From Collimonas humicola (GTDB taxonomy: Bacteria > Pseudomonadota > Gammaproteobacteria > Burkholderiales > Burkholderiaceae_D): a stretch of 64,000 nt of DNA. The notes below the pieces were generated by a model. That model saw only the letters and a program-made list of their open reading frames with translations. It was not told where the DNA came from and did not search any database. The DNA is taken from assembly GCF_018304945.1 (NCBI RefSeq), contig NZ_JAGQEE010000005.1, positions 186,001 to 250,000 on the forward strand, given 5' to 3'. The position numbers and the translations under genes are program-made. Below are positions 1 to 64,000 of the stretch, one piece after another; position 1 is the first letter of the stretch, and each line of letters begins with the position of its first letter.

Positions 1-1
1 C

Positions 2-1327
2 AGTTCGCCGGCAATGGTTTTGCCGAGCGCTAGCGCGAAACAGTTCGACGGCTTGCATGCCGACATGTGGAATCCGGCGAATTCGGGCTATTTTGGCGGC
101 GATCCGCCGCAAAAGGTGCTGGTCGGGCGCGGTTCGACCAGCAGCACCATACCTGATCCCGATCCCGAGGAAACCTTCGATAACGTGACCTATCAGCTGT
201 ACGGCCCGCAGGGCGCGGTCGCCGCGCCTTCCTGCCCCATGCAGGGCTTCGTCGTCAATTACGCCACCACGACGACCGCAGACGCGACCCAGATCATGCA
301 ATGCCACGATTGCGCCCAGATACCGGTGCTGGCGGCGCTGGCGCGGCAATACGCGGTATCCGATGCCTGGTTCGCATCGGTGCCCAGCCAAACCTGGCCG
401 AACCGCGCCTTCGCGCACGCCGGCACTTCCAACGGCCGCATCAACAACGGCAGCCCGCCGGATCCGTTTCAATGGGATGTGCCGACCATCTACAACGTGC
501 TGCAAGCGATAGGCAGCAGCTGGTCGGTATACAGCAATACGCTGTTGACGCCGTCGCTGACGCGCACCATGTTTCCCAAGCTGTGGGATCCGCTGCTGAA
601 CACGCATTTCAGCCGGTTTACAGAATTTGTCGATGCCTGCGCCAGCGATACGCTGCCGGCCTACAGTTTCATCGAGCCTTGCTTCCTGCTGGAACCGAAC
701 GACCAGCATCCGCCGCACGATATCCAGGCCGGCGAGGCGTTTTTGCACGACATCTGGACGGCCGTCAGCACATCCCCAGGCTGGAACAGGACCTTGCTGA
801 TCATTACCTATGACGAGCATGGCGGCTGTTACGATCATGTGCTGCCGCCGGCCGGCGCACAGGCGCCGGATGCCGCCAGCGCACCCGGCGACGGCGGTTT
901 CGGCTTCGACCGTTTCGGCGTGCGCGTGCCGGCGGTGCTGGTCTCGCCCTATATCGCCGCGGGCACGGTGTTCCGCTCCGCCACCGGCGTTCCTTACGAC
1001 CACGCCTCGATACTGGCGACCTTGCGCGACTGGATCGGCATCGCGTCGGCAGACATGCTGCCGAGCAAGCGCATTGCCGCCGCCCCGACGCTGGAGCAGG
1101 TATTGACGCTGGCTGCGCCGCGCACCGACCTGCCGCAGATTGCCGCCCCGGCTGCAAACTGGCTGCCGCCGCCAGCGTCAACGCCGCTCAACGATTTGCA
1201 GAAAAGCCTGGTGAGCGGCTCGGCGCGGCGTTTCGGCCTCGACCCTGCGGCCACGCTGGACAAGATCCAGACGCGCCAGCATGCGGTGGATTTTTTCAAG
1301 CGCCGGCCGACCAGGGTCAATTCTTGA
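2..1327 (+). CDS. Phosphoesterase / phospholipase C family protein, 5' end outside window
   Basis: The reading frame is open from the first bases of the window, so the true start lies upstream; the ATG at 14 is probably internal. The visible part resembles bacterial phosphoesterases of the acidic phospholipase C / AcpA group. These are secreted enzymes that hydrolyse phosphomonoesters or phospholipids. Near bases 807-850 the protein reads TYDEHGGCYDHVLPP, a metal-binding and active-site segment of this family, followed by GFDRFGVRVPAVLVSPYI, also typical. The usual N-terminal ENRSFD-type segment and any signal peptide are missing and presumably sit before base 1. Substrate cannot be told from sequence. 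The gene ends 10 bp from the 3' end of the convergent lipoprotein gene. Family call is fairly sure; the exact enzyme is not. Confidence 0.8.
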   Translation, partial: SSPAMVLPSASAKQFDGLHADMWNPANSGYFGGDPPQKVLVGRGSTSSTIPDPDPEETFDNVTYQLYGPQGAVAAPSCPMQGFVVNYATTTTADATQIMQCHDCAQIPVLAALARQYAVSDAWFASVPSQTWPNRAFAHAGTSNGRINNGSPPDPFQWDVPTIYNVLQAIGSSWSVYSNTLLTPSLTRTMFPKLWDPLLNTHFSRFTEFVDACASDTLPAYSFIEPCFLLEPNDQHPPHDIQAGEAFLHDIWTAVSTSPGWNRTLLIITYDEHGGCYDHVLPPAGAQAPDAASAPGDGGFGFDRFGVRVPAVLVSPYIAAGTVFRSATGVPYDHASILATLRDWIGIASADMLPSKRIAAAPTLEQVLTLAAPRTDLPQIAAPAANWLPPPASTPLNDLQKSLVSGSARRFGLDPAATLDKIQTRQHAVDFFKRRPTRVNS

Positions 1328-1337
1328 GCGGCGCCGT

Positions 1338-1571
1338 TCAGCGTCCGTTGCCGTAGCCAGTGTATGGCGTTACGGTGCTCCCGTAGTTGGCAGGCAACAA
1401 CGCTTCGACGGCCTGGCCGCCGCTTGCCTTCCTGGCATGCGATGGAATGATCGAGCCGGTGACGTATTCCTTCGGCTCGGCATTGGCCGCTTCGTCGGCA
1501 TCCGTGGGGCTGCTGCTTGCGCACGCAGACATAAGCGGCAGGACAAAGGCGAGCATCAGGGTAGTCTTCAT
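1338..1571 (-). CDS. Small predicted lipoprotein
   Basis: A 77-residue protein starts with a short positive stretch and a hydrophobic core that ends in LMSAC. This is a good lipobox, so Cys17 would be lipidated after signal peptidase II cleavage. The mature part is only about 60 residues, acidic at first, then contains EYVTGSIIPSHAR and a Gly/Tyr-rich tail. No catalytic motif is visible and I do not recognise a function. The gene is convergent with the phosphoesterase and divergent from hrpA. Outer-membrane location is an inference, since the residue after Cys is Ala rather than Asp. Confidence 0.6.
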   Translation of the reverse strand: MKTTLMLAFVLPLMSACASSSPTDADEAANAEPKEYVTGSIIPSHARKASGGQAVEALLPANYGSTVTPYTGYGNGR

Positions 1572-1806
1572 GTAGTCATTCCGTCACGGTAAAAGTGGTT
1601 GGAAAACAGAATCCAGCGAGTGCGAACGCATTGATGTCGGGATAATTGCTGTTACTCCCGAGAAATTTAGGTTAGCATATTGCTGTTGTTTTGCCAGCAA
1701 GAATTTACCTGGCGCAATGCCTGAATCGACAGGCGCGGATGCATCAGCTGCCGGCGCCTTTATAAGATGCTCATCCGTGGATGACGCTCTGTATAATCCC
1801 ATCCTC

Positions 1807-4800
1807 ATGTCAACACCAGAATCCATCAAATCACCGCGTTCGCGCGAGATAACGCCACCGCAACGCAATGCCTTGCCGCCTATCGTCTTCCCCGAGGAGC
1901 TGCCGGTTTCAGGCAAGCGCGCGGAAATCTCCGCCGCCCTGAGCGCCAACCAGGTCATCATCGTCTGCGGCGAGACCGGCTCCGGCAAGACCACGCAGCT
2001 GCCGAAGATCTGCCTGGAGCTGGGCCGCGGCCTGCACGGCATGATCGGCCATACCCAGCCGCGCCGGATTGCCGCGTCCTCGACCGCCAAGCGCATCGCG
2101 CAGGAACTCAATTCGCCGCTGGGCGAGCACGTCGGCTACAAGGTGCGTTTCAACGACACCCTGACCAAGGGCGCCTGGATCAAGCTGATGACCGACGGCA
2201 TCCTGCTGGCCGAGACCCAGACCGATCCCTTGCTGCGCCAGTACGACACCATCATCATCGATGAAGCGCATGAACGCAGCCTGAACATCGATTTCCTGCT
2301 GGGCTACCTGAAGCAGCTGCTGCCCAAGCGGCCCGACCTGAAAGTCATCATTACCTCGGCCACCATCGATGCCGACCGCTTTGCGCGCCATTTCGGCAGC
2401 GCCGACAAGCCGGCGCCGGTGATCGAGGTGTCCGGCCGCCTGTATGAAGTCGAGGTGCGTTACAGGCCGGTCGACAATGCCGACCGCAGCGGCGTCAGTC
2501 CGGGCCATGCGGCCAATGCGGCTGCCGCGGCCAAGCCGAATGCGCCGCAAAGCGCGGCCCAGCGCGACCGCGAACAGCGTGATCTGATGGACGCCGTGGT
2601 GGACGCTGTCGACGAGCTGGCGCGCATCGGTTCCGGCGACGTGCTGGTGTTCCTGCCGGGCGAACGCGAAATCCGCGATGCCGCCGAAGCGTTGCGCAAG
2701 CACCATCCTGCCCATGTCGAAATCCTGCCTTTGTTTGCGCGTCTGTCAGCGCAGGAGCAGGAGCGGGTGTTCAAGGCCTCCAATGCGCGCCGCATCGTGC
2801 TGGCAACCAACGTCGCCGAAACTTCGCTGACGGTGCCGGGCATCCGCTATGTGGTGGACGCCGGCCTGGCGCGCGTCAAGCGCTACAGCTACCGCAACAA
2901 GGTCGAGCAGCTGCAGATCGAGCCGATTGCACAATCGGCCGCCAACCAGCGCGCCGGCCGTTGCGGCCGGGTGGCGGCGGGGGTCTGCATCCGCCTGTAT
3001 GAAGAACAGGATTACCTGCAGCGGCCGAAATTCACCGAACCGGAAATCCTGCGCTCGTCGCTGGCCTCCGTCATCCTGCGCATGAAGTCGCTGCACCTGA
3101 CCGATGTCGAGACTTTCCCGTTCATCGAACCGCCGCCGGGCCGCGCCATCGCCGACGGCTACCAGCTGCTGCAAGAGCTGGGGGCGGTCGACGACAACAA
3201 CCTGCTGACCAAGACCGGACGCCAGCTGGCCAAGTTGCCGCTGGATCCGCGCGTCGGCCGCATGATCCTGGCGGCGCTGGATAATGTCTGCCTGAGCGAA
3301 ATGCTGATCATCGCGGCGGCGCTGTCGGTGCAGGATCCGCGCGATCGTCCGCTGGAGGCGCAGGGCGCGGCTGATCTGGCGCACAAGAAGTTCGCCGATG
3401 AAAAATCCGAATTCCTCAGCTACCTGAAGATCTGGAAATGGTTTGAGGACGCTATCGAGCACAAGAAAACCAATCGTCAGCTGATGGATAACTGCCGCGC
3501 CAACTTCCTCTCGCAGCTGCGGCTGCGGGAATGGCGCGACGTCCATTCGCAGCTGCTGACGATCGTGCGCGAACAGGGCTGGCGCCTCAACGAAGCGCCC
3601 GCCACCTATGAGCAGCTGCATTGCGCCTTGCTCACCGGCTTGCTGGGCAACGTCGGCTTCAAGGCCGACGACGATCCGCATTACCTCGGTGCGCGCGGCA
3701 TCAAGTTCCACCTGTGGCCAGGCTCGCATCTGTTGAAGAAGGCGGGCAAGTGGGTGATGGCGGCCGAGCTGGTCGACACCAGCCGCCTGTATGCGCGCTG
3801 CATCGCCCAGATCCAGCCGGAGTGGCTGGAAAAGGTCGGCGCCCATCTGCTGAAGAAATCGTATGGCGAGCCGCGCTGGGAAAAACGCACGGCGCAAGTG
3901 TCGGCCTCCGAGCGCGCTACCTTGTACGGGCTGGTGGTGTACAGCCAGCGGCGCATCAATTTCGGCTTGATCAATGCCGCCGAAGCGCGCGAAATCTTCA
4001 TTCGCGATGCGCTGGTCGGCGGCGAGTTCGATACCCGCGCGCCGTTCTTTGCCCACAACCAGAAACTGATCCGCGAGATCGAGAACCTGGAGCACAAGTC
4101 GCGCCGTCTTGACGTGCTGGTCGACGATGAACTGATCGCGGCGTTCTACAACAAACTGATTCCTGCCGATATCTGCAATGGCATCAGCTTTGAAAAATGG
4201 CACAAGGACGTCAGCGTGCAGACGCCCAAGCTGCTGTTCCTTAACCGCGACGACCTGATGCGGCATGAGGCAGCAGGAATTACCACCGAACTGTTCCCGA
4301 AAGTGATGCGGGTGGCCGGCATCGAGATGGCATTGTCGTATCACTTCGAGCCGGGCACGCCGCGCGACGGCGTTACCCTGACGGTGCCGCTGTATGCGCT
4401 CAATCAGGTCTATGCCGACCGCTGCGACTGGCTGGTGGCCGGCATGCTGAAGGAAAAAGTGCATCTGCTGCTGAAATCGCTGCCGCAGAAAATCCGCCGC
4501 AATTGCGTGCCCTTGCCGGACTATGCTGCCGGTTTCTGCGAACGCGTCCAGGCCCGCCACGCGTTCGGCCACGGCAATCTGCTGGATGCGCTGATGGCGG
4601 ATATCCGCACCGAAACCACGGTGATTGCCCGCAGTACGGACTTCAAGCTGGAAACCTTGCCGGCCCATCATTCGATGAACTTCAAGATCGTCGACGAGCA
4701 TGGCCGCCAGCTGGATATGGGGCGCAACCTATCGGCCTTGCAGGATGAATTCGGCGGCCAGGCGCGCGAGAGCTTCCAGAAGCTGGCGGAAAACACGGTG

Positions 4801-5760
4801 GTGACCAGCGATGTGCCGCAGGCGCTGCAGGTGTCGGCGCCGCAAGCGGGACAGAAAGACGCTGCCGCCAAGCCCGCGGACGCCGCGGCGGCCAAGCCGG
4901 CCGGCCAGTACAGCATGCTGACCAGCTGGACTTTCGGCGAACTGCCGGAGCTGCTGGAAATCCAGCAGGGCAAGCAGACCTTGATCGGCTTTCCGGCGCT
5001 GGTGGACAAGGCGAGCCATTGCGATCTCGAAGTATTCGACGATCCCAACGAAGCGGCGCGCATCCACCGCCTCGGCTTGCGCCGCCTGTTTGCCTTGCAA
5101 CTGAAAGAGCAACTGAAATTCCTGGAAAAGAATATCCCCGGCTTGCAGCAGATGGGCATGCAGTTCATGGCACTGGGGTCGCAAGAAGAATTGCGCGACC
5201 AGATCATCGCCGCCGGGCTGGAACGCGCTTGCCTGCAGTTACCTTTGCCCAGGAATGCGGAGCAGTTCGCGCAGCGCAAGGACGAAGGCAAGTCGCGCCT
5301 GGGTTTGCTGTGCAACGAAATCGCCCGGCTGGCCGGCCTCATCCTGGCCGAATACTACGGCTTGCCGAAGAGGCTGCAGGGCGCCAAGGGGCATGCGCAG
5401 GCGGTGGCCGATATCCAGTCGCAATTGCAGGGGCTGGTCGGCAAGCGTTTCATCGCCGATAACGACTACGCCAACCTGACGCATTTCCCGCGCTACCTGA
5501 AGGCGGTCAACGTCCGGCTGGAGAAATTGCGCGCCGACCCGACCCGCGATGGACGTTTGTTGACGGAATGGCTACAAGTGGCCGTGCCTTGGCAACGGGC
5601 GCAAAAAGACCGCGGCAGCAAGAATTCCGATCCCAAGATGAACGAATTCCGCTGGCTGCTGGAGGAATTGCGGGTCTCGCTGTTCGCGCAGGAGTTGAAG
5701 ACGCCGATGCCGGTATCGGCCAAGCGCTTGCAGAAAGTATGGGAAACCATGCAGCGCTAG
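1807..5760 (+). CDS. hrpA: ATP-dependent RNA helicase HrpA
   Basis: DEAH-box helicase of about 1317 residues, close to the usual 1300 of HrpA. Visible motifs are GETGSGKTT (Walker A, about residue 55), DEAH (152-155), SAT (184-186) and QRAGRCGR (motif VI, about 381). Winged-helix/HA2 and OB regions and the long HrpA-specific C-terminal domain follow. HrpA remodels RNA and has been linked to mRNA processing and rescue of stalled ribosomes. The start at 1807 (MSTPES) is chosen because conservation seems to begin soon after; an in-frame ATG at 1717 would add 30 unremarkable residues. Neither start has a good Shine-Dalgarno sequence. A perfect TATAAT lies at 1792-1797, just before the chosen start. 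Ala/Lys-rich residues near bases 4850-4910 form a linker. Confidence 0.95.
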   Translation: MSTPESIKSPRSREITPPQRNALPPIVFPEELPVSGKRAEISAALSANQVIIVCGETGSGKTTQLPKICLELGRGLHGMIGHTQPRRIAASSTAKRIAQELNSPLGEHVGYKVRFNDTLTKGAWIKLMTDGILLAETQTDPLLRQYDTIIIDEAHERSLNIDFLLGYLKQLLPKRPDLKVIITSATIDADRFARHFGSADKPAPVIEVSGRLYEVEVRYRPVDNADRSGVSPGHAANAAAAAKPNAPQSAAQRDREQRDLMDAVVDAVDELARIGSGDVLVFLPGEREIRDAAEALRKHHPAHVEILPLFARLSAQEQERVFKASNARRIVLATNVAETSLTVPGIRYVVDAGLARVKRYSYRNKVEQLQIEPIAQSAANQRAGRCGRVAAGVCIRLYEEQDYLQRPKFTEPEILRSSLASVILRMKSLHLTDVETFPFIEPPPGRAIADGYQLLQELGAVDDNNLLTKTGRQLAKLPLDPRVGRMILAALDNVCLSEMLIIAAALSVQDPRDRPLEAQGAADLAHKKFADEKSEFLSYLKIWKWFEDAIEHKKTNRQLMDNCRANFLSQLRLREWRDVHSQLLTIVREQGWRLNEAPATYEQLHCALLTGLLGNVGFKADDDPHYLGARGIKFHLWPGSHLLKKAGKWVMAAELVDTSRLYARCIAQIQPEWLEKVGAHLLKKSYGEPRWEKRTAQVSASERATLYGLVVYSQRRINFGLINAAEAREIFIRDALVGGEFDTRAPFFAHNQKLIREIENLEHKSRRLDVLVDDELIAAFYNKLIPADICNGISFEKWHKDVSVQTPKLLFLNRDDLMRHEAAGITTELFPKVMRVAGIEMALSYHFEPGTPRDGVTLTVPLYALNQVYADRCDWLVAGMLKEKVHLLLKSLPQKIRRNCVPLPDYAAGFCERVQARHAFGHGNLLDALMADIRTETTVIARSTDFKLETLPAHHSMNFKIVDEHGRQLDMGRNLSALQDEFGGQARESFQKLAENTVVTSDVPQALQVSAPQAGQKDAAAKPADAAAAKPAGQYSMLTSWTFGELPELLEIQQGKQTLIGFPALVDKASHCDLEVFDDPNEAARIHRLGLRRLFALQLKEQLKFLEKNIPGLQQMGMQFMALGSQEELRDQIIAAGLERACLQLPLPRNAEQFAQRKDEGKSRLGLLCNEIARLAGLILAEYYGLPKRLQGAKGHAQAVADIQSQLQGLVGKRFIADNDYANLTHFPRYLKAVNVRLEKLRADPTRDGRLLTEWLQVAVPWQRAQKDRGSKNSDPKMNEFRWLLEELRVSLFAQELKTPMPVSAKRLQKVWETMQR

Positions 5761-5870
5761 GCCGGAAAAGACACGGATTGAAGCGAAGCCGGTGAGATAG
5801 CCGCTTTAAAGGCTATTTGGCGTAAAATTGCGCAAAATATATACCTAAACCAACTGATTGATAGAAAACA

Positions 5871-6437
5871 ATGACGATTAAATCCGACAAATGGATACGC
5901 CGCATGGCAGAGCAAACCGGCATGATCGAGCCTTTCGAGCCCGGTCAGGTGCGCGAAGCCAACGGCCAGAAGATCGTGTCTTACGGCACCTCGTCTTACG
6001 GCTACGACATCCGCTGCGCCAACGAATTCAAGATTTTCACGAACATCAACTCGACCATCGTCGATCCCAAGAACTTCGACGAGAAATCGTTTGTCGATTT
6101 CAGCGGCGACGTCTGCATCATCCCGCCGAATTCCTTCGCGCTGGCGCGCACCATGGAATACTTCCGCATCCCGCGCAGCGTGCTGACCATCTGCCTCGGC
6201 AAGTCGACCTACGCGCGTTGCGGCATCATCGTCAACGTCACCCCGTTCGAGCCTGAGTGGGAAGGTTACGTGACGCTGGAGTTTTCCAACACCACGCCGC
6301 TGCCGGCCAAGATTTACGCTGGCGAAGGCTGCGCCCAGGTGCTGTTCTTCGAAAGCGATGAAATCTGCGAGACGTCCTACAAGGACCGCGGCGGCAAGTA
6401 CCAAGGCCAGCACGGCGTCACTCTACCAAAAACCTGA
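5871..6437 (+). CDS. dcd: dCTP deaminase
   Basis: 188-residue protein matching dCTP deaminase, which converts dCTP to dUTP for thymidylate synthesis. SSYGYDIRC near the N-terminus, the GKSTYARCG phosphate-binding segment (about 111-119) and VTLEFSNT containing the catalytic glutamate (E137 here) are all present, and the C-terminal [10 protein letters not shown] tail that closes over the nucleotide is intact. Length agrees with the homotrimeric enzyme. It follows hrpA by 110 bp and precedes the next gene by 9 bp, so it is probably co-transcribed with 6447-7667. Functionally it connects with thyA and folA elsewhere in the window, though they are not in one operon. Confidence 0.96.
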
Positions 6438-6446
6438 AGGTCTGAG

Positions 6447-7667
6447 ATGCCGAAGAACAAGCGACCGGTACCGCGGAAATCCAGCCTTTCCCCTGAAGAT
6501 AAAGACGAAGCCGTCACCCAGCAATTGTGCAACCTGGCGATCGACCTGGCCGAGCAGGATGGCGACGAAGCCGAGGGCGTGGCTGCCGGCGCCGCCTTGC
6601 AGCAGGCCGGCATCGATTTCCACAAGATCATCAAGAAAAACCTGCAGCAGAAAAAAGATGACATCCTGTATGACGCGATTGAGCGCACCAAGTACGCCGA
6701 TCTCGACGCCTGGCGCTTCCTGAAAGAACAGGTCGAAGAAGCCTCGGAGATCTTGCTGGTGCGCCGCGACGAGGGCAAGGTGCTGGAGCTGAACGCCTTT
6801 GTGGTGCCGTTCTTCGCCCACGCCCGCGGCGGCCTCAAGCGCGAGCAGTGCTTCCAGGACCAGGAAGCGTTCGATGCCTTGTCCGCCAGCTTCAAGCAGG
6901 CGCAGCTGGAAGGGCCGGATGCTACCGTGGTGCTGGTCAGCCACGCCTACCACCTCGACGAAATCGACAGCATCCGCTACAGCCATTTGTTTGAAATGAA
7001 CCGCGACGCTTTCGGCGCCATGGCCGACAAGAAACTGGCTGCAACCACCGCCATCGAACGCAGCATCAGCGGCTGGCCGGACAACCAGTTCGGGGCGGAC
7101 GACGATGCGGTCGAGCTGCGCTTCCTGCTGGGCTTTTCGCTCAAGGCCACCGACGACGCCTTTTATAACGTGCCGGACGATGAAGCCGGCGCCGACGCTT
7201 ATTTCAGCGCACGGGAAGAGCGCTTCCACGGCTGGACCGAGCAGGTCGCACCCTTGCTCAAGCGCTGCCTGGTCACCGACGGCAGCGAGATCGACCTGCA
7301 TTTCCTCTACCAGGACTTGTTCCACGGCGGCAAGGAGCGCGGCATCGCCGAGTACTTCACGCTGCAGATGATGTCCGAGCTCAATCACGGCCTCGACCAG
7401 CACGGCGTTGCGTCTTTCGACGCCAATGCCGTCGTCGGTCCTGCCGACGTGCGCGGCGACATGGTGCTGCGGGTGAATTTGTACGGCAAGGACGGCGCCT
7501 TGCTGGCCTCCTCGGAAAAGCCGCTGGCTGCAGGCGCCGACCTGCAAGTGGAAGTCGACGATACCTACGATGCGCTGCGCACCATCGGCGTCACGGCGCT
7601 GGCAGTTGCAGTGAGGTTTGAAGCGGACGGCCAGCCGTCCGAAGTACAGCCTTACGGGGTCGCCTAG
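6447..7667 (+). CDS. Conserved betaproteobacterial protein, probable DUF2863 family
   Basis: 406-residue soluble, acidic protein without signal peptide or membrane segment. From memory it resembles a Burkholderiales-restricted family catalogued as DUF2863; that match was not tested. A basic N-terminus (PKNKRPVPRK) is followed by a helical region with ELNAFVVPFFAHARGG and, later, LHFLYQDLFHGGKERGIAEYF, segments that look conserved rather than low-complexity. No recognisable catalytic motif. It lies 9 bp after dcd and 31 bp before the DUF1653 gene, suggesting a three-gene transcript that ends at the terminator at 7923-7962. Function unknown. Confidence 0.75.
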   Translation: MPKNKRPVPRKSSLSPEDKDEAVTQQLCNLAIDLAEQDGDEAEGVAAGAALQQAGIDFHKIIKKNLQQKKDDILYDAIERTKYADLDAWRFLKEQVEEASEILLVRRDEGKVLELNAFVVPFFAHARGGLKREQCFQDQEAFDALSASFKQAQLEGPDATVVLVSHAYHLDEIDSIRYSHLFEMNRDAFGAMADKKLAATTAIERSISGWPDNQFGADDDAVELRFLLGFSLKATDDAFYNVPDDEAGADAYFSAREERFHGWTEQVAPLLKRCLVTDGSEIDLHFLYQDLFHGGKERGIAEYFTLQMMSELNHGLDQHGVASFDANAVVGPADVRGDMVLRVNLYGKDGALLASSEKPLAAGADLQVEVDDTYDALRTIGVTALAVAVRFEADGQPSEVQPYGVA

Positions 7668-7698
7668 ACGCGGCGCCCTGATTATTTTGGAGAATTGA

Positions 7699-7911
7699 GT
7701 GACTGAAGAAGACGCACGGAAAATTGCCACCCACCGGCATTACAAAGGTGGCCTGTACCGCTACATCGGCGTGGCAAGGCATTCGGAAACCGAAGAAGCT
7801 ATGGTGGTCTATGAGCATCTGTGGCCGCATGCGCCGGGCTTGTGGGTGCGGCCGGCGGAGCTGTTCAACGGCTTGCTTGAAAACGGCGCCAGGCGGTTCG
7901 CGCCGCTGTAA
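7699..7911 (+). CDS. DUF1653 family small protein
   Basis: 70-residue protein starting with GTG; TTGGAGAA a few bases upstream serves as ribosome binding site. The sequence HRHYKGGLYRYIGVARHSET, then VVYEHLW and LWVRPAELF, matches the pattern of DUF1653, a small widespread domain of unknown biochemical role. It is the last gene of the dcd-DUF2863-DUF1653 run and is followed directly by a strong bidirectional terminator. Function unknown. Confidence 0.85.
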   Translation: MTEEDARKIATHRHYKGGLYRYIGVARHSETEEAMVVYEHLWPHAPGLWVRPAELFNGLLENGARRFAPL

Positions 7912-7922
7912 AAGAAAGACGT

Positions 7923-7962
7923 AAAAAAACCGGGACGCTCGACTGAGCCTCCCGGTTTTTTG
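7923..7962. terminator. Bidirectional Rho-independent terminator
   Basis: AAAAAACCGGGA ... TCCCGGTTTTTT forms a GC-rich stem flanked by A and T runs. It sits between the 3' ends of the DUF1653 gene (+) and the decarboxylase gene (-), so it can serve both strands. Confidence 0.9.
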
Positions 7963-7984
7963 TCGGCCACGCTTATGGCTGTTT

Positions 7985-10249
7985 TTACTGCCGCACGCAA
8001 TCCACGAAGTAATCGCGCTTGCCATTGACTTCGCGTTTCACCAGACCATGCACGTCGGTCTCGAAGCCTGGGAACTTCTCGTTGAAATCGCGCGCGAACT
8101 TGAGATAGTCGACGATGGTCTTGTTGAAGCGCTCGCCCGGAATCAGCAATGGAATGCCCGGCGGGTAAGGCGTCAGCAGGATCGAGGTGACGCGGCCTTC
8201 GAGCTGGTCGATAGGGACGCGGTCGATTTCGCGATGGGCCATCTTGGCAAACGCATCGGACGGCTTCATCGCCGGCTGCATGTCGGACAGGTACATTTCG
8301 GTGGTCAGGCGCGCCACGTCGTAGGACTTGTAGGTTTCATGGATCTGCTGGCACAGGTCGCGCAGGCCGAGCCGCTCGTAGCGCGCGTTCTTGCCATGGT
8401 TGGCGGCGGCGAACTCAGGCAGGATGCGCCAGATCGGCTGGTTCTTGTCGTAATCGTCCTTGAACTGCTGCAAGGCGGTCAGCAGCGTGTTCCAGCGGCC
8501 CTTGGTGATGCCGATGGTGAACATGATGAAGAACGAGTACAGGCCGCACTTTTCGACGATAACGCCGTGCTCCGCCAGGTACTTGGTGACGATCGAAGCC
8601 GGGATGCCGCTTTCGCCGAACTTGCCTTCCAGCGACAGGCCGGGGGTGACGATGGTGGCCTTGATCGGATCGAGCATGTTGAAGTTGGGCGCCAGGTTGC
8701 CGAAGCCGTGCCAGTCGTCCTCGGCGCGGATAACCCAGTCTTCGCGGCTGCCGATGCCGTCTTCCGAGAAGCTGTTCGGGCCCCACACCTGAAACCACCA
8801 GTCCTTGCCCCATTCCTCGTCGATCTTCTTCATGGCGCGGCGGAAATCCAGCGCTTCCAGGATGCTTTCCTCGACCAGCGCGGTGCCGCCAGGCGCTTCC
8901 ATCATGGCCGCGGCGACGTCGCAGGAAGCGATGATCGAATACTGCGGCGAAGTTGAGGTGTGCATCAGGTAGGCTTCGTTGAAGGCGTCCTGGTCCAGCT
9001 GCACGCTTTCCGATTCGCGCACCAGGATCTGCGAGGCCTGCGACAGGCCGGCCAGCAGCTTGTGGGTCGACTGGGTCGAGAAGATCATCGATTTCTTGGC
9101 GCGCGGGCGGTCCTTGCCGATCGCGTGCATGTCTTTGTAGAAGTCGTGGAAAGTCGCATGCGGCAGCCAGGCTTCATCGAAGTGCAGGGTCTCGATTTCG
9201 CCGTCCAGCATGTTCTTCAGGGTTTCGACGTTGTAGATCACGCCGTCGTAGGTCGACTGCGTGATGGTCAGGATGCGCGGCTTCTTGTTGACGGCTTCGC
9301 GCGCAAACGGATTGGCTTCGATCTTCTTGCGGATGCTTTCCAGCGTGAATTCTTCCAGCGGGATCGGGCCGATGATGCCGAGGTGGTTGCGGGTCGGCAT
9401 CAGGAACACCGGGATCGCGCCGGTCATGATGATCGAGTGCAGGATCGATTTGTGGCAGTTGCGGTCGACCACCACGATGTCGCCCGGCGCCACGGTCGAG
9501 TGCCACACCATCTTGTTGCTGGTGCTGGTGCCGTTGGTGACGAAGTAGCAATGGTCGGCGTTGAAGATGCGCGCGGCGTTGCGCTCGGAATCGGCAACCG
9601 GACCGGTGTGGTCGAGCAGCTGGCCGAGTTCTTCGACGGCGTTGCAGACGTCGGCGCGCAGCATGTTTTCGCCGAAGAACTGGTGGAACATCTGGCCGAT
9701 AGGCGACTTCAGGAAGGCGACGCCGCCCGAGTGTCCCGGGCAATGCCACGAGTAGGAGCCGTCCTGGGCGTAGTGCACCAGCGCGCGGAAGAAGGGCGGC
9801 GACAGGCCGTCCAGGTAGGACTTGGCTTCGCGGATGATGTGGCGCGCAACGAATTCCGGCGTGTCTTCGAACATGTGGATGAAGCCGTGCAGTTCGCGCA
9901 GGATATCATTGGGGATATGGCGCGAGGTGCGGGTTTCGCCGTACAGGTAGATCGGGATGTCGGCGTTCTTGTGGCGGATTTCTTCGACGAAGGCGCGCAG
10001 CGATTTCAGCGCGTGGTCGGTTTCTTCAAACGAGCCGGCGCCGAATTCCTCGTCGTCGATCGACAGGATGAAGGCGGAGGCCCGCGATTGCTGCTGGGCG
10101 AACTGCGACAGGTCGCCGTAACTGGTCACGCCCAATACCTCCATGCCCTCGGCCTCCATGGCGTCGGCGAGCGCGCGGATGCCAAGGCCGGAAGTATTTT
10201 CGGAACGGAAGTCTTCGTCAATGATGACGATGGGGAAGCGGAATTTCAT
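7985..10249 (-). CDS. PLP-dependent Arg/Lys/Orn decarboxylase (AdiA/LdcI/SpeF family)
   Basis: 754-residue fold-type I basic amino-acid decarboxylase. An N-terminal response-regulator-like wing domain (about 1-130) precedes the PLP domain, where SYSWHCPGHSGG, FVTNGTSTSNK and HFDEAWLPHA are diagnostic. The PLP Schiff-base lysine is K397 in STHKLLAGLSQ. The C-terminal domain carries LLTPYPPGIPLLIPGE. Size and layout fit the decameric inducible or constitutive arginine, lysine or ornithine decarboxylases that make agmatine, cadaverine or putrescine and consume protons. The substrate cannot be fixed from motifs alone. No antiporter gene is adjacent, which argues for a biosynthetic rather than a classical acid-resistance operon. 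The leader contains 44-bp tandem repeats (10429-10531). Confidence 0.9.
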   Translation of the reverse strand: MKFRFPIVIIDEDFRSENTSGLGIRALADAMEAEGMEVLGVTSYGDLSQFAQQQSRASAFILSIDDEEFGAGSFEETDHALKSLRAFVEEIRHKNADIPIYLYGETRTSRHIPNDILRELHGFIHMFEDTPEFVARHIIREAKSYLDGLSPPFFRALVHYAQDGSYSWHCPGHSGGVAFLKSPIGQMFHQFFGENMLRADVCNAVEELGQLLDHTGPVADSERNAARIFNADHCYFVTNGTSTSNKMVWHSTVAPGDIVVVDRNCHKSILHSIIMTGAIPVFLMPTRNHLGIIGPIPLEEFTLESIRKKIEANPFAREAVNKKPRILTITQSTYDGVIYNVETLKNMLDGEIETLHFDEAWLPHATFHDFYKDMHAIGKDRPRAKKSMIFSTQSTHKLLAGLSQASQILVRESESVQLDQDAFNEAYLMHTSTSPQYSIIASCDVAAAMMEAPGGTALVEESILEALDFRRAMKKIDEEWGKDWWFQVWGPNSFSEDGIGSREDWVIRAEDDWHGFGNLAPNFNMLDPIKATIVTPGLSLEGKFGESGIPASIVTKYLAEHGVIVEKCGLYSFFIMFTIGITKGRWNTLLTALQQFKDDYDKNQPIWRILPEFAAANHGKNARYERLGLRDLCQQIHETYKSYDVARLTTEMYLSDMQPAMKPSDAFAKMAHREIDRVPIDQLEGRVTSILLTPYPPGIPLLIPGERFNKTIVDYLKFARDFNEKFPGFETDVHGLVKREVNGKRDYFVDCVRQ

Positions 10250-10428
10250 CGAGGTCTCCAGGAGACGGTGGTTGATAACAAGGCTGTGAACGCGGCCGCG
10301 AGGCGGCGATTAAAAAACGTTGTACCGCTTGGCGCCGGGGCGTCCGCGGAGTTGCCGGGGTAAGGCAATGCAGCCTATTGCTTACGCGTCGCGGCAGATG
10401 GCGACGACACGTAAAACTATTCATTTCA

Positions 10429-10531
10429 TTCAGCAGCAATACTCAGAATTTTCCAATTTTGGTGTCGCTGCCTTCAGCAGCAACGCTCAGCATTTTCAAA
10501 TTTTAGCGTCGCTGCTTTCAGCAGCAACGCT
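10429..10531. repeat. 44-bp tandem repeat, about 2.3 copies
   Basis: Units start at 10429 and 10473, each exactly 44 bp and differing at 7 positions. A third, partial unit starts at 10517 and matches for 15 bp before diverging. Each unit opens with TTCAGCAGCAA and ends in GTCGCTGC(C/T), so unit junctions can fold (GCGTCGCTGCT ttc AGCAGCAACGC, one mismatch). The array lies in the 384-bp gap between folA and the decarboxylase, 180-280 bp upstream of the decarboxylase start, and is noncoding. Apart from this array I see nothing definite in the gap 10250-10633. Confidence 0.85.
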
Positions 10532-10633
10532 GAAAAAAGAAAGTCGAATTTTCGCAGATATGTACGAAATTGGGGGTAAAGATGATGGAAATCCTGCATA
10601 AAACAACAGATGTCATTCCATCATCAGGCCGGG

Positions 10634-11146
10634 TCAGCTGCTGGCCTCGCCGGCGCTGGCGGGCCGGCGCTGGTAGACCACGAAAGCGTAGTCGAAACCG
10701 TTGGCCTCGGAATGGTGGTTTTCGCGCGAGATTTCCTGCCATTGCAGCGCATCGCGCATTGGGAAAAAGGCGTCGCAGTCGAAGCTGTGAGCGATCTCGG
10801 TGACGATCTGGCGCTGCACCAGCTCTTGCGCCGCGGCGTAAATCTCTGCGCCGCCGATGATGAAGGCCTCGGCGTCGCCGACCAGCGCCGCCGCGGCAGC
10901 CAGCGAGGGCGCGCTTTCAACGCCGTCGTGACGCCAATCGGCATTGCGGGTGATGACGATATTGCGTCTCAGCGGGAGCGGACGGCCTATCGATTCAAAG
11001 GTCTTGCGGCCCATGATGATGGCATGCCCGGAGGTGGTGCGTTTAAAGTGCGCCAGGTCCTCCGGCAGGCGCCAGGGCAAGGTGTTGCGGATGCCGATGC
11101 CATTGTTGGCGTCGGTGGCGACGATAATCGTGAGGCGTGAAGTCAT
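10634..11146 (-). CDS. folA: Dihydrofolate reductase
   Basis: 170-residue enzyme that reduces dihydrofolate to tetrahydrofolate with NADPH. Diagnostic segments are NNGIGIRNTLPWRLPEDLAHF (active site; the acidic residue follows PWRLP), IIMGRKTFESIGRPLP (NADPH binding) and AFIIGGAEIY. Length is normal for bacterial DHFR. Its start ATG at 11146 has no strong ribosome binding site. It is transcribed away from opgG. The pathway partner thyA is about 11 kb away rather than adjacent, unlike the common thyA-folA arrangement. Confidence 0.96.
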   Translation of the reverse strand: MTSRLTIIVATDANNGIGIRNTLPWRLPEDLAHFKRTTSGHAIIMGRKTFESIGRPLPLRRNIVITRNADWRHDGVESAPSLAAAAALVGDAEAFIIGGAEIYAAAQELVQRQIVTEIAHSFDCDAFFPMRDALQWQEISRENHHSEANGFDYAFVVYQRRPASAGEASS

Positions 11147-11507
11147 TGGCGCGTTGCATGAGCCCGCTTGCGGCGGATTTGTATTAAAGGCGTGATCTTA
11201 CTATAAGTCTTGGATGGAACTTTGTTGCTGATGCCCGCTCTTAAAAGTCGGGGCCTGTTAACCCGGGCCGGGATATTTTGCTGTAATGGCGCATATCGGG
11301 CCATTCTGCTGCCAACTTGGCAAGTTTTTGCCAATCAATGTTGCAAGTCTTGGTCGTTGCTGGCGCAGGCAGTAAAGCGCCACAGCGCACTCATTGCCTG
11401 ATGGATATAAAAAATTATAGAACACTGATAGACTACCGCCTACTCTCGATGAAGCCTGCAGGGCTTGGTCGGGCAGGTCAATCAAAGCAGTGTCAGATGG
11501 GAATCCA
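11147..11507. promoter_or_regulatory. folA / opgG divergent intergenic region with candidate opgG promoter
   Basis: 361-bp noncoding gap between divergent folA and opgG. A plausible sigma70 promoter for opgG is TTGCCT (11394-11399), 16 bp, TATAGA (11416-11421), inside an AT-rich patch. No operator or conserved RNA was recognised. The promoter is inferred from hexamers only. Confidence 0.35.
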
Positions 11508-13073
11508 ATGTATTTGAATTTGTCTCAGCGGACGCAAGCGCGTATTTCCGCTCTAGCCCGGGCGCGCATCGCGATCCTGCCGTTTGCCGCGGCGCTGTTG
11601 CTGGCAAGCCCAGGCGGCGCATTTGCCTTCGATTTCAATAACGTTGCCAAGCAGGCAAAGGATCTGGCCGCCAGTTCCTATAGCAAGCCTGAGAGCAATC
11701 TGCCCAAGGAAATCAGCAATCTCGATTACGAGCAATACAAGGACATCCGCTTCCGTCCGGAAAAATCCACCTGGCGCAGCCAGAAACTGCCGTTCGAGCT
11801 GGCGTTTTTCCATGAGGGCTACTCCTTCGACCAGCCGGTAAAGATCAGCGAGATCAATGGCCAGAGCGTGCGTGAAATCCGTTTCGATCCCAGCGATTTC
11901 GATTTCGGCGCCAGCAAGGTTGATCCGCGCAAGATGCGCGCGCTCGGCTTCGCCGGCTTCCGCGTGCACTTTCCCCTGAATACGAACAAATACAAGGACG
12001 AAGTCCTGTCCTTTCTCGGCGCCAGCTATTTCCGCGCGCTGGGCAAGGACCAGACCTATGGCCTTTCGGCCCGGGGGCTGGCAATTGATACCGGGCTCAG
12101 TTCCGGCGAAGAGTTTCCGCGTTTCACGGAATTCTGGATCGAGCGCCCCAAGGCCAGCGACAAGGAACTGACCATTTACGCGTTGCTCAATTCGCGCCGC
12201 GTGACCGGCGCCTATCGCTTCGTGCTGAAGCCGGGCGTGGATACCACGGTCGACGTCAAGGCCCAGCTGTACCTGCGTGAAAACGTCAGCAAGCTGGGGC
12301 TGGCGCCGCTCACCAGCATGTTCTTGCACGGCGACAACCAGCGCTCCCAAGTCGAGGACTACCGGCCTGAAGTGCACGATTCGGACGGCTTGTCGGTGGC
12401 CTCCGGCACTGGCGAATGGATCTGGCGGCCGCTGGTCAATCCCAAGCGCTTGCTGGTGACATCCTACTCGCTGAGCAATCCGGCCGGCTTCGGCCTGATG
12501 CAGCGCGACCGCAATTTTGCCGATTATCAAGACCTGGACGCTCACTATGAGAAGCGGCCCAGCGCCTGGGTCCAGCCCAAGGGCAACTGGGGCAACGGCA
12601 GGGTAGAGCTGGTGCAGATCCCGACCCCGGACGAAACCAATGACAATATCGTCGCCTACTGGGTGCCGGAAACGACGCCGAAGGCAGGCCAGGCATTCAA
12701 TCTGGAATACACTTTGTCATGGCAGAAGGATGCGGAAAAGCGGCCGCCTTTGTCGTGGGTGACGCAGACCCGGCGCGGCCTCGGCGTGCTGAAGAAGAGC
12801 GATGACAACAGCATCGGCCTGGCGGTCGATTTTGAAGGTCCGGTATTCAAGAAGCTGTCGGACAAGGTGCAGCCGGAAGGCGTGGTCAGCGCCGACGACA
12901 ACGGCAAGGTGCTGGAGACCAAGGTGGAGCGCAACGACACCACCGGCGGCTGGCGCATGACGGTGCGGGTACGCCGCAATGAAGACAACAAGCCTGTCGA
13001 GCTGCGCGGCTTCCTGCGCGGCGGCAGCACCACCTTATCTGAAACCTGGAGCTACATATTACCGCCCAACTAG
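11508..13073 (+). CDS. opgG: Glucans biosynthesis protein OpgG (MdoG)
   Basis: 521-residue periplasmic protein for osmoregulated periplasmic glucans (OPGs). Residues 1-40 form a Sec signal peptide with predicted cleavage after AFA. The mature protein shows OpgG/OpgD hallmarks: [46 protein letters not shown] and [16 protein letters not shown]. OpgG acts on the glucan backbone in the periplasm, in branching or release. The start at 11508 is preferred to an upstream GTG at 11490 because GGGA lies 6 bp before it and the signal peptide then has normal length. It opens the opgG-opgH-opgD operon, 11 bp before opgH. Confidence 0.95.
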
Positions 13074-13084
13074 ACCGCAAACCG

Positions 13085-15661
13085 ATGTCACCGCCGAGTG
13101 CAGCCGAACTGCAGGATTCGCCTGATATGACGCCTGGGATCGGTGAGCGTTATCTCGATCGCCTGCCGCTTTCGGCAGCGCGGCGCGCAGCGTTGTCCGC
13201 GCAACTGGACGCCGCCGGCGACAGTTCGCTGGCAGCGGTGCACCAGGCCTTGGCCGCTGGCAGCGCTGCCGCCCCCGGCGAGCTGTCGACGCTGGCCCAT
13301 GCCAACCCGGCCTACGGTTCGGTCGCTGCGCGCTTGCAGCTGGCCTTTGCCGAACCGTCGTCGGCGCAGCCGGCTGCGCAGATCAGCATCGATGCCGGCG
13401 GCCGCTCGCGCATCGCGATTGCACCGCCGCTGCAGCGTACGCCGATTGTCGCCCATCCCTGGGGCACCCTGAATCCGCTGGTGCGCTGGGTCGAAGGCGC
13501 CAACCGCGAGTTCGACCTGCGTCCGCGCGCCAAGCAGCGCCGCTACAAAAAGGCCGCGCGCTCGACAGCGCTGCCGCAGCCGGAACCAATGCCGGTCGCC
13601 GCGGCAGACAGCCAGGATCAGCACGAGAGCAAGTCGCGCGGCAATCTGCGCCGCATCGTGCTGCTGATGCTGATGCTGGCGCAGACCGCGATGGCGACCT
13701 ATTTCATGAGCGCCGTGCTGCCCTACCATGGCGACAAGCCGCTGGAGCTGGTGACGCTGGGCTTGTTCGCCTTGCTGTTTTGCTGGGTGTCGGCCGGCTT
13801 CTGGACCGCCATGGCCGGCTTCCTGGTGCTGATGCGAGGCAGCGACCGCTATGTGATTTCACGCGAAGAGGCCGCGCCGGGGCCGATCCCGGCCAGCGCC
13901 AGGACCGCCATCGTGATGCCGATCTGTAATGAGGACGTGACCCGGGTCTTTGCCGGCCTGCGCGCGACCTACGAATCGGTTGCGGCCAGCGGCGAGCTGG
14001 ACCGTTTCGATTTTTTCGTGCTGAGCGACAGCGGCGACAGCGATATTTGCAGCGCCGAGCTGGATGCCTGGGCCAGCCTGTGCCAGACGCTGGGCGGTTT
14101 CGGCCGCATCTTCTATCGGCACCGGCGTCGCCGGGTCAAGCGCAAGAGCGGCAATATCGACGATTTCTGCCGGCGCTGGGGCGCCAACTACAGCTACATG
14201 ATCGTGCTCGATGCCGACAGCGTCATGAGCGGTGCTTGCCTGACCACGCTGGTGCGCCTGATGGAAGCCAATCCCACTGCCGGCATCGTGCAGACCGCGC
14301 CGCGCGCCGCCGGCCGCGACACCTTGTACGCCCGCATCCAGCAGTTCTCGACCCGCGTGTATGGTCCCTTGTTTACCGCCGGCCTGCATTACTGGCAGCT
14401 GGGCGAGTCGCATTACTGGGGACATAACGCGATCATCCGCCTGCAGCCCTTCATGGAACATTGCGCGCTGGCGCCGCTGCCGGGCGAGGGCGCATTGGCC
14501 GGCGAGATTCTTTCCCACGACTTTGTCGAAGCGGCGCTGATGCGACGCGCCGGCTGGGGCGTCTGGATTGCCTATGACCTGGCAGGCAGCTACGAGGAAA
14601 TGCCGCCCAACCTGCTGGACGAACTGAAGCGCGACCGCCGCTGGTGCCAGGGCAACCTGATGAACTTCCGCTTGTTCCTGGCGCGCGGCATGCATGCCGT
14701 GCACCGCGCGGTGTTCGTGACCGGCGTCATGGCTTATCTGTCGGCGCCGCTGTGGTTCCTGTCGCTGCTGCTGTCGACGGTATTGCTGGCAGTGCATACG
14801 CTGGTGGCCCCGGAATACTTCGTGACGCCGGGACAGTTGTTTCCGGTGTGGCCGGAATGGCATCCGGAGCGGGCGCTGGCTTTGTTCACCGCGACGGCGA
14901 CCTTGCTATTCCTGCCGAAAGTGCTGAGCGTGGTGCTGATCTGGGCCAAGGGCGCACGCGAGTTCGGCGGCGCCTTGCGGCTGACCTTGAGCATGATCAT
15001 GGAGCTGCTGTTTTCGATGCTGCTGGCGCCGGTGCGCATGCTGTTCCATACGCGCTTCGTGGTCGGCGCCTTCCTTGGCTGGACCATCAGCTGGAAGTCG
15101 CCGCCGCGCGAAGATGCGGAAACCAGCTGGGGCGAAGCTTGCCGCCGGCACGGTGGCCATACCTTGCTGGGTTTGCTGTGGGGCGGCGGCGTGTACTGGC
15201 TGGAGCCGGGCTTCCTTTGGTGGCTGCTGCCTATCGTCGGTTCGCTGATGCTGTCGATTCCCTTGTCGGTCTTTTCCAGCCGGGTCACGCTTGGCCGCAG
15301 CTTCCGCCACGCGCGTCTGTTCGTCATCCCGGAGGAAGTCGATCTGCCGCCGGAGCTTGCAGCAACCACGGCATACAACGACAACGGCAAGACGCTGGCG
15401 GGTTTCAACGATGCGGTAGTCGATCCGGTAATCAATGCCTTGCTGTGCGCGGCGGTGACGGCGCGTCCGGCGGTGCCGGCGGCGACCCAGGCGGCGCGTG
15501 CCACGTTGCTCGACAGCGCCTTGAAAGGCGGCCCCGACAGCCTGACGCCGCGCCAGAAAAATGCGCTGCTGGACGACCCCCTGACGCTGTCCCGCCTGCA
15601 TTTCGAGATCTGGAATTCGGCTGCGGCCAACCGGCGCTGGCAGGCTTTGCTCAAAGCCTGA
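13085..15661 (+). CDS. opgH: Glucans biosynthesis glucosyltransferase OpgH (MdoH)
   Basis: 858-residue inner-membrane family-2 glycosyltransferase that polymerises the beta-glucan backbone from UDP-glucose. A long cytoplasmic N-terminal region (1-190) precedes the first membrane segments ([19 protein letters not shown] and [18 protein letters not shown]). The catalytic domain shows [19 protein letters not shown] (DxD-type) and [14 protein letters not shown] (the (Q/R)xxRW motif). Several C-terminal membrane helices follow. Length is near the 847 of E. coli OpgH. Ribosome binding site is weak and the gap to opgG is only 11 bp, so translational coupling is likely. In enterobacteria OpgH also links UDP-glucose level to cell division; that role here is unknown. 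Confidence 0.95.
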
Positions 15662-15721
15662 ATCAAGGCTTGAACCAAGGCCCGATGCAAGGCCAATCGT
15701 CATCATTAAACAAGGAGCACC

Positions 15722-17317
15722 ATGTTACGACGTGATTTTCTGAAAGCGTCGGCGGCACTTGCTGCTGCCGGTTTCCCTGCAAGTCCGCTGCTGGCGGCGG
15801 CGAACGCGCCAGGGCAGCTGAAATTCCTGGGCGCGCCGCAGGCTTTCGATTATGCTTGGCTGAAAGGCCAGGCCCGGCAGCTCGCCGCCCAGCCATACAA
15901 GTTGCCGGAGAATCATATTCCGGACGAAGTCAAGGCGCTCGACTGGGATCAATACCAGGCCATCGGCTACCGCGACGATCATGCCTTGTGGAGCAAGGAT
16001 CAGTTGCGTTTCCAGGTCAAGTTCTTTCATCTCGGCCTGTTTTTCAAGAGTCCGGTGCAGATTTATGAATTGAAGAACGGCCAGGCGCAAGAGCTGGCCT
16101 ACGATCCAGCCATGTTCAATTACGGCAAGAGCGGCCTGAAGGCGGAACACATGCCGAAAGACCTCGGCTTTGCCGGCTTCCGCGTCAATTTCCACACCGA
16201 CCTGCAGCGCGACATTACAGCGTTCCTGGGCGCCAGCTACTTCCGCGCAGTCGGCGCCGAGTGGCAATACGGTTTGTCGGCGCGCGGCCTGGCGATCGAT
16301 TGCGGCATGGACCGGCCGGAAGAATTTCCCATGTTCACCCATTTCTGGCTGGAGCGTCCGGCCAAGGATTCGGGCAAGCTGGTGGTGTATGCCTTGCTTG
16401 ATTCGCCCAGCGTTTCCGGCGCCTACCGCTTCGAGATCCAGCCATCGGCGACCATGGTGATGGATGTCGACGTCGCCCTGTATCCGCGCAAGACCATCGA
16501 GCGGATGGGGATTGCGCCGCTGACCAGCATGTTCCAGTATGGCGAAAATGACCGCCGCGCCGGCGCCAGCGACGACTGGCGTCCTGAAATCCACGACTCC
16601 GATGGCTTGTCCATGCAGCGCGGCAACGGCGAGTGGGTCTGGCGGCCGCTGGTCAATCCCGAGCATCTGCGTTTCAATGCCTACCAGGACGAGAATCCGC
16701 GCGGCTTCGGCCTGCTGCAGCGCGACCGTAACTTCGACCACTACCAGGACGACGGCGTGTTCTACGACCGCCGCCCGAGCTTATGGGTGGAGCCGAAGGC
16801 CGGCTGGGGCAAGGGCGCGGTACAACTGGTGGAAATCCCCACGGTCGATGAAACCTTCGACAATATCGTGGCGTTCTGGAATCCTGCCGACAAGCCGCAG
16901 GCGGGGCAGGAGCGCCTGTTTGCTTATCGCCTGCACTGGGGCGCCAAGATGCCGTTTGCTTCGCCGCTGGCGCAAGTGGTCGCAACCCGTACCGGCATGG
17001 GCGGCGTGATCGGCCAGAAGCGCGCATATTACTCGCGCCGTTTCGCCATCGATTTCGCCGGCGGCGACCTGGCTCTGCTGGGCAAGGACGCCAAGGTGCA
17101 GCCGGTGATCAGCGCCTCGCGCGGCAAGGTGGAAATCAGTTCGGCGCGTCCGCTGGACGCGATTCACGGTTACCGCGCGATGTTCGATTTGAAACCGGCC
17201 GACGACAGCGTAGAACCGATTGATGTGCGCGTTTATCTGGCCGCAGACGGCCAGCCGCTGAGCGAAACCTGGTTGTATCAGTGGACGCCGCCGGCGCCTG
17301 CCAAGCGCACGTACTAG
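15722..17317 (+). CDS. opgD: Glucans biosynthesis protein OpgD (MdoD), Tat-exported
   Basis: 531-residue paralogue of OpgG. The N-terminus MLRRDFLKASAALAAAGF carries the twin-arginine motif RRDFLK, so export is by Tat, whereas OpgG uses Sec. The same family blocks are seen: [42 protein letters not shown] and GFGLLQRDRNFDHYQDD. OpgD controls glucan backbone structure in E. coli, where its gene is unlinked; here it is in the operon, with AAGGAGCACC just before the start. The stop codon lies inside a 12-bp tandem repeat (17307-17348). OpgG-versus-OpgD assignment rests on the Tat signal and operon position. Confidence 0.9.
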   Translation: MLRRDFLKASAALAAAGFPASPLLAAANAPGQLKFLGAPQAFDYAWLKGQARQLAAQPYKLPENHIPDEVKALDWDQYQAIGYRDDHALWSKDQLRFQVKFFHLGLFFKSPVQIYELKNGQAQELAYDPAMFNYGKSGLKAEHMPKDLGFAGFRVNFHTDLQRDITAFLGASYFRAVGAEWQYGLSARGLAIDCGMDRPEEFPMFTHFWLERPAKDSGKLVVYALLDSPSVSGAYRFEIQPSATMVMDVDVALYPRKTIERMGIAPLTSMFQYGENDRRAGASDDWRPEIHDSDGLSMQRGNGEWVWRPLVNPEHLRFNAYQDENPRGFGLLQRDRNFDHYQDDGVFYDRRPSLWVEPKAGWGKGAVQLVEIPTVDETFDNIVAFWNPADKPQAGQERLFAYRLHWGAKMPFASPLAQVVATRTGMGGVIGQKRAYYSRRFAIDFAGGDLALLGKDAKVQPVISASRGKVEISSARPLDAIHGYRAMFDLKPADDSVEPIDVRVYLAADGQPLSETWLYQWTPPAPAKRTY

Positions 17318-17348
17318 AGCACGTACTAGAGCACGTACTAGAGCACGT
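17307..17348. repeat. 12-bp tandem repeat over the opgD stop codon
   Basis: GCACGTACTAGA is repeated three and a half times in perfect copy. Because the unit is a multiple of three, each copy places another in-frame TAG after the first, so the stop codon of opgD is effectively tripled. Confidence 0.9.
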
Positions 17349-17359
17349 CGGGCTTTAGG

Positions 17360-17387
17360 GCAGGGTGGGCACCGGCGCCCACCCTGC
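17360..17387. terminator. Strong stem-loop after opgD
   Basis: GCAGGGTGGGC and GCCCACCCTGC form a perfect 11-bp stem with a 6-nt loop. No T run follows, so it may be a dispersed intergenic repeat of the 'GGTGGGC..GCCCACC' type or a Rho-associated or mRNA-stabilising hairpin rather than a classical terminator. Confidence 0.5.
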
Positions 17388-17459
17388 GAGCGCCTGACAG
17401 ATTTGCAATATACTGTTGGGCTTGGGCCGTTTTTGCCCTGCCTATTTTTGGAGCGTTCC

Positions 17460-19343
17460 ATGTTTGGTTGGTTTGAAAGACTGTTGCATCCTTATCCGGA
17501 TACGGTCATGACGCCGCCGCCGCGCGGATTTTTTGCGTTTGTCTGGGCCTGCACCAAGGGCTTGCGCCCATACATCGTCGCCATGACCTTGCTGACCGCC
17601 GTCACCGGCGCTTTCGAGGCTTTACTGTTTGCCATGATGGGTCGTATCGTCGACTGGCTCGGCCACGCCGAACCGTCCACGCTGTGGACCCACGAAAGCA
17701 CCAATCTGCTGTTGCTGGCGGCTATCCTGCTGGCCAGTCCCATCGTGGTCGCCTTGCAAAGCATGTTCAAGCAGCAGGCCCTGGCGGGCAACTTCCCGAT
17801 GCTGCTGCGCTGGAAATTCCATCGCCTGATGCTCAATCAAAGCATGCATTTCTATCAAGACGAATTCGCCGGCCGGGTCGCCACCAAGGTGATGCAGACT
17901 TCGCTGGCGGTGCGCGACGTCTGCATGATCCTGTGCGACATCCTGGTGTTCGTGGTGATCTACTTCTTCACCATGGTGGCGGTGGTGGGCAGCTTCAGCG
18001 GCTGGATGCTGGTGCCGTTCCTGAGCTGGCTTGCCTTGTATACGCTGGCGTTGCGCTACTTCGTGCCGCGCCTGAGCAAGGTCGCTAAGACGCAGGCCGA
18101 TGCGCGCTCGCTGATGACCGGCCGCATCACCGATGCTTACACCAATATCGCGACGGTCAAGCTGTTCTCGCACGCCGGCCGCGAAGCCGGCTATGCGCGC
18201 TCGGCGATGCAGGAATTCCTGCAGACCGTGCACGGCCAGATGCGCCTGGTGACCAGCTTTGAAATCGTCAACCACACCCTGAGCATGCTGCTGATCCTGA
18301 GCACGGCCGGCGCCGCGCTGTGGCTGTGGACCCAGGGCCAGGTCGGCATCGGCGCGGTTGCCGCGGCGACGGCGATGGCCTTGCGCCTGAACGGCATCTC
18401 GCATTGGGTGATGTGGGAATTCGCTTCCTTGTTCGAGCAGGTCGGCACGGTGCAGGACGGCATCAATACCTTGTCGCGGCCGCACGCCGTGCTGGACCAG
18501 GCCGACGCCAAGCCGTTGCAGGTCAGCCAGGGCAAGCTCGATTTCGAGCAGGTCGGCTTTGCCTACGGCGGCCAGCGGCCGGTGATCGACCAGTTGTCGC
18601 TGCACATCCGTCCCGGCGAAAAGATCGGCCTGGTGGGCCGTTCCGGCGCCGGCAAATCGACCATCGTCAACCTGCTGCTGCGTTTCTACGATGTCGAGCA
18701 GGGCCGCATCCTGATCGACGGCCAGGACATTGCGCATGTGACCCAGGACAGCCTGCGGGCGCAGGTCGGCATGGTGACGCAGGATACTTCCTTGCTGCAC
18801 CGCTCGGTACGTGACAATCTGCTGTACGGCCGTCCGGACGCCACCGATGCCGATATGCTGGCGGCGGCAAAGCGGGCTGAGGCGCACGAGTTCATCCTGA
18901 CCCTGACCGATCCCAAGGGCCGCACCGGCTACGATGCCCACGTCGGCGAACGCGGCGTCAAGCTTTCCGGCGGCCAGCGCCAGCGCATCGCGATCGCCCG
19001 CGTGATGCTGAAGGACGCGCCTATCCTGCTGCTGGACGAAGCCACCAGCGCGCTCGATTCGGAAGTTGAAGCGGCAATCCAGGCCAGCTTGTACCGCCTG
19101 ATGGAAGGCAAGACCGTGGTGGCGATCGCCCATCGTCTCTCAACCATCGCCGCGATGGACCGTTTGATCGTGCTCGACAAGGGGCGCATTGTCGAACAGG
19201 GCGATCACCGCAGCCTGCTGGAGCAGGGCGGCTTGTACGCGCGCCTGTGGGCGCACCAGAGCGGCGGCTTCCTGGGCGAGGAAGTGGACGAAGAAACCAT
19301 GCCGGCCGCAATCGTGGGCGGAGCGCAGACAGAGCCGGCTTAG
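17460..19343 (+). CDS. ABC exporter, fused membrane and ATPase domains (MsbA-like half transporter)
   Basis: 627-residue type IV ABC exporter. Six membrane helices occupy about residues 35-330, then a nucleotide-binding domain with GRSGAGKST (Walker A, about 393-401), LSGGQRQRIAIARVM (signature, 502-516) and ILLLDEATSALDSE (Walker B). There is no N-terminal peptidase domain, so it is not a classical bacteriocin exporter. The start at 17460 has GGAG 6 bp upstream; an upstream TTG at 17403 lacks support. It is followed 47 bp later by a MacA-like adaptor and an outer-membrane lipoprotein, suggesting a three-gene efflux or secretion operon. Substrate unknown. Confidence 0.88.
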   Translation: MFGWFERLLHPYPDTVMTPPPRGFFAFVWACTKGLRPYIVAMTLLTAVTGAFEALLFAMMGRIVDWLGHAEPSTLWTHESTNLLLLAAILLASPIVVALQSMFKQQALAGNFPMLLRWKFHRLMLNQSMHFYQDEFAGRVATKVMQTSLAVRDVCMILCDILVFVVIYFFTMVAVVGSFSGWMLVPFLSWLALYTLALRYFVPRLSKVAKTQADARSLMTGRITDAYTNIATVKLFSHAGREAGYARSAMQEFLQTVHGQMRLVTSFEIVNHTLSMLLILSTAGAALWLWTQGQVGIGAVAAATAMALRLNGISHWVMWEFASLFEQVGTVQDGINTLSRPHAVLDQADAKPLQVSQGKLDFEQVGFAYGGQRPVIDQLSLHIRPGEKIGLVGRSGAGKSTIVNLLLRFYDVEQGRILIDGQDIAHVTQDSLRAQVGMVTQDTSLLHRSVRDNLLYGRPDATDADMLAAAKRAEAHEFILTLTDPKGRTGYDAHVGERGVKLSGGQRQRIAIARVMLKDAPILLLDEATSALDSEVEAAIQASLYRLMEGKTVVAIAHRLSTIAAMDRLIVLDKGRIVEQGDHRSLLEQGGLYARLWAHQSGGFLGEEVDEETMPAAIVGGAQTEPA

Positions 19344-19390
19344 GCCGCTGCTGTCTGTATTTCCTCTGGACTGAACCTGATCTGAACCTG

Positions 19391-20692
19391 ATGAACCCTG
19401 AGTCTGCATCAATGACTGCTGAACCGACCGACAAGTCCGCTGCGCTAAATTCTTTCGGCCATTCCAGTCGCCGCTGGCTGATCGCGATCCTGGCTGGGCT
19501 GATTGCGGTCGGCGCCGGCTTCCTGTTGTGGAAAGGGCTCTTGCAGCGGCCGCCTCCGCCGCCCAAGCCGACGCCGGTGCGTCTGCAGACGGAAGCGGTG
19601 CGGCGCGGCGATATCGAACAGGCGGTGTTTGCCAACGGCAAGCTGCAGTTGCATAAATATAGCGATGTGATGGCGCAGGTGTCGGGCCAGATCAAGGATG
19701 TGCTGGTGATGGTGGGCGATGACGTCAAGGCCGGCAAGATGGTGGTCGAAATCACGCCGACCTTGCCGTCGGCGCGGGTCGAGAGCAATCGCGCCCAGCT
19801 GGCGAGGCTGCAGGCGGAGCTGGCGGACCAGCGCGCGCAGCAGGACTTCGCCGAATTGCAATACAAGCGGCAGACGCAGCTGAAAGCGGAAAACGCTACG
19901 CGCGAGGAATCCTATGAATCGAGCCGCATGAGCATGTATTCCGCCGCCGCCAAGGTGGAGGCCATCAATGCCCAGATCCGGCAGATCGAGGCGACCGTCA
20001 AGGATGATGAGGTAACGCGCAGCCATACCCAGGTGCTGGCGCCGATCAGCGGCACGGTGGTGTCGGTGGGGGCGCGCACCGGGCAGATGGTCAGCGCCGG
20101 CCAGCCGGCTGCGCCGCTGGTGCGGATCGCCGACCTCAGCCGCCTGACGGTGCAGGCGCGGGTGGCGGAAATCGATGTGCCGCTGCTGCGCAAAGGCATG
20201 ACTGCCTATTTCACCACGCCCGGTTATCCCGGCAAGCGCTGGAGCGGCAAGCTGCGGCAAGTGGTTCCGGTGCCGGCCGACGGTTCGGGCGAGCAGGGCA
20301 AGCAGACTTTCTATAACGTCTTGTTCGAAGTCGATAATCCGCAAGAAGAACTGATGAGCGGCATGAGCACGCAAGTACGCTTTGTGCTGGCGCAGGCGCG
20401 CGATGCCCTGCTGCTGCCGGTGGCGCTGCTGGGCAAGCCGGAAGCCGATGGCAGCTATCGGGTGAAGGTGGTCGGCGCGAATCAGCAAGTTCCGCAAGTT
20501 CAGCAAGTCAGTTCGCGCGCGATCAGGATTGGCATCCGCAACCAGCAGATGGCGCAAGTCTTGTCGGGATTGCAGGCCGGCGAGCTGGTTGTAGTGGAAT
20601 CCGCCCCGGCGCCTGCTGCTAAAAATGCCGCAGCATCCGCCAGCGCTTCCGCGGCTTCGTCTTCCTCCGTACCCGCCGTCAAGGCGCATTGA
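19391..20692 (+). CDS. MacA/HlyD-type periplasmic adaptor
   Basis: 433-residue membrane-fusion protein. One anchor helix lies at about residues 29-49, then a Pro-rich stretch. Next come a split lipoyl domain (VSGQIKDVLVMVGDDVKAGK and, after the hairpin, VLAPISGTVVSVGARTGQMV) and a coiled-coil hairpin of about 80 residues. Beta-barrel and membrane-proximal domains follow. The C-terminal tail is Ala/Ser-rich and low-complexity. Overall it resembles MacA, which normally pairs with the MacB ATPase-permease. No macB is next to it; its neighbour is an MsbA-like exporter. The start at 19391 was chosen over 19412; neither has a good ribosome binding site. It ends in a TGATG overlap with the next gene. 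Confidence 0.85.
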   Translation: MNPESASMTAEPTDKSAALNSFGHSSRRWLIAILAGLIAVGAGFLLWKGLLQRPPPPPKPTPVRLQTEAVRRGDIEQAVFANGKLQLHKYSDVMAQVSGQIKDVLVMVGDDVKAGKMVVEITPTLPSARVESNRAQLARLQAELADQRAQQDFAELQYKRQTQLKAENATREESYESSRMSMYSAAAKVEAINAQIRQIEATVKDDEVTRSHTQVLAPISGTVVSVGARTGQMVSAGQPAAPLVRIADLSRLTVQARVAEIDVPLLRKGMTAYFTTPGYPGKRWSGKLRQVVPVPADGSGEQGKQTFYNVLFEVDNPQEELMSGMSTQVRFVLAQARDALLLPVALLGKPEADGSYRVKVVGANQQVPQVQQVSSRAIRIGIRNQQMAQVLSGLQAGELVVVESAPAPAAKNAAASASASAASSSSVPAVKAH

Positions 20693-22173
20693 TGGCCAAC
20701 AGCATGCCCCATTTTTTTCAACGTTCCCCCACCATCGCCGCGGCTTGCTCAAGCACCGTGCTGTTGCTCTTGCTATCGGCCTGCGCCAGCCAGATCGAGA
20801 TGCGGGAAGCCACGCCCAGCGTCGAGATTCCGCAGAGCTGGGATCTGTCGGCCAACAACGGCGAACAGGACTGGCCGGATACCGGCTGGTGGCAGCGTTT
20901 CGGCAGCGAAGAGCTGAGCCAGCTGGTGGCGCAGGGGCAGGCCAGCAACCTGGAAATCGCCGCCGCGGTATCGCGCGTGCGCCAGGCGGAAGCGCAAGCC
21001 CGGATCGCTGGCGCGCCGCTGCTGCCGAATGCGGATTTTTCCACCAGCATCAACCGTGCCTTGCCGCTCGCTTCCAGCGGCAGCGCCGTCACTTCGACCA
21101 GCGGCCTGGTCGAGATCGGCTACGAAGTCGATTTCTGGGGCAAGAACAGGGCCGGGCTGGTGGCGGCTGAAGCCGCTTTGCAAGCCAATCGCTATGACCG
21201 CGAAACGGTGGCGCTGACTGTCACCAGCGGCATCGTCTCGACCTATCTGCAAGTCTTGTCGCTGCGCGACCGCATCGAGATCGCCCAGCAGAACGTCGAC
21301 AACGCCGAGCGCGTGCTGAAACTGGTGTCGGCGCAGAGCCGCGCCGGCTCGGCCTCGCCGCTGGACCTGGCGCGCCAGCGTTCGGCGGTGGCGGGGCAGC
21401 AGGCGGTGATTCCCGATCTGAAACAGCAAGAACGCGAGGCGCAGACCGCGCTGGCGATCTTGCTGGGACGGCCGCCGCAGACTTTTACCGTCAATGAGCC
21501 CGGGTTGGCGAAGATCCTGCTGCCGCAGGTGACGCCCGGATTGCCTTCGGAACTGCTGTCGCGCCGGCCTGATATCCGTCATGCGGAAGCCGAACTGGCC
21601 GCTGCCAACGCCAATGTCGCCGTGGCGCGCGCGGCGCTGTTCCCCAGCATCCGCCTGACCGGCTCGGCCGGCGGCCAGAGCAACGCCTTGCTGTCGCTGT
21701 TCAACGGTCCCAACATGCTGGCCAACCTGGGCGCGGGGCTGGTGGCGCCGATCTTCGACGCCGGCCGCCTCAACAGCCAGCGCGATCTCGCTGTCGCCCA
21801 GAAGCAGGAACTGGTGCAGATCTATCGCTCGACCGTGATCGCGGCGCTGTCGGAAGTCGATACCGCGCTCGGCCAGATCCGCAGCCTGGACGAGCAGCGC
21901 AAATTGAAAATCACGGAAATGGAACAGGCGCGCTTCGCCTTCGAACTGTCGGAAATCCGCTACCGGGTCGGCGCGGAGGATTTGATGACGGTGCTGGATA
22001 CTCAGCGGTCATTGTCGGAAGTGCAGAACGAGCTGGGGCAGATCAAGCTGAAGCGGTTGAAAGCGACGGTGTCGCTGTACAAGGCGCTGGGCGGCGGCTG
22101 GCAGGATGTGCACGCCAGCCAGGCGCTGGAGCGGCAGGCGGCGACGTCTGGCAAGCCGCTGCCGGATAAATAA
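20692..22173 (+). CDS. NodT-family outer-membrane factor lipoprotein (TolC-like)
   Basis: 493-residue RND/ABC-type outer-membrane channel. The N-terminus ends in LLLLLSAC, so Cys31 is the predicted lipidation site. Two outer-membrane efflux repeats are visible, with family marks DTGWWQRFGSEEL, GYEVDFWGKNRAG, LLSRRPDIRHAEAEL and APIFDAGRLNSQRDLA. It would form the trimeric exit duct for the adaptor encoded just upstream; the two genes overlap by one base (TGATG), which favours coupled translation. The three genes 17460-22173 probably make one tripartite machine. Substrate is not evident. Confidence 0.92.
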   Translation: MANSMPHFFQRSPTIAAACSSTVLLLLLSACASQIEMREATPSVEIPQSWDLSANNGEQDWPDTGWWQRFGSEELSQLVAQGQASNLEIAAAVSRVRQAEAQARIAGAPLLPNADFSTSINRALPLASSGSAVTSTSGLVEIGYEVDFWGKNRAGLVAAEAALQANRYDRETVALTVTSGIVSTYLQVLSLRDRIEIAQQNVDNAERVLKLVSAQSRAGSASPLDLARQRSAVAGQQAVIPDLKQQEREAQTALAILLGRPPQTFTVNEPGLAKILLPQVTPGLPSELLSRRPDIRHAEAELAAANANVAVARAALFPSIRLTGSAGGQSNALLSLFNGPNMLANLGAGLVAPIFDAGRLNSQRDLAVAQKQELVQIYRSTVIAALSEVDTALGQIRSLDEQRKLKITEMEQARFAFELSEIRYRVGAEDLMTVLDTQRSLSEVQNELGQIKLKRLKATVSLYKALGGGWQDVHASQALERQAATSGKPLPDK

Positions 22174-22185
22174 GAGCTGTCGCCC

Positions 22186-22980
22186 CTAGACGGCCACCGG
22201 CGCCTTGATATGCGCCTGCGGATGATAGCCGCTGATATCGAAATCTTCGAAACGATAATCGAAAATCGACGCTGGCTTGCGCGTGATGGTCAGCTTGGGC
22301 AGTGGTCCCGGCGTGCGCGACAACTGCAGCTCGACCTGCTCTGCATGGTTGGAGTACAGATGGCAATCGCCGCCGGTCCAGATGAAATCTCCCACCTCAA
22401 GCCCGCACTGCTGCGCCATCATGTGCGTCAGCAGGGCATAGGATGCGATGTTGAACGGCACGCCGAGGAAAATGTCGGCGCTGCGCTGATACAGCTGGCA
22501 GGACAGCTTGCCCTCGGCCACATAGAACTGGAAGAAGGCATGGCAGGGCGGCAGCTTCATCTGCGGAATGTCGGCGACGTTCCAGGCGGAGACGATCAGC
22601 CGGCGCGAATCCGGATTGTTCTTGATCTGCTCTACCAGCTGCGTGATCTGGTCGATATGGCCGCCGGACGGGGTCGGCCAGGAGCGCCATTGATAGCCAT
22701 AGATCGGCCCCAGGTTGCCTTCGCTGTCGGCCCATTCGTCCCAGATCTTGACGTCGTTATCTTTTAGATACTGGATATTGGTCGAGCCGTTGAGAAACCA
22801 GATCAGCTCATGGATGATCGAGCGCAGGTGCAGCTTCTTGGTGGTCAGCAAGGGGAAGCCGTCTTGCAGGTTGAAGCGCATCTGGTAGCCGAACACCGAG
22901 CGGGTGCCGGTGCCGGTGCGGTCGGTTTTGACGGTGCCATGTTGTTGCACATGACACATGAGATCGAGGTATTGGCGCAT
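22186..22980 (-). CDS. thyA: Thymidylate synthase
   Basis: 264-residue enzyme, the same length as E. coli ThyA, methylating dUMP with methylene-tetrahydrofolate. The catalytic cysteine is C146 in [48 protein letters not shown] and [11 protein letters not shown] are all intact. The start at 22980 (MRQYLDLM) aligns with the family; an in-frame start 30 bp upstream would add ten atypical residues. It is convergent with the efflux operon, separated by 12 bp. Confidence 0.97.
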
Positions 22981-23046
22981 TTTTATCTTGATTGCTGAAT
23001 CTAATTCCAAGATTGTAACGCATCCGGCATGGCTGCCGTCTGAGGC

Positions 23047-24054
23047 TTATTCCGCCTGCGCCTTGAGGATCCGCGCAATCCGTTCCTGGCTGGGCGGGTG
23101 GGTCGACAGGTAGGGCGAGAAAGCGGCGGGCAGGCTGTCGAGCTTTTCAAAGGTGAGCGCCAGCCTGGTCAGGCTGATGCCATTTGTCTTGAACATGGCA
23201 ATCGCATAATCGTCCGCTTCCAGTTCGATATCGCGCGAGTACTTGAGATCGAGCAGCAACGGCGGAATGCTTGCCACCAAGGCCGAGACGTCGCCGAACA
23301 GCAGCGTCGCGGTGGCGCCGACCGCGGACACCTGGATCAGGCGCCGCATCAGGTGGCGCTGGTGCAGGTGGCCGAGTTCATGCGCCAGCACGCCCATCAA
23401 GGCATCGTCATCGTCCAGCAGCCTGACCAGTTCGTCGGTGACCACGATGTCGCCGGACGGCAGGGCGAAGGCATTCGGGCCGATCTTGCTTTTGCGGAAA
23501 ATGATCTGGAATCGCGGCGCCCCTTGGCGCGGCGGCTCAAGCGCGCGGAAGCGGCTGTCGATGGAGGCTTGCTGCGATGGCGGCAGGGTGGATGCGCTGA
23601 ATACGCGTTCGTCCAGAAAATCCAGGGTGCTGCCGCCGATTTTTCTTTCGACCGACTCGGGCAAGGCATTGGCGATCCAGCCCGATGCTGCCGGCAACAG
23701 ATATAAATAACCCAGCACCAGGATCAGGACCAGCGCGCCGGCCGCTTGCCCGACGCTGCGCCAGCTTTGCTGCATGCGCACTACCAGCGAGTCGGCGTGG
23801 CCGGTGCTCGCCAGCAGTTCGGCAAAGGCGTCGAGATCGATGATTTCAAGATAGGCGCCGTCGGCAAAGGTAACCTTGCGGGTGGCGCTGGAAACCCTTT
23901 CCGACACCCGCAGTTCCTCAAGCGGCGCTTGCCGCTGGGCTTCGCCGGAAATGCTGGCGATGCCTGCCGCGACTGTCAGTTCGACCGTATAGCGGTACGA
24001 GGTCTTGCCATCGAAATAGAAAGCCCGCACTGCCCGCGCTTGCGTATTCTGCAT
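23047..24054 (-). CDS. M48 family metallopeptidase, membrane-anchored
   Basis: 335-residue protein. The first 90 residues are a domain without obvious motif; one hydrophobic helix (AGALVLILVLGYLYLLPAA, about 105-123) anchors the rest. The zinc protease motif HELGH lies at 225-229, with the downstream glutamate in ELEADDYA, and STHPPSQERIARI near the C-terminus, all typical of M48 (HtpX/BepA-like) proteases. Substrates are probably membrane or periplasmic proteins. It is the second gene of a pair, 12 bp after the DUF898 gene; the pairing is frequent in proteobacteria and suggests a shared, undefined role. Confidence 0.85.
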   Translation of the reverse strand: MQNTQARAVRAFYFDGKTSYRYTVELTVAAGIASISGEAQRQAPLEELRVSERVSSATRKVTFADGAYLEIIDLDAFAELLASTGHADSLVVRMQQSWRSVGQAAGALVLILVLGYLYLLPAASGWIANALPESVERKIGGSTLDFLDERVFSASTLPPSQQASIDSRFRALEPPRQGAPRFQIIFRKSKIGPNAFALPSGDIVVTDELVRLLDDDDALMGVLAHELGHLHQRHLMRRLIQVSAVGATATLLFGDVSALVASIPPLLLDLKYSRDIELEADDYAIAMFKTNGISLTRLALTFEKLDSLPAAFSPYLSTHPPSQERIARILKAQAE

Positions 24055-24066
24055 CTGAGCGCTGCT

Positions 24067-25176
24067 TTATAGCGACAAGTCGAAATCGAGCAGGTCGGAC
24101 ATGCCTTCGCCGGCGGCGGAGCCCTGCGGTTCTGCATCGGCCAGGAAATGATCGAGCGAGCCTGCCGCCAGCAAGCTTACCGATTCAAGCCTGTATTTGA
24201 GCGAGCGGATCTGCGCAAACGGCGTGAACAGGCCCAGCGTGCAGACGATGGCGATCAGGTTGGTGATCATGATGAAAGCTACCCTGGTCCATTTCAGCTT
24301 GCTCTGGAATTGATGGTCCGCCAGCCTGGTGTGGTTCCAGATCAGGTTCTGGAACATGGTCAGGGCCAGCGGAACGATCAGGAAGGTCCATGCATACATG
24401 GAAAATATCATGCTGAAAAAAGGGCCTGCGTAGGCTGCCGGCGCAGCATGCTTGCCGGCGCCGACACCAGCGCTGGCGACGGCCATGAGGCTGCCGCTGA
24501 AGAGTATGCCGATGCCGATATAGCCAAGCACGGCAATGGCGAAACAAATGAGAAAAATTTGATAAAAAGAGCCTACACTGGCGTCAAAGGAAAAATGCGT
24601 TGCGCCGAACTTGCTTTCCGTGTGCAGGTATTTTTTAGTGCGTTGATAGGCGAAAGGCGAGAGTAGGCCGAGCGAGAAGGCGGATATCAGCGGCAACACC
24701 AGGTAATTGAAGTAGGACTTGCCGGCGCTGCCTTGGAAGCCGAAGCGGATGCCGCGGTAGCTGGAGTTATAGAGCTTGAATTGATAGCTTCTCCAGATCA
24801 GCCATGGCATGACCGACAACATCAGCACCAGCGCCAGCAGCCCAAGTTTCGGACTCAGCCTGAAGGCGATCTGGTAGCCGCCGATCAGCACCAGCGCAAT
24901 GATGCGCCCTTTCAGGATCGCCATCGGGTTGCCGTGGTATTCGAAGCTGCTGCCGGCGACCTGGGTGTTGTCATAGAAATAGCGGGTGCGGCGCACCTTG
25001 GCCCAGGCCGAGTAAATGCCGAGGGTGACGATGGATAGTAGAAGATTAACTATCCATATGCGGAAATATTCACTGCCGCGGCCGGAAAAGACGAATGCTT
25101 CGGGCGTAGGCTGGTGTGGCGTGGGAGAGTTTGCGGCAAAGCCGGAAGGCGGCGTGCCGGAAGTTACGGTGTTCAT
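24067..25176 (-). CDS. DUF898 / YjgN-type integral membrane protein
   Basis: 369-residue polytopic membrane protein with about six to eight hydrophobic segments. FSGRGSEYFRIWIVNLLLSI near the start and the repeated pattern around SAWAKVRRTRYFYDNT and FTPFAQIRSLKYRLES are characteristic of DUF898 (E. coli YjgN). Function is not established in any organism that I can name. AGGGAATCAGGG precedes the start at 25176. It forms an operon with the M48 protease gene. Confidence 0.85.
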   Translation of the reverse strand: MNTVTSGTPPSGFAANSPTPHQPTPEAFVFSGRGSEYFRIWIVNLLLSIVTLGIYSAWAKVRRTRYFYDNTQVAGSSFEYHGNPMAILKGRIIALVLIGGYQIAFRLSPKLGLLALVLMLSVMPWLIWRSYQFKLYNSSYRGIRFGFQGSAGKSYFNYLVLPLISAFSLGLLSPFAYQRTKKYLHTESKFGATHFSFDASVGSFYQIFLICFAIAVLGYIGIGILFSGSLMAVASAGVGAGKHAAPAAYAGPFFSMIFSMYAWTFLIVPLALTMFQNLIWNHTRLADHQFQSKLKWTRVAFIMITNLIAIVCTLGLFTPFAQIRSLKYRLESVSLLAAGSLDHFLADAEPQGSAAGEGMSDLLDFDLSL

Positions 25177-25475
25177 CCCTGATTCCCTTTGTTTTATTGG
25201 GTTGATTGATTATCCGGCAAGCTATAAAGAATGACAATCAAAGTCTGTGCGGCAATTATTGTTGTTGGTGCAGGGAGTTGCCCACGGTTACAAATTAATG
25301 GTTTTCTCCATGAACTTTTCCGGAAGGCGGTCCTCGAAAGCTGGAGACCTTTGTCTCACACGGTCATGCAGTATCCGGTCGTTTTTATCTGGCCAATTTT
25401 ATCTGGTCATTTTCATATTCATTCGCACCAGCGTGCTGGCCGCACTAGTGCAAGCAATACCATTCAGGAGATCAC
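25177..25475. other. Intergenic region, divergent DUF898 / bactofilin
   Basis: 299 bp without a credible gene. AT-richer than its surroundings; presumably holds both promoters, but I could not pick convincing hexamers. CAGGAG precedes the bactofilin start. Confidence 0.5.
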
Positions 25476-26027
25476 ATGCTTAAATCAGATACGTTTTTCG
25501 GCGGCAAGCGAGAAACCCCGACCCCCAATTCACCGTTCAGCGCCAGCAGCAATCTCACTTCCGGCAGTTCTTCCAATATTCCAAAGGCTAGCAACCCTGT
25601 GAGCACTCCAGTCAACCACTCGTCGTCCAGCACTAACGAAGTCGGCAGCAAACTGATTGTCGGCCCGAACATCAAGCTCAAAGGCGTTGAGATCACCGAT
25701 TGCGACACGCTCGTGGTCGAAGGCCGGGTGGAAGCGACCATGAATTCGCGCGTGATCCACATCGCCGAAAAAGGCGCGTTCAAGGGCTCCGCTGAAATCG
25801 ACCTGGCTGAAATCTATGGCGAGTTCGACGGCGATTTGACTGTCCGTGAAAAGCTGGTGATTTATTCAACCGGCAAGGTTTCCGGCAAAATCCGCTATGG
25901 CAAGGTTGTCATCGAAGAAGGCGGCCAGCTGACTGGCGAAGTCCAGGTCGGCACGTCCGCCAAGCCTGCTGCCGCCAGTCCTGCCAGCAGCGCAACTTCC
26001 AGCGCCGCAGCAACTGCTTTAGTCTAA
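25476..26027 (+). CDS. Bactofilin (polymer-forming cytoskeletal protein)
   Basis: 183-residue protein. A Ser/Asn/Pro-rich disordered head (about 1-55) leads to a right-handed beta-helix core with the short repeats seen in bactofilins (IVGPNIKLKGVEITDCDTLVVEG, shown here only as landmarks across residues 63-85; then IHIAEKGAFKGSAEID and ISGKIRYGKVVIEEGGQLTG-like turns). The tail is Ala/Ser-rich. Bactofilins polymerise without nucleotide and scaffold cell-shape, stalk or motility complexes, often with peptidoglycan enzymes. No M23 peptidase lies next to it here. The ribosome binding site is AGGAG. Confidence 0.9.
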   Translation: MLKSDTFFGGKRETPTPNSPFSASSNLTSGSSSNIPKASNPVSTPVNHSSSSTNEVGSKLIVGPNIKLKGVEITDCDTLVVEGRVEATMNSRVIHIAEKGAFKGSAEIDLAEIYGEFDGDLTVREKLVIYSTGKVSGKIRYGKVVIEEGGQLTGEVQVGTSAKPAAASPASSATSSAAATALV

Positions 26028-26070
26028 AAGCTTGCCGCCGGCCAAGCCGGCGCGCAGCAGTTTCAGCTTT

Positions 26071-26093
26071 TCCGGCCGGGAACCCCGGCCGGA
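26071..26093. terminator. GC-rich stem-loop after bactofilin
   Basis: TCCGGCCGGG and CCCGGCCGGA make a perfect 10-bp stem with a 3-nt loop, without a following T run. Probably a transcript-end hairpin; weaker case than the classical terminators in this window. Confidence 0.45.
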
Positions 26094-26228
26094 GTGCGTT
26101 ATTTGTGCAAAACAACCAGAGTGGCGGCGATCCATTCTGGTTTTTGTCATGTGCATGCAGGCATGCGACAATAGCGCTTTTGGCATTTTGCCAAGCGCCA
26201 TTTTCAATTGTCCGTACCCGCCAAACTC

Positions 26229-27098
26229 ATGAGCCATCCAGAATATATCCTTACCTTGTCCTGCCTCGACCAGCGCGGAATCGTCCATCGCGTCTCAGGC
26301 TTTCTGGCCGATCACGGTTGCAATATCATCGATTCAGCCCAGTTCGGAGACGCTCAGTCCAAATTGTTTTTCATGCGCGTGCATTTTTCGTCGGAAGATG
26401 CGGCGATTGCCGACGACAGCCTGCGCGCGGAATTTTCCGCGCTGGCCGGCAGCATGCAGATGAACTGGCAATTGCACGATGCCCGCAAGAAGCCGCGCAT
26501 GATGCTGATGGTGTCGAAGATCGGCCATTGCCTGAACGACCTGCTGTTCCGCTACAAGAGCGGCCTGCTGCCGGTGGAGATCAGCGCCATCGTCTCCAAT
26601 CACACCGATTTCTACCAGCTGGCAGCCAGCTACAACATTCCTTTCCATCATCTGCCATTGGCGACAGGCGCCTCGGCTGAAGCCAAGCAGGCGCAGGAAG
26701 CGCGCGTGATGGAAATCGTTGAAGCCAACAATATCGACCTGGTGGTGCTGGCGCGCTACATGCAGATCCTGTCGCCGGCCATGTGCACCGCGTTGACCGG
26801 ACGCGCCATCAATATCCATCATTCCTTCCTGCCTAGCTTCAAGGGCGCCAAGCCTTACTACCAGGCGCATGACCGCGGCGTGAAGCTGATCGGCGCCACC
26901 GCCCATTTCGTCACCGGCGACCTGGACGAAGGCCCCATCATCGAGCAGGACGTGGCGCGCGTCGATCATGCGATGGAGCCGGAGACGCTGACCGCGATCG
27001 GGCGCGACGTCGAATGCGTGGTGCTGGCGCGGGCGGTCAAGTGGTTTATCGAGCACCGTATCCTGCTCAACGGACACAAGACAGTCGTGTTCAAATAA
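26229..27098 (+). CDS. purU: Formyltetrahydrofolate deformylase
   Basis: 289-residue enzyme that hydrolyses 10-formyl-THF to formate and THF, balancing one-carbon pools and feeding purine synthesis. An N-terminal ACT domain (YILTLSCLDQRGIVHRVSGF, about 6-85) is followed by a formyltransferase-fold domain with INIHHSFLPSFKGAKPY and GATAHFVTGDLDEGPII, which carry the catalytic Asn-His-Asp set. Length matches PurU. The start at 26229 is preferred over an upstream TTG. It stands alone and ends at a strong terminator shared with tal. Confidence 0.95.
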   Translation: MSHPEYILTLSCLDQRGIVHRVSGFLADHGCNIIDSAQFGDAQSKLFFMRVHFSSEDAAIADDSLRAEFSALAGSMQMNWQLHDARKKPRMMLMVSKIGHCLNDLLFRYKSGLLPVEISAIVSNHTDFYQLAASYNIPFHHLPLATGASAEAKQAQEARVMEIVEANNIDLVVLARYMQILSPAMCTALTGRAINIHHSFLPSFKGAKPYYQAHDRGVKLIGATAHFVTGDLDEGPIIEQDVARVDHAMEPETLTAIGRDVECVVLARAVKWFIEHRILLNGHKTVVFK

Positions 27099-27114
27099 AG
27101 AATTGCGTGGAACG

Positions 27115-27151
27115 AAAAAATGGCCTCGGTGCGAACCGAGGCCATTTTTTT
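27115..27151. terminator. Bidirectional Rho-independent terminator
   Basis: AAAAAATGGCCTCGGT gcga ACCGAGGCCATTTTTT: 10-bp GC-rich stem with A and T runs, between the converging ends of purU and tal. Confidence 0.93.
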
Positions 27152-27186
27152 ATTGCACGACGCCTGCCTCCCAGGCCAGCGCGACG

Positions 27187-28122
27187 TCAGCGCAAGGCAT
27201 CCACCATTTTTTCCAGCTTGACCGCATCGGCGCTGAACTGGCGTATGCCTTCCGCCAGTTTTTCGGTCGCCATCGCATCGTCGTTCAGCATGGTGCGGAA
27301 GATGGTTTCATCCAGGTCGATTTTCGCCAGGTCGCTGTGCTGTGCGACTTCTGGGCTGAGCTTGCGGCTGACCGCTGTGTCGCTTTCGGCCAGCGCCTGC
27401 AGCAGTTCGGGGCTGATGGTGAGCAGGTCGCAGCCGGCCAGTTCGATGATTTGCGACGTATTGCGGAAGCTGGCGCCCATGACTTCGGTGGCGTAGCCGA
27501 ACTTGCGGAAATAGCTGTAGATCAGCTTGACCGACTGCACACCAGGATCGTCGGCGCCGCTGTAGTCATGACCGCTGGATTTCTTGTACCAGTCGTAGAT
27601 GCGGCCGACGAAAGGCGAGATCAGCTGCACCTTGGCTTCGGCGCAGGCAATTGCCTGCGGCATCGAAAACAGCAGGGTCAGGTTGCAATGGACGCCGGCC
27701 TTTTGCAGCACTTCCGCCGCCCGGATGCCTTCCCAGGTGGAGGCGATCTTGATCAGCACGCGGTCGCGGTCTATGCCGGCCGCCTCATACAGCTTGATCA
27801 ACGCATGGCCCTTGTCGATCGTGCCCTGGGTATTGAACGACAAGCGCGCATCGGTTTCGGTGGAAACACGGCCCGGAATCAATTTCAGGATTTCCTGGCC
27901 GAAGGTGACCAGCAGGTGATCAATGATCTCTTTCGTCGACAACTGGCCGTGATCTTTCACCGCCCGCGCCAGCAGGGGCTGGTATTCCGGCTTCTGCACA
28001 GCTTTCAGGATCAGCGACGGGTTGGTGGTGGCGTCGCGCGGCGCAAACGCCTTGATTGACTGGAAATCGCCGGTATCGGCGACGATGGTGGTGAATTGCT
28101 TGAGTTGTTCGAGTTGGTTCAT
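27187..28122 (-). CDS. tal: Transaldolase
   Basis: 311-residue class I transaldolase of the TalA/TalB subfamily, interconverting sedoheptulose-7-P plus glyceraldehyde-3-P with erythrose-4-P plus fructose-6-P. The Schiff-base lysine lies in [43 protein letters not shown] and [12 protein letters not shown] are intact. It is about 130 bp downstream of the sugar-importer ATPase gene on the same strand, but a stem-loop lies between, so co-transcription is uncertain. It links the hexose block to the non-oxidative pentose phosphate route. Confidence 0.96.
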
Positions 28123-28187
28123 GGCAGCGTAGAAAAGCAGAGACTGTTAATCGGAAATGCCTTTCTGCCATTCTACGCATTTTATGC

Positions 28188-28211
28188 GCTTCTGCCACAG
28201 TTGGCAGAAGC
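28188..28211. terminator. Stem-loop between importer ATPase gene and tal
   Basis: GCTTCTGCCA and TGGCAGAAGC form a perfect 10-bp stem with a 4-nt loop. It lies 40 bp after the ATPase gene stop on the minus strand. No T run follows, so termination is only partly supported. Confidence 0.45.
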
Positions 28212-28252
28212 AGTGCTGTCCTACATTTTTATTGCAGCGAGCTGCGCTCGGT

Positions 28253-29398
28253 TCAGCTGATCCGTTCTTCCGTCTTGGCGTCGAACAGCACCGCCTTCGA
28301 CAGGTCGAAGGCCAGTTGCATTTCATCCTTCGGCTTGGCTGCCGCGCGCGGGTGCGTACGGCAGGTGACGCGGGCGTCATTGAAAGTGGTGAACACCAGG
28401 GTATCCGGACCGGTTGGCTCGGTCAGCTCCACTGTGCAGGCGACTTCGGTCGGATGATAGTTGCTGTCGGTATCGCCGGTATCCGAGGTGCGGGCGCTTT
28501 GGGCGTCGGTGACATGTTCCGGACGGATGCCGAGGATCACTTCCTTGCCGAGCCAGGCGCCGATTTCCGGCCGTTGCGCCTGGGCCGGCGCCAGCGGCAG
28601 CAAGGTCTTCCTGCCGTCGTGGAGCAGTTCGAAAGCCGGGCCATGGCCGTTCGCCACCAGATTGCCGCGCATGAAGTTCATCGATGGCGAGCCGATGAAG
28701 CCGGCCACGAACAGGTTGCTAGGATTGTCGTAGATTTCCTGCGGACTGCCGAACTGCTGCACCACGCCGTCCTTCATCACCGCAATGCGGTCGCCCAGGG
28801 TCATCGCTTCGATCTGGTCATGCGTCACGTAGACGATGGTGCTGCCCAGGCGCTGGTGCATCAGCTTGATTTCAGCGCGCATTTCGACGCGCAGCTTGGC
28901 GTCCAGGTTGGACAGCGGTTCATCGAACAGGAACAGCGACGGATCGCGCGCAATCGCGCGGCCCATGGCGACGCGCTGGCGCTGGCCGCCCGACAGCAGG
29001 GCCGGCTTGCGGTCCAGCAGGTGGGTGATCTGCAGGGTGTTGGCGACCCGTTCGACGATCTGTTTCTGTTCGGCTTTGGGGACCTTGCGGATGCCCAGGC
29101 CGAAGGAAATGTTTTCGCGTACTGTCATGGTCGGATACAGCGCATACGACTGGAACACCATGGCGATGTCGCGCTCCTTGGGCGGCACGTCGTTGACGCA
29201 GCGGTCGCCGATCATGATCTGGCCTTCGGAGACTGTTTCCAGTCCGGCGATCATGTTCAGCAAGGTAGATTTGCCGCAGCCGGAGCCGCCCACCAGGATC
29301 AGGAACTGGCCGTCTTCGATTTCGAGATCGATGCCCTTCAGGACTTCATTGCCGTTCGGGTAGACCTTGCGCACATTGCGAATTGATAAGCTTGCCAT
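28253..29398 (-). CDS. Sugar ABC importer ATPase (MalK/UgpC/GtsD type)
   Basis: 381-residue ABC ATPase. Walker A GGSGCGKSTLLN, Q-loop VFQSYALYP, signature LLSGGQRQRVAMGRAIAR, Walker B LFLFDEPLSNLDAKLR and the H-loop THDQIEA are all present. The C-terminal 120 residues are a MOBE/TOBE regulatory domain (LGIRPEHV). This family energises two-permease carbohydrate importers. It is the last gene of a binding protein-permease-permease-ATPase operon on the minus strand. The location beside zwf and glk parallels the Pseudomonas gts glucose/mannose importer, so glucose or a related hexose is the likely substrate (inference). Confidence 0.92.
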   Translation of the reverse strand: MASLSIRNVRKVYPNGNEVLKGIDLEIEDGQFLILVGGSGCGKSTLLNMIAGLETVSEGQIMIGDRCVNDVPPKERDIAMVFQSYALYPTMTVRENISFGLGIRKVPKAEQKQIVERVANTLQITHLLDRKPALLSGGQRQRVAMGRAIARDPSLFLFDEPLSNLDAKLRVEMRAEIKLMHQRLGSTIVYVTHDQIEAMTLGDRIAVMKDGVVQQFGSPQEIYDNPSNLFVAGFIGSPSMNFMRGNLVANGHGPAFELLHDGRKTLLPLAPAQAQRPEIGAWLGKEVILGIRPEHVTDAQSARTSDTGDTDSNYHPTEVACTVELTEPTGPDTLVFTTFNDARVTCRTHPRAAAKPKDEMQLAFDLSKAVLFDAKTEERIS

Positions 29399-29466
29399 CT
29401 TTGATTCATTCCTTAAATTTTATTCATCGCACGGCCGCGCCCAAGGCGGCAGCCGATCGCTTCGAT

Positions 29467-30360
29467 TTAGCCCTTGACCGCACCCGCAGTCAGGCCGCGC
29501 ACAAAATATTTCCCGGCCAGCAGATACACCACCAGGGTCGGCAGGGCGGCGATGATGGCAGCCGCCATGTTGACGTTGTATTCCGTCACGCCGGTGGAAG
29601 TATTGACCAGGTTGTTCAGGGCGACCGTCACCGGCTTGGCGTCTGAGCCGCCGAACACCACGCCGAACAGGAAGTCGTTCCAGATCTGCGTGAACTGCCA
29701 GATGAAGCAGACCATGAAAATCGGCAGCGACAGCGGGAAGATGATCTTGCGGTAGGTCATGAAGAAGCCGGCGCCGTCGATACGGGCTGCCTTGACCAGT
29801 TCTTCCGGCACCGTGACATAGTAGTTGCGGAAGAACAGGGTAGTGAAGGCAATGCCGTAGACGATATGCACAAACACCAGTCCCGGCGTGGTATTGGCCA
29901 GGTTGACGGTGCCCAGCAGGCGCGCCATCGGCAGGATCACGACCTGGAACGGGATGAAGCAGCCGACCATCAGCGCCGTGAACAGGATCTCGGAACCGCG
30001 GAAACGCCAGTGCGCCAGCACATAGCCGTTGAGCGAACCGACCAGGGTCGATATCAGCACCGCAGGCACCGCCATCTTGATCGAGTTCCAGAAGAAAGGC
30101 TGCAGGCCGTTGCAGTCGACGCCGGTGCAAGCGCTGCTCCAGGCTTTGCTCCAGGCGGCGCCTGTGGGCGACATCGGCAGCGACAGCAGGTTGCCGGAAC
30201 GGATTTCATCCAGCGTTTTGACGGAAGTGCTCAGCATCACGTACAGCGGCGCCAGGTAATATAGCGCGCACAAGACCAGCAGCGTGTAGATCACCACGCG
30301 GCCGGCGGTCAGTTTGCTGCCTTCGTTATAGATGGTATTGCTGGTGCTGTCAGCGGCCAT
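29467..30360 (-). CDS. Sugar ABC importer permease, MalG-like
   Basis: 297-residue permease with six predicted membrane helices. The conserved EAA loop reads EELVKAARIDGAGFFMTYRKI, close to the consensus for contact with the ATPase. The N-terminal helix VVIYTLLVLCALYYLAPLYVML and the downstream FIPFQVVILPMARLL fit the MalG/GtsC group. Its start overlaps the end of the preceding permease gene by 11 bp, evidence of coupled translation. Confidence 0.92.
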   Translation of the reverse strand: MAADSTSNTIYNEGSKLTAGRVVIYTLLVLCALYYLAPLYVMLSTSVKTLDEIRSGNLLSLPMSPTGAAWSKAWSSACTGVDCNGLQPFFWNSIKMAVPAVLISTLVGSLNGYVLAHWRFRGSEILFTALMVGCFIPFQVVILPMARLLGTVNLANTTPGLVFVHIVYGIAFTTLFFRNYYVTVPEELVKAARIDGAGFFMTYRKIIFPLSLPIFMVCFIWQFTQIWNDFLFGVVFGGSDAKPVTVALNNLVNTSTGVTEYNVNMAAAIIAALPTLVVYLLAGKYFVRGLTAGAVKG

Positions 30361-31303
30361 TGCGCGCTCCTTTTGTTTCCAGGTACATCATGGGCACCAG
30401 CACTGCCAGTACGGTAGCCAGCATCATCATTGCCGATGCCGCGCCAAGGCCAAGTTGACCGCGTGAGAAAGAAAATTGATACATGAAAATTGCCGGCAGG
30501 TCGGAGGAAGTGCCCGGACCGCCCGCAGTCAGCGCCATCACCAGGTCAAAGCTCTTGATCGCGATATGCGCCAGCACCAGCAGCACGCTGAAGAACACCG
30601 GACGCAGCGCCGGGATGACGATGCGGCGATAGATGGTCGGCAAGCTGGCGCCGTCCACCATGGCAGCCTTGATGATGCTGTCGTCGATGCCGCGCAGGCC
30701 AGCCAGGAACAGCGCCATGACGAAGCCGGATGATTGCCAGACGCCGGCGATCACCACGGTATAGATAGAGAAGTCGGAATTGACCAGCCAGTCGAAATGG
30801 AAATTGGCGAAGCCCCAGTCGTGCATCATTTTTTCCAGGCCCAGGCCGGGATTCAAGATCCATTTCCAGGCGGCGCCGGTGACGATGAACGATAGCGCCA
30901 TCGGATACAGGTAGATCGCGCGCAGCGCGCCTTCGGAGCGGATTTTCTGGTCCAGCAGGATCGCCATGATCAGGCCGATCGCCAGGCAGAACAGAATGAA
31001 CAGGCCGCCGAAGATGCCCAGGTTGGCGGCAGCTACCCACCAGCGGTCCAGGCCGAACAGCGCGACGTATTGATTGAAGCCGGAAATTTCGTAATTCGGC
31101 AGCATCCGCGAATTGGTCAGCGACAGCCAGGCGGTCACGGCGATGAAGCCGTATACGAAGACCAGCGAGAGGATGATAGTGGGTGACAATACCAGGCGTG
31201 GCAGCCAGGCATCGGCGATTGCCGCAATCCGCCCTTGCTGCTTGGGCGTGTGGCTTGGACTCCCGACAGCGGCGGCTGTATAGGGGAGGGTGTGATCGGA
31301 CAT
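30350..31303 (-). CDS. Sugar ABC importer permease, MalF-like
   Basis: 317-residue permease with about six membrane helices and an EAA-type loop (IIKAAMVDGASLPTIYRRIVI). The start at 31303 (MSDHTLPY) is supported by AGGAG about 8 bp upstream; a longer in-frame start would add 18 residues without support. GtsB-like partner of the following permease. It lies about 180 bp after the binding-protein gene; that spacer allows differential expression, with the binding protein made in excess, although no clear hairpin was pinned down. Confidence 0.92.
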   Translation of the reverse strand: MSDHTLPYTAAAVGSPSHTPKQQGRIAAIADAWLPRLVLSPTIILSLVFVYGFIAVTAWLSLTNSRMLPNYEISGFNQYVALFGLDRWWVAAANLGIFGGLFILFCLAIGLIMAILLDQKIRSEGALRAIYLYPMALSFIVTGAAWKWILNPGLGLEKMMHDWGFANFHFDWLVNSDFSIYTVVIAGVWQSSGFVMALFLAGLRGIDDSIIKAAMVDGASLPTIYRRIVIPALRPVFFSVLLVLAHIAIKSFDLVMALTAGGPGTSSDLPAIFMYQFSFSRGQLGLGAASAMMMLATVLAVLVPMMYLETKGARNGR

Positions 31304-31481
31304 GCAAGTCTCCTGAAGCAGGATCAAAACCGTGTCCGGCAATGCGGTGCCAGCCATTGCCGGACAGGGCGGGGGCCGGGATCGATCTTACTCGCTCCGG
31401 CCCCTGTTCTCATTTACGACGCTTATTTACGTTGCTTATTTACGTTAATCAAGTAACAAAACTAAGCAATCAAACAACGGC

Positions 31482-32735
31482 TTATTGTGTCTTTGCTGCT
31501 TTTGCCAGCGCCTGTACCGCAGCCTGCGAAGTCATGTTGGAGTTCATGAACTTCGAAACCACGTCCAGGATAGCGCCTTGTACGGCAGAGTTGACCGCCA
31601 TGCCGTGCGCCATGCTTGGCTCCAGCGTGCCCGCTTTGCTCGAGGCAGCCATGTCATCCATCGACTTGGTGGCGCAGCTGTCGAACTTGGTGCGGGGGAT
31701 ATCAGGACGGACCGGGATCGAACCCTTGTTCAGGTTGAAGATTTCCTGGAATTCCGGGCTCATGATGGCCGTTGCCAGGGTCAGCTGCGCTTTTTGCGAG
31801 TCAGGATTCTTGACCTTGAACATGGCGATCGAGTCGATGTTGTAGGTATACGACTTGTCAGTGCCTGGTGCAGCCACGCAGAGGAAGTCCTTGCCTGGCT
31901 GCTTGCCGGCGGCAGTGAATTCGCCCTTGGCCCAGTCGCCCATGAACTGCATGCCGGCCTTGCCGTTGATGACCATGGCAGTGGCCAGGTTCCAGTCACG
32001 GCCGGCGGCGTTCTTGTCGATATAGCCCTTGATCTTGCCCAGCGTGTCGAAGGTCTTGATCATGGTCGGGCCGGTCAGGGTGGCCGGATCGAGCTTGACC
32101 AGCGCCTTGTTATAGAAGTCGGCGCCGCCTACGCCCAGCGCAACGGTTTCAAATACGGTCGCATCTTGCCAAGGCTGGCCGCCGTGGGCGACGGCGATGA
32201 AGCCGGCCTTCTGGATCTTGTCGGCGGCATCAAAGAATTCAGGCCAGGTGGTTGGGGTCTTGGCGCCGGCTTTTTTCAAGACTTCCGGATTGATCCACAG
32301 CCAGTTGACGCGATGGACGTTGACCGGCGCTGCCACGTAGTGACCCTGGTACTTCATGGTGTTGGAGACGACCTTAGGCAGCAGCGAATCCCATTTGCCG
32401 GCAGTGGCTGCGGCATCGATGTTGGCCAGCACGCCTTCCTGGCCCCATTCCTGGATCGAAGGTCCCTTGATCTGCGCCGCTGTCGGAGGGCTGCCGGCGA
32501 TGACGCGGGCTTTCAGGGCAGTGGTCGCGTTTTCACCGGCGCCGCCGGCGACTGCGAAGTCCTTCCAGGTCACGCCCTTGGCTTCCATGATCTTTTTCAG
32601 CTCGGCGACCGATTTAGCTTCGCCGCCGGATGTCCAGTAGTGGAGTACTTCCACTTCAGCCGCATGGACTGCCGCGGCGCTGGACAGCAATGCAGTGGTG
32701 GCGAATACCGATTTTATTATTTGACTCAGTTTCAT
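31482..32735 (-). CDS. Sugar ABC importer substrate-binding protein (GtsA-like)
   Basis: 417-codon periplasmic protein of the extracellular solute-binding family 1. A Sec signal peptide ends at VHAAE; the mature protein begins [16 protein letters not shown], very characteristic of GtsA/maltose-type binding proteins. Also seen are [38 protein letters not shown] and [13 protein letters not shown]. The start at 32735 has AGGAG upstream (ACAGGAGACAAGA); an ORF extension to 32792 lacks support. First gene of the importer operon and divergent from zwf1. Glucose is the best guess for ligand because of the neighbours; sequence alone does not prove it. Confidence 0.93.
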
Positions 32736-32989
32736 TCTTGTCTCCTGTGTTGAAAAAATGCATGCGATGCATATGATTAAGCGCTTGGTCATTGCTGCCT
32801 GATCCGAGCGCCTGATCTGATTGTCGCCCTGCCTGCCGCTCTCCGGGAGCGGTCATGCCTGGCTTGCCTTTGTTGCTCCTACCTGAAAATCCGTTCCAAC
32901 GTGCAGCGGAACGCCAAACCGTCGCTGCACCAGCTGTTTGCGCAAAGCCAGGCTCTGCGAACATGCCAGTCCATGTGTATCATGTGAAA

Positions 32990-33004
32990 ACTAGTAAAAC
33001 TACA
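32990..33004 (-). promoter_or_regulatory. Candidate HexR-type operator, importer side
   Basis: Minus-strand TGTAGTTTTACTAGT, 10 of 12 arm positions matching the shared motif TGTAGT-N3-ACTACA. It lies 255 bp upstream of the binding-protein start, in the 384-bp divergent gap with zwf1 (32736-33119), which otherwise holds no gene. Confidence 0.45.
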
Positions 33005-33061
33005 TGCGATCTTGAGTTTACCTGCAAATATCCGGGTTTTACTCTCTGCGCCGCTTGTAAT

Positions 33062-33076
33062 TGTAGTAATGCTACA
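33062..33076 (+). promoter_or_regulatory. Candidate HexR-type operator, zwf1 side
   Basis: TGTAGTAATGCTACA has perfect 5-bp arms (TGTAG/CTACA) and 11 of 12 matches to TGTAGT-N3-ACTACA. It ends 43 bp before the zwf1 start, where a repressor would block transcription. Published HexR sites in other proteobacteria read like TGTAAT-N3-ATTACA. Confidence 0.6.
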
Positions 33077-33119
33077 TTAATATTGCAATATAAGTTTTTT
33101 ATTTATTACAAAAATTTTG

Positions 33120-34589
33120 ATGCAACCCAATATTCCTTTTACATTCACCTTATTTGGCGCTACCGGCGATTTGTCGATGCGGAAGATTCTTCCTGCGTTG
33201 TTTGTTGCCCATAGGGAAGGAAAGTTGCATCAGGACGGGCGCATCATCTGCGTCGCCAAGCAGGATTTCAGCCAGGAAGACTATCTGGCCTGGGTCAGCA
33301 AGAGCGCCGCGCCCTATGTCAAGGGCGGCGGCGTGCAGGATGCGGCCGTATGGCAGGCTTTCCTGGCGCGCCTGACTTATCTGCCGCTGGATCTGCTGGA
33401 CAGCGCCGGCTACCAGGCCCTGGCGCAGAAACTGGCCGCTGGCAACGCGGTTTCGGTGTTTTATCTGGCTACCGCGCCGGCGCTGTTTGAGCCGATTTGC
33501 GCCAACCTGGCTGCCAGCAAGATCGATCTGTCGCAAGCCCGGGTGGTGCTGGAAAAGCCGCTCGGCCACGATTTGCTGTCTTCGCGCGCAATCAACGATG
33601 CGGTAGCGCGCGTATTCGCCGAAGAACAGATTTACCGCATCGATCATTACCTGGGCAAGGAGGCGGTGCAAAACCTGCTGGCCCTGCGCTTTGCCAATTC
33701 GCTGTTTGAGCCTTTGTGGCGGCGCGAGTCGGTGGCCCATGTACAGCTGACGATTGCCGAGCAGCTGGGCGTCGAAGGACGCGGCGATTTTTACGAAGGC
33801 ACCGGCGCCCTGCGCGATATGGTGCAAAACCATCTGCTGCAATTATTGTGCATGGTGGCGATGGAGCCGCCGACGTCGATGGATGCCGATGCGGTGCGCG
33901 ACGAGAAGCTGCGGGTATTGCGCGCCCTCAAGCCGTTCTCGCCGGAAGACATGGAACTCAAGGCGGTGCGCGGCCAGTATGTTTCCGGCGCGGTGGAAGG
34001 GCAGTCGGTGGCCGGCTACCAGCAGGAGCCGGGTGTGGCGCTGCAGTCGCGGACCGAAACCTTCGTTGCCCTGCATGCCGAGATCAACAACTGGCGCTGG
34101 GCCGGCGTGCCGTTCTTTTTGCGCACCGGCAAGCGCCTGGCGCAGCGCACCGCGGAAATCGTCATTACCTTCCGGCCTATCCCGCACGCCATCCTGCCGA
34201 TGCCGGGCGGCCAGGCCGGGGCCAGCAGCAATCGCCTGGTGATCCGGCTGCAGCCGGACGAATCGATCCAGCTGCATTGCCTGGCAAAACAGCCGGGCGA
34301 CGGCATGACGGTGCAGCCGGTTGCGCTCGACCTGGCGTTCGACCAGGCTTTCAAGCAGCGCCGGGCAGAAGCCTATGAGCGCTTGCTGGTGGATGCGATC
34401 CGCGGCAATTTGTCGCTGTTCGTGCGGCGTGACGAGCAGGAAGCCGCCTGGCGCTGGGTCGAGCCTTTGCAGCGCCACTGGCAGACCAGCAGTGCGGCGC
34501 CCAAGCCTTATATGGCCGGCAGCTGGGGGCCGACCGCATCGTTTGCGATGATGGAGCGGGCCGGCGCCCAATGGCCGGAAGACCGTTGA
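33120..34589 (+). CDS. zwf: Glucose-6-phosphate dehydrogenase (copy 1)
   Basis: 489-residue enzyme oxidising glucose-6-phosphate to 6-phosphogluconolactone, the entry to the ED and oxidative pentose phosphate routes. The nucleotide-binding start FTLFGATGDLSMRKILPAL, the active-site block RIDHYLGKEAVQNLLALRFAN and FFLRTGKRLAQRTAEIVITF are intact. The ATG at 33120 has no clear ribosome binding site; the preceding sequence is AT-rich. A HexR-like palindrome lies just upstream and glk-hexR follows after 132 bp, probably in the same transcript. A second, divergent zwf is at 41800-43272. Confidence 0.96.
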   Translation: MQPNIPFTFTLFGATGDLSMRKILPALFVAHREGKLHQDGRIICVAKQDFSQEDYLAWVSKSAAPYVKGGGVQDAAVWQAFLARLTYLPLDLLDSAGYQALAQKLAAGNAVSVFYLATAPALFEPICANLAASKIDLSQARVVLEKPLGHDLLSSRAINDAVARVFAEEQIYRIDHYLGKEAVQNLLALRFANSLFEPLWRRESVAHVQLTIAEQLGVEGRGDFYEGTGALRDMVQNHLLQLLCMVAMEPPTSMDADAVRDEKLRVLRALKPFSPEDMELKAVRGQYVSGAVEGQSVAGYQQEPGVALQSRTETFVALHAEINNWRWAGVPFFLRTGKRLAQRTAEIVITFRPIPHAILPMPGGQAGASSNRLVIRLQPDESIQLHCLAKQPGDGMTVQPVALDLAFDQAFKQRRAEAYERLLVDAIRGNLSLFVRRDEQEAAWRWVEPLQRHWQTSSAAPKPYMAGSWGPTASFAMMERAGAQWPEDR

Positions 34590-34721
34590 AGAGCGCATCC
34601 TGACTGAAGATTTTGACTGCAGATTTTGACGAATCAAGAAACAAATTCAGAAGCGAGGCAGTAATCTTGCCGCCGCTTCGTCCTACCAACAGTATGAGTA
34701 TTTAAGTGAAAGTTTTACACC

Positions 34722-36704
34722 ATGTCTTCATCCACGATCATGAGTGCTAGCGAGATTTCGGCGACTAGCTATCTGGATGGTCCGCGTCTGCTGGCAGACG
34801 TCGGCGGCACCAATGCGCGTTTTGCACTGGAGCGTGCACCGGGCCAGATCGATACGATACAGACCTTGCGCTGCGCCGATTACGCGGAGTTCGCGCTGGC
34901 GGTAGAGGCGTACCTGGCTTATAGCGCAGGTAGCGGCGCCCATGCGCAAGTGCGCCACGCTGCGATTGCGATCGCCAATCCGGTGCAGGGCGACGACATC
35001 AAGATGACCAATCACCATTGGGAATTCTCGATCGAGAGCACGCGCCGCCGCCTGAACCTGGATACGCTGCTGGTGGTCAACGACTTCACCGCGCTGTCGA
35101 TGTCTTTGCCGCACCTGGAGCAATCGCATTGCGTCCAGATCGGCGGCGGCAGGGCGCTCAGCGGCGGCGTGGTCGGGCTGGTCGGCGCCGGCACCGGACT
35201 CGGCGTCGGCGGCCTGATTCCTACCGAAGGGCGCTGGATTGCGCTTGGCAGCGAAGGCGGCCACGTCACCTTCGCCCCGGGCGATGCGCGCGAGGCTGCG
35301 GTGCTGGCTTACTGCTGGCGTACCTATTCCCACGTGTCGGCCGAGCGCCTGGTGTCCGGTCCCGGCATCGAAATGATCTATCAGGCGTTGGCGGAGCTGC
35401 AAGGCGTCGCCAAGCTCGAGCCGCTGCAGACGGCGCAAATCGTCGAACGCGCCTTGCAAGGGCAGGACGGCTTGTGCATGGAAGTGGTCGAATGTTTCTG
35501 CGCCATGCTGGGCACCGTGGCGGCTGACGTCGCCGTCACCCTGGGCACCTTGGGCGGCTTGTACATCGGCGGCGGCGTGGTGCCGCGCCTGGGCGATTAC
35601 TTCGCGCGCTCGCCGTTCCGCGCCCGTTTTGAAAACAAAGGACGTTTCAGCAGCTACCTGGCGAAAATCCCGACCTTTGTCATTACCGCGCCGTATCCAG
35701 CGTTCGTGGGCGTGGCGGCGATTCTTTCCGAGCACCTGGGCGGCGGCAACGCCGTGCCTATCCTGGAAAAGATCCGCAAGGCGCGCGACCAGTTTTCGCC
35801 GGCAGAGCAGAAGGTTGCGAGCCTGATCCTGGCGCACCCGCGCGCGGTGATGAGCGAGCCGATTTCGGAAATCGCCCGCCGTGCCGACGTCAGCCAGCCG
35901 ACGGTGATCCGTTTTTGCCGCACCATGGGCTGCCAGGGGCTGGCCGATTTCAAGCTGAAGCTGGCCTCGGGCGTCACCGGTACGGTGCCGGTTGCGCACA
36001 GCCAGGTGCATGTGGGCGATTCTTCGCTCGACGTTGGCGTGAAAGTGGTCGACAACACAATCTCCGCCATGATGGAGGTGCGCGATAACCTCAACGCCGA
36101 TACCTTGTCGCGCGTGATCGAAGTACTGAGCCAGGCCAGCCGCATCGAATTCTACGGTTTCGGCAGCTGCGGCCTGGTGGCGGAAGATGCCCAGCAAAAA
36201 TTCTTCCGCCTTGGCATTCCGTCGTCGGCCTACACCGACCCGCAGCTGCAGGAAGTGTCCGCCGCCATGCTGAAGAGCAGCGACGTGGTGGTGGTGATCT
36301 CGAATTCAGGACGCCTGCGTCATCTGGCGCCGGCGGTGGAGGTGGCGGTGCATTCCGGCGCCACCATCATCGCGCTGGCGCCAAGCAATTCGCAGCTGGC
36401 CAAGCGTGCCCATTACACGCTGGCGGTCGAGCATGATGAGAGCAGCATGATGCATATTCCGATGGTGTCGCGGATCTTGCTGCTGCTCTTGATCGACGTG
36501 CTGGCGGTCGGCGTCTCGCTCAACCGTTCCAGTCCTTTTGCCGAACTGCAGCGGCAGGCCAAGCGTGGCATCCTGACCCATATCGCCGCGCTGGACGAAT
36601 CGGCCAGCGACAAGATCACCGCCGAAGGCGGCAAGGCGGTGCCGTCGGCGCGTGCCGATCAAGAGGTGACCTTGTCGCCGAACGTTATCTCACACATCAA
36701 ATAA
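34722..36704 (+). CDS. glk: Bifunctional glucokinase / HexR-type RpiR regulator
   Basis: 660-residue natural fusion. Residues about 20-340 are a ROK-independent, E. coli-type glucokinase (LLADVGGTNARFAL, VVNDFTALSMSLPHL, GAGTGLGVGGLIP, SEGGHVTFAP). Residues about 345-640 are an RpiR-family regulator: a helix-turn-helix (ISEIARRADVSQPTVIRFCR, near 380) and a SIS sugar-phosphate domain (FYGFGSCGLVAEDAQQKF, VVVVISNSGR). Such Glk-HexR fusions are known in betaproteobacteria. The enzyme makes glucose-6-phosphate while the C-terminal domain is expected to sense KDPG or another sugar phosphate and repress ED genes. No frameshift or break in the linker. Probably co-transcribed with zwf1. Confidence 0.95.
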   Translation: MSSSTIMSASEISATSYLDGPRLLADVGGTNARFALERAPGQIDTIQTLRCADYAEFALAVEAYLAYSAGSGAHAQVRHAAIAIANPVQGDDIKMTNHHWEFSIESTRRRLNLDTLLVVNDFTALSMSLPHLEQSHCVQIGGGRALSGGVVGLVGAGTGLGVGGLIPTEGRWIALGSEGGHVTFAPGDAREAAVLAYCWRTYSHVSAERLVSGPGIEMIYQALAELQGVAKLEPLQTAQIVERALQGQDGLCMEVVECFCAMLGTVAADVAVTLGTLGGLYIGGGVVPRLGDYFARSPFRARFENKGRFSSYLAKIPTFVITAPYPAFVGVAAILSEHLGGGNAVPILEKIRKARDQFSPAEQKVASLILAHPRAVMSEPISEIARRADVSQPTVIRFCRTMGCQGLADFKLKLASGVTGTVPVAHSQVHVGDSSLDVGVKVVDNTISAMMEVRDNLNADTLSRVIEVLSQASRIEFYGFGSCGLVAEDAQQKFFRLGIPSSAYTDPQLQEVSAAMLKSSDVVVVISNSGRLRHLAPAVEVAVHSGATIIALAPSNSQLAKRAHYTLAVEHDESSMMHIPMVSRILLLLLIDVLAVGVSLNRSSPFAELQRQAKRGILTHIAALDESASDKITAEGGKAVPSARADQEVTLSPNVISHIK

Positions 36705-37147
36705 ATGGCAATCCGGCTGCCGGTTCTCTTTCCTGAAAGAGGCCGGCAATGCCTGTCTGGATTATCCTGCGCAAGGTATCGCCGGCGGCGATGTATAGCA
36801 GCGCCAGGCGACGCGTACAAGCGACAGCATCAGCACGGCTACAGCCGGCCCAGGCATGGGCGCGGTCGAGGATGCGCGTGAGTCGCTGCCTTTAGGGCCG
36901 CGTATTTCAAGCGCCGGGTAGGCCACGGCAACCAGCAGGAAAATAGCCCATTGCAACAGGATTGCCGGCTGCAACAAAGCTGTCGCCCACAAAAAATGCC
37001 CATTCGCACGCGAATGGGCAAAGTCTGGGAGTTACCCAGGGACGTCTTTCACTAATGCCACTCTTCGCAGCAAGCACTACAAGGCAGTACTAACAAGAAT
37101 GATCGGCGCGCCGAGCTCAAGCGGCGCGCCAACGACGCTTGCTATCT
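36705..37147. other. Intergenic region glk-hexR / porin
   Basis: 443 bp without a confident gene. A minus-strand frame at 36762-36992 could encode a 76-residue protein with two hydrophobic stretches, but it begins with TTG inside the terminator T run and has no ribosome binding site; I do not call it. The porin terminator is at 36991-37020. Confidence 0.5.
36991..37020 (-). terminator. Rho-independent terminator of the porin gene
   Basis: On the minus strand GCCCATTCG cgt CGAATGGGC-type stem followed by ATTTTTT. It lies about 130 bp past the porin stop codon. Confidence 0.88.
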
Positions 37148-38263
37148 TTAGAACGAGTGGCTGATACCAGTGTAGAACGTGTTTTGGTTCTGTCCAGTCA
37201 GGCCAGTGCTGTCGCCGGTTTGCACTTGGAAGTCTGTGTTGGAACCATTGCGGATAGTACCGATGCTCGCGTACAGCAGAGTGCGTTTGGACAGGCTGTA
37301 ATTGGTGCCCAGCATGAACAGGTTTGCGCTGCCGACGTCGTGGTTAAGCTTGACGTGATATGCCGCGCCGATCAGTGTCAGGGCAGGGGTCACCTGGTAG
37401 TTTGCGCCGAGCCAGAACTGATTGGCTTTGTTGGCTGCGCCTATGCCGCTGGTCGCCAGAGGCTGTGCCGGAGCCGACAGATTTTGCCAGCCAGCGTACA
37501 GTTTCGCTGGACCGAAGGTCACGTTGCCGCCGACAGTGATTTCCTTGGAGCGCGAGAACAGGCTGTCGAAAGTGCCGTTTTCGTCACGTGCGGTGTCATA
37601 CATCGCCAGCAATTCATAGGTTGGCTGCACGAAACCGATTGCGAGGCCGGTGCTGTTGCCGATCCCTGAACCAGCTGGTCCGCGGGTAGTCGATCCTGCC
37701 GCTTCGCCGGCGCCGTACATGGCGTGGACGTAGAGGCCGCCCATGGTATCAGGCGTGACGTACTGGATCTGGTTGCTGGTTTGCGGCCAGTTGCGGCCTT
37801 TGAACAGAGTCGAAGTGCTCATGTTCTGTTGGCCGGTCGGGTCGATGCTCCATACGCGGTCGCTTGGCAGTGCCAGGTCGCGGCCGATTTTCACGGTACC
37901 GAAGCCACCGTTCAAGCCAACGGTCGAGCGACGGTTAAACAGGCCAGTGCCGTTGAAACGGCCAGTGTCGGCCTGGAATCCGCTTTCCAGTGTGAAAATC
38001 GCTTTCAAGCCGCCGCCCAGATCTTCGGTGCCCTTGAAGCCGATCATGCTGGTGCCCCATTCGTTGCCGCCGACACCCCATTGGCCGCCACGGATGGTGT
38101 TGCCGTTCGCGTCTTTGCCTACTTGATTGCTTTGGTAGTTGATGCCTGCGTCAACGCGGCCGTAGATGGTCACATTGGTTTGTGCTTGGGCCTGGCCGGC
38201 GAAGGCGCATGCCAGGACAGCGGCAACCGCGAGCGGCTTGGCTTTCAGAACAGATTTTCTCAT
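37148..38263 (-). CDS. General outer-membrane porin (Burkholderiales Porin_4 type)
   Basis: 371-residue trimeric beta-barrel porin. A Sec signal peptide (cleaved after AQAQ-type site near residue 27) is followed by [18 protein letters not shown], the standard first strand. [21 protein letters not shown] and the constriction-loop mark [20 protein letters not shown] follow, and the chain ends in the aromatic residue of GISHSF needed for barrel assembly. Its position inside the sugar block and two HexR-like sites upstream suggest a role in sugar uptake across the outer membrane, which is inference. Confidence 0.95.
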
Positions 38264-38444
38264 TTCATCTCCTAAGTAAAAATGTGGCGTTGACCACTGC
38301 TTTCCGAGTCTTGTGCTGCTCGAAATTCTTGAATCGGACTTTGCTTATTGCGTGTACCTGCTTGCTGTACTTTGCGTTCAATTAATGCCGATTTCTTTAT
38401 TGGTAAGAATGGTAAACCGATTTATGAAATTTTTGTTTTATTTG

Positions 38445-38459
38445 TGTAGTTTTACTATA
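38445..38459 (+). promoter_or_regulatory. Candidate HexR-type operator, porin upstream site 1
   Basis: TGTAGTTTTACTATA matches TGTAGT-N3-ACTACA at 11 of 12 arm positions. It lies 182 bp upstream of the porin start in the 404-bp AT-rich gap 38264-38667, which holds no gene. Confidence 0.5.
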
Positions 38460-38592
38460 TTTCTGTTGCTAATTTACAGCACTGTCTGATTTCCTATGCG
38501 CGCGGTTACTAGTTGCGACAGCAGGATGGCCTATCAAGAATGCCCGGATTTGGCGAGTTTTTATTTTGTTTTCTTATGGGAATGTTTTTTGC

Positions 38593-38607
38593 TGTATTTT
38601 TACTACA
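38593..38607 (+). promoter_or_regulatory. Candidate HexR-type operator, porin upstream site 2
   Basis: TGTATTTTTACTACA matches the shared motif at 11 of 12 arm positions. It is 148 bp from site 1, about 14 helical turns, in phase for looping. It lies 60 bp after the end of the upstream fructokinase gene. Confidence 0.45.
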
Positions 38608-38667
38608 AGTAATTTTGATACATTTACGCGCATCGGGGGCGTCCTTGCCGCCGCGGCTGCAGCAATC

Positions 38668-39636
38668 CTAGGTTTTCCCCAGCAAGGCATGTACCTGCGC
38701 CAGTTGCGGCGGCTTGGCGCCGGCATTCAGGCAGGCGGCTGAACCGCAGGCAACTGAAAACTGCAGATGCCGCAACCAGTCGGGGCCGGTGGCGTTGGCG
38801 GCAGGTGCTGCATTCGATTCTTGTATCAGCGAATAGATCAGGCCGGCGATGCCGGCGTCGCCGGCGCCCACCGTGTCGACCACCTTGATGGGCGGCGGCG
38901 CCACTTGCCAGTATTCGGCGCCGGCATGGATGGCGGCGCCCTTGGCGCCCAGTGTCAGCAGCACGGTGGCGGACGGGTTGTAGCTGCGCAGGGTAGCCAG
39001 AGCGGCTTCGGTATCATCGTTGCGGAACAGGCCGACCAGGTCTTCGTCCGACACCTTGATCACATCCGCCAGCTGCACCATTTTTTTCAGCACGCTGTCG
39101 TAGCGCTGGTCCATCACATTACGGAAATTCGGGTCGTAGCTGATCTTGACGCCGCGGGCGTGCAGGTCCTCGGCCAGTTCGATCAGGTGCCCGGCCAGCG
39201 GCGCGCGGGTCAGGCTGATGCCGCCGAAATGGACCCACTGCGCCGCCTGCTGCCAGCCTTCGGGCAGCAGCGCGGGATCGAAGGCAAGGTCGGCGCTGTT
39301 GTCGCCGATGAAATTGTATTGCGGCGGCGTGGTTTCATAGACCACGGCCAGCAAAGGTGAACGCGCGGCGCGCTGCAGGAAGCGCAGGTCGAGCTCGGCG
39401 GCCTGGCTGGCGGCGTACAGCTCGTCGCCGAACCAGTCCTGGCTGATGGCGCCGGCAAAGGCGGAAGGCGCGCCCAGGCTGGCGGCGGCGCGCGCTACGT
39501 TCCAGGTCGAGCCGCCGGTCTTGCTTAGCCATTGGTCGGCGCCGACCCGTATCAGGTCGGTAAGCGCTTCGCCGGCGCTGACGAATTGGGGCAGGGAGTG
39601 TGCGGGTTTGCTTGTTTCAGACATGACGGCATCCAT
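38668..39636 (-). CDS. PfkB-family carbohydrate kinase, probable fructokinase
   Basis: 322-residue ribokinase-fold kinase. The N-terminal GGSTWNVARAAASLG (substrate-binding Gly pair) and C-terminal DTVGAGDAGIAGLIYSL, with the catalytic aspartate in GAGD, define the PfkB family. DxNxR-like DPNFRNVMD is also present. It is the last gene of the operon zwf2-rpiR-AGE epimerase-kinase. The epimerase next to it can yield fructose from mannose, so fructose to fructose-6-phosphate is the best-supported activity; PfkB enzymes are hard to assign from sequence alone. A slightly later start (MSETSK) is possible. Confidence 0.85.
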   Translation of the reverse strand: MDAVMSETSKPAHSLPQFVSAGEALTDLIRVGADQWLSKTGGSTWNVARAAASLGAPSAFAGAISQDWFGDELYAASQAAELDLRFLQRAARSPLLAVVYETTPPQYNFIGDNSADLAFDPALLPEGWQQAAQWVHFGGISLTRAPLAGHLIELAEDLHARGVKISYDPNFRNVMDQRYDSVLKKMVQLADVIKVSDEDLVGLFRNDDTEAALATLRSYNPSATVLLTLGAKGAAIHAGAEYWQVAPPPIKVVDTVGAGDAGIAGLIYSLIQESNAAPAANATGPDWLRHLQFSVACGSAACLNAGAKPPQLAQVHALLGKT

Positions 39637-39662
39637 GCAATGTGAAGTGTGATCTATATTAT

Positions 39663-40883
39663 TTATTCAAGCGGGCTGCCGACAGCTGCCAGTGCTTCCA
39701 GGTAGGCGCCCATCGGATGATAGAAATCGGTCTTGCCGTGCGGCGGTTTTTCCGCGCCGTAGCGCCGGTTGTCGCGGTGGAGGATGCGATACCAGCCGCC
39801 GCGCTCCTGGTCGATCAGGTGCGTGCTGCTGTAGGCCCATAATTTTTCGTAGCTGTCCCAGTACGCGGCATCGCCGCTGCGCTGGGCCAGCAGGGCGGCA
39901 GTCGCCAGCGATTCGGCTTGCACCCAGAAGTACTTGTCGCTGTCGCAAACGCTGCCGTCCGGCGCCAGGCCGTATACCAGGCCGCCGGATTGCTGATCCC
40001 AGGCGGCCGGCATGGTGGCGTCGAACAGCGCGCGCGCACGCGGCAGCAGCCAGCCGGCATCGCCTTGCAAGTGCCGGCGATGGCGTTCCAGCAGCAACAG
40101 CAGTTTCGACCATTCCGTCATGTGGCCGGGCTGGAAGCCCCAAGGGCGGAACATATTGCTGCTGTCATGCCGGTTGTATTCCCAGTCTATGCTCCAGTCG
40201 GCATGGTAGTGTTCCCAGATCCAGCCATCCGCCATGGCGGCCTGCCGCACAGTGACGTTATGCGCCAGCAGTTCGGCGCGCTGCAGGTAGCGCCGCTCGC
40301 CGGTCGCTTCAAAGGCGGCGATCAGGGCTTCGCAACTGTGCATGTTGGCGTTCTGGCCGCGGTAGGGCGACAGCACGCCGTCCGGCGTCGCTTCGTCGGC
40401 ATACAAGCCGTCGGCTTCCGACCAGAACAGCTTTTCCATCAGTTCAAAGGTGGCGCCTATGCCGTCGGCTGCCTCGCTGATGCCGATGCGCGCCGCGTGC
40501 GCATGCGCCAGCAGCACGAACGCCAAGCCGTAGCAATGCTGGGTGCGGTCAACGGCGGCGCCGTTTTCCAGCACCCAGGCATAGCCGCCGTACGACGGTT
40601 GCCAATGCTGTTGCTGCAGGAAGCGCAGACCATGCCGCGCGGCTTCACGATATTCTTCCTTCCCGTCCAGGCGCCAGGCCAGCGCATAGCAGAACACCAT
40701 GCGGCTGCTGTTGACCAGGTGGCGGCTGGCGCTGTCGTAGACGCTGCCGTCGTCATTCAGGTAGTGGAAGAAGCCGCCCTGCGGGTCGATCGCGCGCGGA
40801 TGGAAAAAAGCAATGTCGCGCCGCATGCGGTCGCGCAGGAATTCAGGATCGCGATAGTCGGGTGCGGAAGAAGCTGGTCTCAT
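39663..40883 (-). CDS. AGE-family sugar epimerase/isomerase, probable mannose isomerase
   Basis: 406-residue (alpha/alpha)6-barrel protein of the N-acylglucosamine 2-epimerase superfamily. Conserved pieces are SRMVFCYALAWRLDG, RTQHCYGLAFVLLAHA, GQNANMHSCEALIAAFEATG, RPWGFQPGHMTEWSKLLL and FWVQAESLATAALLAQ; the two catalytic histidines in such enzymes lie in the GHMTEW and C-terminal KTDFYHP regions, both present. Members interconvert mannose and fructose (YihS/mannose isomerase) or epimerise GlcNAc. Next to a fructokinase the mannose-fructose activity is most likely. It begins 46 bp after the RpiR gene and ends 26 bp before the kinase. Confidence 0.85.
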   Translation of the reverse strand: MRPASSAPDYRDPEFLRDRMRRDIAFFHPRAIDPQGGFFHYLNDDGSVYDSASRHLVNSSRMVFCYALAWRLDGKEEYREAARHGLRFLQQQHWQPSYGGYAWVLENGAAVDRTQHCYGLAFVLLAHAHAARIGISEAADGIGATFELMEKLFWSEADGLYADEATPDGVLSPYRGQNANMHSCEALIAAFEATGERRYLQRAELLAHNVTVRQAAMADGWIWEHYHADWSIDWEYNRHDSSNMFRPWGFQPGHMTEWSKLLLLLERHRRHLQGDAGWLLPRARALFDATMPAAWDQQSGGLVYGLAPDGSVCDSDKYFWVQAESLATAALLAQRSGDAAYWDSYEKLWAYSSTHLIDQERGGWYRILHRDNRRYGAEKPPHGKTDFYHPMGAYLEALAAVGSPLE

Positions 40884-40929
40884 GTCTGTGTTTTGTAGGC
40901 GCTTGCAGATGAAGGCTGGCTGCGGGCCG

Positions 40930-41790
40930 TCAGCGGAAAAACGAATCGAACTGCATGTCGAACTGCTGCAGGGCTTTTTGGGCGTTCTGCATTTTCTTGC
41001 GGAATTCCGGGCCGCGCTTGAGCGCCAGGCCGACCGCCAGGATATCGATCACCACCAGATGCGCCAGCCGTGCCGAGATCGGCGTGTAGGGATCGATGTT
41101 GAAGCTGAGGTCGATCGGCACCAGCACTGTCGCCAGTTCCGCCAGCGGCGTGCCGCTCGGTCCCAACACGATGATGTCAGCGCCGCCCTTCTTGGCCAGC
41201 TGCACGCTGCGCAGCAGGGCGGCATTGCCGCCGCGCTGCGAGATGGCGACCACCGCATCGCCCGGCTGCAGCAGCGAGGCGGCGATACTGTGGATATGCG
41301 GATCGGAGTAGGCGACCGTAGGAACGCCGGAGCGGAAAAATTTGTGCTGAGCATCGGCTGCGACGATCCCGGAAGTGCCCTGGCCGTAAAACTCAATCTT
41401 GTTGGCTTTGAGCAGGACGTCCAGCGCTTTCTGGATCGCATCGGCGCTCAAATGATTGCGCAGGTCGAGCAGTGTGTTGATGGAGCGGCTGCAGATCTTA
41501 TTGACCAGATCGGCGGCGATATCGTCCTGCGCCAGCATCTCGTTGGCGCCCGGCAGCGCCACCGCCAGGCTCTGCGCCAGCTTCAGCTTGAAATCGTGCC
41601 AGCCTTCGTAGCCGATGGCGCGGCAAAAACGTACCACCGTCGGCTCCGATACCTGTGCATTCTTCGCCAGCGCGGTGATGTTCTCCGCCAGCGCCAGCTG
41701 CGGGTTGTCGAGAATGGTCAGGGCGACCTTTTTCTCCGACTTCGAGAGCAGGTCGATCTGGGTCTTGATCGCATCCAGCAGCATTGTCAT
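40930..41790 (-). CDS. hexR: HexR-type RpiR-family transcriptional regulator (stand-alone)
   Basis: 286-residue regulator with an N-terminal helix-turn-helix (LAKNAQVSEPTVVRFCRAIG, about 42-61) and a SIS domain (IEFYGQGTSGIVAADAQHKF, DAVVAISQRGG). It resembles the C-terminal half of the Glk-HexR fusion in this window, so two HexR-like proteins coexist. HexR represses zwf, edd and related genes and is released by KDPG in several proteobacteria. It follows zwf2 by 9 bp. AAGGA six bases before the first ATG supports the start at 41790. Symbol is by family and context; which of the two regulators is the functional equivalent of classical HexR is open. Confidence 0.88.
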   Translation of the reverse strand: MTMLLDAIKTQIDLLSKSEKKVALTILDNPQLALAENITALAKNAQVSEPTVVRFCRAIGYEGWHDFKLKLAQSLAVALPGANEMLAQDDIAADLVNKICSRSINTLLDLRNHLSADAIQKALDVLLKANKIEFYGQGTSGIVAADAQHKFFRSGVPTVAYSDPHIHSIAASLLQPGDAVVAISQRGGNAALLRSVQLAKKGGADIIVLGPSGTPLAELATVLVPIDLSFNIDPYTPISARLAHLVVIDILAVGLALKRGPEFRKKMQNAQKALQQFDMQFDSFFR

Positions 41791-41799
41791 GCCATGTCC

Positions 41800-43272
41800 T
41801 TAAAGCTCAGGCAGCGCTTCTTCGCGCCATTGCAAGCCGTCGCGCGCAATCAGGGCGCTGGCCGCGGCCGGACCCCAGGTGCCGGCGGTGTAAGGTATCG
41901 GATCGTCTTCTTCCTGGTCCCAGAATTCCAGGATAGGTTCGACCCATTCCCATGCCGCTTCCAGTTCGTCGCTGCGCATGAACAGGGTCAGCTGGCCGCG
42001 CAAGACATCCAGCAGCAGGCGTTCGTAGGCTTCCATGCGGGGCGACTTGAAGCTTTCGCGGAAATTCAGTTCCAGCTCGACCGGCTTCAGGCGCATGCCG
42101 TCGCCCGGCGTCTTGGCCATCAGGTTCAAAGTCAGGCCCTCGTCCGGCTGCAGGCGGATCACCAGGCAGTTCGGCTCGAAGCTGCTGTTCGGCTGGGCAA
42201 AAATCGAATGCGGAATGGTCTTGAAGCGGATCACGATTTCCGCCAGCGAATCGGCCATGCGTTTGCCGGTGCGCAGATAGAACGGCACGCCGGCCCAGCG
42301 CCAGGTGTCGACTTCGGCTTTCAGCGCGACAAAGGTTTCCGTGCGCGAATGCGGATTGGCGTCGGTTTCCTTGCGGTAGCCCGGCACGGCGACGCCTTCG
42401 ACGTGGCCGGAGCGGTATTGTCCGCGCACCACGTTTTGCGCCAGCGTGGTGGGCGTGAAGCGCTTCAGCGAGCGCAGCACCTTGAGCTTTTCATCGCGCA
42501 CCGCGTCAGGCGTGATCGATACCGGCGGTTCCATGGCGACGATGCACAGCAGTTGCAGGAGATGGTTTTGCAGCATGTCGCGCAAGGCGCCGGAGGTTTC
42601 GTAGTAGCCCATGCGGTTGCCGACGCCGAGTTCTTCGGCGATGGTGATCTGGACGTCGGAAATCCATTCGCGGCGCCACAGCGGTTCGAACAGCACATTG
42701 CCGAAGCGCAGCGCCAGCAGGTTTTGCACGGTCTCTTTGCCGAGGTAGTGGTCGATGCGGAAAATCTGCGACTCGGCAAACACCTGGCCGACTTCGGCGT
42801 TGATCTGCTTGGCGCTGGCGAGGTCGCGGCCGAGCGGCTTTTCCAGCACTACCCGCGAATTCGATGTGGCCAGGCCGCTGGCAGCCAGGTTCTTGCAGAT
42901 TTTCGAGAACAGGCTGGGCGGCGTCGCCAGATAAAACACATTGGTGATCGCATGGTCGGGCCGCATGGCTTCCACCAGCGCTTTGTAGGACGAGGCATCG
43001 GTGGCGTCCATGCCTACGTACCTGATGCGCTGGCAGAAGCGCGTCCAGACGGTGGCGTCGAAGCTGTCCTTGCTGATGTGCGGCTTGGCATCCTGTTCCA
43101 CATGCTTGAGGAAGTCGGCGTCGCTGCTGTCGTGGCGGCCGATGCACAGGATGCGCGCATCCGGCGGCAGGTCGTTGGCGCGGTCGCGCGCATACATTGC
43201 CGGCAGCAATTTGCGCATTGCCAGGTCGCCGGTGCCGCCAAAGATTGCTAAATCAAATTCTGCAAGAGCCAT
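41800..43272 (-). CDS. zwf: Glucose-6-phosphate dehydrogenase (copy 2)
   Basis: 490-residue enzyme with all G6PD marks: FDLAIFGGTGDLAMRKLLPA (cofactor binding), RIDHYLGKETVQNLLALRFGN (active site) and FYLRTGKRMADSLAEIVIRF. It is clearly divergent from copy 1 rather than a recent duplicate; for example the C-termini and the region after the cofactor site differ strongly. It begins the operon zwf2-rpiR-AGE-kinase. No HexR-like site was found directly upstream, in contrast to zwf1, so the two copies may be regulated differently. The pgi terminator lies 50 bp upstream. Confidence 0.95.
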   Translation of the reverse strand: MALAEFDLAIFGGTGDLAMRKLLPAMYARDRANDLPPDARILCIGRHDSSDADFLKHVEQDAKPHISKDSFDATVWTRFCQRIRYVGMDATDASSYKALVEAMRPDHAITNVFYLATPPSLFSKICKNLAASGLATSNSRVVLEKPLGRDLASAKQINAEVGQVFAESQIFRIDHYLGKETVQNLLALRFGNVLFEPLWRREWISDVQITIAEELGVGNRMGYYETSGALRDMLQNHLLQLLCIVAMEPPVSITPDAVRDEKLKVLRSLKRFTPTTLAQNVVRGQYRSGHVEGVAVPGYRKETDANPHSRTETFVALKAEVDTWRWAGVPFYLRTGKRMADSLAEIVIRFKTIPHSIFAQPNSSFEPNCLVIRLQPDEGLTLNLMAKTPGDGMRLKPVELELNFRESFKSPRMEAYERLLLDVLRGQLTLFMRSDELEAAWEWVEPILEFWDQEEDDPIPYTAGTWGPAAASALIARDGLQWREEALPEL

Positions 43273-43321
43273 GATAGATAAGACCTATAAATTACTGCCG
43301 CTGGTGAGGGAAGAGCGTTTT

Positions 43322-43357
43322 AAAAAACCGTCATTCCCGCGAACGCAGGAATGACGG
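43322..43357 (-). terminator. Rho-independent terminator of pgi
   Basis: On the minus strand CCGTCATTCC ... GGAATGACGG is followed by TTTTTTA. The stem sequence is of the CGTCATTCC-GGAATGACG kind that recurs between genes in many proteobacteria, so a repeat may have been recruited as terminator. Confidence 0.85.
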
Positions 43358-43383
43358 CAGGCTGGGAATGATACGTTACTCCG

Positions 43384-45063
43384 CTATGAGAGGGCCGCAC
43401 GCGCCATCGCGATCAAGCCGTTGGTGGAGCTGTCGTGGCTGTTGTTCTGATGTGGCGCCGGCGTGCCGGTCAGCTCGCTGAGGATGTTGCTGGCCAGGAC
43501 CTTGCCCAGCTCGACACCCCACTGGTCGAAGCTGTTGACGCCCCAGATGACGCCTTGCACGAATACCTTGTGTTCATACAAGGCGATCAGCGCGCCGAGG
43601 CTGGCCGGCGTCAGCGCATCCATCAGGATGGTGTTGCTGGGGCGGTTGCCAGGGAAAGTGCGGTGCGGCAGCAGGGCGCTTATCTGTGCTGCCGGCATGC
43701 CCTTGGCCTGCATTTCCGCCTGCACTTCATCCGCGCTCTTGCCGCGCATGAAGGCTTCCGACTGTGCGAAGCAGTTCGCCAGCAGCGCGGCTTGGTGGCC
43801 GGGCAACTGATTGCTGGCGTGCAGGGTGGCGATGAAATCGACCGGCGTGATGTCGCTGCCCTGGTGCAGCAGCTGGAAATAGGCGTGCTGGCCGTTGGTG
43901 CCGACGTTGCCCCAGATGATAGGGCAGGAGGCTACTTCCAGCAGGCTGCCGTCCAGCGCGACGCGCTTGCCGTTGCTTTCCATTTCCAGCTGTTGCAGGT
44001 AGGACGGAAAATTTCCCAGGTCCTGGTGGTAGGGGGCAATCGAGATCGAGCGATAGTCGAAGAAGTCGCGGTACCAGATGCCCAGCAAGGCCATGATGAC
44101 TGGCATGTTCTGTTCCAGCGGCGCGCTCTGGAAGTGGCTGTCCATGGCGTGGGCGCCGGCCAGGAATTCGCTGAAGCGCTCGAAGCCGACCGCCAGCGCC
44201 ACCGGCAGGCCGATGGAAGACCATACCGAGTAACGGCCGCCGACCCAGTCCCAGAACGGAAACATATTGGCGGCATCGATACCGAATGCAGTGACGCCTT
44301 CGACATTGGTGGAGACAGCGGCAAAATGCTTGCGCAGGTCGGACTCGCCGGCCCCGGCGCCGGTTTGCAGGAACCAGTTGCGCGCGGAGTGCGCATTCAT
44401 CATGGTTTCCGCGGTGGTGAAGGTTTTCGATGCGATCACGAACAGCGTTGTTTGCGGATTGACTTGCTGCAGCACGGCGTCGAGATCGTCGCCGTCCACG
44501 TTAGAGACGAAATGCAGATGCAGGCCGGCCTGCTGGTAGGGGCGCAGCGCCTGGCACACCATCTTGGGGCCGAGGTCGGAGCCGCCGATGCCGATGTTGA
44601 CGATGTCGGTGATCGGCTTGCCGCTATACCCCAGCCAGGCGCCGGAACGCACTGCGGTTGTGAAAGCCTGGATCCTTTGCAGCACCGCGTGCACATCGGC
44701 GCTGACCTGCTGGCCGTCGACCACCAGCGCCGGCAGGGCCGGTGCGCGCAGGGCGGTGTGCAATACGGCGCGCTGTTCAGTGGTGTTGATCTTTTCGCCG
44801 GCAAACATCGCTGCGCGCCGGCTCTCGACCTGGCGTTCGCGCGCCAGGGCAAACAGATGCGCCATGGTGTCCGCCGTCACATTGTTTTTTGCGTAATCCA
44901 GGAACAGGCCCGCGGCCTGGAGCGAGAACTGTTCAAAGCGGGAAGGGTCGGCAGCGAACAGCTCGCGCAACGGCCGCTCTTTGACGGTTGCGTAATGTTC
45001 ATGCAGGGCTTGGAAGCTGGCGGTAGTATTAAGCGCTGTCTGTGGCATATCCGGAGTCTTCAT
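43384..45063 (-). CDS. pgi: Glucose-6-phosphate isomerase
   Basis: 559-residue enzyme interconverting glucose-6-P and fructose-6-P. Both family signatures are present: FPFWDWVGGRYSVWSSIGLP and, near the C-terminus, VFVQGVIWGVNSFDQWGVELG. IVNIGIGGSDLGPKM, GTNGQHAYFQLLHQG and NQLPGHQAALLANC carry active-site residues. Length is normal. It lets fructose-6-P from the epimerase/kinase route enter the ED pathway through G6P. It is divergent from edd, with a HexR-like site 38 bp upstream of the start. Confidence 0.96.
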   Translation of the reverse strand: MKTPDMPQTALNTTASFQALHEHYATVKERPLRELFAADPSRFEQFSLQAAGLFLDYAKNNVTADTMAHLFALARERQVESRRAAMFAGEKINTTEQRAVLHTALRAPALPALVVDGQQVSADVHAVLQRIQAFTTAVRSGAWLGYSGKPITDIVNIGIGGSDLGPKMVCQALRPYQQAGLHLHFVSNVDGDDLDAVLQQVNPQTTLFVIASKTFTTAETMMNAHSARNWFLQTGAGAGESDLRKHFAAVSTNVEGVTAFGIDAANMFPFWDWVGGRYSVWSSIGLPVALAVGFERFSEFLAGAHAMDSHFQSAPLEQNMPVIMALLGIWYRDFFDYRSISIAPYHQDLGNFPSYLQQLEMESNGKRVALDGSLLEVASCPIIWGNVGTNGQHAYFQLLHQGSDITPVDFIATLHASNQLPGHQAALLANCFAQSEAFMRGKSADEVQAEMQAKGMPAAQISALLPHRTFPGNRPSNTILMDALTPASLGALIALYEHKVFVQGVIWGVNSFDQWGVELGKVLASNILSELTGTPAPHQNNSHDSSTNGLIAMARAALS

Positions 45064-45100
45064 GGTAGGTCAGGAATTTATACGACTATACAACGTCGGC

Positions 45101-45129
45101 GGTAATTTCACTACAAATTATTTTGTAGT
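45101..45129 (-). promoter_or_regulatory. Candidate HexR-type operator plus extra half-site, pgi side
   Basis: Minus-strand TGTAGTGAAATTACC (45101-45115) has 10 of 12 matches to TGTAGT-N3-ACTACA and 12 of 15 to the published HexR-like TGTAATTAAATTACA. An additional TGTAGT lies at 45124-45129, giving ACTACA-N8-TGTAGT. Confidence 0.5.
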
Positions 45130-45316
45130 TTGCTGAAGCTGGAATGATTTACGTCAGCCGGGTGGTTTTTTTTCGATTACTGCCTTGCCTGTCCCTGCGC
45201 CATTGCTATTGTTCGTCGTGAGGATAAACTGGTTGTTTCATGCAGTTGCGGCCTGCTTTCAAAAAACCACAACGGCAGCAGGAATGGATTTGTAAATTAT
45301 CGGTGAGCCGATAATT

Positions 45317-45331
45317 TGTAGTAAAATTTCA
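45317..45331 (+). promoter_or_regulatory. Candidate HexR-type operator, edd side
   Basis: TGTAGTAAAATTTCA, 10 of 12 arm matches to the shared motif and 12 of 15 to TGTAATTAAATTACA. It lies 30-44 bp before the edd start, where binding would block transcription. The divergent pgi-edd gap (45064-45360) holds no other feature. Confidence 0.55.
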
Positions 45332-45360
45332 ATTCGTCTACTGTTTCAAGGATTTTAATC

Positions 45361-47237
<1,877 letters not shown>

Positions 47238-47241
<4 letters not shown>

Positions 47242-47894
47242 CATCCTCAAATCTCTTGTATGGCAATCAGTTGTTAGACATCATGCGCGCTTCGCCGGTG
47301 ATTCCGGTGATCGCCATCGATGACATCGAGCATGCAGTGCCGCTCGCCAAGGCGCTGGTGGCAGGCGGCATCCGCGTGCTGGAAGTGACTTTGCGCACTG
47401 TGCATGGCTTGCCGGCCATCCGCGCGATCGCCGAGCAGGTGCCGGGCGCCATCGTCGGCGTCGGCACGTTGACCCAGGCCGATGAATTCGTCGCCGCGCG
47501 CGATGCCGGCGCGGTGTTTGGCGTCTCGCCTGGATTGACGCCAGCGCTGGTCGCCGCCGCCAGATCCAGCGGCTTGCCGCTGCTGCCTGGCGTCATGACG
47601 CCGTCCGAAGTGATGGCGGCGCGCGAAGCCGGTTTTCGCCAGCTGAAGCTGTTCCCGGCGGTGCCGGCCGGCGGCGTCGGCATGCTGAACGCGATTGCCG
47701 GTCCTTTAGGCGATGTGACTTTCTGCCCGACCGGCGGCATTTCGCTGGAAACGGCGCCGGATTTCCTGGCCTGTAAGAACGTGGCCTGCGTCGGCGGCTC
47801 CTGGCTGACGCCGAAAGACTTGCTGAAGGCGGGCGACTGGACCCGCATTACCGCGCTGGCGGCCGCCGCCAGCAAGCTGCGCAAGGCGCTCTGA
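47238..47894 (+). CDS. eda: KDPG aldolase
   Basis: 218-residue class I aldolase cleaving KDPG into pyruvate and glyceraldehyde-3-P. The catalytic base E49 is in RVLEVTLRT and the Schiff-base lysine K137 in [22 protein letters not shown] forms the phosphate-binding end. It overlaps the edd stop by 4 bp. With zwf, edd and glk it gives a nearly full ED pathway; the lactonase gene pgl is not in the window. Confidence 0.97.
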
Positions 47895-47914
47895 TCGCAT
47901 TCTCCCTCTGAGCG

Positions 47915-47944
47915 CGCCGGCATGGTTTTTCAGCCATGCCGGCG
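47915..47944 (+). terminator. Stem-loop after edd-eda
   Basis: CGCCGGCATGG and CCATGCCGGCG form a perfect 11-bp stem with an 8-nt T-rich loop, 20 bp past the eda stop. No downstream T run. Confidence 0.55.
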
Positions 47945-48473
47945 GGTTCGCCCAGGCCTGTGCGCCATCTTTTCTGCAAACTCCTCCTCTGCATTTCTTC
48001 TCGGATTGATCCTATATTTTTTAGTAAAAAGGCATGTTATTCTGTTCTTCAGACTTTCCGGTAATAGCTTTTGCAAATAACATTACTGGACGTCATCAAG
48101 AAAAGTTGTTAGAATAGCTGGCTCTCAACAACATCGTGCTTTCTCAACAGCACATTTTTGGGTTTCGTGGCTCGCGTCAGCGGGTTGTCTCATGCTTCGG
48201 CAACGCCGGAGTTTCATCAAGCGTCGGGGAATTCATCCTCGCATTCTGTACCGCCCCATGCGGTAGTCGGCTCGTTCAATGTCCTCCCCGCGGGAAGACC
48301 GGACGGGATCATAAAAAATTGTTTGTATGTCGCGCTGACAGGTTCCGGCTATTCCGGTGCGTGCTCGGTGGTCATTCAATATGCATCGCCAGACAAAGTC
48401 GGATTTGCGGCCACGGGCCAGGCCCGTGTACGCCGCAGACTTTTTCCGGCCATGCTTATGGAAGGGAAAAAGC
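47945..48473 (+). promoter_or_regulatory. Long noncoding leader with RBS-pairing hairpin
   Basis: About 530 bp lie before the importer permease gene and contain no convincing gene. An AT-rich segment (about 48000-48120) probably has the promoter, leaving a leader of some 350 nt. Two structures are clear: CACGGGCC a GGCCCGTG (48412-48428) and CTTTTTCC (48440-48447) paired with GGAAAAAG (48465-48472). The second covers the end of the ribosome binding site GGAAGGGA and reaches to 1 nt before the ATG, so it could switch translation. I could not match the leader to a known riboswitch class. Confidence 0.45.
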
Positions 48474-49190
48474 ATGACAAATCGCTATCGCAATGCCTTG
48501 ATGGGCGCTGCCGTCACCGTCCTGGCGGTGGCCGCCATCGGCTGGTCGATCGGCCCGGCGGTGATCCGCCAATACCAGGGCGACCTGGTCTACTACACCG
48601 GCCGTCACCTGGTGCTGGTGGGGTGGTCGCTGTCGTTGTCGCTGCTGTGCGGCATCCCGGCCGGCATCCTGCTGAGCCGGCCTTACTTTGCCCGCCATGC
48701 GGAAAAGTGGATGCAGCTTTTCAACATCGGCAACACCATTCCTTCGATGGCGGTGCTGGCGCTGGCGCTGGCCTTGTTCGGCATTGGCGACAAGCCGGCC
48801 ATCATCGCCTTGTGGCTGGCGGCGCTGCTGCCCATCGTGCGCAATACCTATGAAGGCTTGAAGCAGGTGTCGCCATCCATGAAAGAGGCGGCGAAAGGCA
48901 TCGGCATGAAGCCGCTGCAGGTGCTGTTCCGGGTCGAGCTGCCGAACGCTTTGCCGATCATCGTCGGCGGCGTCCGCACCGCGCTGGCGATCATCGTCGG
49001 CACCGCGCCCCTGTCGATCCTGATCGGCGGCGAAAGCCTGGGCGGCCTGATCTTTCCTGGCATTTATCTGAACAACCAGGGGCAATTGCTGCTGGGCGCC
49101 ACCGCCACCGCGGTGCTGGCCTTGCTGCTGGATGCGATCGTCTCTCTGGGCAGCAATGCCTATCTGAGCAAGCGCGGATTGTTGCGCTGA
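48474..49190 (+). CDS. Osmoprotectant-type ABC importer permease 1 (OpuCB/YehW-like)
   Basis: 238-residue permease with a leading helix (ALMGAAVTVLAVAAIGWSIG) and about five more. The transporter-coupling loop reads GLKQVSPSMKEAAKGIGMKP, typical of glycine betaine/carnitine/choline importers. The start at 48474 has GGAAGGGA 7 bp upstream; an in-frame extension to 48357 is not supported. First gene of a permease-binding protein-permease-ATPase operon, the order seen in YehZYXW/Opu-like systems. Ligand is unknown; betaine, choline or another quaternary amine is likely from the family. Confidence 0.88.
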   Translation: MTNRYRNALMGAAVTVLAVAAIGWSIGPAVIRQYQGDLVYYTGRHLVLVGWSLSLSLLCGIPAGILLSRPYFARHAEKWMQLFNIGNTIPSMAVLALALALFGIGDKPAIIALWLAALLPIVRNTYEGLKQVSPSMKEAAKGIGMKPLQVLFRVELPNALPIIVGGVRTALAIIVGTAPLSILIGGESLGGLIFPGIYLNNQGQLLLGATATAVLALLLDAIVSLGSNAYLSKRGLLR

Positions 49191-49228
49191 TTGCGCTGAT
49201 CTCTCCCAACCGGACAAGGAAAAACCAT

Positions 49229-50143
49229 ATGCAATATCTATCTCAAACCGCATCGCGCATCGCTGCGCTGCTGGCCGTGACGCTCGGCTTCATGGCGCCG
49301 GCCGGCGCCGCTGACCTGGTGGTCGGCGGCAAGAACTTCACCGAGCAGCTGATCCTGTCGTCGATGACCCAGCAATACCTGAGCGCCAAAGGCTACACCG
49401 TCGATCTCAAGAACGGTCTCGGCACCACCATCATGCGCCAGGCGCTGGAAAGCGGCCAGATCGATATCGTCTGGGATTACACCGGCACCGCGCTGATCGT
49501 CTATAACAAAATCGATGAGAAGCTGGGCCAGGACCAATCCTACGAGCGCGTCAAGCAGCTGGACGCCGCCAGGAACCTGATCTGGCTCAAGCCGTCGGCG
49601 CTGAACAATACCTACGCCCTGGCGGTACCGCAAAAGCGCGCCGAGGAAGAGGGCTTGAACACGATTGAGGATCTTGCCAACAGGATCAACCAGAGTCATC
49701 AGCAGAATCCGGATAAAAAATACCTGATCGGGGTCGACTTTGAATTCGCGTCGCGCCCTGACGGCCTGGAGCCATTGCAAGCTTTGTACGGTTTCGCTTT
49801 CGACCGCAGCGAAGTGAAGCAGATGGATGCCGGCCTGGTCTACACCGCCTTGCATAACGAGCAGCTCAATGTCGGCCTGACCTATTCGTCCGACGGCCGG
49901 GTGCAGGGTTTCAACCTGAAGCTGCTGGAGGACAGCAAGGGTTTCTTCCCGTTCTACAGCGCCACGCCTATCGTGCGCAAGGAAATCCTCGACGCCAATC
50001 CGCAGCTGGCAGAGCAGCTCAACGCGCTGTCAGCCAAGATCGACACCGCCAAGATGACTGAGATGAACAAGAAAGTAGATATCGACCAGTTGCCGATCGC
50101 CCAGGTGGCCGCGGATTTCCTGCGCGCCGAAGGCTTGCTATGA
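49229..50143 (+). CDS. Osmoprotectant-type substrate-binding protein (OpuAC/OsmF-like)
   Basis: 304-residue periplasmic protein. A Sec signal peptide ends at AGAADL, then LVVGGKNFTEQLILSSMTQQY, the diagnostic start of OpuCC/OsmF-type binding proteins. QIDIVWDYTGTAL and LLEDSKGFFPFYSATPIVRK follow the same family. Quaternary ammonium binders hold the ligand in an aromatic cage; candidates are present (W and Y in VWDYTG) but cage composition cannot be confirmed by eye. AAGGA precedes the start. Located between the two permease genes. Confidence 0.9.
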   Translation: MQYLSQTASRIAALLAVTLGFMAPAGAADLVVGGKNFTEQLILSSMTQQYLSAKGYTVDLKNGLGTTIMRQALESGQIDIVWDYTGTALIVYNKIDEKLGQDQSYERVKQLDAARNLIWLKPSALNNTYALAVPQKRAEEEGLNTIEDLANRINQSHQQNPDKKYLIGVDFEFASRPDGLEPLQALYGFAFDRSEVKQMDAGLVYTALHNEQLNVGLTYSSDGRVQGFNLKLLEDSKGFFPFYSATPIVRKEILDANPQLAEQLNALSAKIDTAKMTEMNKKVDIDQLPIAQVAADFLRAEGLL

Positions 50144-50153
50144 GGGGCGCACA

Positions 50154-50807
50154 ATGACATTTTTTAATTACCTGTTAAGCGCCTGGCCGGAAATCCTGCA
50201 TCTCGCCATCCAGCATCTGATGCTGGTCGGCATAGCGGTGGGCCTGGCGATCCTCATCGGCGTGCCGCTGGGGATCGTGATGATCCGCCATCGCTGGCTG
50301 GCCAGTCCGCTGATGGGCCTGGCGACCGTGATCCTGACCTTGCCCTCGATTGCCTTGTTCGGCCTGATGATCCCGCTGTTTTCGCGTTTCGGCCAGGGCC
50401 TGGGGCCGCTGCCGGCAATCACCGCGGTGTTCCTGTATTCGCTGCTGCCTATCATGCGCAATACCTATCTGGCGCTGGACGGCATCGAGCATGGTATCAA
50501 GGAAGCCGGCATCGGCATCGGCATGACCTTCTGGCAGCGCCTGCGCCTGGTCGATCTGCCTTTATCGGTGCCGGTCATCCTGGGCGGCGTGCGCACCGCG
50601 GTCGTCATGAATATCGGCGTGATGGCGGTGGCTGCGATCATCGGCGCCGGCGGCCTGGGCGTGCTGATCCTGCATGCCATCAGCCAAAGCAATATGCAAA
50701 AACTCGTTATCGGCGCGGTCCTGATCAGCTTGCTGGCGATTGCCGCCGACCTGCTGCTGCAATGGCTGCAGCGCCTGCTTACACCGAAAGGAATGCAAAA
50801 ATCATGA
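50154..50807 (+). CDS. Osmoprotectant-type ABC importer permease 2 (OpuCD/YehY-like)
   Basis: 217-residue permease with five or six membrane helices and the coupling loop GIEHGIKEAGIGIGMTFWQRL. GVRTAVVMNIGVMAVAAIIGAGGLG is a conserved end segment of this family. It starts 10 bp after the binding-protein gene and overlaps the ATPase start by ATGA. Shares architecture with permease 1, so the importer is likely heterodimeric. Confidence 0.9.
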   Translation: MTFFNYLLSAWPEILHLAIQHLMLVGIAVGLAILIGVPLGIVMIRHRWLASPLMGLATVILTLPSIALFGLMIPLFSRFGQGLGPLPAITAVFLYSLLPIMRNTYLALDGIEHGIKEAGIGIGMTFWQRLRLVDLPLSVPVILGGVRTAVVMNIGVMAVAAIIGAGGLGVLILHAISQSNMQKLVIGAVLISLLAIAADLLLQWLQRLLTPKGMQKS

Positions 50808-51934
50808 TTCAACTCGACCAGCTCAGTAAAGTATTCACCCAAAAAGACGGTACTAAAGTGAAGGCGGTGGACCAGGTTGACCTGACGGTTGCCGAAGGCG
50901 AGATCTGCGTCTTCCTGGGGCCTTCCGGCTGCGGCAAGACCACCACCCTGAAGATGATCAACCGCTTGATTGCGCCGACCTCCGGCCGCGTCTTGTTGAA
51001 TGGCGAAGATACAACCGATATCGATGAAGTCAGCTTGCGGCGCCAGATCGGCTATGTGATCCAGCAGGTCGGCCTGTTCCCCAACATGACGATCGAAGAA
51101 AATATTACCGTGGTGCCGCGCCTGCTGGGCTGGGACAAGAAGCGTTGCCACGAACGCGCTACTGAACTGATGGCGATGGTTGCGCTCGATCCGAAGCGCT
51201 TCCTCAGCCGCTATCCGCGCGAAATGTCGGGCGGCCAGCAGCAGCGCATCGGCGTGATCCGCGCGCTGGCGGCCGATCCCCCGGTGCTGCTGATGGATGA
51301 GCCGTTCGGCGCGGTCGATCCGATCAACCGCGAATCGATCCAGAATGAATTCTTCCAGATGCAGCGGGCGCTCAACAAGACCGTCATCATGGTCAGCCAC
51401 GATATCGACGAAGCCATCAAGCTGGGCGACAAGATCGCCATCTTCCGCGCCGGCAAGCTGGTGCAGGTGGATCATCCGGATACCTTGCTGGCGCGGCCCA
51501 AGGATGAGTTCGTTGCTTCTTTCGTCGGCCAGGACGCCACCCTGAAGCGCCTGCTGCTGGTGCGCGCCGGCGATGCCGCCGCCAACTCGGCCACCGTGCT
51601 GGAGGACGCCAGCCTGGCGGCGGCCTATGGCGTCATGGATGATAACGACTACCGCTACGTCACCGTGACGAATGCCGCCAATCATGCGCTGGGCTATGTG
51701 GCGCGGCGCGATGCGCGCGGCGGGCAGGGCGCCTGCAGCGACAAGATGAAGCCGTTTACGGTCAGCGCCGCACCCGATGAAAATCTGCGCGTGGTGCTGT
51801 CCAAGATGTACAAGCACAGCACCAGCTGGATGCCTGTGATCGGCCAGGACAACAGCTACCTCGGTGAAGTTACCCAAGATTCCATCGCCGATTACCTCAG
51901 CTCCGGCCGCACGCGCAGCAGGGTGGGCATGTAA
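50804..51934 (+). CDS. Osmoprotectant-type ABC importer ATPase with CBS domain
   Basis: 376-residue ATPase. GPSGCGKTTTLKMINRL (Walker A), IGYVIQQVGLFPNMT (Q-loop), MSGGQQQRIGVIRALAAD (signature) and VLLMDEPFGAVDPINRE (Walker B) match the ProV/OpuCA group. The C-terminal part (about 260-376) contains CBS-like sequence ending in TSWMPVIGQDNSYLGEVTQDSI. In OpuA such a domain senses ionic strength. The start at 50804 overlaps the permease stop (ATGA). A tail of basic residues ends the protein. No clear terminator follows in the 139 bp to the next gene. Confidence 0.92.
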   Translation: MIQLDQLSKVFTQKDGTKVKAVDQVDLTVAEGEICVFLGPSGCGKTTTLKMINRLIAPTSGRVLLNGEDTTDIDEVSLRRQIGYVIQQVGLFPNMTIEENITVVPRLLGWDKKRCHERATELMAMVALDPKRFLSRYPREMSGGQQQRIGVIRALAADPPVLLMDEPFGAVDPINRESIQNEFFQMQRALNKTVIMVSHDIDEAIKLGDKIAIFRAGKLVQVDHPDTLLARPKDEFVASFVGQDATLKRLLLVRAGDAAANSATVLEDASLAAAYGVMDDNDYRYVTVTNAANHALGYVARRDARGGQGACSDKMKPFTVSAAPDENLRVVLSKMYKHSTSWMPVIGQDNSYLGEVTQDSIADYLSSGRTRSRVGM

Positions 51935-52073
51935 GCCCCAAGCGTTGTGGGCAACAAGACCTGTCCGCGCCAAGGCGCGAACGCCGCTGAGCATTTACAA
52001 TAGACGGTTTTAGCAGCTAACGCCATCAAATACATATGCTTGAGTACTCAAGGTGGTTCAGCGGGGCTAGCGC

Positions 52074-52937
52074 ATGACGGCTGGCGTAATTGCTCTGGTG
52101 CTGTGCGCAGCCTTGCTGCATGCTTCATGGAACGCCATGCTGAAAAGCAGCGGCGACCGCCTGTGGGCCATCACCCTGATGACCATAGGCTCCGCGGTAG
52201 CCGCCTTGCCGATCGTGCTGTGGGCGCCGCTGCCGGCGGCCGCCAGCTGGCCGTATATCCTGATGTCGGTGGCGCTGCATGCCGGCTACAACCTGTTCCT
52301 GGTGCGTGCTTACCGGGCCGGCGATTTCGGCCAGTCATATCCAATCGCGCGCGGCTCCTCGCCCTTGCTGGTGTCGCTGGGAGCGGCATTCTTTGCCGGC
52401 GAACAGCTGGGGACCCTGACCCTGATCGGCGTCGCCCTGATCTCAGCCGGCATCGTCAGCCTGGCGCAGATCAAATTCAAACGGAACGGCAACCCCGTTG
52501 GCGGCTACCGCCAATGGGATGCGCCCTTGTCGGCATTTACTACAGGCGTGTTCATCGCCGGCTATACCATCGTCGACGGCCTCGGTTCGCGCCTGGCCGG
52601 CAGCGCCGCATCTTATGCCGGCTGGATGTTCCTGCTGGATGGCTTGCCCTTGCTGGTGATTTACCTGTCGCTGCATGGCCGGCTGCCGCTGGCGCTGAAT
52701 ACGCGCGCCAGCTGGAATGCGCTGGGCGGCGGCATGATGTCGCTGCTGGCCTATGGCATCGTGATCTGGGCGATTACGCTGGCGCCGATGGGGCCGGTGT
52801 CAGCCTTGCGCGAAACCTCGGTGCTGTTTGCGGCATTGATCGCCCGCATGTTCCTGGGGGAGGCTCTGACCCCGCGCCGGTTGTTGTCGTGCGCGGTGAT
52901 TGCAGTGGGGGCGGTGATGCTGGGATGGGCAGCCTGA
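52074..52937 (+). CDS. EamA-type DMT superfamily transporter
   Basis: 287-residue membrane protein with about ten hydrophobic segments in two EamA-like halves. ALLHASWNAMLKSSGD in the first helices and APMGPVSALRETSVLFAALIARMFLGE in the second half are typical of this drug/metabolite exporter group. Substrate cannot be predicted. It is a single gene, ending 26 bp before a strong terminator. Confidence 0.85.
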   Translation: MTAGVIALVLCAALLHASWNAMLKSSGDRLWAITLMTIGSAVAALPIVLWAPLPAAASWPYILMSVALHAGYNLFLVRAYRAGDFGQSYPIARGSSPLLVSLGAAFFAGEQLGTLTLIGVALISAGIVSLAQIKFKRNGNPVGGYRQWDAPLSAFTTGVFIAGYTIVDGLGSRLAGSAASYAGWMFLLDGLPLLVIYLSLHGRLPLALNTRASWNALGGGMMSLLAYGIVIWAITLAPMGPVSALRETSVLFAALIARMFLGEALTPRRLLSCAVIAVGAVMLGWAA

Positions 52938-52963
52938 AGCGATATTGAGAGCCTGTCCCAATG

Positions 52964-52995
52964 AAAAAGGCCACTGGAATTCCAGCGGCCTTTTT
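52964..52995. terminator. Bidirectional Rho-independent terminator
   Basis: AAAAAGGCCaCTGG aatt CCAGcGGCCTTTTT: stem with one A-C mismatch, A and T runs on both sides, between the EamA transporter gene (+) and the helicase gene (-). Confidence 0.92.
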
Positions 52996-53049
52996 ATTTC
53001 TTGCGTTTCTTACGCGGCGATCATGCGATCGCCCGACTTGCCTGGCTGA

Positions 53050-54447
53050 TTAACGATCGCCAAACGAGCGACGCGCGCCGCTGTCGTTGGAACGGTTGCC
53101 CTTGTAGCCGCCGCCTTCTTTGCGCGGTGCTGCGCCTGGCTTGCTGAAAGTACGGCCGCCCGGCTTTGCGCCGCCACGGTTGTCGCCTGGTTTCCAGCCG
53201 CCTGGCTTGTGGTTCGAGCGTGGCGCCGAAGCGCTGCGCTTTGGTTCGAAGCCTTCAACCACATCGACCGGGATCAATTGCTTGGTGAAACGTTCGATGC
53301 GCTTGACGTTGACGCCTTCAGCGTGGTTCACCAGCGATACCGCAACACCGTTACGGCCGGCACGGCCGGTACGGCCGATGCGGTGGACGTAGTCTTCCGG
53401 GAATTTCGGCAGGTCGTAGTTGAATACGTGGGTGATCGCAGGAACGTCGATGCCGCGGGCGGCCACGTCGGTAGCAACCAGCACGCGGACTTGACCACGG
53501 CGCAGGCTGTCCAGGGTGCGGTTACGCGCGCCTTGGTGCATGTCGCCATGCAGGGCAGCGGCAGCGAAACCGGCGATGTTCAGGCGGTCGGCGATGGTGT
53601 CGGCATCACGCTTGGTGGCAGTGAAAACAACTGCCTGGTCCATGGTGACGTCGCGCAGCAGGTGGTCCAGCAGGCGATTCTTGTGCGACAGGTCGTCGAC
53701 GAAGTGCACCTTCTGTTGGATGTTTTCATGCTTGGTGGCGGAACCGGCGATCTGGATGATCATCGGGTTCTTGGTGATGCGCTTTGCCATGTTGCCGACC
53801 ACGCCGTCCAGGGTAGCCGAGAACAGCATGGTTTGACGCGATTCAGGCGTAGCGTCGACGATCTTTTCGATGTCGTCGATGAAACCCATGTCCAGCATGC
53901 GGTCAGCTTCGTCCAGCACCAGGATCTGCAGTTGCGAGAAATCGATCTTGCCCGATTCCATGTGGTCGATCAGGCGGCCAGGCGTGGCAACCAGGATTTC
54001 CGGATTCTTGGCCAGCAGTTGCATCTGCTTTGGATAAGGCATGCCGCCCAGGATCGAGATCGCTTTGACGCGCTTCATGTGCGCACCGTACTTGTCGGTT
54101 GCGGTGGTGACTTGCAAAGCCAGTTCGCGGGTCGGCGTCAATACCAGCATCTTAGGCTGCGCCGGCTTGAAACGTGGACGCTCGCCGCGGGAACGGGAGG
54201 CTTGCATTTCTTGATTAGGGGTCTTGCCGGCAGCAGGAGCGGCTTGTTGCTCGGAAGCGAATTTGTGCAGCGCAGGCAGCATGAATGCCGCAGTCTTGCC
54301 GGAACCGGTTTGCGAGGAAACCAGCAGGTCACGGCCTTCGATAGCGGCAGGGACGGCTTGCTCTTGAACGCCGGTCGGTTTGGTGTAGCCAGCTTCGGTC
54401 AGTGCTTTGATAACGGACGTGTGGAGGCCAAGTGATTCAAAAGTCAT
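53050..54447 (-). CDS. DEAD-box RNA helicase, RhlE-like
   Basis: 465-residue helicase. Motifs in order: Q motif (PTGVQEQAVPAA), SSQTGSGKTAAF (Walker A), PTRELALQ, TPGRLIDH, VLDEADRMLDMGF (DEAD), FSATL, VATDVAARGIDVP and HRIGRTGRAGRNG. The tail after about residue 380 is rich in Gly, Lys, Arg and Pro and probably binds RNA nonspecifically. An insert between Walker A and PTREL (QQAAPAAGKTPNQEM region) is longer than in RhlE of E. coli. The start at 54447 (MTFESLGLH) fits the family; a 59-residue in-frame extension upstream is not supported. RhlE-like helicases act in ribosome assembly and mRNA decay. Confidence 0.93.
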   Translation of the reverse strand: MTFESLGLHTSVIKALTEAGYTKPTGVQEQAVPAAIEGRDLLVSSQTGSGKTAAFMLPALHKFASEQQAAPAAGKTPNQEMQASRSRGERPRFKPAQPKMLVLTPTRELALQVTTATDKYGAHMKRVKAISILGGMPYPKQMQLLAKNPEILVATPGRLIDHMESGKIDFSQLQILVLDEADRMLDMGFIDDIEKIVDATPESRQTMLFSATLDGVVGNMAKRITKNPMIIQIAGSATKHENIQQKVHFVDDLSHKNRLLDHLLRDVTMDQAVVFTATKRDADTIADRLNIAGFAAAALHGDMHQGARNRTLDSLRRGQVRVLVATDVAARGIDVPAITHVFNYDLPKFPEDYVHRIGRTGRAGRNGVAVSLVNHAEGVNVKRIERFTKQLIPVDVVEGFEPKRSASAPRSNHKPGGWKPGDNRGGAKPGGRTFSKPGAAPRKEGGGYKGNRSNDSGARRSFGDR

Positions 54448-54950
54448 TTTTCTTCTTTCGTAAAGTGCAGCGTCATAAGCTACAAATAATCGCGCAAACA
54501 ATCGACCAGGCGATGAATGCAGCGAACGCAAAAAAGCAACGCCAACCAACGAAATGACTAAGAGACAAATACAAAGAAATTTCGGCACAAAAGCTTTGCG
54601 CCGGGACGGTGTCAGGATCGACACACAAGGCGGGAGGGCTTTTACAATGCAATGTCCTACAGAGATCAGGACACGCCTAGGCTTGCGCAGCTACATATTA
54701 TTTTTACAGCAGGTTTTTACAGGGCACCGGAAACTGGATATGATCGTGATGCAGTGCACTGTCTGCGCTCGTTATTGCAACGCAGCACAGAATAATACAA
54801 TACTTTCGGACTTGGTGCAGCATATTCATGCAATTGCCGGGAATATGTCTTTGATTTGTCGCTATATCGTTGTTTGCCGGTAGTGCGTATTGGTCTTTTG
54901 CGGATTCGGATACAATCGAATATTTACTAATCAACAATAGGAGTGCTTGC
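54448..54950. other. Divergent intergenic region helicase / OmpA-domain gene
   Basis: 503 bp with no credible gene on either strand. It presumably carries a long helicase leader, as is common for cold-inducible DEAD-box genes, and the promoter of the next gene (TACAAT at 54911-54916 is a possible -10). No conserved RNA recognised. Confidence 0.45.
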
Positions 54951-55481
54951 ATGGAAAATAACGATAGCGAACAAAAGGCAGCATTGGGAATCGTCTGGGC
55001 CATCGTTGGCGTGGTCGTGGTGGCAATGCTGTTCCTGGCAGGCTACTTTGGCCTTACCTCAGGCAAGGGCGGCAGCAAGCCGGCGACAACGGTGTCGGCG
55101 CCCCAGAGTGCGGATGCCCCGGCTGTCGCTAACGTTGCTGCGAGTGCGGAACAGGCTGCTGCAGGCATTCCTGGCGCTGTCAAAATCTTCTTTGAAACAG
55201 GCAAGTCCGAAGTGCCTGCCAGCGCAGGCACCGACGTCGCCCCTATCGTCATGTATCTGAAGGCCAATAGCGCCGCGACCGTCGCCGTCTCCGGCTTCCA
55301 TGACGCCAGCGGCAACGCCGATGTCAACGCCGAAGTGTCGAAAGAGCGCGCCAAAGCAGTGCGCGCCGTACTGGTCGCCGCCGGCGTGGAAGAAAGCCGC
55401 GTCGTGTTGGACAAGCCGCAAGTCTCGCTGGGCGGCAACGATGCCGATGCCCGTCGGGTCGAAGTCACTGTGCATCAGTAA
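54951..55481 (+). CDS. Membrane-anchored OmpA-like peptidoglycan-binding protein
   Basis: 176-residue protein with a short cytoplasmic N-terminus, one membrane helix (LGIVWAIVGVVVVAMLFLAGYF, roughly 11-32) and an Ala/Ser/Gly-rich spacer. A compact OmpA/MotB-type domain follows (IFFETGKSEVPA ... VSGFHDASGN ... KERAKAVRAVLVAAGV). The domain normally binds peptidoglycan diaminopimelate; the usual NxxLSxxRA helix is replaced by EVSKERAKAV, which keeps the Arg. There is no beta-barrel. ATAGGAG precedes the ATG. Role is probably envelope anchoring; partner unknown. Confidence 0.82.
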   Translation: MENNDSEQKAALGIVWAIVGVVVVAMLFLAGYFGLTSGKGGSKPATTVSAPQSADAPAVANVAASAEQAAAGIPGAVKIFFETGKSEVPASAGTDVAPIVMYLKANSAATVAVSGFHDASGNADVNAEVSKERAKAVRAVLVAAGVEESRVVLDKPQVSLGGNDADARRVEVTVHQ

Positions 55482-55501
55482 AACGCGCAGCACGGTTCCC
55501 C

Positions 55502-55537
55502 AAAAAAAATCCCGGCGTGCATTGCCGGGATTTTTTT
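55502..55537. terminator. Bidirectional Rho-independent terminator
   Basis: AAAAAAAATCCCGGC gtgcatt GCCGGGATTTTTTT between the OmpA-domain gene and fabI, which converge. Confidence 0.93.
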
Positions 55538-55575
55538 CGGCCTCGCGTTCCTGCGCGGCCCTGCGGGGTGCAGGA

Positions 55576-56358
55576 TTACTCGGCGATGCCGCCCACCACG
55601 TGCGAGAAGCCGCCATCGACATAGGTGATTTCGCCGGTGATGCCGCTAGACAGGTCGGACAGCAGGAAAGCTGCCGCATTGCCGACATCTTCCACGGTCA
55701 CGTTGCGGCGAAGCGGCGCGTGCTCGGCGACGAAGCCCAGGATCTTGCCGAAGCCCTTGATGCCGCTGGCGGCCAGGGTCTTGATCGGTCCCGCCGAAAT
55801 GCCGTTGACGCGGATGCCTTTCGGGCCCAGGGAGCCGGCCAGGTAACGCACGCTGGCTTCCAGCGAGGCCTTGGCCAGGCCCATGGTGTTGTAGTTGGGG
55901 ACAACCCGTTCCGAACCGAGGTAGGTCAGGGTCAGCAGCGCGGAATTCGGGCGCAGCAGCGGGATCGCCGCTTTGGCCATGGCCGGGAAGCTGTAGGAAG
56001 AAATGTCATGCGCGATCTTGAAGCCTTCGCGCGACAAGCCGTCCAGGAAATCGCCGGCAATCGCATCGGCGGGGGCGAAGCCGATGGCGTGCACCAGGCC
56101 GTCCAGGTGGTCCCAGGATTTGCCGAGGTCGGCAAACAGCGCATTGATCTGCTCGTCGCTGCCGACGTCGCAGTCGAAAATCAATTCGCTGCCGAATTCT
56201 TTCGCAAAATTGGTGATGCGTTCCTTGAAGCGCTCGCCTACATAGGTGAACGCCAGTTCGGCGCCTTCACGTTTGCAGGCTTGTGCGATGCCATAAGCGA
56301 TCGAACGGTTGGACAGCAAACCAGTGATCAGAATTTTTTTGCCTTGCAGGAATGCCAT
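55576..56358 (-). CDS. fabI: Enoyl-ACP reductase FabI
   Basis: 260-residue NADH-dependent enoyl-ACP reductase for the last step of each fatty-acid elongation cycle. The N-terminal [20 protein letters not shown] binds the cofactor and the active site is Y146/Y156 with K163 in [32 protein letters not shown] and ITYVDGGFS follow. The start at 56358 has GGAG 8 bp upstream; a longer frame to 56460 is not needed. It is the classical triclosan target; residues around the pocket look ordinary. The gene precedes no fab partner here. Confidence 0.96.
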
Positions 56359-56578
56359 ATTGACTCCAGATGTGCGCGCCGTTTGTAGTGCGGGCGGGGG
56401 TGTGCTTGAGGTTGTTAGCGAACAGGGCAAGATTGTAGGGGTTCGGCGGGCTGAGGGCAACTATGTCGCTGCCTGGCCTGAAGTTGCGTTTTCGATAATT
56501 CCCAGGTTTTTAAAAAAGACCCGAGGCACTGGCAGGCCAGCGGCAGGGGTCTTTTGGCGGCAGCGCTGAGGATAAATA

Positions 56579-58087
56579 TCAGCTGCGCGAGCCGCGGGAT
56601 GAAGCCAGAACTACCGGCTTGCCGTTCTTTTTCACGGCGACCTTGGTTTTGCTGCTGCCGCGGCTGGCGGCGGCAGTGTGATAGCGCACGTTATGGCCGG
56701 CTTTCTTGCCGCCGGAGCTGGACGCCACCATGCGGTTAGGCACTTGCAGCTGCAGGCTCTGGCCACGGCTGACGCCGTCGTGATGCAGGCCGTTCCAGGC
56801 CTTTACCTGGCTGACGCTGACGCGGTAACGCGCGGCGATAGAGGCCAGCGTATCGCGCTTGCCGACCTTGACATAGATGCGGCGGCTTTCCGGCGCATCC
56901 GGCGTCACCGCCATGGTGGCGTTGTCGGCGACTTCGGCCGTGATGTCGCTGTTGGCTTCTTCGGTTTTCGGCACCAGGATGGTGGAGCCGGCTTTCAGCA
57001 GCATTCTTGGCGGGATGTGGTTGACTTCGCGGATCACGGCCGGCGTGGTGTCGAATTTGGCGGCAATGGTTTCAATCCGCTCGCGCGCGCTGCCGACCGT
57101 ATGCGAGGTCCAGGAGGACAGCGTGTGGGTCCACTTGGTCAGGTTGTTCTTGAATTTCTCGGCATTGCTTTCCGGCAGCAGGATCTTGGTGTCGGAACTG
57201 CCGATGATGACCGGGCGGTTGAACTGCGGGTTGAGGGCCTTGAATTCTTCCAGCGACAATTCCGCCAGCTGCGCAGCGACCTTGACGTCGATGTCGCGGG
57301 TCTTGCCGATGGTGACGAAGTAGGGTTGGTTGTCGACCTTGGGCAAGGCGATGTTATACATGTCCGGCGCCGCAATGATGTTCTTGACGGCTTGCAGCTT
57401 GGGGACGTAATTGCGGGTTTCGGCCGGCATCAGCGGCGCCAGGCTGTTGAAATCGGTCGGCAGGCCGGCGGCCTGGTTCTTGTTGATGGCGCGCTGTACC
57501 GAGCCTTCGCCCCAGTTATAGGCAGCCAGCGCCAGTTGCCAGTCGCCGAACATGCCATACAGTTTTTGCAGGTAGGTCAGGGCAGCGTCGGTCGAGGCCA
57601 GAACATCGCGGCGCTCATCCTTGAACATGTTTTGCTTGAGATTGTAGTCGCGTCCGGTGGCGGGCACGAACTGCCACATGCCGGCCGCTTTGGCGCTGGA
57701 ATAGGCCTCCGGGTTGAACGAAGACTCGATAAACGGCAGCAGCGCCAGTTCGGTCGGCATGCCGCGTTTTTCCAGCTCTTGCACTACGTGAAACAGATAG
57801 CGGGAGGCGCGCACCGTGGTGCGTTCAAAATATTCAGGCCGGGCGCTGTAGAAATCGGTCTGGTTGACCACCTGCTGGTTATCCAGGTCCGGGATGCCAA
57901 AACCCTTGCGTATGCGTGCCCAGATGTCGATTTGCTCCATGCCAAGCATGCCGGCGCTGGGGTCGTTCGGGTCGATCAGGCTGAAAGTGGGAGTGTAGAT
58001 GGAAATGTCGTTGGCTTGAGCCAAGAGCGGAGTGCCGAAAAAAGCGAGCGCGGCAAAGGCAAATGTCTTGAGTTTTAGCTGGTACAT
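56579..58087 (-). CDS. mltD: Membrane-bound lytic murein transglycosylase D-like, LysM domains
   Basis: 502-residue periplasmic enzyme that cleaves peptidoglycan to 1,6-anhydromuropeptides. Signal peptide 1-26 (cleavage after AQA); it lacks a lipobox, unlike E. coli MltD, so it may be soluble or held by its LysM repeats. The SLT family 1 domain shows the catalytic E121 in LLPFIESSFNPEAYSS and AGMWQFVPATGRDYNL, then LALAAYNWGEGSV. Two LysM-like repeats lie near 325-370 and 405-450 (YVKVGKRDTLASIAARY). The last 45 residues are Ser/Lys/Arg-rich. Stand-alone gene upstream of gloB's 3' end. Confidence 0.9.
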   Translation of the reverse strand: MYQLKLKTFAFAALAFFGTPLLAQANDISIYTPTFSLIDPNDPSAGMLGMEQIDIWARIRKGFGIPDLDNQQVVNQTDFYSARPEYFERTTVRASRYLFHVVQELEKRGMPTELALLPFIESSFNPEAYSSAKAAGMWQFVPATGRDYNLKQNMFKDERRDVLASTDAALTYLQKLYGMFGDWQLALAAYNWGEGSVQRAINKNQAAGLPTDFNSLAPLMPAETRNYVPKLQAVKNIIAAPDMYNIALPKVDNQPYFVTIGKTRDIDVKVAAQLAELSLEEFKALNPQFNRPVIIGSSDTKILLPESNAEKFKNNLTKWTHTLSSWTSHTVGSARERIETIAAKFDTTPAVIREVNHIPPRMLLKAGSTILVPKTEEANSDITAEVADNATMAVTPDAPESRRIYVKVGKRDTLASIAARYRVSVSQVKAWNGLHHDGVSRGQSLQLQVPNRMVASSSGGKKAGHNVRYHTAAASRGSSKTKVAVKKNGKPVVLASSRGSRS

Positions 58088-58311
58088 GGGTTCAATTTAT
58101 GTGACCGGGATGTCATCGACCGGTAATAATGGATTAGACGCAGTGTACGTAAGGCGGTTTTCCCCCGTCAAGCGGAAATTGCACTATTACATGCGATAAG
58201 TGATTGATTTATTAGGTATTACTTTATGGAAATCGATATGCGGAGACTATCTGACGATATCGAACGATCGATCACTACCAATCTTTAGGGCGGGCATCGC
58301 GCTTTGCCGGA

Positions 58312-59133
58312 TTATTTGAAATCGTTTTTCCATTCCCGCAGTGCGGCGAAAGCCGCCACCGGTCCGTCTTTTTCAGCGAGGCGGCCGCTGTCTTGCAGGT
58401 TGGCAACGATGGTTGGCTGCCGGTAGCGCAGGAACGGATTGGTGGCGTTTTCCAGTGCAATGGTCGACGGCACGGTCGCTTGCTGACGGGCGCGCTTGGC
58501 TTGTTCGTTTGCCATGCGTTCAACCAGGCGGACATTGTCCGGCTCGACCGCCAGGGCGAAGCGCAGGTTCGAAATGGTATATTCATGCGCGCAATAGACC
58601 AGGGTGTCGCCAGGCAAGCCGCTCAGTTTTGCCAGTGAGGCGACCATCTGCCCGGGGCTGCCTTCAAACAGCCGCCCGCAGCCGCCGGCGAACAGGGTAT
58701 CGCCGCAAAACAGCCAGGGCAGGCCCTGCGCCACATAGGCGATATGGCCGCTGGTATGGCCCGGCACGTCGAGCACCGACAAGCTCAGTCCCAGCTCCGG
58801 AAGGATGGCAGTATCGCCTTCGCGCAGCGGCGTGGTGACGCCGGCGATGGCTTCGCCGGCAGGACCGAACACCGGCACCTTATAATGCTGCAGCAAAGTT
58901 TGTACGCCGCCGACATGGTCAGCATGATGATGAGTCAGTAAAATAGCGGCAAGCGCCAGGCCATGCGCAGCAAGTACGGCCAGGATCGGCTGGGCGTCGC
59001 CGGGATCGACCACGGCGGCCTTGCGGCCATCGTGAATCAGCCAAAGATAATTGTCGTTAAAAGCCGGCACCGCCAATACACTTAGCGACTTATTTAAAGA
59101 TTCATCCAGTGATTTATCGAACAAGGCAGGCAT
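58312..59133 (-). CDS. gloB: Hydroxyacylglutathione hydrolase (glyoxalase II)
   Basis: 273-residue metallo-beta-lactamase-fold enzyme that hydrolyses S-lactoylglutathione in methylglyoxal detoxification. The binuclear metal motif [38 protein letters not shown] and [14 protein letters not shown] are all intact; the C-terminal part with [15 protein letters not shown] closes the fold. Conserved sequence begins at [17 protein letters not shown], about 17 residues after the chosen ATG, so the true start might be a later non-ATG codon. The ATG at 59133 overlaps the opposite-strand start of the methyltransferase gene within one CATG. Confidence 0.93.
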
Positions 59134-59917
59134 GGCAAATCCGTCAGCAGAAAAGTCCATTATAGCGCTCGGCCCCTGGCTGCAGACGCCCACCGGCAGT
59201 TACATGCTGGAATGGGAGCAGGCGCGCCTGGATGCGATGACGGCGGATATCTTCGGTTTCAATGCGATGCAGATCGGCGTGCCGCAGATCAAGGCCTTGC
59301 AAGCCAATCGCATGCGCCATAAATGGCTGACCGACAGCCGCTTGCCGGCTGCCGGCGAGTCGCAGTCCGGGGTGGTGGTGACCCACGATTTCGCCGAACT
59401 GCCATTCGCCTCGCAAAGCCTGGATCTGGTGGTGCTGCCGCATGTGCTGGAATTTGCCGCCGAGCCTCATCAGATCCTGCGCGAGGTGGAGCGGGTGCTG
59501 ATTCCGGAAGGGCAGGTCATCATCTGCGGTTTCAATCCGGCCAGCCTGTGGGGCATCCGGCAAACAATGGGGCGCATGTCGGGCGCGCATTTCCTGCCGC
59601 AGAACGCCGAATTCATCAGCCTGCTGCGGCTGAAGGACTGGCTGAAGCTGCTGAACATGGAGGTCAACCGCGGCCACTTCGGCTGCTATGCGCCGCCGTA
59701 CACCAGCAGCAAATGGCTGCACCGTTCCGCTTTCATGGAGAAAGCCGGCAACCGCTGGTGGCCGTATTTCGGCGCGGTATATATTGTGCAGGCGATCAAG
59801 CGGGTCAAGGGCATGCACCTGATCGGTCCGGCGTTCAGCAAGCAGGCGATCAAGGCAGGACGCGGCGTGCCTGCCACCAACAAGATCCACAAGGCGGATC
59901 AGGGCGGCGCGGAGTAA
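59132..59917 (+). CDS. SAM-dependent methyltransferase, YafS-like
   Basis: 261-residue class I methyltransferase of the type-11 group. [23 protein letters not shown] and [18 protein letters not shown] are the post-I and motif IV-VI parts; the glycine-rich motif I is degenerate, as in YafS. Substrate unknown. In E. coli the order is gloB, then yafS and rnhA divergently, and the same order is seen here, which supports the assignment. The start at 59132 is preceded by AAGGCAGG and shares CATG with the gloB start. rnhA follows 90 bp later. Confidence 0.85.
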
Positions 59918-60007
59918 GCGCACAATAAGTACTCAATTAAGCACGCAACCACGGTTTCCAGAGAATGGCCTGCACGGCAGGCTATCCCGATAACAGAGAA
60001 CAGAGTA

Positions 60008-60454
60008 ATGAAAGACAGCATGGATAAAGTAGAAATTTTTGCCGACGGCGCTTGCAAGGGCAATCCTGGCACCGGCGGCTGGGGTGCGCTGCTGGTAGCC
60101 GACGGCAAGGAAAAAGAATTGTTCGGCGGCGAGCGCAACACCACCAACAACCGCATGGAGCTGAAAGCCGTGATCGAGGCGCTGACCGCCTTGACCCGCC
60201 CTTGCGAAGTCATCGTCTTTACCGACAGCCAGTACGTGCAAAAAGGCATCAGCGAATGGATACATGGCTGGAAAGCGCGCGGCTGGAAAACCGCGGCGCG
60301 CGAACCGGTGAAAAACGTCGACCTGTGGCAGGCGCTGGACGCCGCCCAGGCCCGGCACAAGATCGAATGGCGCTGGGTCAAGGGGCATGCAGGCCATGTG
60401 GGCAACGAGCGCGCCGACCAGCTCGCCAATCGCGGCGTCACCACGGTCGTATAA
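60008..60454 (+). CDS. rnhA: Ribonuclease HI
   Basis: 148-residue enzyme degrading the RNA strand of RNA-DNA hybrids. The catalytic acids are D13 ([14 protein letters not shown]), E51 ([10 protein letters not shown]), D73 ([10 protein letters not shown]) and D137 ([12 protein letters not shown]); the basic handle [13 protein letters not shown] is present. An alternative ATG at 60020 would shorten it by four residues and fits E. coli length equally. Normally dnaQ lies beside rnhA in enterobacteria and several betaproteobacteria; here it is replaced by a gene-poor tract and a PKS gene. Confidence 0.97.
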
Positions 60455-60464
60455 GTGCGCCGAG

Positions 60465-60508
60465 GGCGCCGGCAGCCCTGCCTGCGCCGTTGTCTCAAGT
60501 ATTTTTTT
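60465..60508 (+). terminator. Candidate rnhA terminator
   Basis: GGCGCCGGCA gccc TGCCTGCGCC (one mismatch) at 60465-60488, with a run of seven T at 60502-60508. The T run is 13 nt from the stem, so it is not canonical. Confidence 0.4.
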
Positions 60509-60553
60509 GTTAATAATTGTTTGTATTGAAGAGTGACCATGCGACAAATTAAG

Positions 60554-60575
60554 TCCTTCTATATAGTTAGAAGGA
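60554..60575. repeat. AT-rich inverted repeat
   Basis: TCCTTCTA tatagt TAGAAGGA, a perfect 8-bp stem about 100 bp after rnhA, at the point where the sequence turns gene-poor. Could mark a mobile-element edge or a transcript end; no decision possible. Confidence 0.4.
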
Positions 60576-60650
60576 TTGTCAACGGTGGGTGCTTTCCCCT
60601 ATGTACTGCACCTCGAGAGGCTTACAAAATTGCATGTGCTTAACAGTATT

Positions 60651-60690
60651 GTGTAAACAATGGACATTTTGCAGGCATAACTGTTTACAC
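60651..60690. repeat. Inverted repeat GTGTAAACA ... TGTTTACAC
   Basis: Perfect 9-bp arms at 60651-60659 and 60682-60690 with 22 bp between. TGTAAACA recurs at 61084-61091, next to the transposase remnant. Either a protein-binding site or debris of transposon ends. Confidence 0.5.
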
Positions 60691-60785
60691 TTTTGCTGCG
60701 CCGCTGGGCAGGGGGAGCATAAAAGTACAGCACCCCAACCCAGGAGGGGCGCACTGAACGCGAGTAAAGCGGCTTAAATTCTCGA

Positions 60786-61058
60786 TCAACCTTGGTCCAG
60801 TCCGAGGGGTTCAGTCCACTCCGCAAAGACTTTTAACCACACCTGTTTGTCCGACCAGCGCGCAAAGCGAACATGGACGCTATTTCACAAACCAAATTCC
60901 GCAGGCAAATCGCGCCATGGGCAGCCGGTGCGAGCGACCCACAATACAGCTTCAACAAACAATCGATTGTCAACACCTTTTCGACCGCTATCGCCTGGTG
61001 TGCCTTGCAGCAGTGGCGCAATCCGTTCCCACTGACCGCCTCGCAAAATAGGTCACAT
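60786..61058 (-). pseudogene. Remnant of IS5-superfamily (IS427-like) transposase, first ORF
   Basis: Reading the minus strand from an ATG at 61058 gives, after an immediate stop (ATG TGA), QWERIAPLLQGTPGDSGRKG, then NRLFVEAVLWVARTGCPWRD, LPAEFG and, after another in-frame TGA in place of the usual Trp, NSVHVRFARWSDKQVWLKVF. These pieces match the N-terminal half of IS427-group transposases in order and spacing. Both stops and the absence of the second half with the DDE residues show that it is dead. I read no usable terminal repeats. It lies between rnhA and the PKS gene. Confidence 0.8.
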
Positions 61059-61185
61059 CCTTCGTTCCGCCCAAATTTCAGAATGTAAACACGAACCATA
61101 AAAAGTTAACAGGCCTTGGCGGCAACTATGGAAAGATTTCTTTTCGGTATGTCAACACGCCCTAGAGTCTTTATTACTTTTAGGC

Positions 61186-61305
61186 TTATTGCCCAAAATT
61201 GTACAAATCCTTGCGGTCACCCAAACCGACCAGCGGATCGCCAATCTTGATACGCAGGTCTTCGCGCTCATGTTCTGCAAATAGGCTGATCCCGAGCTTC
61301 ATCAT
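61186..61305 (-). pseudogene. Short fragment resembling an IS5-family transposase N-terminus
   Basis: A 39-codon minus-strand frame, start at 61305, stop at 61188. It contains LGISLFAEHEREDLRIKIGD and PLVGLGDR before diverging. The pattern 'FA..ER...KIGDPL..L' recalls the beginning of one group of IS5-type transposases, quoted from memory. It is unlike the other remnant 130 bp away, so at least two insertion events are implied. Too short to be functional. Confidence 0.5.
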
Positions 61306-61454
61306 CGTGGGTACTCGCTGCTCTGGCTGATGCCAGAATTTTACCGAATCAGACCAATGGGTGGCGGGCTTTTAGAGGTGGCCCATAGGGCGGCAGACCA
61401 GGATGCGGACTGCCTCGATCGCGACTGAAGTTCCCTTTTATCCTCCCGTAAGAG

Positions 61455-61514
61455 TTTACAGGTGACACCTGTAAAGGTTTACAGGTGGTTTTCCTTGGGG
61501 AAGAGAAATATTAT
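61455..61514 (+). promoter_or_regulatory. Lux box (LuxR-type operator) with candidate promoter
   Basis: ACCTGTAAAGGTTTACAGGT at 61467-61486 has the 7-bp arms ACCTGTA and TACAGGT, identical to the arms of the Vibrio fischeri lux box, with a 6-bp centre. The symmetry extends to 10-bp arms over 61466-61487. A further half-site TTTACAGGTG lies at 61455-61464, so three half-sites alternate. TATTAT at 61509-61514 is a fair -10; transcription from about 61521 would place the box centre near -44, the usual position for LuxR activation. It is 158 bp upstream of the PKS start. Binding by an AHL-LuxR-type activator is inference. Confidence 0.75.
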
Positions 61515-61645
61515 CTCCCGGCAGAAATAACTCTTTGACATTTTTAACATTGAAAGTCATTTGATTTAATGGCCAGAGCGTAATGCTATCGCAATAAATT
61601 CATGATTTCAGGCTGCCGCGTAGCCACTTGATTGGGGTTCATAGT

Positions 61646-64000
61646 ATGGATGTTGCTGTTATCGGAATCGCTTGTCGTTTTCCAGGTGCAAATGATCACC
61701 ATATGTTCTGGGCCAATCTGGCCGAACGCAAAGCCAGTATTTCTGTTGTGCCTTCCAGCCGCTGGGATTGGAAAGCCTACTGGGGCGATTCTCGAACCAA
61801 AATCAATAAAAGCTTGAGCAAATGGGGTGGATTCATCGAGCGCGTGGATGCGTTCGACAACCAGTTCTTCGGCGTGCTGCCCAAGGTCGCCCAAAGCATG
61901 GATCCACAGCAGCGCATCATGCTTGAGCTAACCTGGTCATGCCTGGAGGACGCCGGTATTCCGCCATCGCAGCTACGTGGCAGAAAGGTCGGCGTCATCG
62001 TCGGCGTATTCAATCACGACTACAAGGAATTGCAGGAGCGCGACGAGCCATTGATCGAGGCGCACAATTCCACCGGCACGGCGACCGCCATGATTGCCAA
62101 TCGCGTGTCGCACTATTTCGATTTTCGCGGTCCCAGCATTCCGATTGACACGGCGTGCTCCAGTTCGCTCAACGCCATCCACAGCGCAATCCAGGCGATG
62201 GAATTCGGCGATTGCGAGATGGCGCTGGCCGGCGGCATCAATCTGCTGCTGACGCCTACGCGGCATATCTCGTTTTCCAAGATGGGCATGCTGTCGCCGA
62301 CCGGAACCTGCAAAACCTTCGATGACAGTGCCGACGGCTACGTACGCGGAGAAGGCGCCGGCCTGCTGTTGCTTAAGCCACTGGATAAGGCGCTGTCAGA
62401 CGGCGACTCTATATATGGTGTAATAAAAGGCAGCGCCGTCAATCATTGCGGCGCAACCTATACGCTGACCTATCCCAGCCCACGGGCTCAGGCGGAGGTC
62501 ATTGTTGCTGCGCATGAACGGGCAGGCATTCCGGTAGATAGCGTCGGCTATATTGAAGCGCATGGAACGGGAACGCCGAAGGGGGACCCTATAGAATTCG
62601 AGGGTTTGCTGACGGCCTTTCAGACCCTGGCCGATAAGCAAGACATCCATTTGGGTAATGCGTTCTGCGGCTTGAGTTCGGTCAAGACCAATATCGGTCA
62701 TCTGGAGGCGGCAGCGGGGGTTGCGGGAGCGATCAAGGTCTTGATGGCGTTCAAGCATCGCACCTTGCCGGCGCTGCACGACTTTACAACACTGAATTCG
62801 AAGATTTCGATCAACGAAACGCCGTTCTATATTCTCGGCGAGACGCGCGAGTGGGCCCAGGTAGATAAGAATAAGGATCAACCTCGCCGGGCGGGCGTCA
62901 GTTCGTTTGGCTTCGGCGGCACCAACGCCCACCTGGTGCTGGAAGAAGCGCCGCCATCGCAACATTCGCAGAAAGCACTGCCGTCGCAGTCGAAGCGTCC
63001 ATCATATCTGATCGCCCTGTCTGCGAAGAGCAGCGAAGCGCTGCTGCAAAAGCAGAAAGATATCTCGGCTTGGTTGCGCGATGACGCCGGGCAGAGCGAT
63101 CTGCTGGATATCAGCGCTACCTTGTTGACAAGACGCGAGCATTTCCAGCATCGGTTCTCCTGCATTGCAGCTAATGTCCAGGAATTGATCGAAAAGCTCG
63201 GCCAGTCCATCGCCATTGATGCGGGCGCCAGCAGCGTAACGGGCCAGGGCCAGAAGTCGCCCGCACCCGATGCGGTTCAGGCGGGACAGAAGTTGCTCAA
63301 ACAGCTCAGCGCCAAGCCAAGATTGAAGGGCGCAAAATACCCGGCGGCGCTGCAACAGCTCGCAGACCTGTATGCCGAAGGCGTCGACCTGCCGTGGGTT
63401 GCGCTGTTCGGAGAGGCTGTTGTAAAGCCTGTTTCGTTACCGACTTATCCCTTCTCGCGCGATAGCTTCTGGATCGCGGAAAGTGACGACAGGGGCGATG
63501 CGGACCAGCGGCAGGCGCTGCATCCGGCGTTGCAACGTAACGTTTCCATGATTGGAACGCAACGTTATGCATCGACCTTTACCGGCAAGGAATTTTTCCT
63601 GGCCGACCATGTGATCAAGACCCAGCCGGTGTTACCGGGCGTGGTGTATCTGGAGATGGTCCGGGCCGCGATTGTCGATGCGCTAGGCGCAGACGCCGGG
63701 TCGGTACAACTTTCCGATGTGCTGTGGATGCGGCCGCTTGAGGTCGGAGGCGAGCCGGTTTCGGTGCATGTGAAGTTGTGGCCTGAGAGCGCCGACTCCG
63801 CCGGCGTTGGCCGACAGGGCGGCACCGGCCTGGCGTTCCAGGTGACGAGCGCCGAGATCGGCGCACTCCCGCAGATCTATTGTCGCGGTAGCGTCGACAT
63901 CGTGTCCGCGGCAAATCTCGCGGCGCTCGATATTGCAGCGCTGAAACGAGCTTGTGACGGACAGGTGTATTCGGCAGAGCAGTGCTATCGATCGCTGGCA
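61646..64000 (+). CDS. Modular polyketide synthase, trans-AT type (KS-DH...), 3' end outside window
   Basis: 785 codons are visible and the frame runs off the window. GGGG 8 bp before the ATG at 61646 is a possible ribosome binding site. Residues 1-430 are a ketosynthase starting at once with MDVAVIGIACRFPGAN; the catalytic triad is C171 (DTACSSSLNA), H306 (EAHGTGTPKGDP) and H352 (KTNIGHLEAAAG), so it should condense. A KS-linker (LPTYPFSRDSFW near 610) leads straight to a dehydratase with H655 in FFLADHVIKTQPVLPG. No acyltransferase lies between, the hallmark of trans-AT PKSs that borrow a separate AT. The DH motif HxxxGxxxxP has Thr for Gly. Product unknown. Confidence 0.93.
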   Translation, partial: MDVAVIGIACRFPGANDHHMFWANLAERKASISVVPSSRWDWKAYWGDSRTKINKSLSKWGGFIERVDAFDNQFFGVLPKVAQSMDPQQRIMLELTWSCLEDAGIPPSQLRGRKVGVIVGVFNHDYKELQERDEPLIEAHNSTGTATAMIANRVSHYFDFRGPSIPIDTACSSSLNAIHSAIQAMEFGDCEMALAGGINLLLTPTRHISFSKMGMLSPTGTCKTFDDSADGYVRGEGAGLLLLKPLDKALSDGDSIYGVIKGSAVNHCGATYTLTYPSPRAQAEVIVAAHERAGIPVDSVGYIEAHGTGTPKGDPIEFEGLLTAFQTLADKQDIHLGNAFCGLSSVKTNIGHLEAAAGVAGAIKVLMAFKHRTLPALHDFTTLNSKISINETPFYILGETREWAQVDKNKDQPRRAGVSSFGFGGTNAHLVLEEAPPSQHSQKALPSQSKRPSYLIALSAKSSEALLQKQKDISAWLRDDAGQSDLLDISATLLTRREHFQHRFSCIAANVQELIEKLGQSIAIDAGASSVTGQGQKSPAPDAVQAGQKLLKQLSAKPRLKGAKYPAALQQLADLYAEGVDLPWVALFGEAVVKPVSLPTYPFSRDSFWIAESDDRGDADQRQALHPALQRNVSMIGTQRYASTFTGKEFFLADHVIKTQPVLPGVVYLEMVRAAIVDALGADAGSVQLSDVLWMRPLEVGGEPVSVHVKLWPESADSAGVGRQGGTGLAFQVTSAEIGALPQIYCRGSVDIVSAANLAALDIAALKRACDGQVYSAEQCYRSLA

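Follow-up and report, generated by a model that had tools for sequence, protein, structure and literature searches.

The window analysed here comprises 64,000 nucleotides of Collimonas humicola and belongs to contig C20 of the source genome (5,624,756 bases, or 5.62 Mb, in 24 contigs; position on C20 equals window position plus 186000). Near its right end lie the following features, all on the plus strand:

60008..60454, plus strand: rnhA, a gene recognised in the window, left flank of the island
61444..61463, plus strand: imperfect tandem lux-box-like copy, TCCCGTAAGAGTTTACAGGT, 15/18 arm positions; absent in Cal35
61466..61487, plus strand: predicted LuxR–AHL dimer site (lux box), CACCTGTAAA-GG-TTTACAGGTG
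61509..61514, plus strand: predicted -10 hexamer TATTAT, 22 bp after the box
61521..61645, plus strand: predicted 5' untranslated leader, its start placed by inference 7 bases after the -10 hexamer
61646..64000, plus strand: start of a trans-AT polyketide synthase (PKS) gene, ATG at 61646, 5456 aa, continuing to C20:264016

The PKS contains KS, DH, KR, and T domains and has no AT match in Pfam. It is followed, in this order, by a reductase, a BioF/serine-palmitoyltransferase-like oxoamine synthase, a small carrier protein (recognised by eye), and a tandem acyltransferase, and the cluster continues with an NRPS of 5462 aa, an ABC ATPase and permease, and a phosphopantetheinyl transferase (PPTase). 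A second copy of the cluster is present in G130, taken as Collimonas arenae Cal35, where the NRPS comprises 6516 aa. The DNA alignment of the two NRPS genes breaks and overlaps (G130:C1:2055927-2075477 vs G000:C20:268765-285153), and the comparison suggests that a module has been gained or lost, with the extra module in Cal35.

The left flank gene rnhA is found in 14 out of 15 genomes of the genus, and in 11 out of the 13 other rnhA-containing genomes it has dnaQ as a neighbour at a distance of no more than about 150 bp; the other two showed no dnaQ near rnhA within the fetched stretch. In the source genome, rnhA and dnaQ are about 44 kb apart (C20:246454 to 290395). A tyrosine-recombinase-like gene (C20:288931-290244), whose XerD/XerC matches are weak and fall below the NCBIfam cut-offs, adjoins dnaQ at the right edge, and a tRNA-Val (C20:291205-291281) lies beyond dnaQ. 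By its sequence setting, the PKS/NRPS cluster is an island. Since in Cal35 rnhA and dnaQ form an uninterrupted pair at C1:3711900 and the cluster occupies another place (C1:2034910), the box belongs to the cluster and not to the insertion site.

The palindrome upstream of the PKS gene

Positions 61466–61487 read CACCTGTAAAGGTTTACAGGTG, with 10-bp arms that are exact reverse complements of each other and a GG centre, so that the description of this site in the original prediction, a perfect inverted repeat with the arms of the canonical LuxR-binding site, is confirmed. The lux box ACCTGTAGGATCGTACAGGT sits upstream of luxI in V. fischeri. The same string is used as the 20-bp lux box in the available part of PMC4444344, and 14 out of its 20 bases are matched by the PKS-upstream box: both are 20-bp palindromes with identical 7-base arms, and they differ in the central six bases. 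Outside 61466–61487, the window contains no other match to the box at up to three mismatches, and none occurs in 100 shuffles of the window. According to a scoring matrix based on five distinct luxI boxes from the genus and excluding the PKS sites, the PKS-upstream box has a score of 31.7 bits; luxI boxes aside, the next best site among 157,835 scanned bases of the source genome scores 14.4 bits, and the simulated maximum among 29.6 million positions is 20.5 bits.

The TATTAT that had been proposed downstream of the box is indeed present. Given a transcription start 7 bases past it (near 61521), the centre of the box would be at approximately -44.5, the 22-bp gap would fit the position near -42 expected of a lux box, and the leader preceding the PKS ATG would be long, about 125 nt. 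A scan of 61350–61700 revealed no consensus sigma-70 pair (0.5 expected by chance).

The tandem copy at 61444–61463 shows 85% identity to the main box over 20 nt at a spacing of 23 bp. In 61444–61487, TTTACAGGTG occurs twice on the plus strand and once inverted; due to these three half-sites, another inverted repeat, everted and with 23-nt arms that are 78% complementary, overlaps the box, an arrangement absent in Cal35.

The box itself is unchanged in Cal35 (20/20) and retains the same spacing, with the -10-like TACTAT 22 bp after it, where the source genome has TATTAT. The similarity between the two genomes, 88% over 36 kb, begins at 61463, that is, 4 bp before the 20-bp box, and upstream of this point the sequences are unrelated.

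The first 442 residues of the PKS have matches at E 1e-150 or better in five out of 288 sampled family genomes, namely, the source genome, Cal35 (95% identical), one genome at 71%, and two at 54–55%; as the five best candidates were scored per genome, the PKS is carried by at least two out of 15 genomes of the genus. Among 50 related loci outside the genus (48 distinct upstream stretches; 13 loci lie inside longer frames and are uninformative on the promoter, and 37 bear on the question), none has the box within 600 bp upstream, the best site agreeing at 12 out of 18 arm positions. Thus, the reading of the lux box as a trait shared by the whole PKS family was rejected.

The LuxI/LuxR pair and the distribution of the box

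The original prediction left two locations for the partner of the box, downstream in the cluster or elsewhere in the genome, and suggested a genome scan for luxI and luxR. Whole-genome family searches yield neither gene inside the PKS cluster and place both on another contig, C11, so only the second location holds. The AHL-synthase family has one match genome-wide (C11:629495-630016, minus strand) and the autoinducer-binding family has three, the strongest of which (C11:630513-630926) is beside luxI. The genes are as follows:

C11:629351-630049, minus strand: luxI, 232 aa from the likely ATG; the single recognised LuxI
C11:630276-630986, minus strand: luxR, 236 aa, adjoining luxI
C11:1416256: LuxR-type orphan with an autoinducer-binding domain, 236 aa, 40% identical to LuxR, with an end-to-end alignment
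C18:522876: weaker LuxR-type orphan with an autoinducer-binding domain, passing the family cut-off

Absence of any LuxR-family regulator from the genome would have spoken against the prediction; instead, the genome contains such a regulator with AHL-binding and HTH domains, directly beside luxI and in the same direction. LuxR aligns with RhlR, QscR, and SdiA almost over the full length, and with LasR from residue 29. It has Trp62, Tyr66, Asp75, Pro76, Trp90, and Gly113, six residues regarded as hallmarks of the AHL-binding members of the LuxR family.

In the entire source genome, matches to the box at up to three mismatches occur in two places, the PKS promoter and the luxR–luxI intergenic region. 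The latter box, AACTGTAAAGGTTTACAGTT (C11:630112-630131), belongs to the luxI promoter of this genome and is nearly identical to the PKS-upstream one. As the prediction was made in ignorance of the luxI/luxR locus, this box constitutes an independent test, and the prediction has passed it. On the other hand, the several further strong copies of the motif that might have been anticipated did not materialise, the luxI promoter being the sole other place. Compared to V. fischeri, the source genome has a second, predicted target, the PKS operon, on another contig.

A luxI match is present in 10 out of 15 genomes of the genus. The five genomes with no LuxI-family match are G061, G083, G102, G143, and G164, one of which is 1.7 Mb; an autoinducer gene in all six genomes studied is mentioned in the available part of PMC4690342. 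Six of the luxI matches (L082, L084–L088) were flagged by the family search as containing one stop codon, and each of them is open from the ATG, with a length of 183–187 aa.

When the best site within 300 bp of the ATG is considered, a box lies 79–83 bp before the ATG in all ten luxI genes of the genus and agrees at 14–17 out of 18 arm positions. At 22 bp after the box, CAAAAT or GAAAAT is found in eight out of ten luxI promoters and GAGAAT in one, and the tenth (G197) has CAAAAT 21 bp after the box. These -10-like hexamers are weak (four out of six matches), and the 22-bp gap between box and hexamer is common to both PKS promoters and nine out of ten luxI promoters.

Among 294 sampled family genomes, 15 contain a match to AMCTGTAAAGGTTTACAGKT at up to two mismatches, compared to three for the reversed control. 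Ten of the 18 distinct sites are beside luxI (nine in this genus and one in another), two precede the PKS, and the remaining six, all from other genera, have no LuxI/LuxR match within about 1.5 kb. Within the genus, such sites were observed in nine out of ten luxI carriers and in none of the five genomes without a luxI match (one-sided p 0.002, indicative only, as the species are related).

The pattern AMCTGTMAANNTTKACAGKT has 11 exact matches in the 15 genomes of the genus, and each of them lies in a luxI or PKS promoter. One-mismatch palindromes are more numerous: the 15 genomes contain 23 of them, compared to two control sites when up to one mismatch is allowed, and three of the 23 come from two of the five genomes lacking luxI (G083 and G061). 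Hence, another regulator may read similar sites. A wide quorum regulon may exist, but the excess of one-mismatch sites over the control does not establish it.

The genes beside the weaker sites were viewed by eye for 11 sites in three genomes. One one-mismatch box (L141, G130:C1:2590316) is located in a divergent promoter whose genes resemble, by eye, tssK/tssB of type VI secretion. Two species carry such a box beside a MASE1-like gene (L103, G000:C11:1086612, and L146, G208:C1:5040550), with a chitin-LPMO-like gene on the opposite side of the box in G208. These three boxes are possible second-tier quorum targets. The CTGTNAANNTTGACAG palindrome occurs at G000:C23:211293 and C23:215044 (L094 and L095), about 20 bp before the start and over the ribosome-binding region of paralogous, autotransporter-like (by eye) genes.

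Relation to the solanimycin cluster and to known quorum-sensing systems

The front half of the cluster resembles the solanimycin (sol) cluster of Dickeya solani in the PKS domain order, the SolB-type reductase, the SolC-type oxoamine synthase, the ACP, and the tandem AT. According to the Pfam content (best stretch per family) and by-eye reading of the translation, set against Table 1 of PMC9765074 (available in part), the trans-AT PKS has the order KS-DH-KR-T-KS-DH-T-T-KS-DH-KR-T-KS, and the reductase, oxoamine synthase, ACP (by eye), and AT follow in the order of the solA–E half. The same table lists LT85_1869, LT85_1870, and LT85_1874 of Collimonas arenae beside SolA, SolB, and SolE. The oxoamine synthase was found in seven out of eight genomes queried (not in G013), with identity of 97% in Cal35, 81–85% in Lysobacter, Xanthomonas, and a Lysobacterales MAG, 77% in Cellvibrio mixtus, 74% in Rouxiella badensis, and 73% in Erwinia sp. 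ErVv1, the last two being named as sol carriers in the accessible text of PMC9765074.

The back half differs: in place of SolF–L of solanimycin, the source genome has another NRPS, an ABC exporter, and the PPTase. Of solanimycin proper, the SolF–H NRPS set, the P450 SolI, and the MATE exporter SolL were not found in the stretch from the PKS to the PPTase, where the gaps are too small to hold a P450 or MATE gene. The available part of PMC10204066 describes a polyene-derived amino-hydroxy acyl start for the solanimycin group. The product would be a relative with such a start and, as the back half is unlike SolF–L, with another peptide. Carenaemins were considered as the product and rejected, since the portion of PMC13291983 at hand attributes them to another cluster of Cal35, one of the PUFA-synthase type.

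In D. solani, transcription of solA depends on the AHL synthase ExpI: it is not appreciable in an expI mutant and is restored by 1 uM OHHL (PMC9765074, in the part available). This is an encouraging parallel. The two sol carriers examined, Rouxiella badensis and Erwinia sp. ErVv1, have no box. Given that 12 out of 18 arm positions is the maximum among the 50 loci outside the genus, those of Erwinia and Rouxiella among them, the AHL wiring of the source cluster probably differs from that of sol in D. solani.

For Collimonas, AHLs have been reported from most strains tested, and luxI-like and luxR genes from every producer, and the available part of that paper names neither a lux box nor a PKS target of the LuxI/LuxR system (PMC11288634). 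The accessible text of PMC12542777 contains nothing on the box or the PKS. In the literature on Collimonas quorum sensing, the lux box, polyketides, Cal35, solanimycin, and carenaemin, as far as its available text extends, we found no report of the box or of quorum control of the cluster; an earlier mention is possible in a Collimonas regulon paper (FEMS Microbiol Ecol 2022 fiac100) or in the Cal35 antifungal paper (PMC8313283).

Proposed quorum control of the cluster and alternative readings

For a case built from sequence, the support for the lux-box prediction is unusually good. We are confident, with some reserve, that 61466–61487 is a functional lux box, at which LuxR with AHL would activate the putative solanimycin-type PKS/NRPS operon together with luxI, and very probably the cluster is switched on in dense populations. 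At high cell density, AHL produced by the single recognised LuxI would bind the adjacent LuxR, and the LuxR dimer would then bind the palindrome about 44 bp upstream of the putative transcription start and, at this promoter with its poor -35, recruit RNA polymerase, thereby activating the PKS/NRPS operon along with luxI.

It is unlikely, but deserves serious consideration, that the protein acting at this LuxR-family site is an orphan, C11:1416256 or the weaker C18:522876, responding to another or foreign signal. Both orphans pass the autoinducer-binding cut-off, and the former aligns with LuxR end to end over its 236 aa; against their role, the PKS box is that of the luxI promoter, and strong copies track the presence of luxI in the genus.

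LuxR-family repressors exist. Accordingly, AHL-free LuxR might block the PKS promoter in the manner of EsaR, and lux boxes between -35 and -10 do repress, as stated in the available part of PMC4444344. We consider repression improbable, as the box does not cover the -10 but lies 22 bp upstream of it, a spacing shared with luxI, and luxR and luxI have the same direction, unlike esaR and esaI. The esaR/esaI genes are convergent.

Still less credible is the reading that the site serves some unrelated dimeric regulator as its operator or that the palindrome arose by chance. It draws on the one-mismatch palindromes, which in addition to the 11 exact ones are commoner than the control and in three cases belong to the luxI-less G083 and G061; none of the 23, however, is exact, and those that are exact belong to luxI or the PKS. 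The score of 31.7 bits against a simulated best of 20.5 and the conservation of all 20 bases in Cal35 also speak against this reading.

Least of all do we believe in an intrinsic terminator or other hairpin: a terminator scan does detect the palindrome (one found vs 0.4 expected in shuffles), but the reading was rejected, as the tail is merely GTTTTCC and not a T run, the luxI copy also lacks a T run, the nearest recognised upstream gene on the plus strand, rnhA, ends about 1 kb away, and the sequence is conserved, not the pairing alone.

If LuxR with AHL does activate the cluster, as we propose, a tentative evolutionary reading, which we hold at somewhat less than even, is that a horizontally mobile, antifungal-type PKS/NRPS island gained the lux box at its left edge in Collimonas or in a donor and was thereby connected to the LuxI/LuxR system already resident in its host. 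Since the examined sol relatives have no lux box, the Dickeya homologue would apparently have come under AHL control by another route, and quorum control of one family of clusters would thus have been reached twice, with different wiring.

As a candidate target of quorum sensing in Collimonas, a fungus-feeding genus, the box is specific, strong, and nearly unique, and it would tie cell-density signalling to an antifungal-type cluster. The prediction that follows is that exogenous AHL could awaken this cluster, which would then provide a clean case of a mobile biosynthetic island placed under the cell-density control of its host by one 22-bp element.
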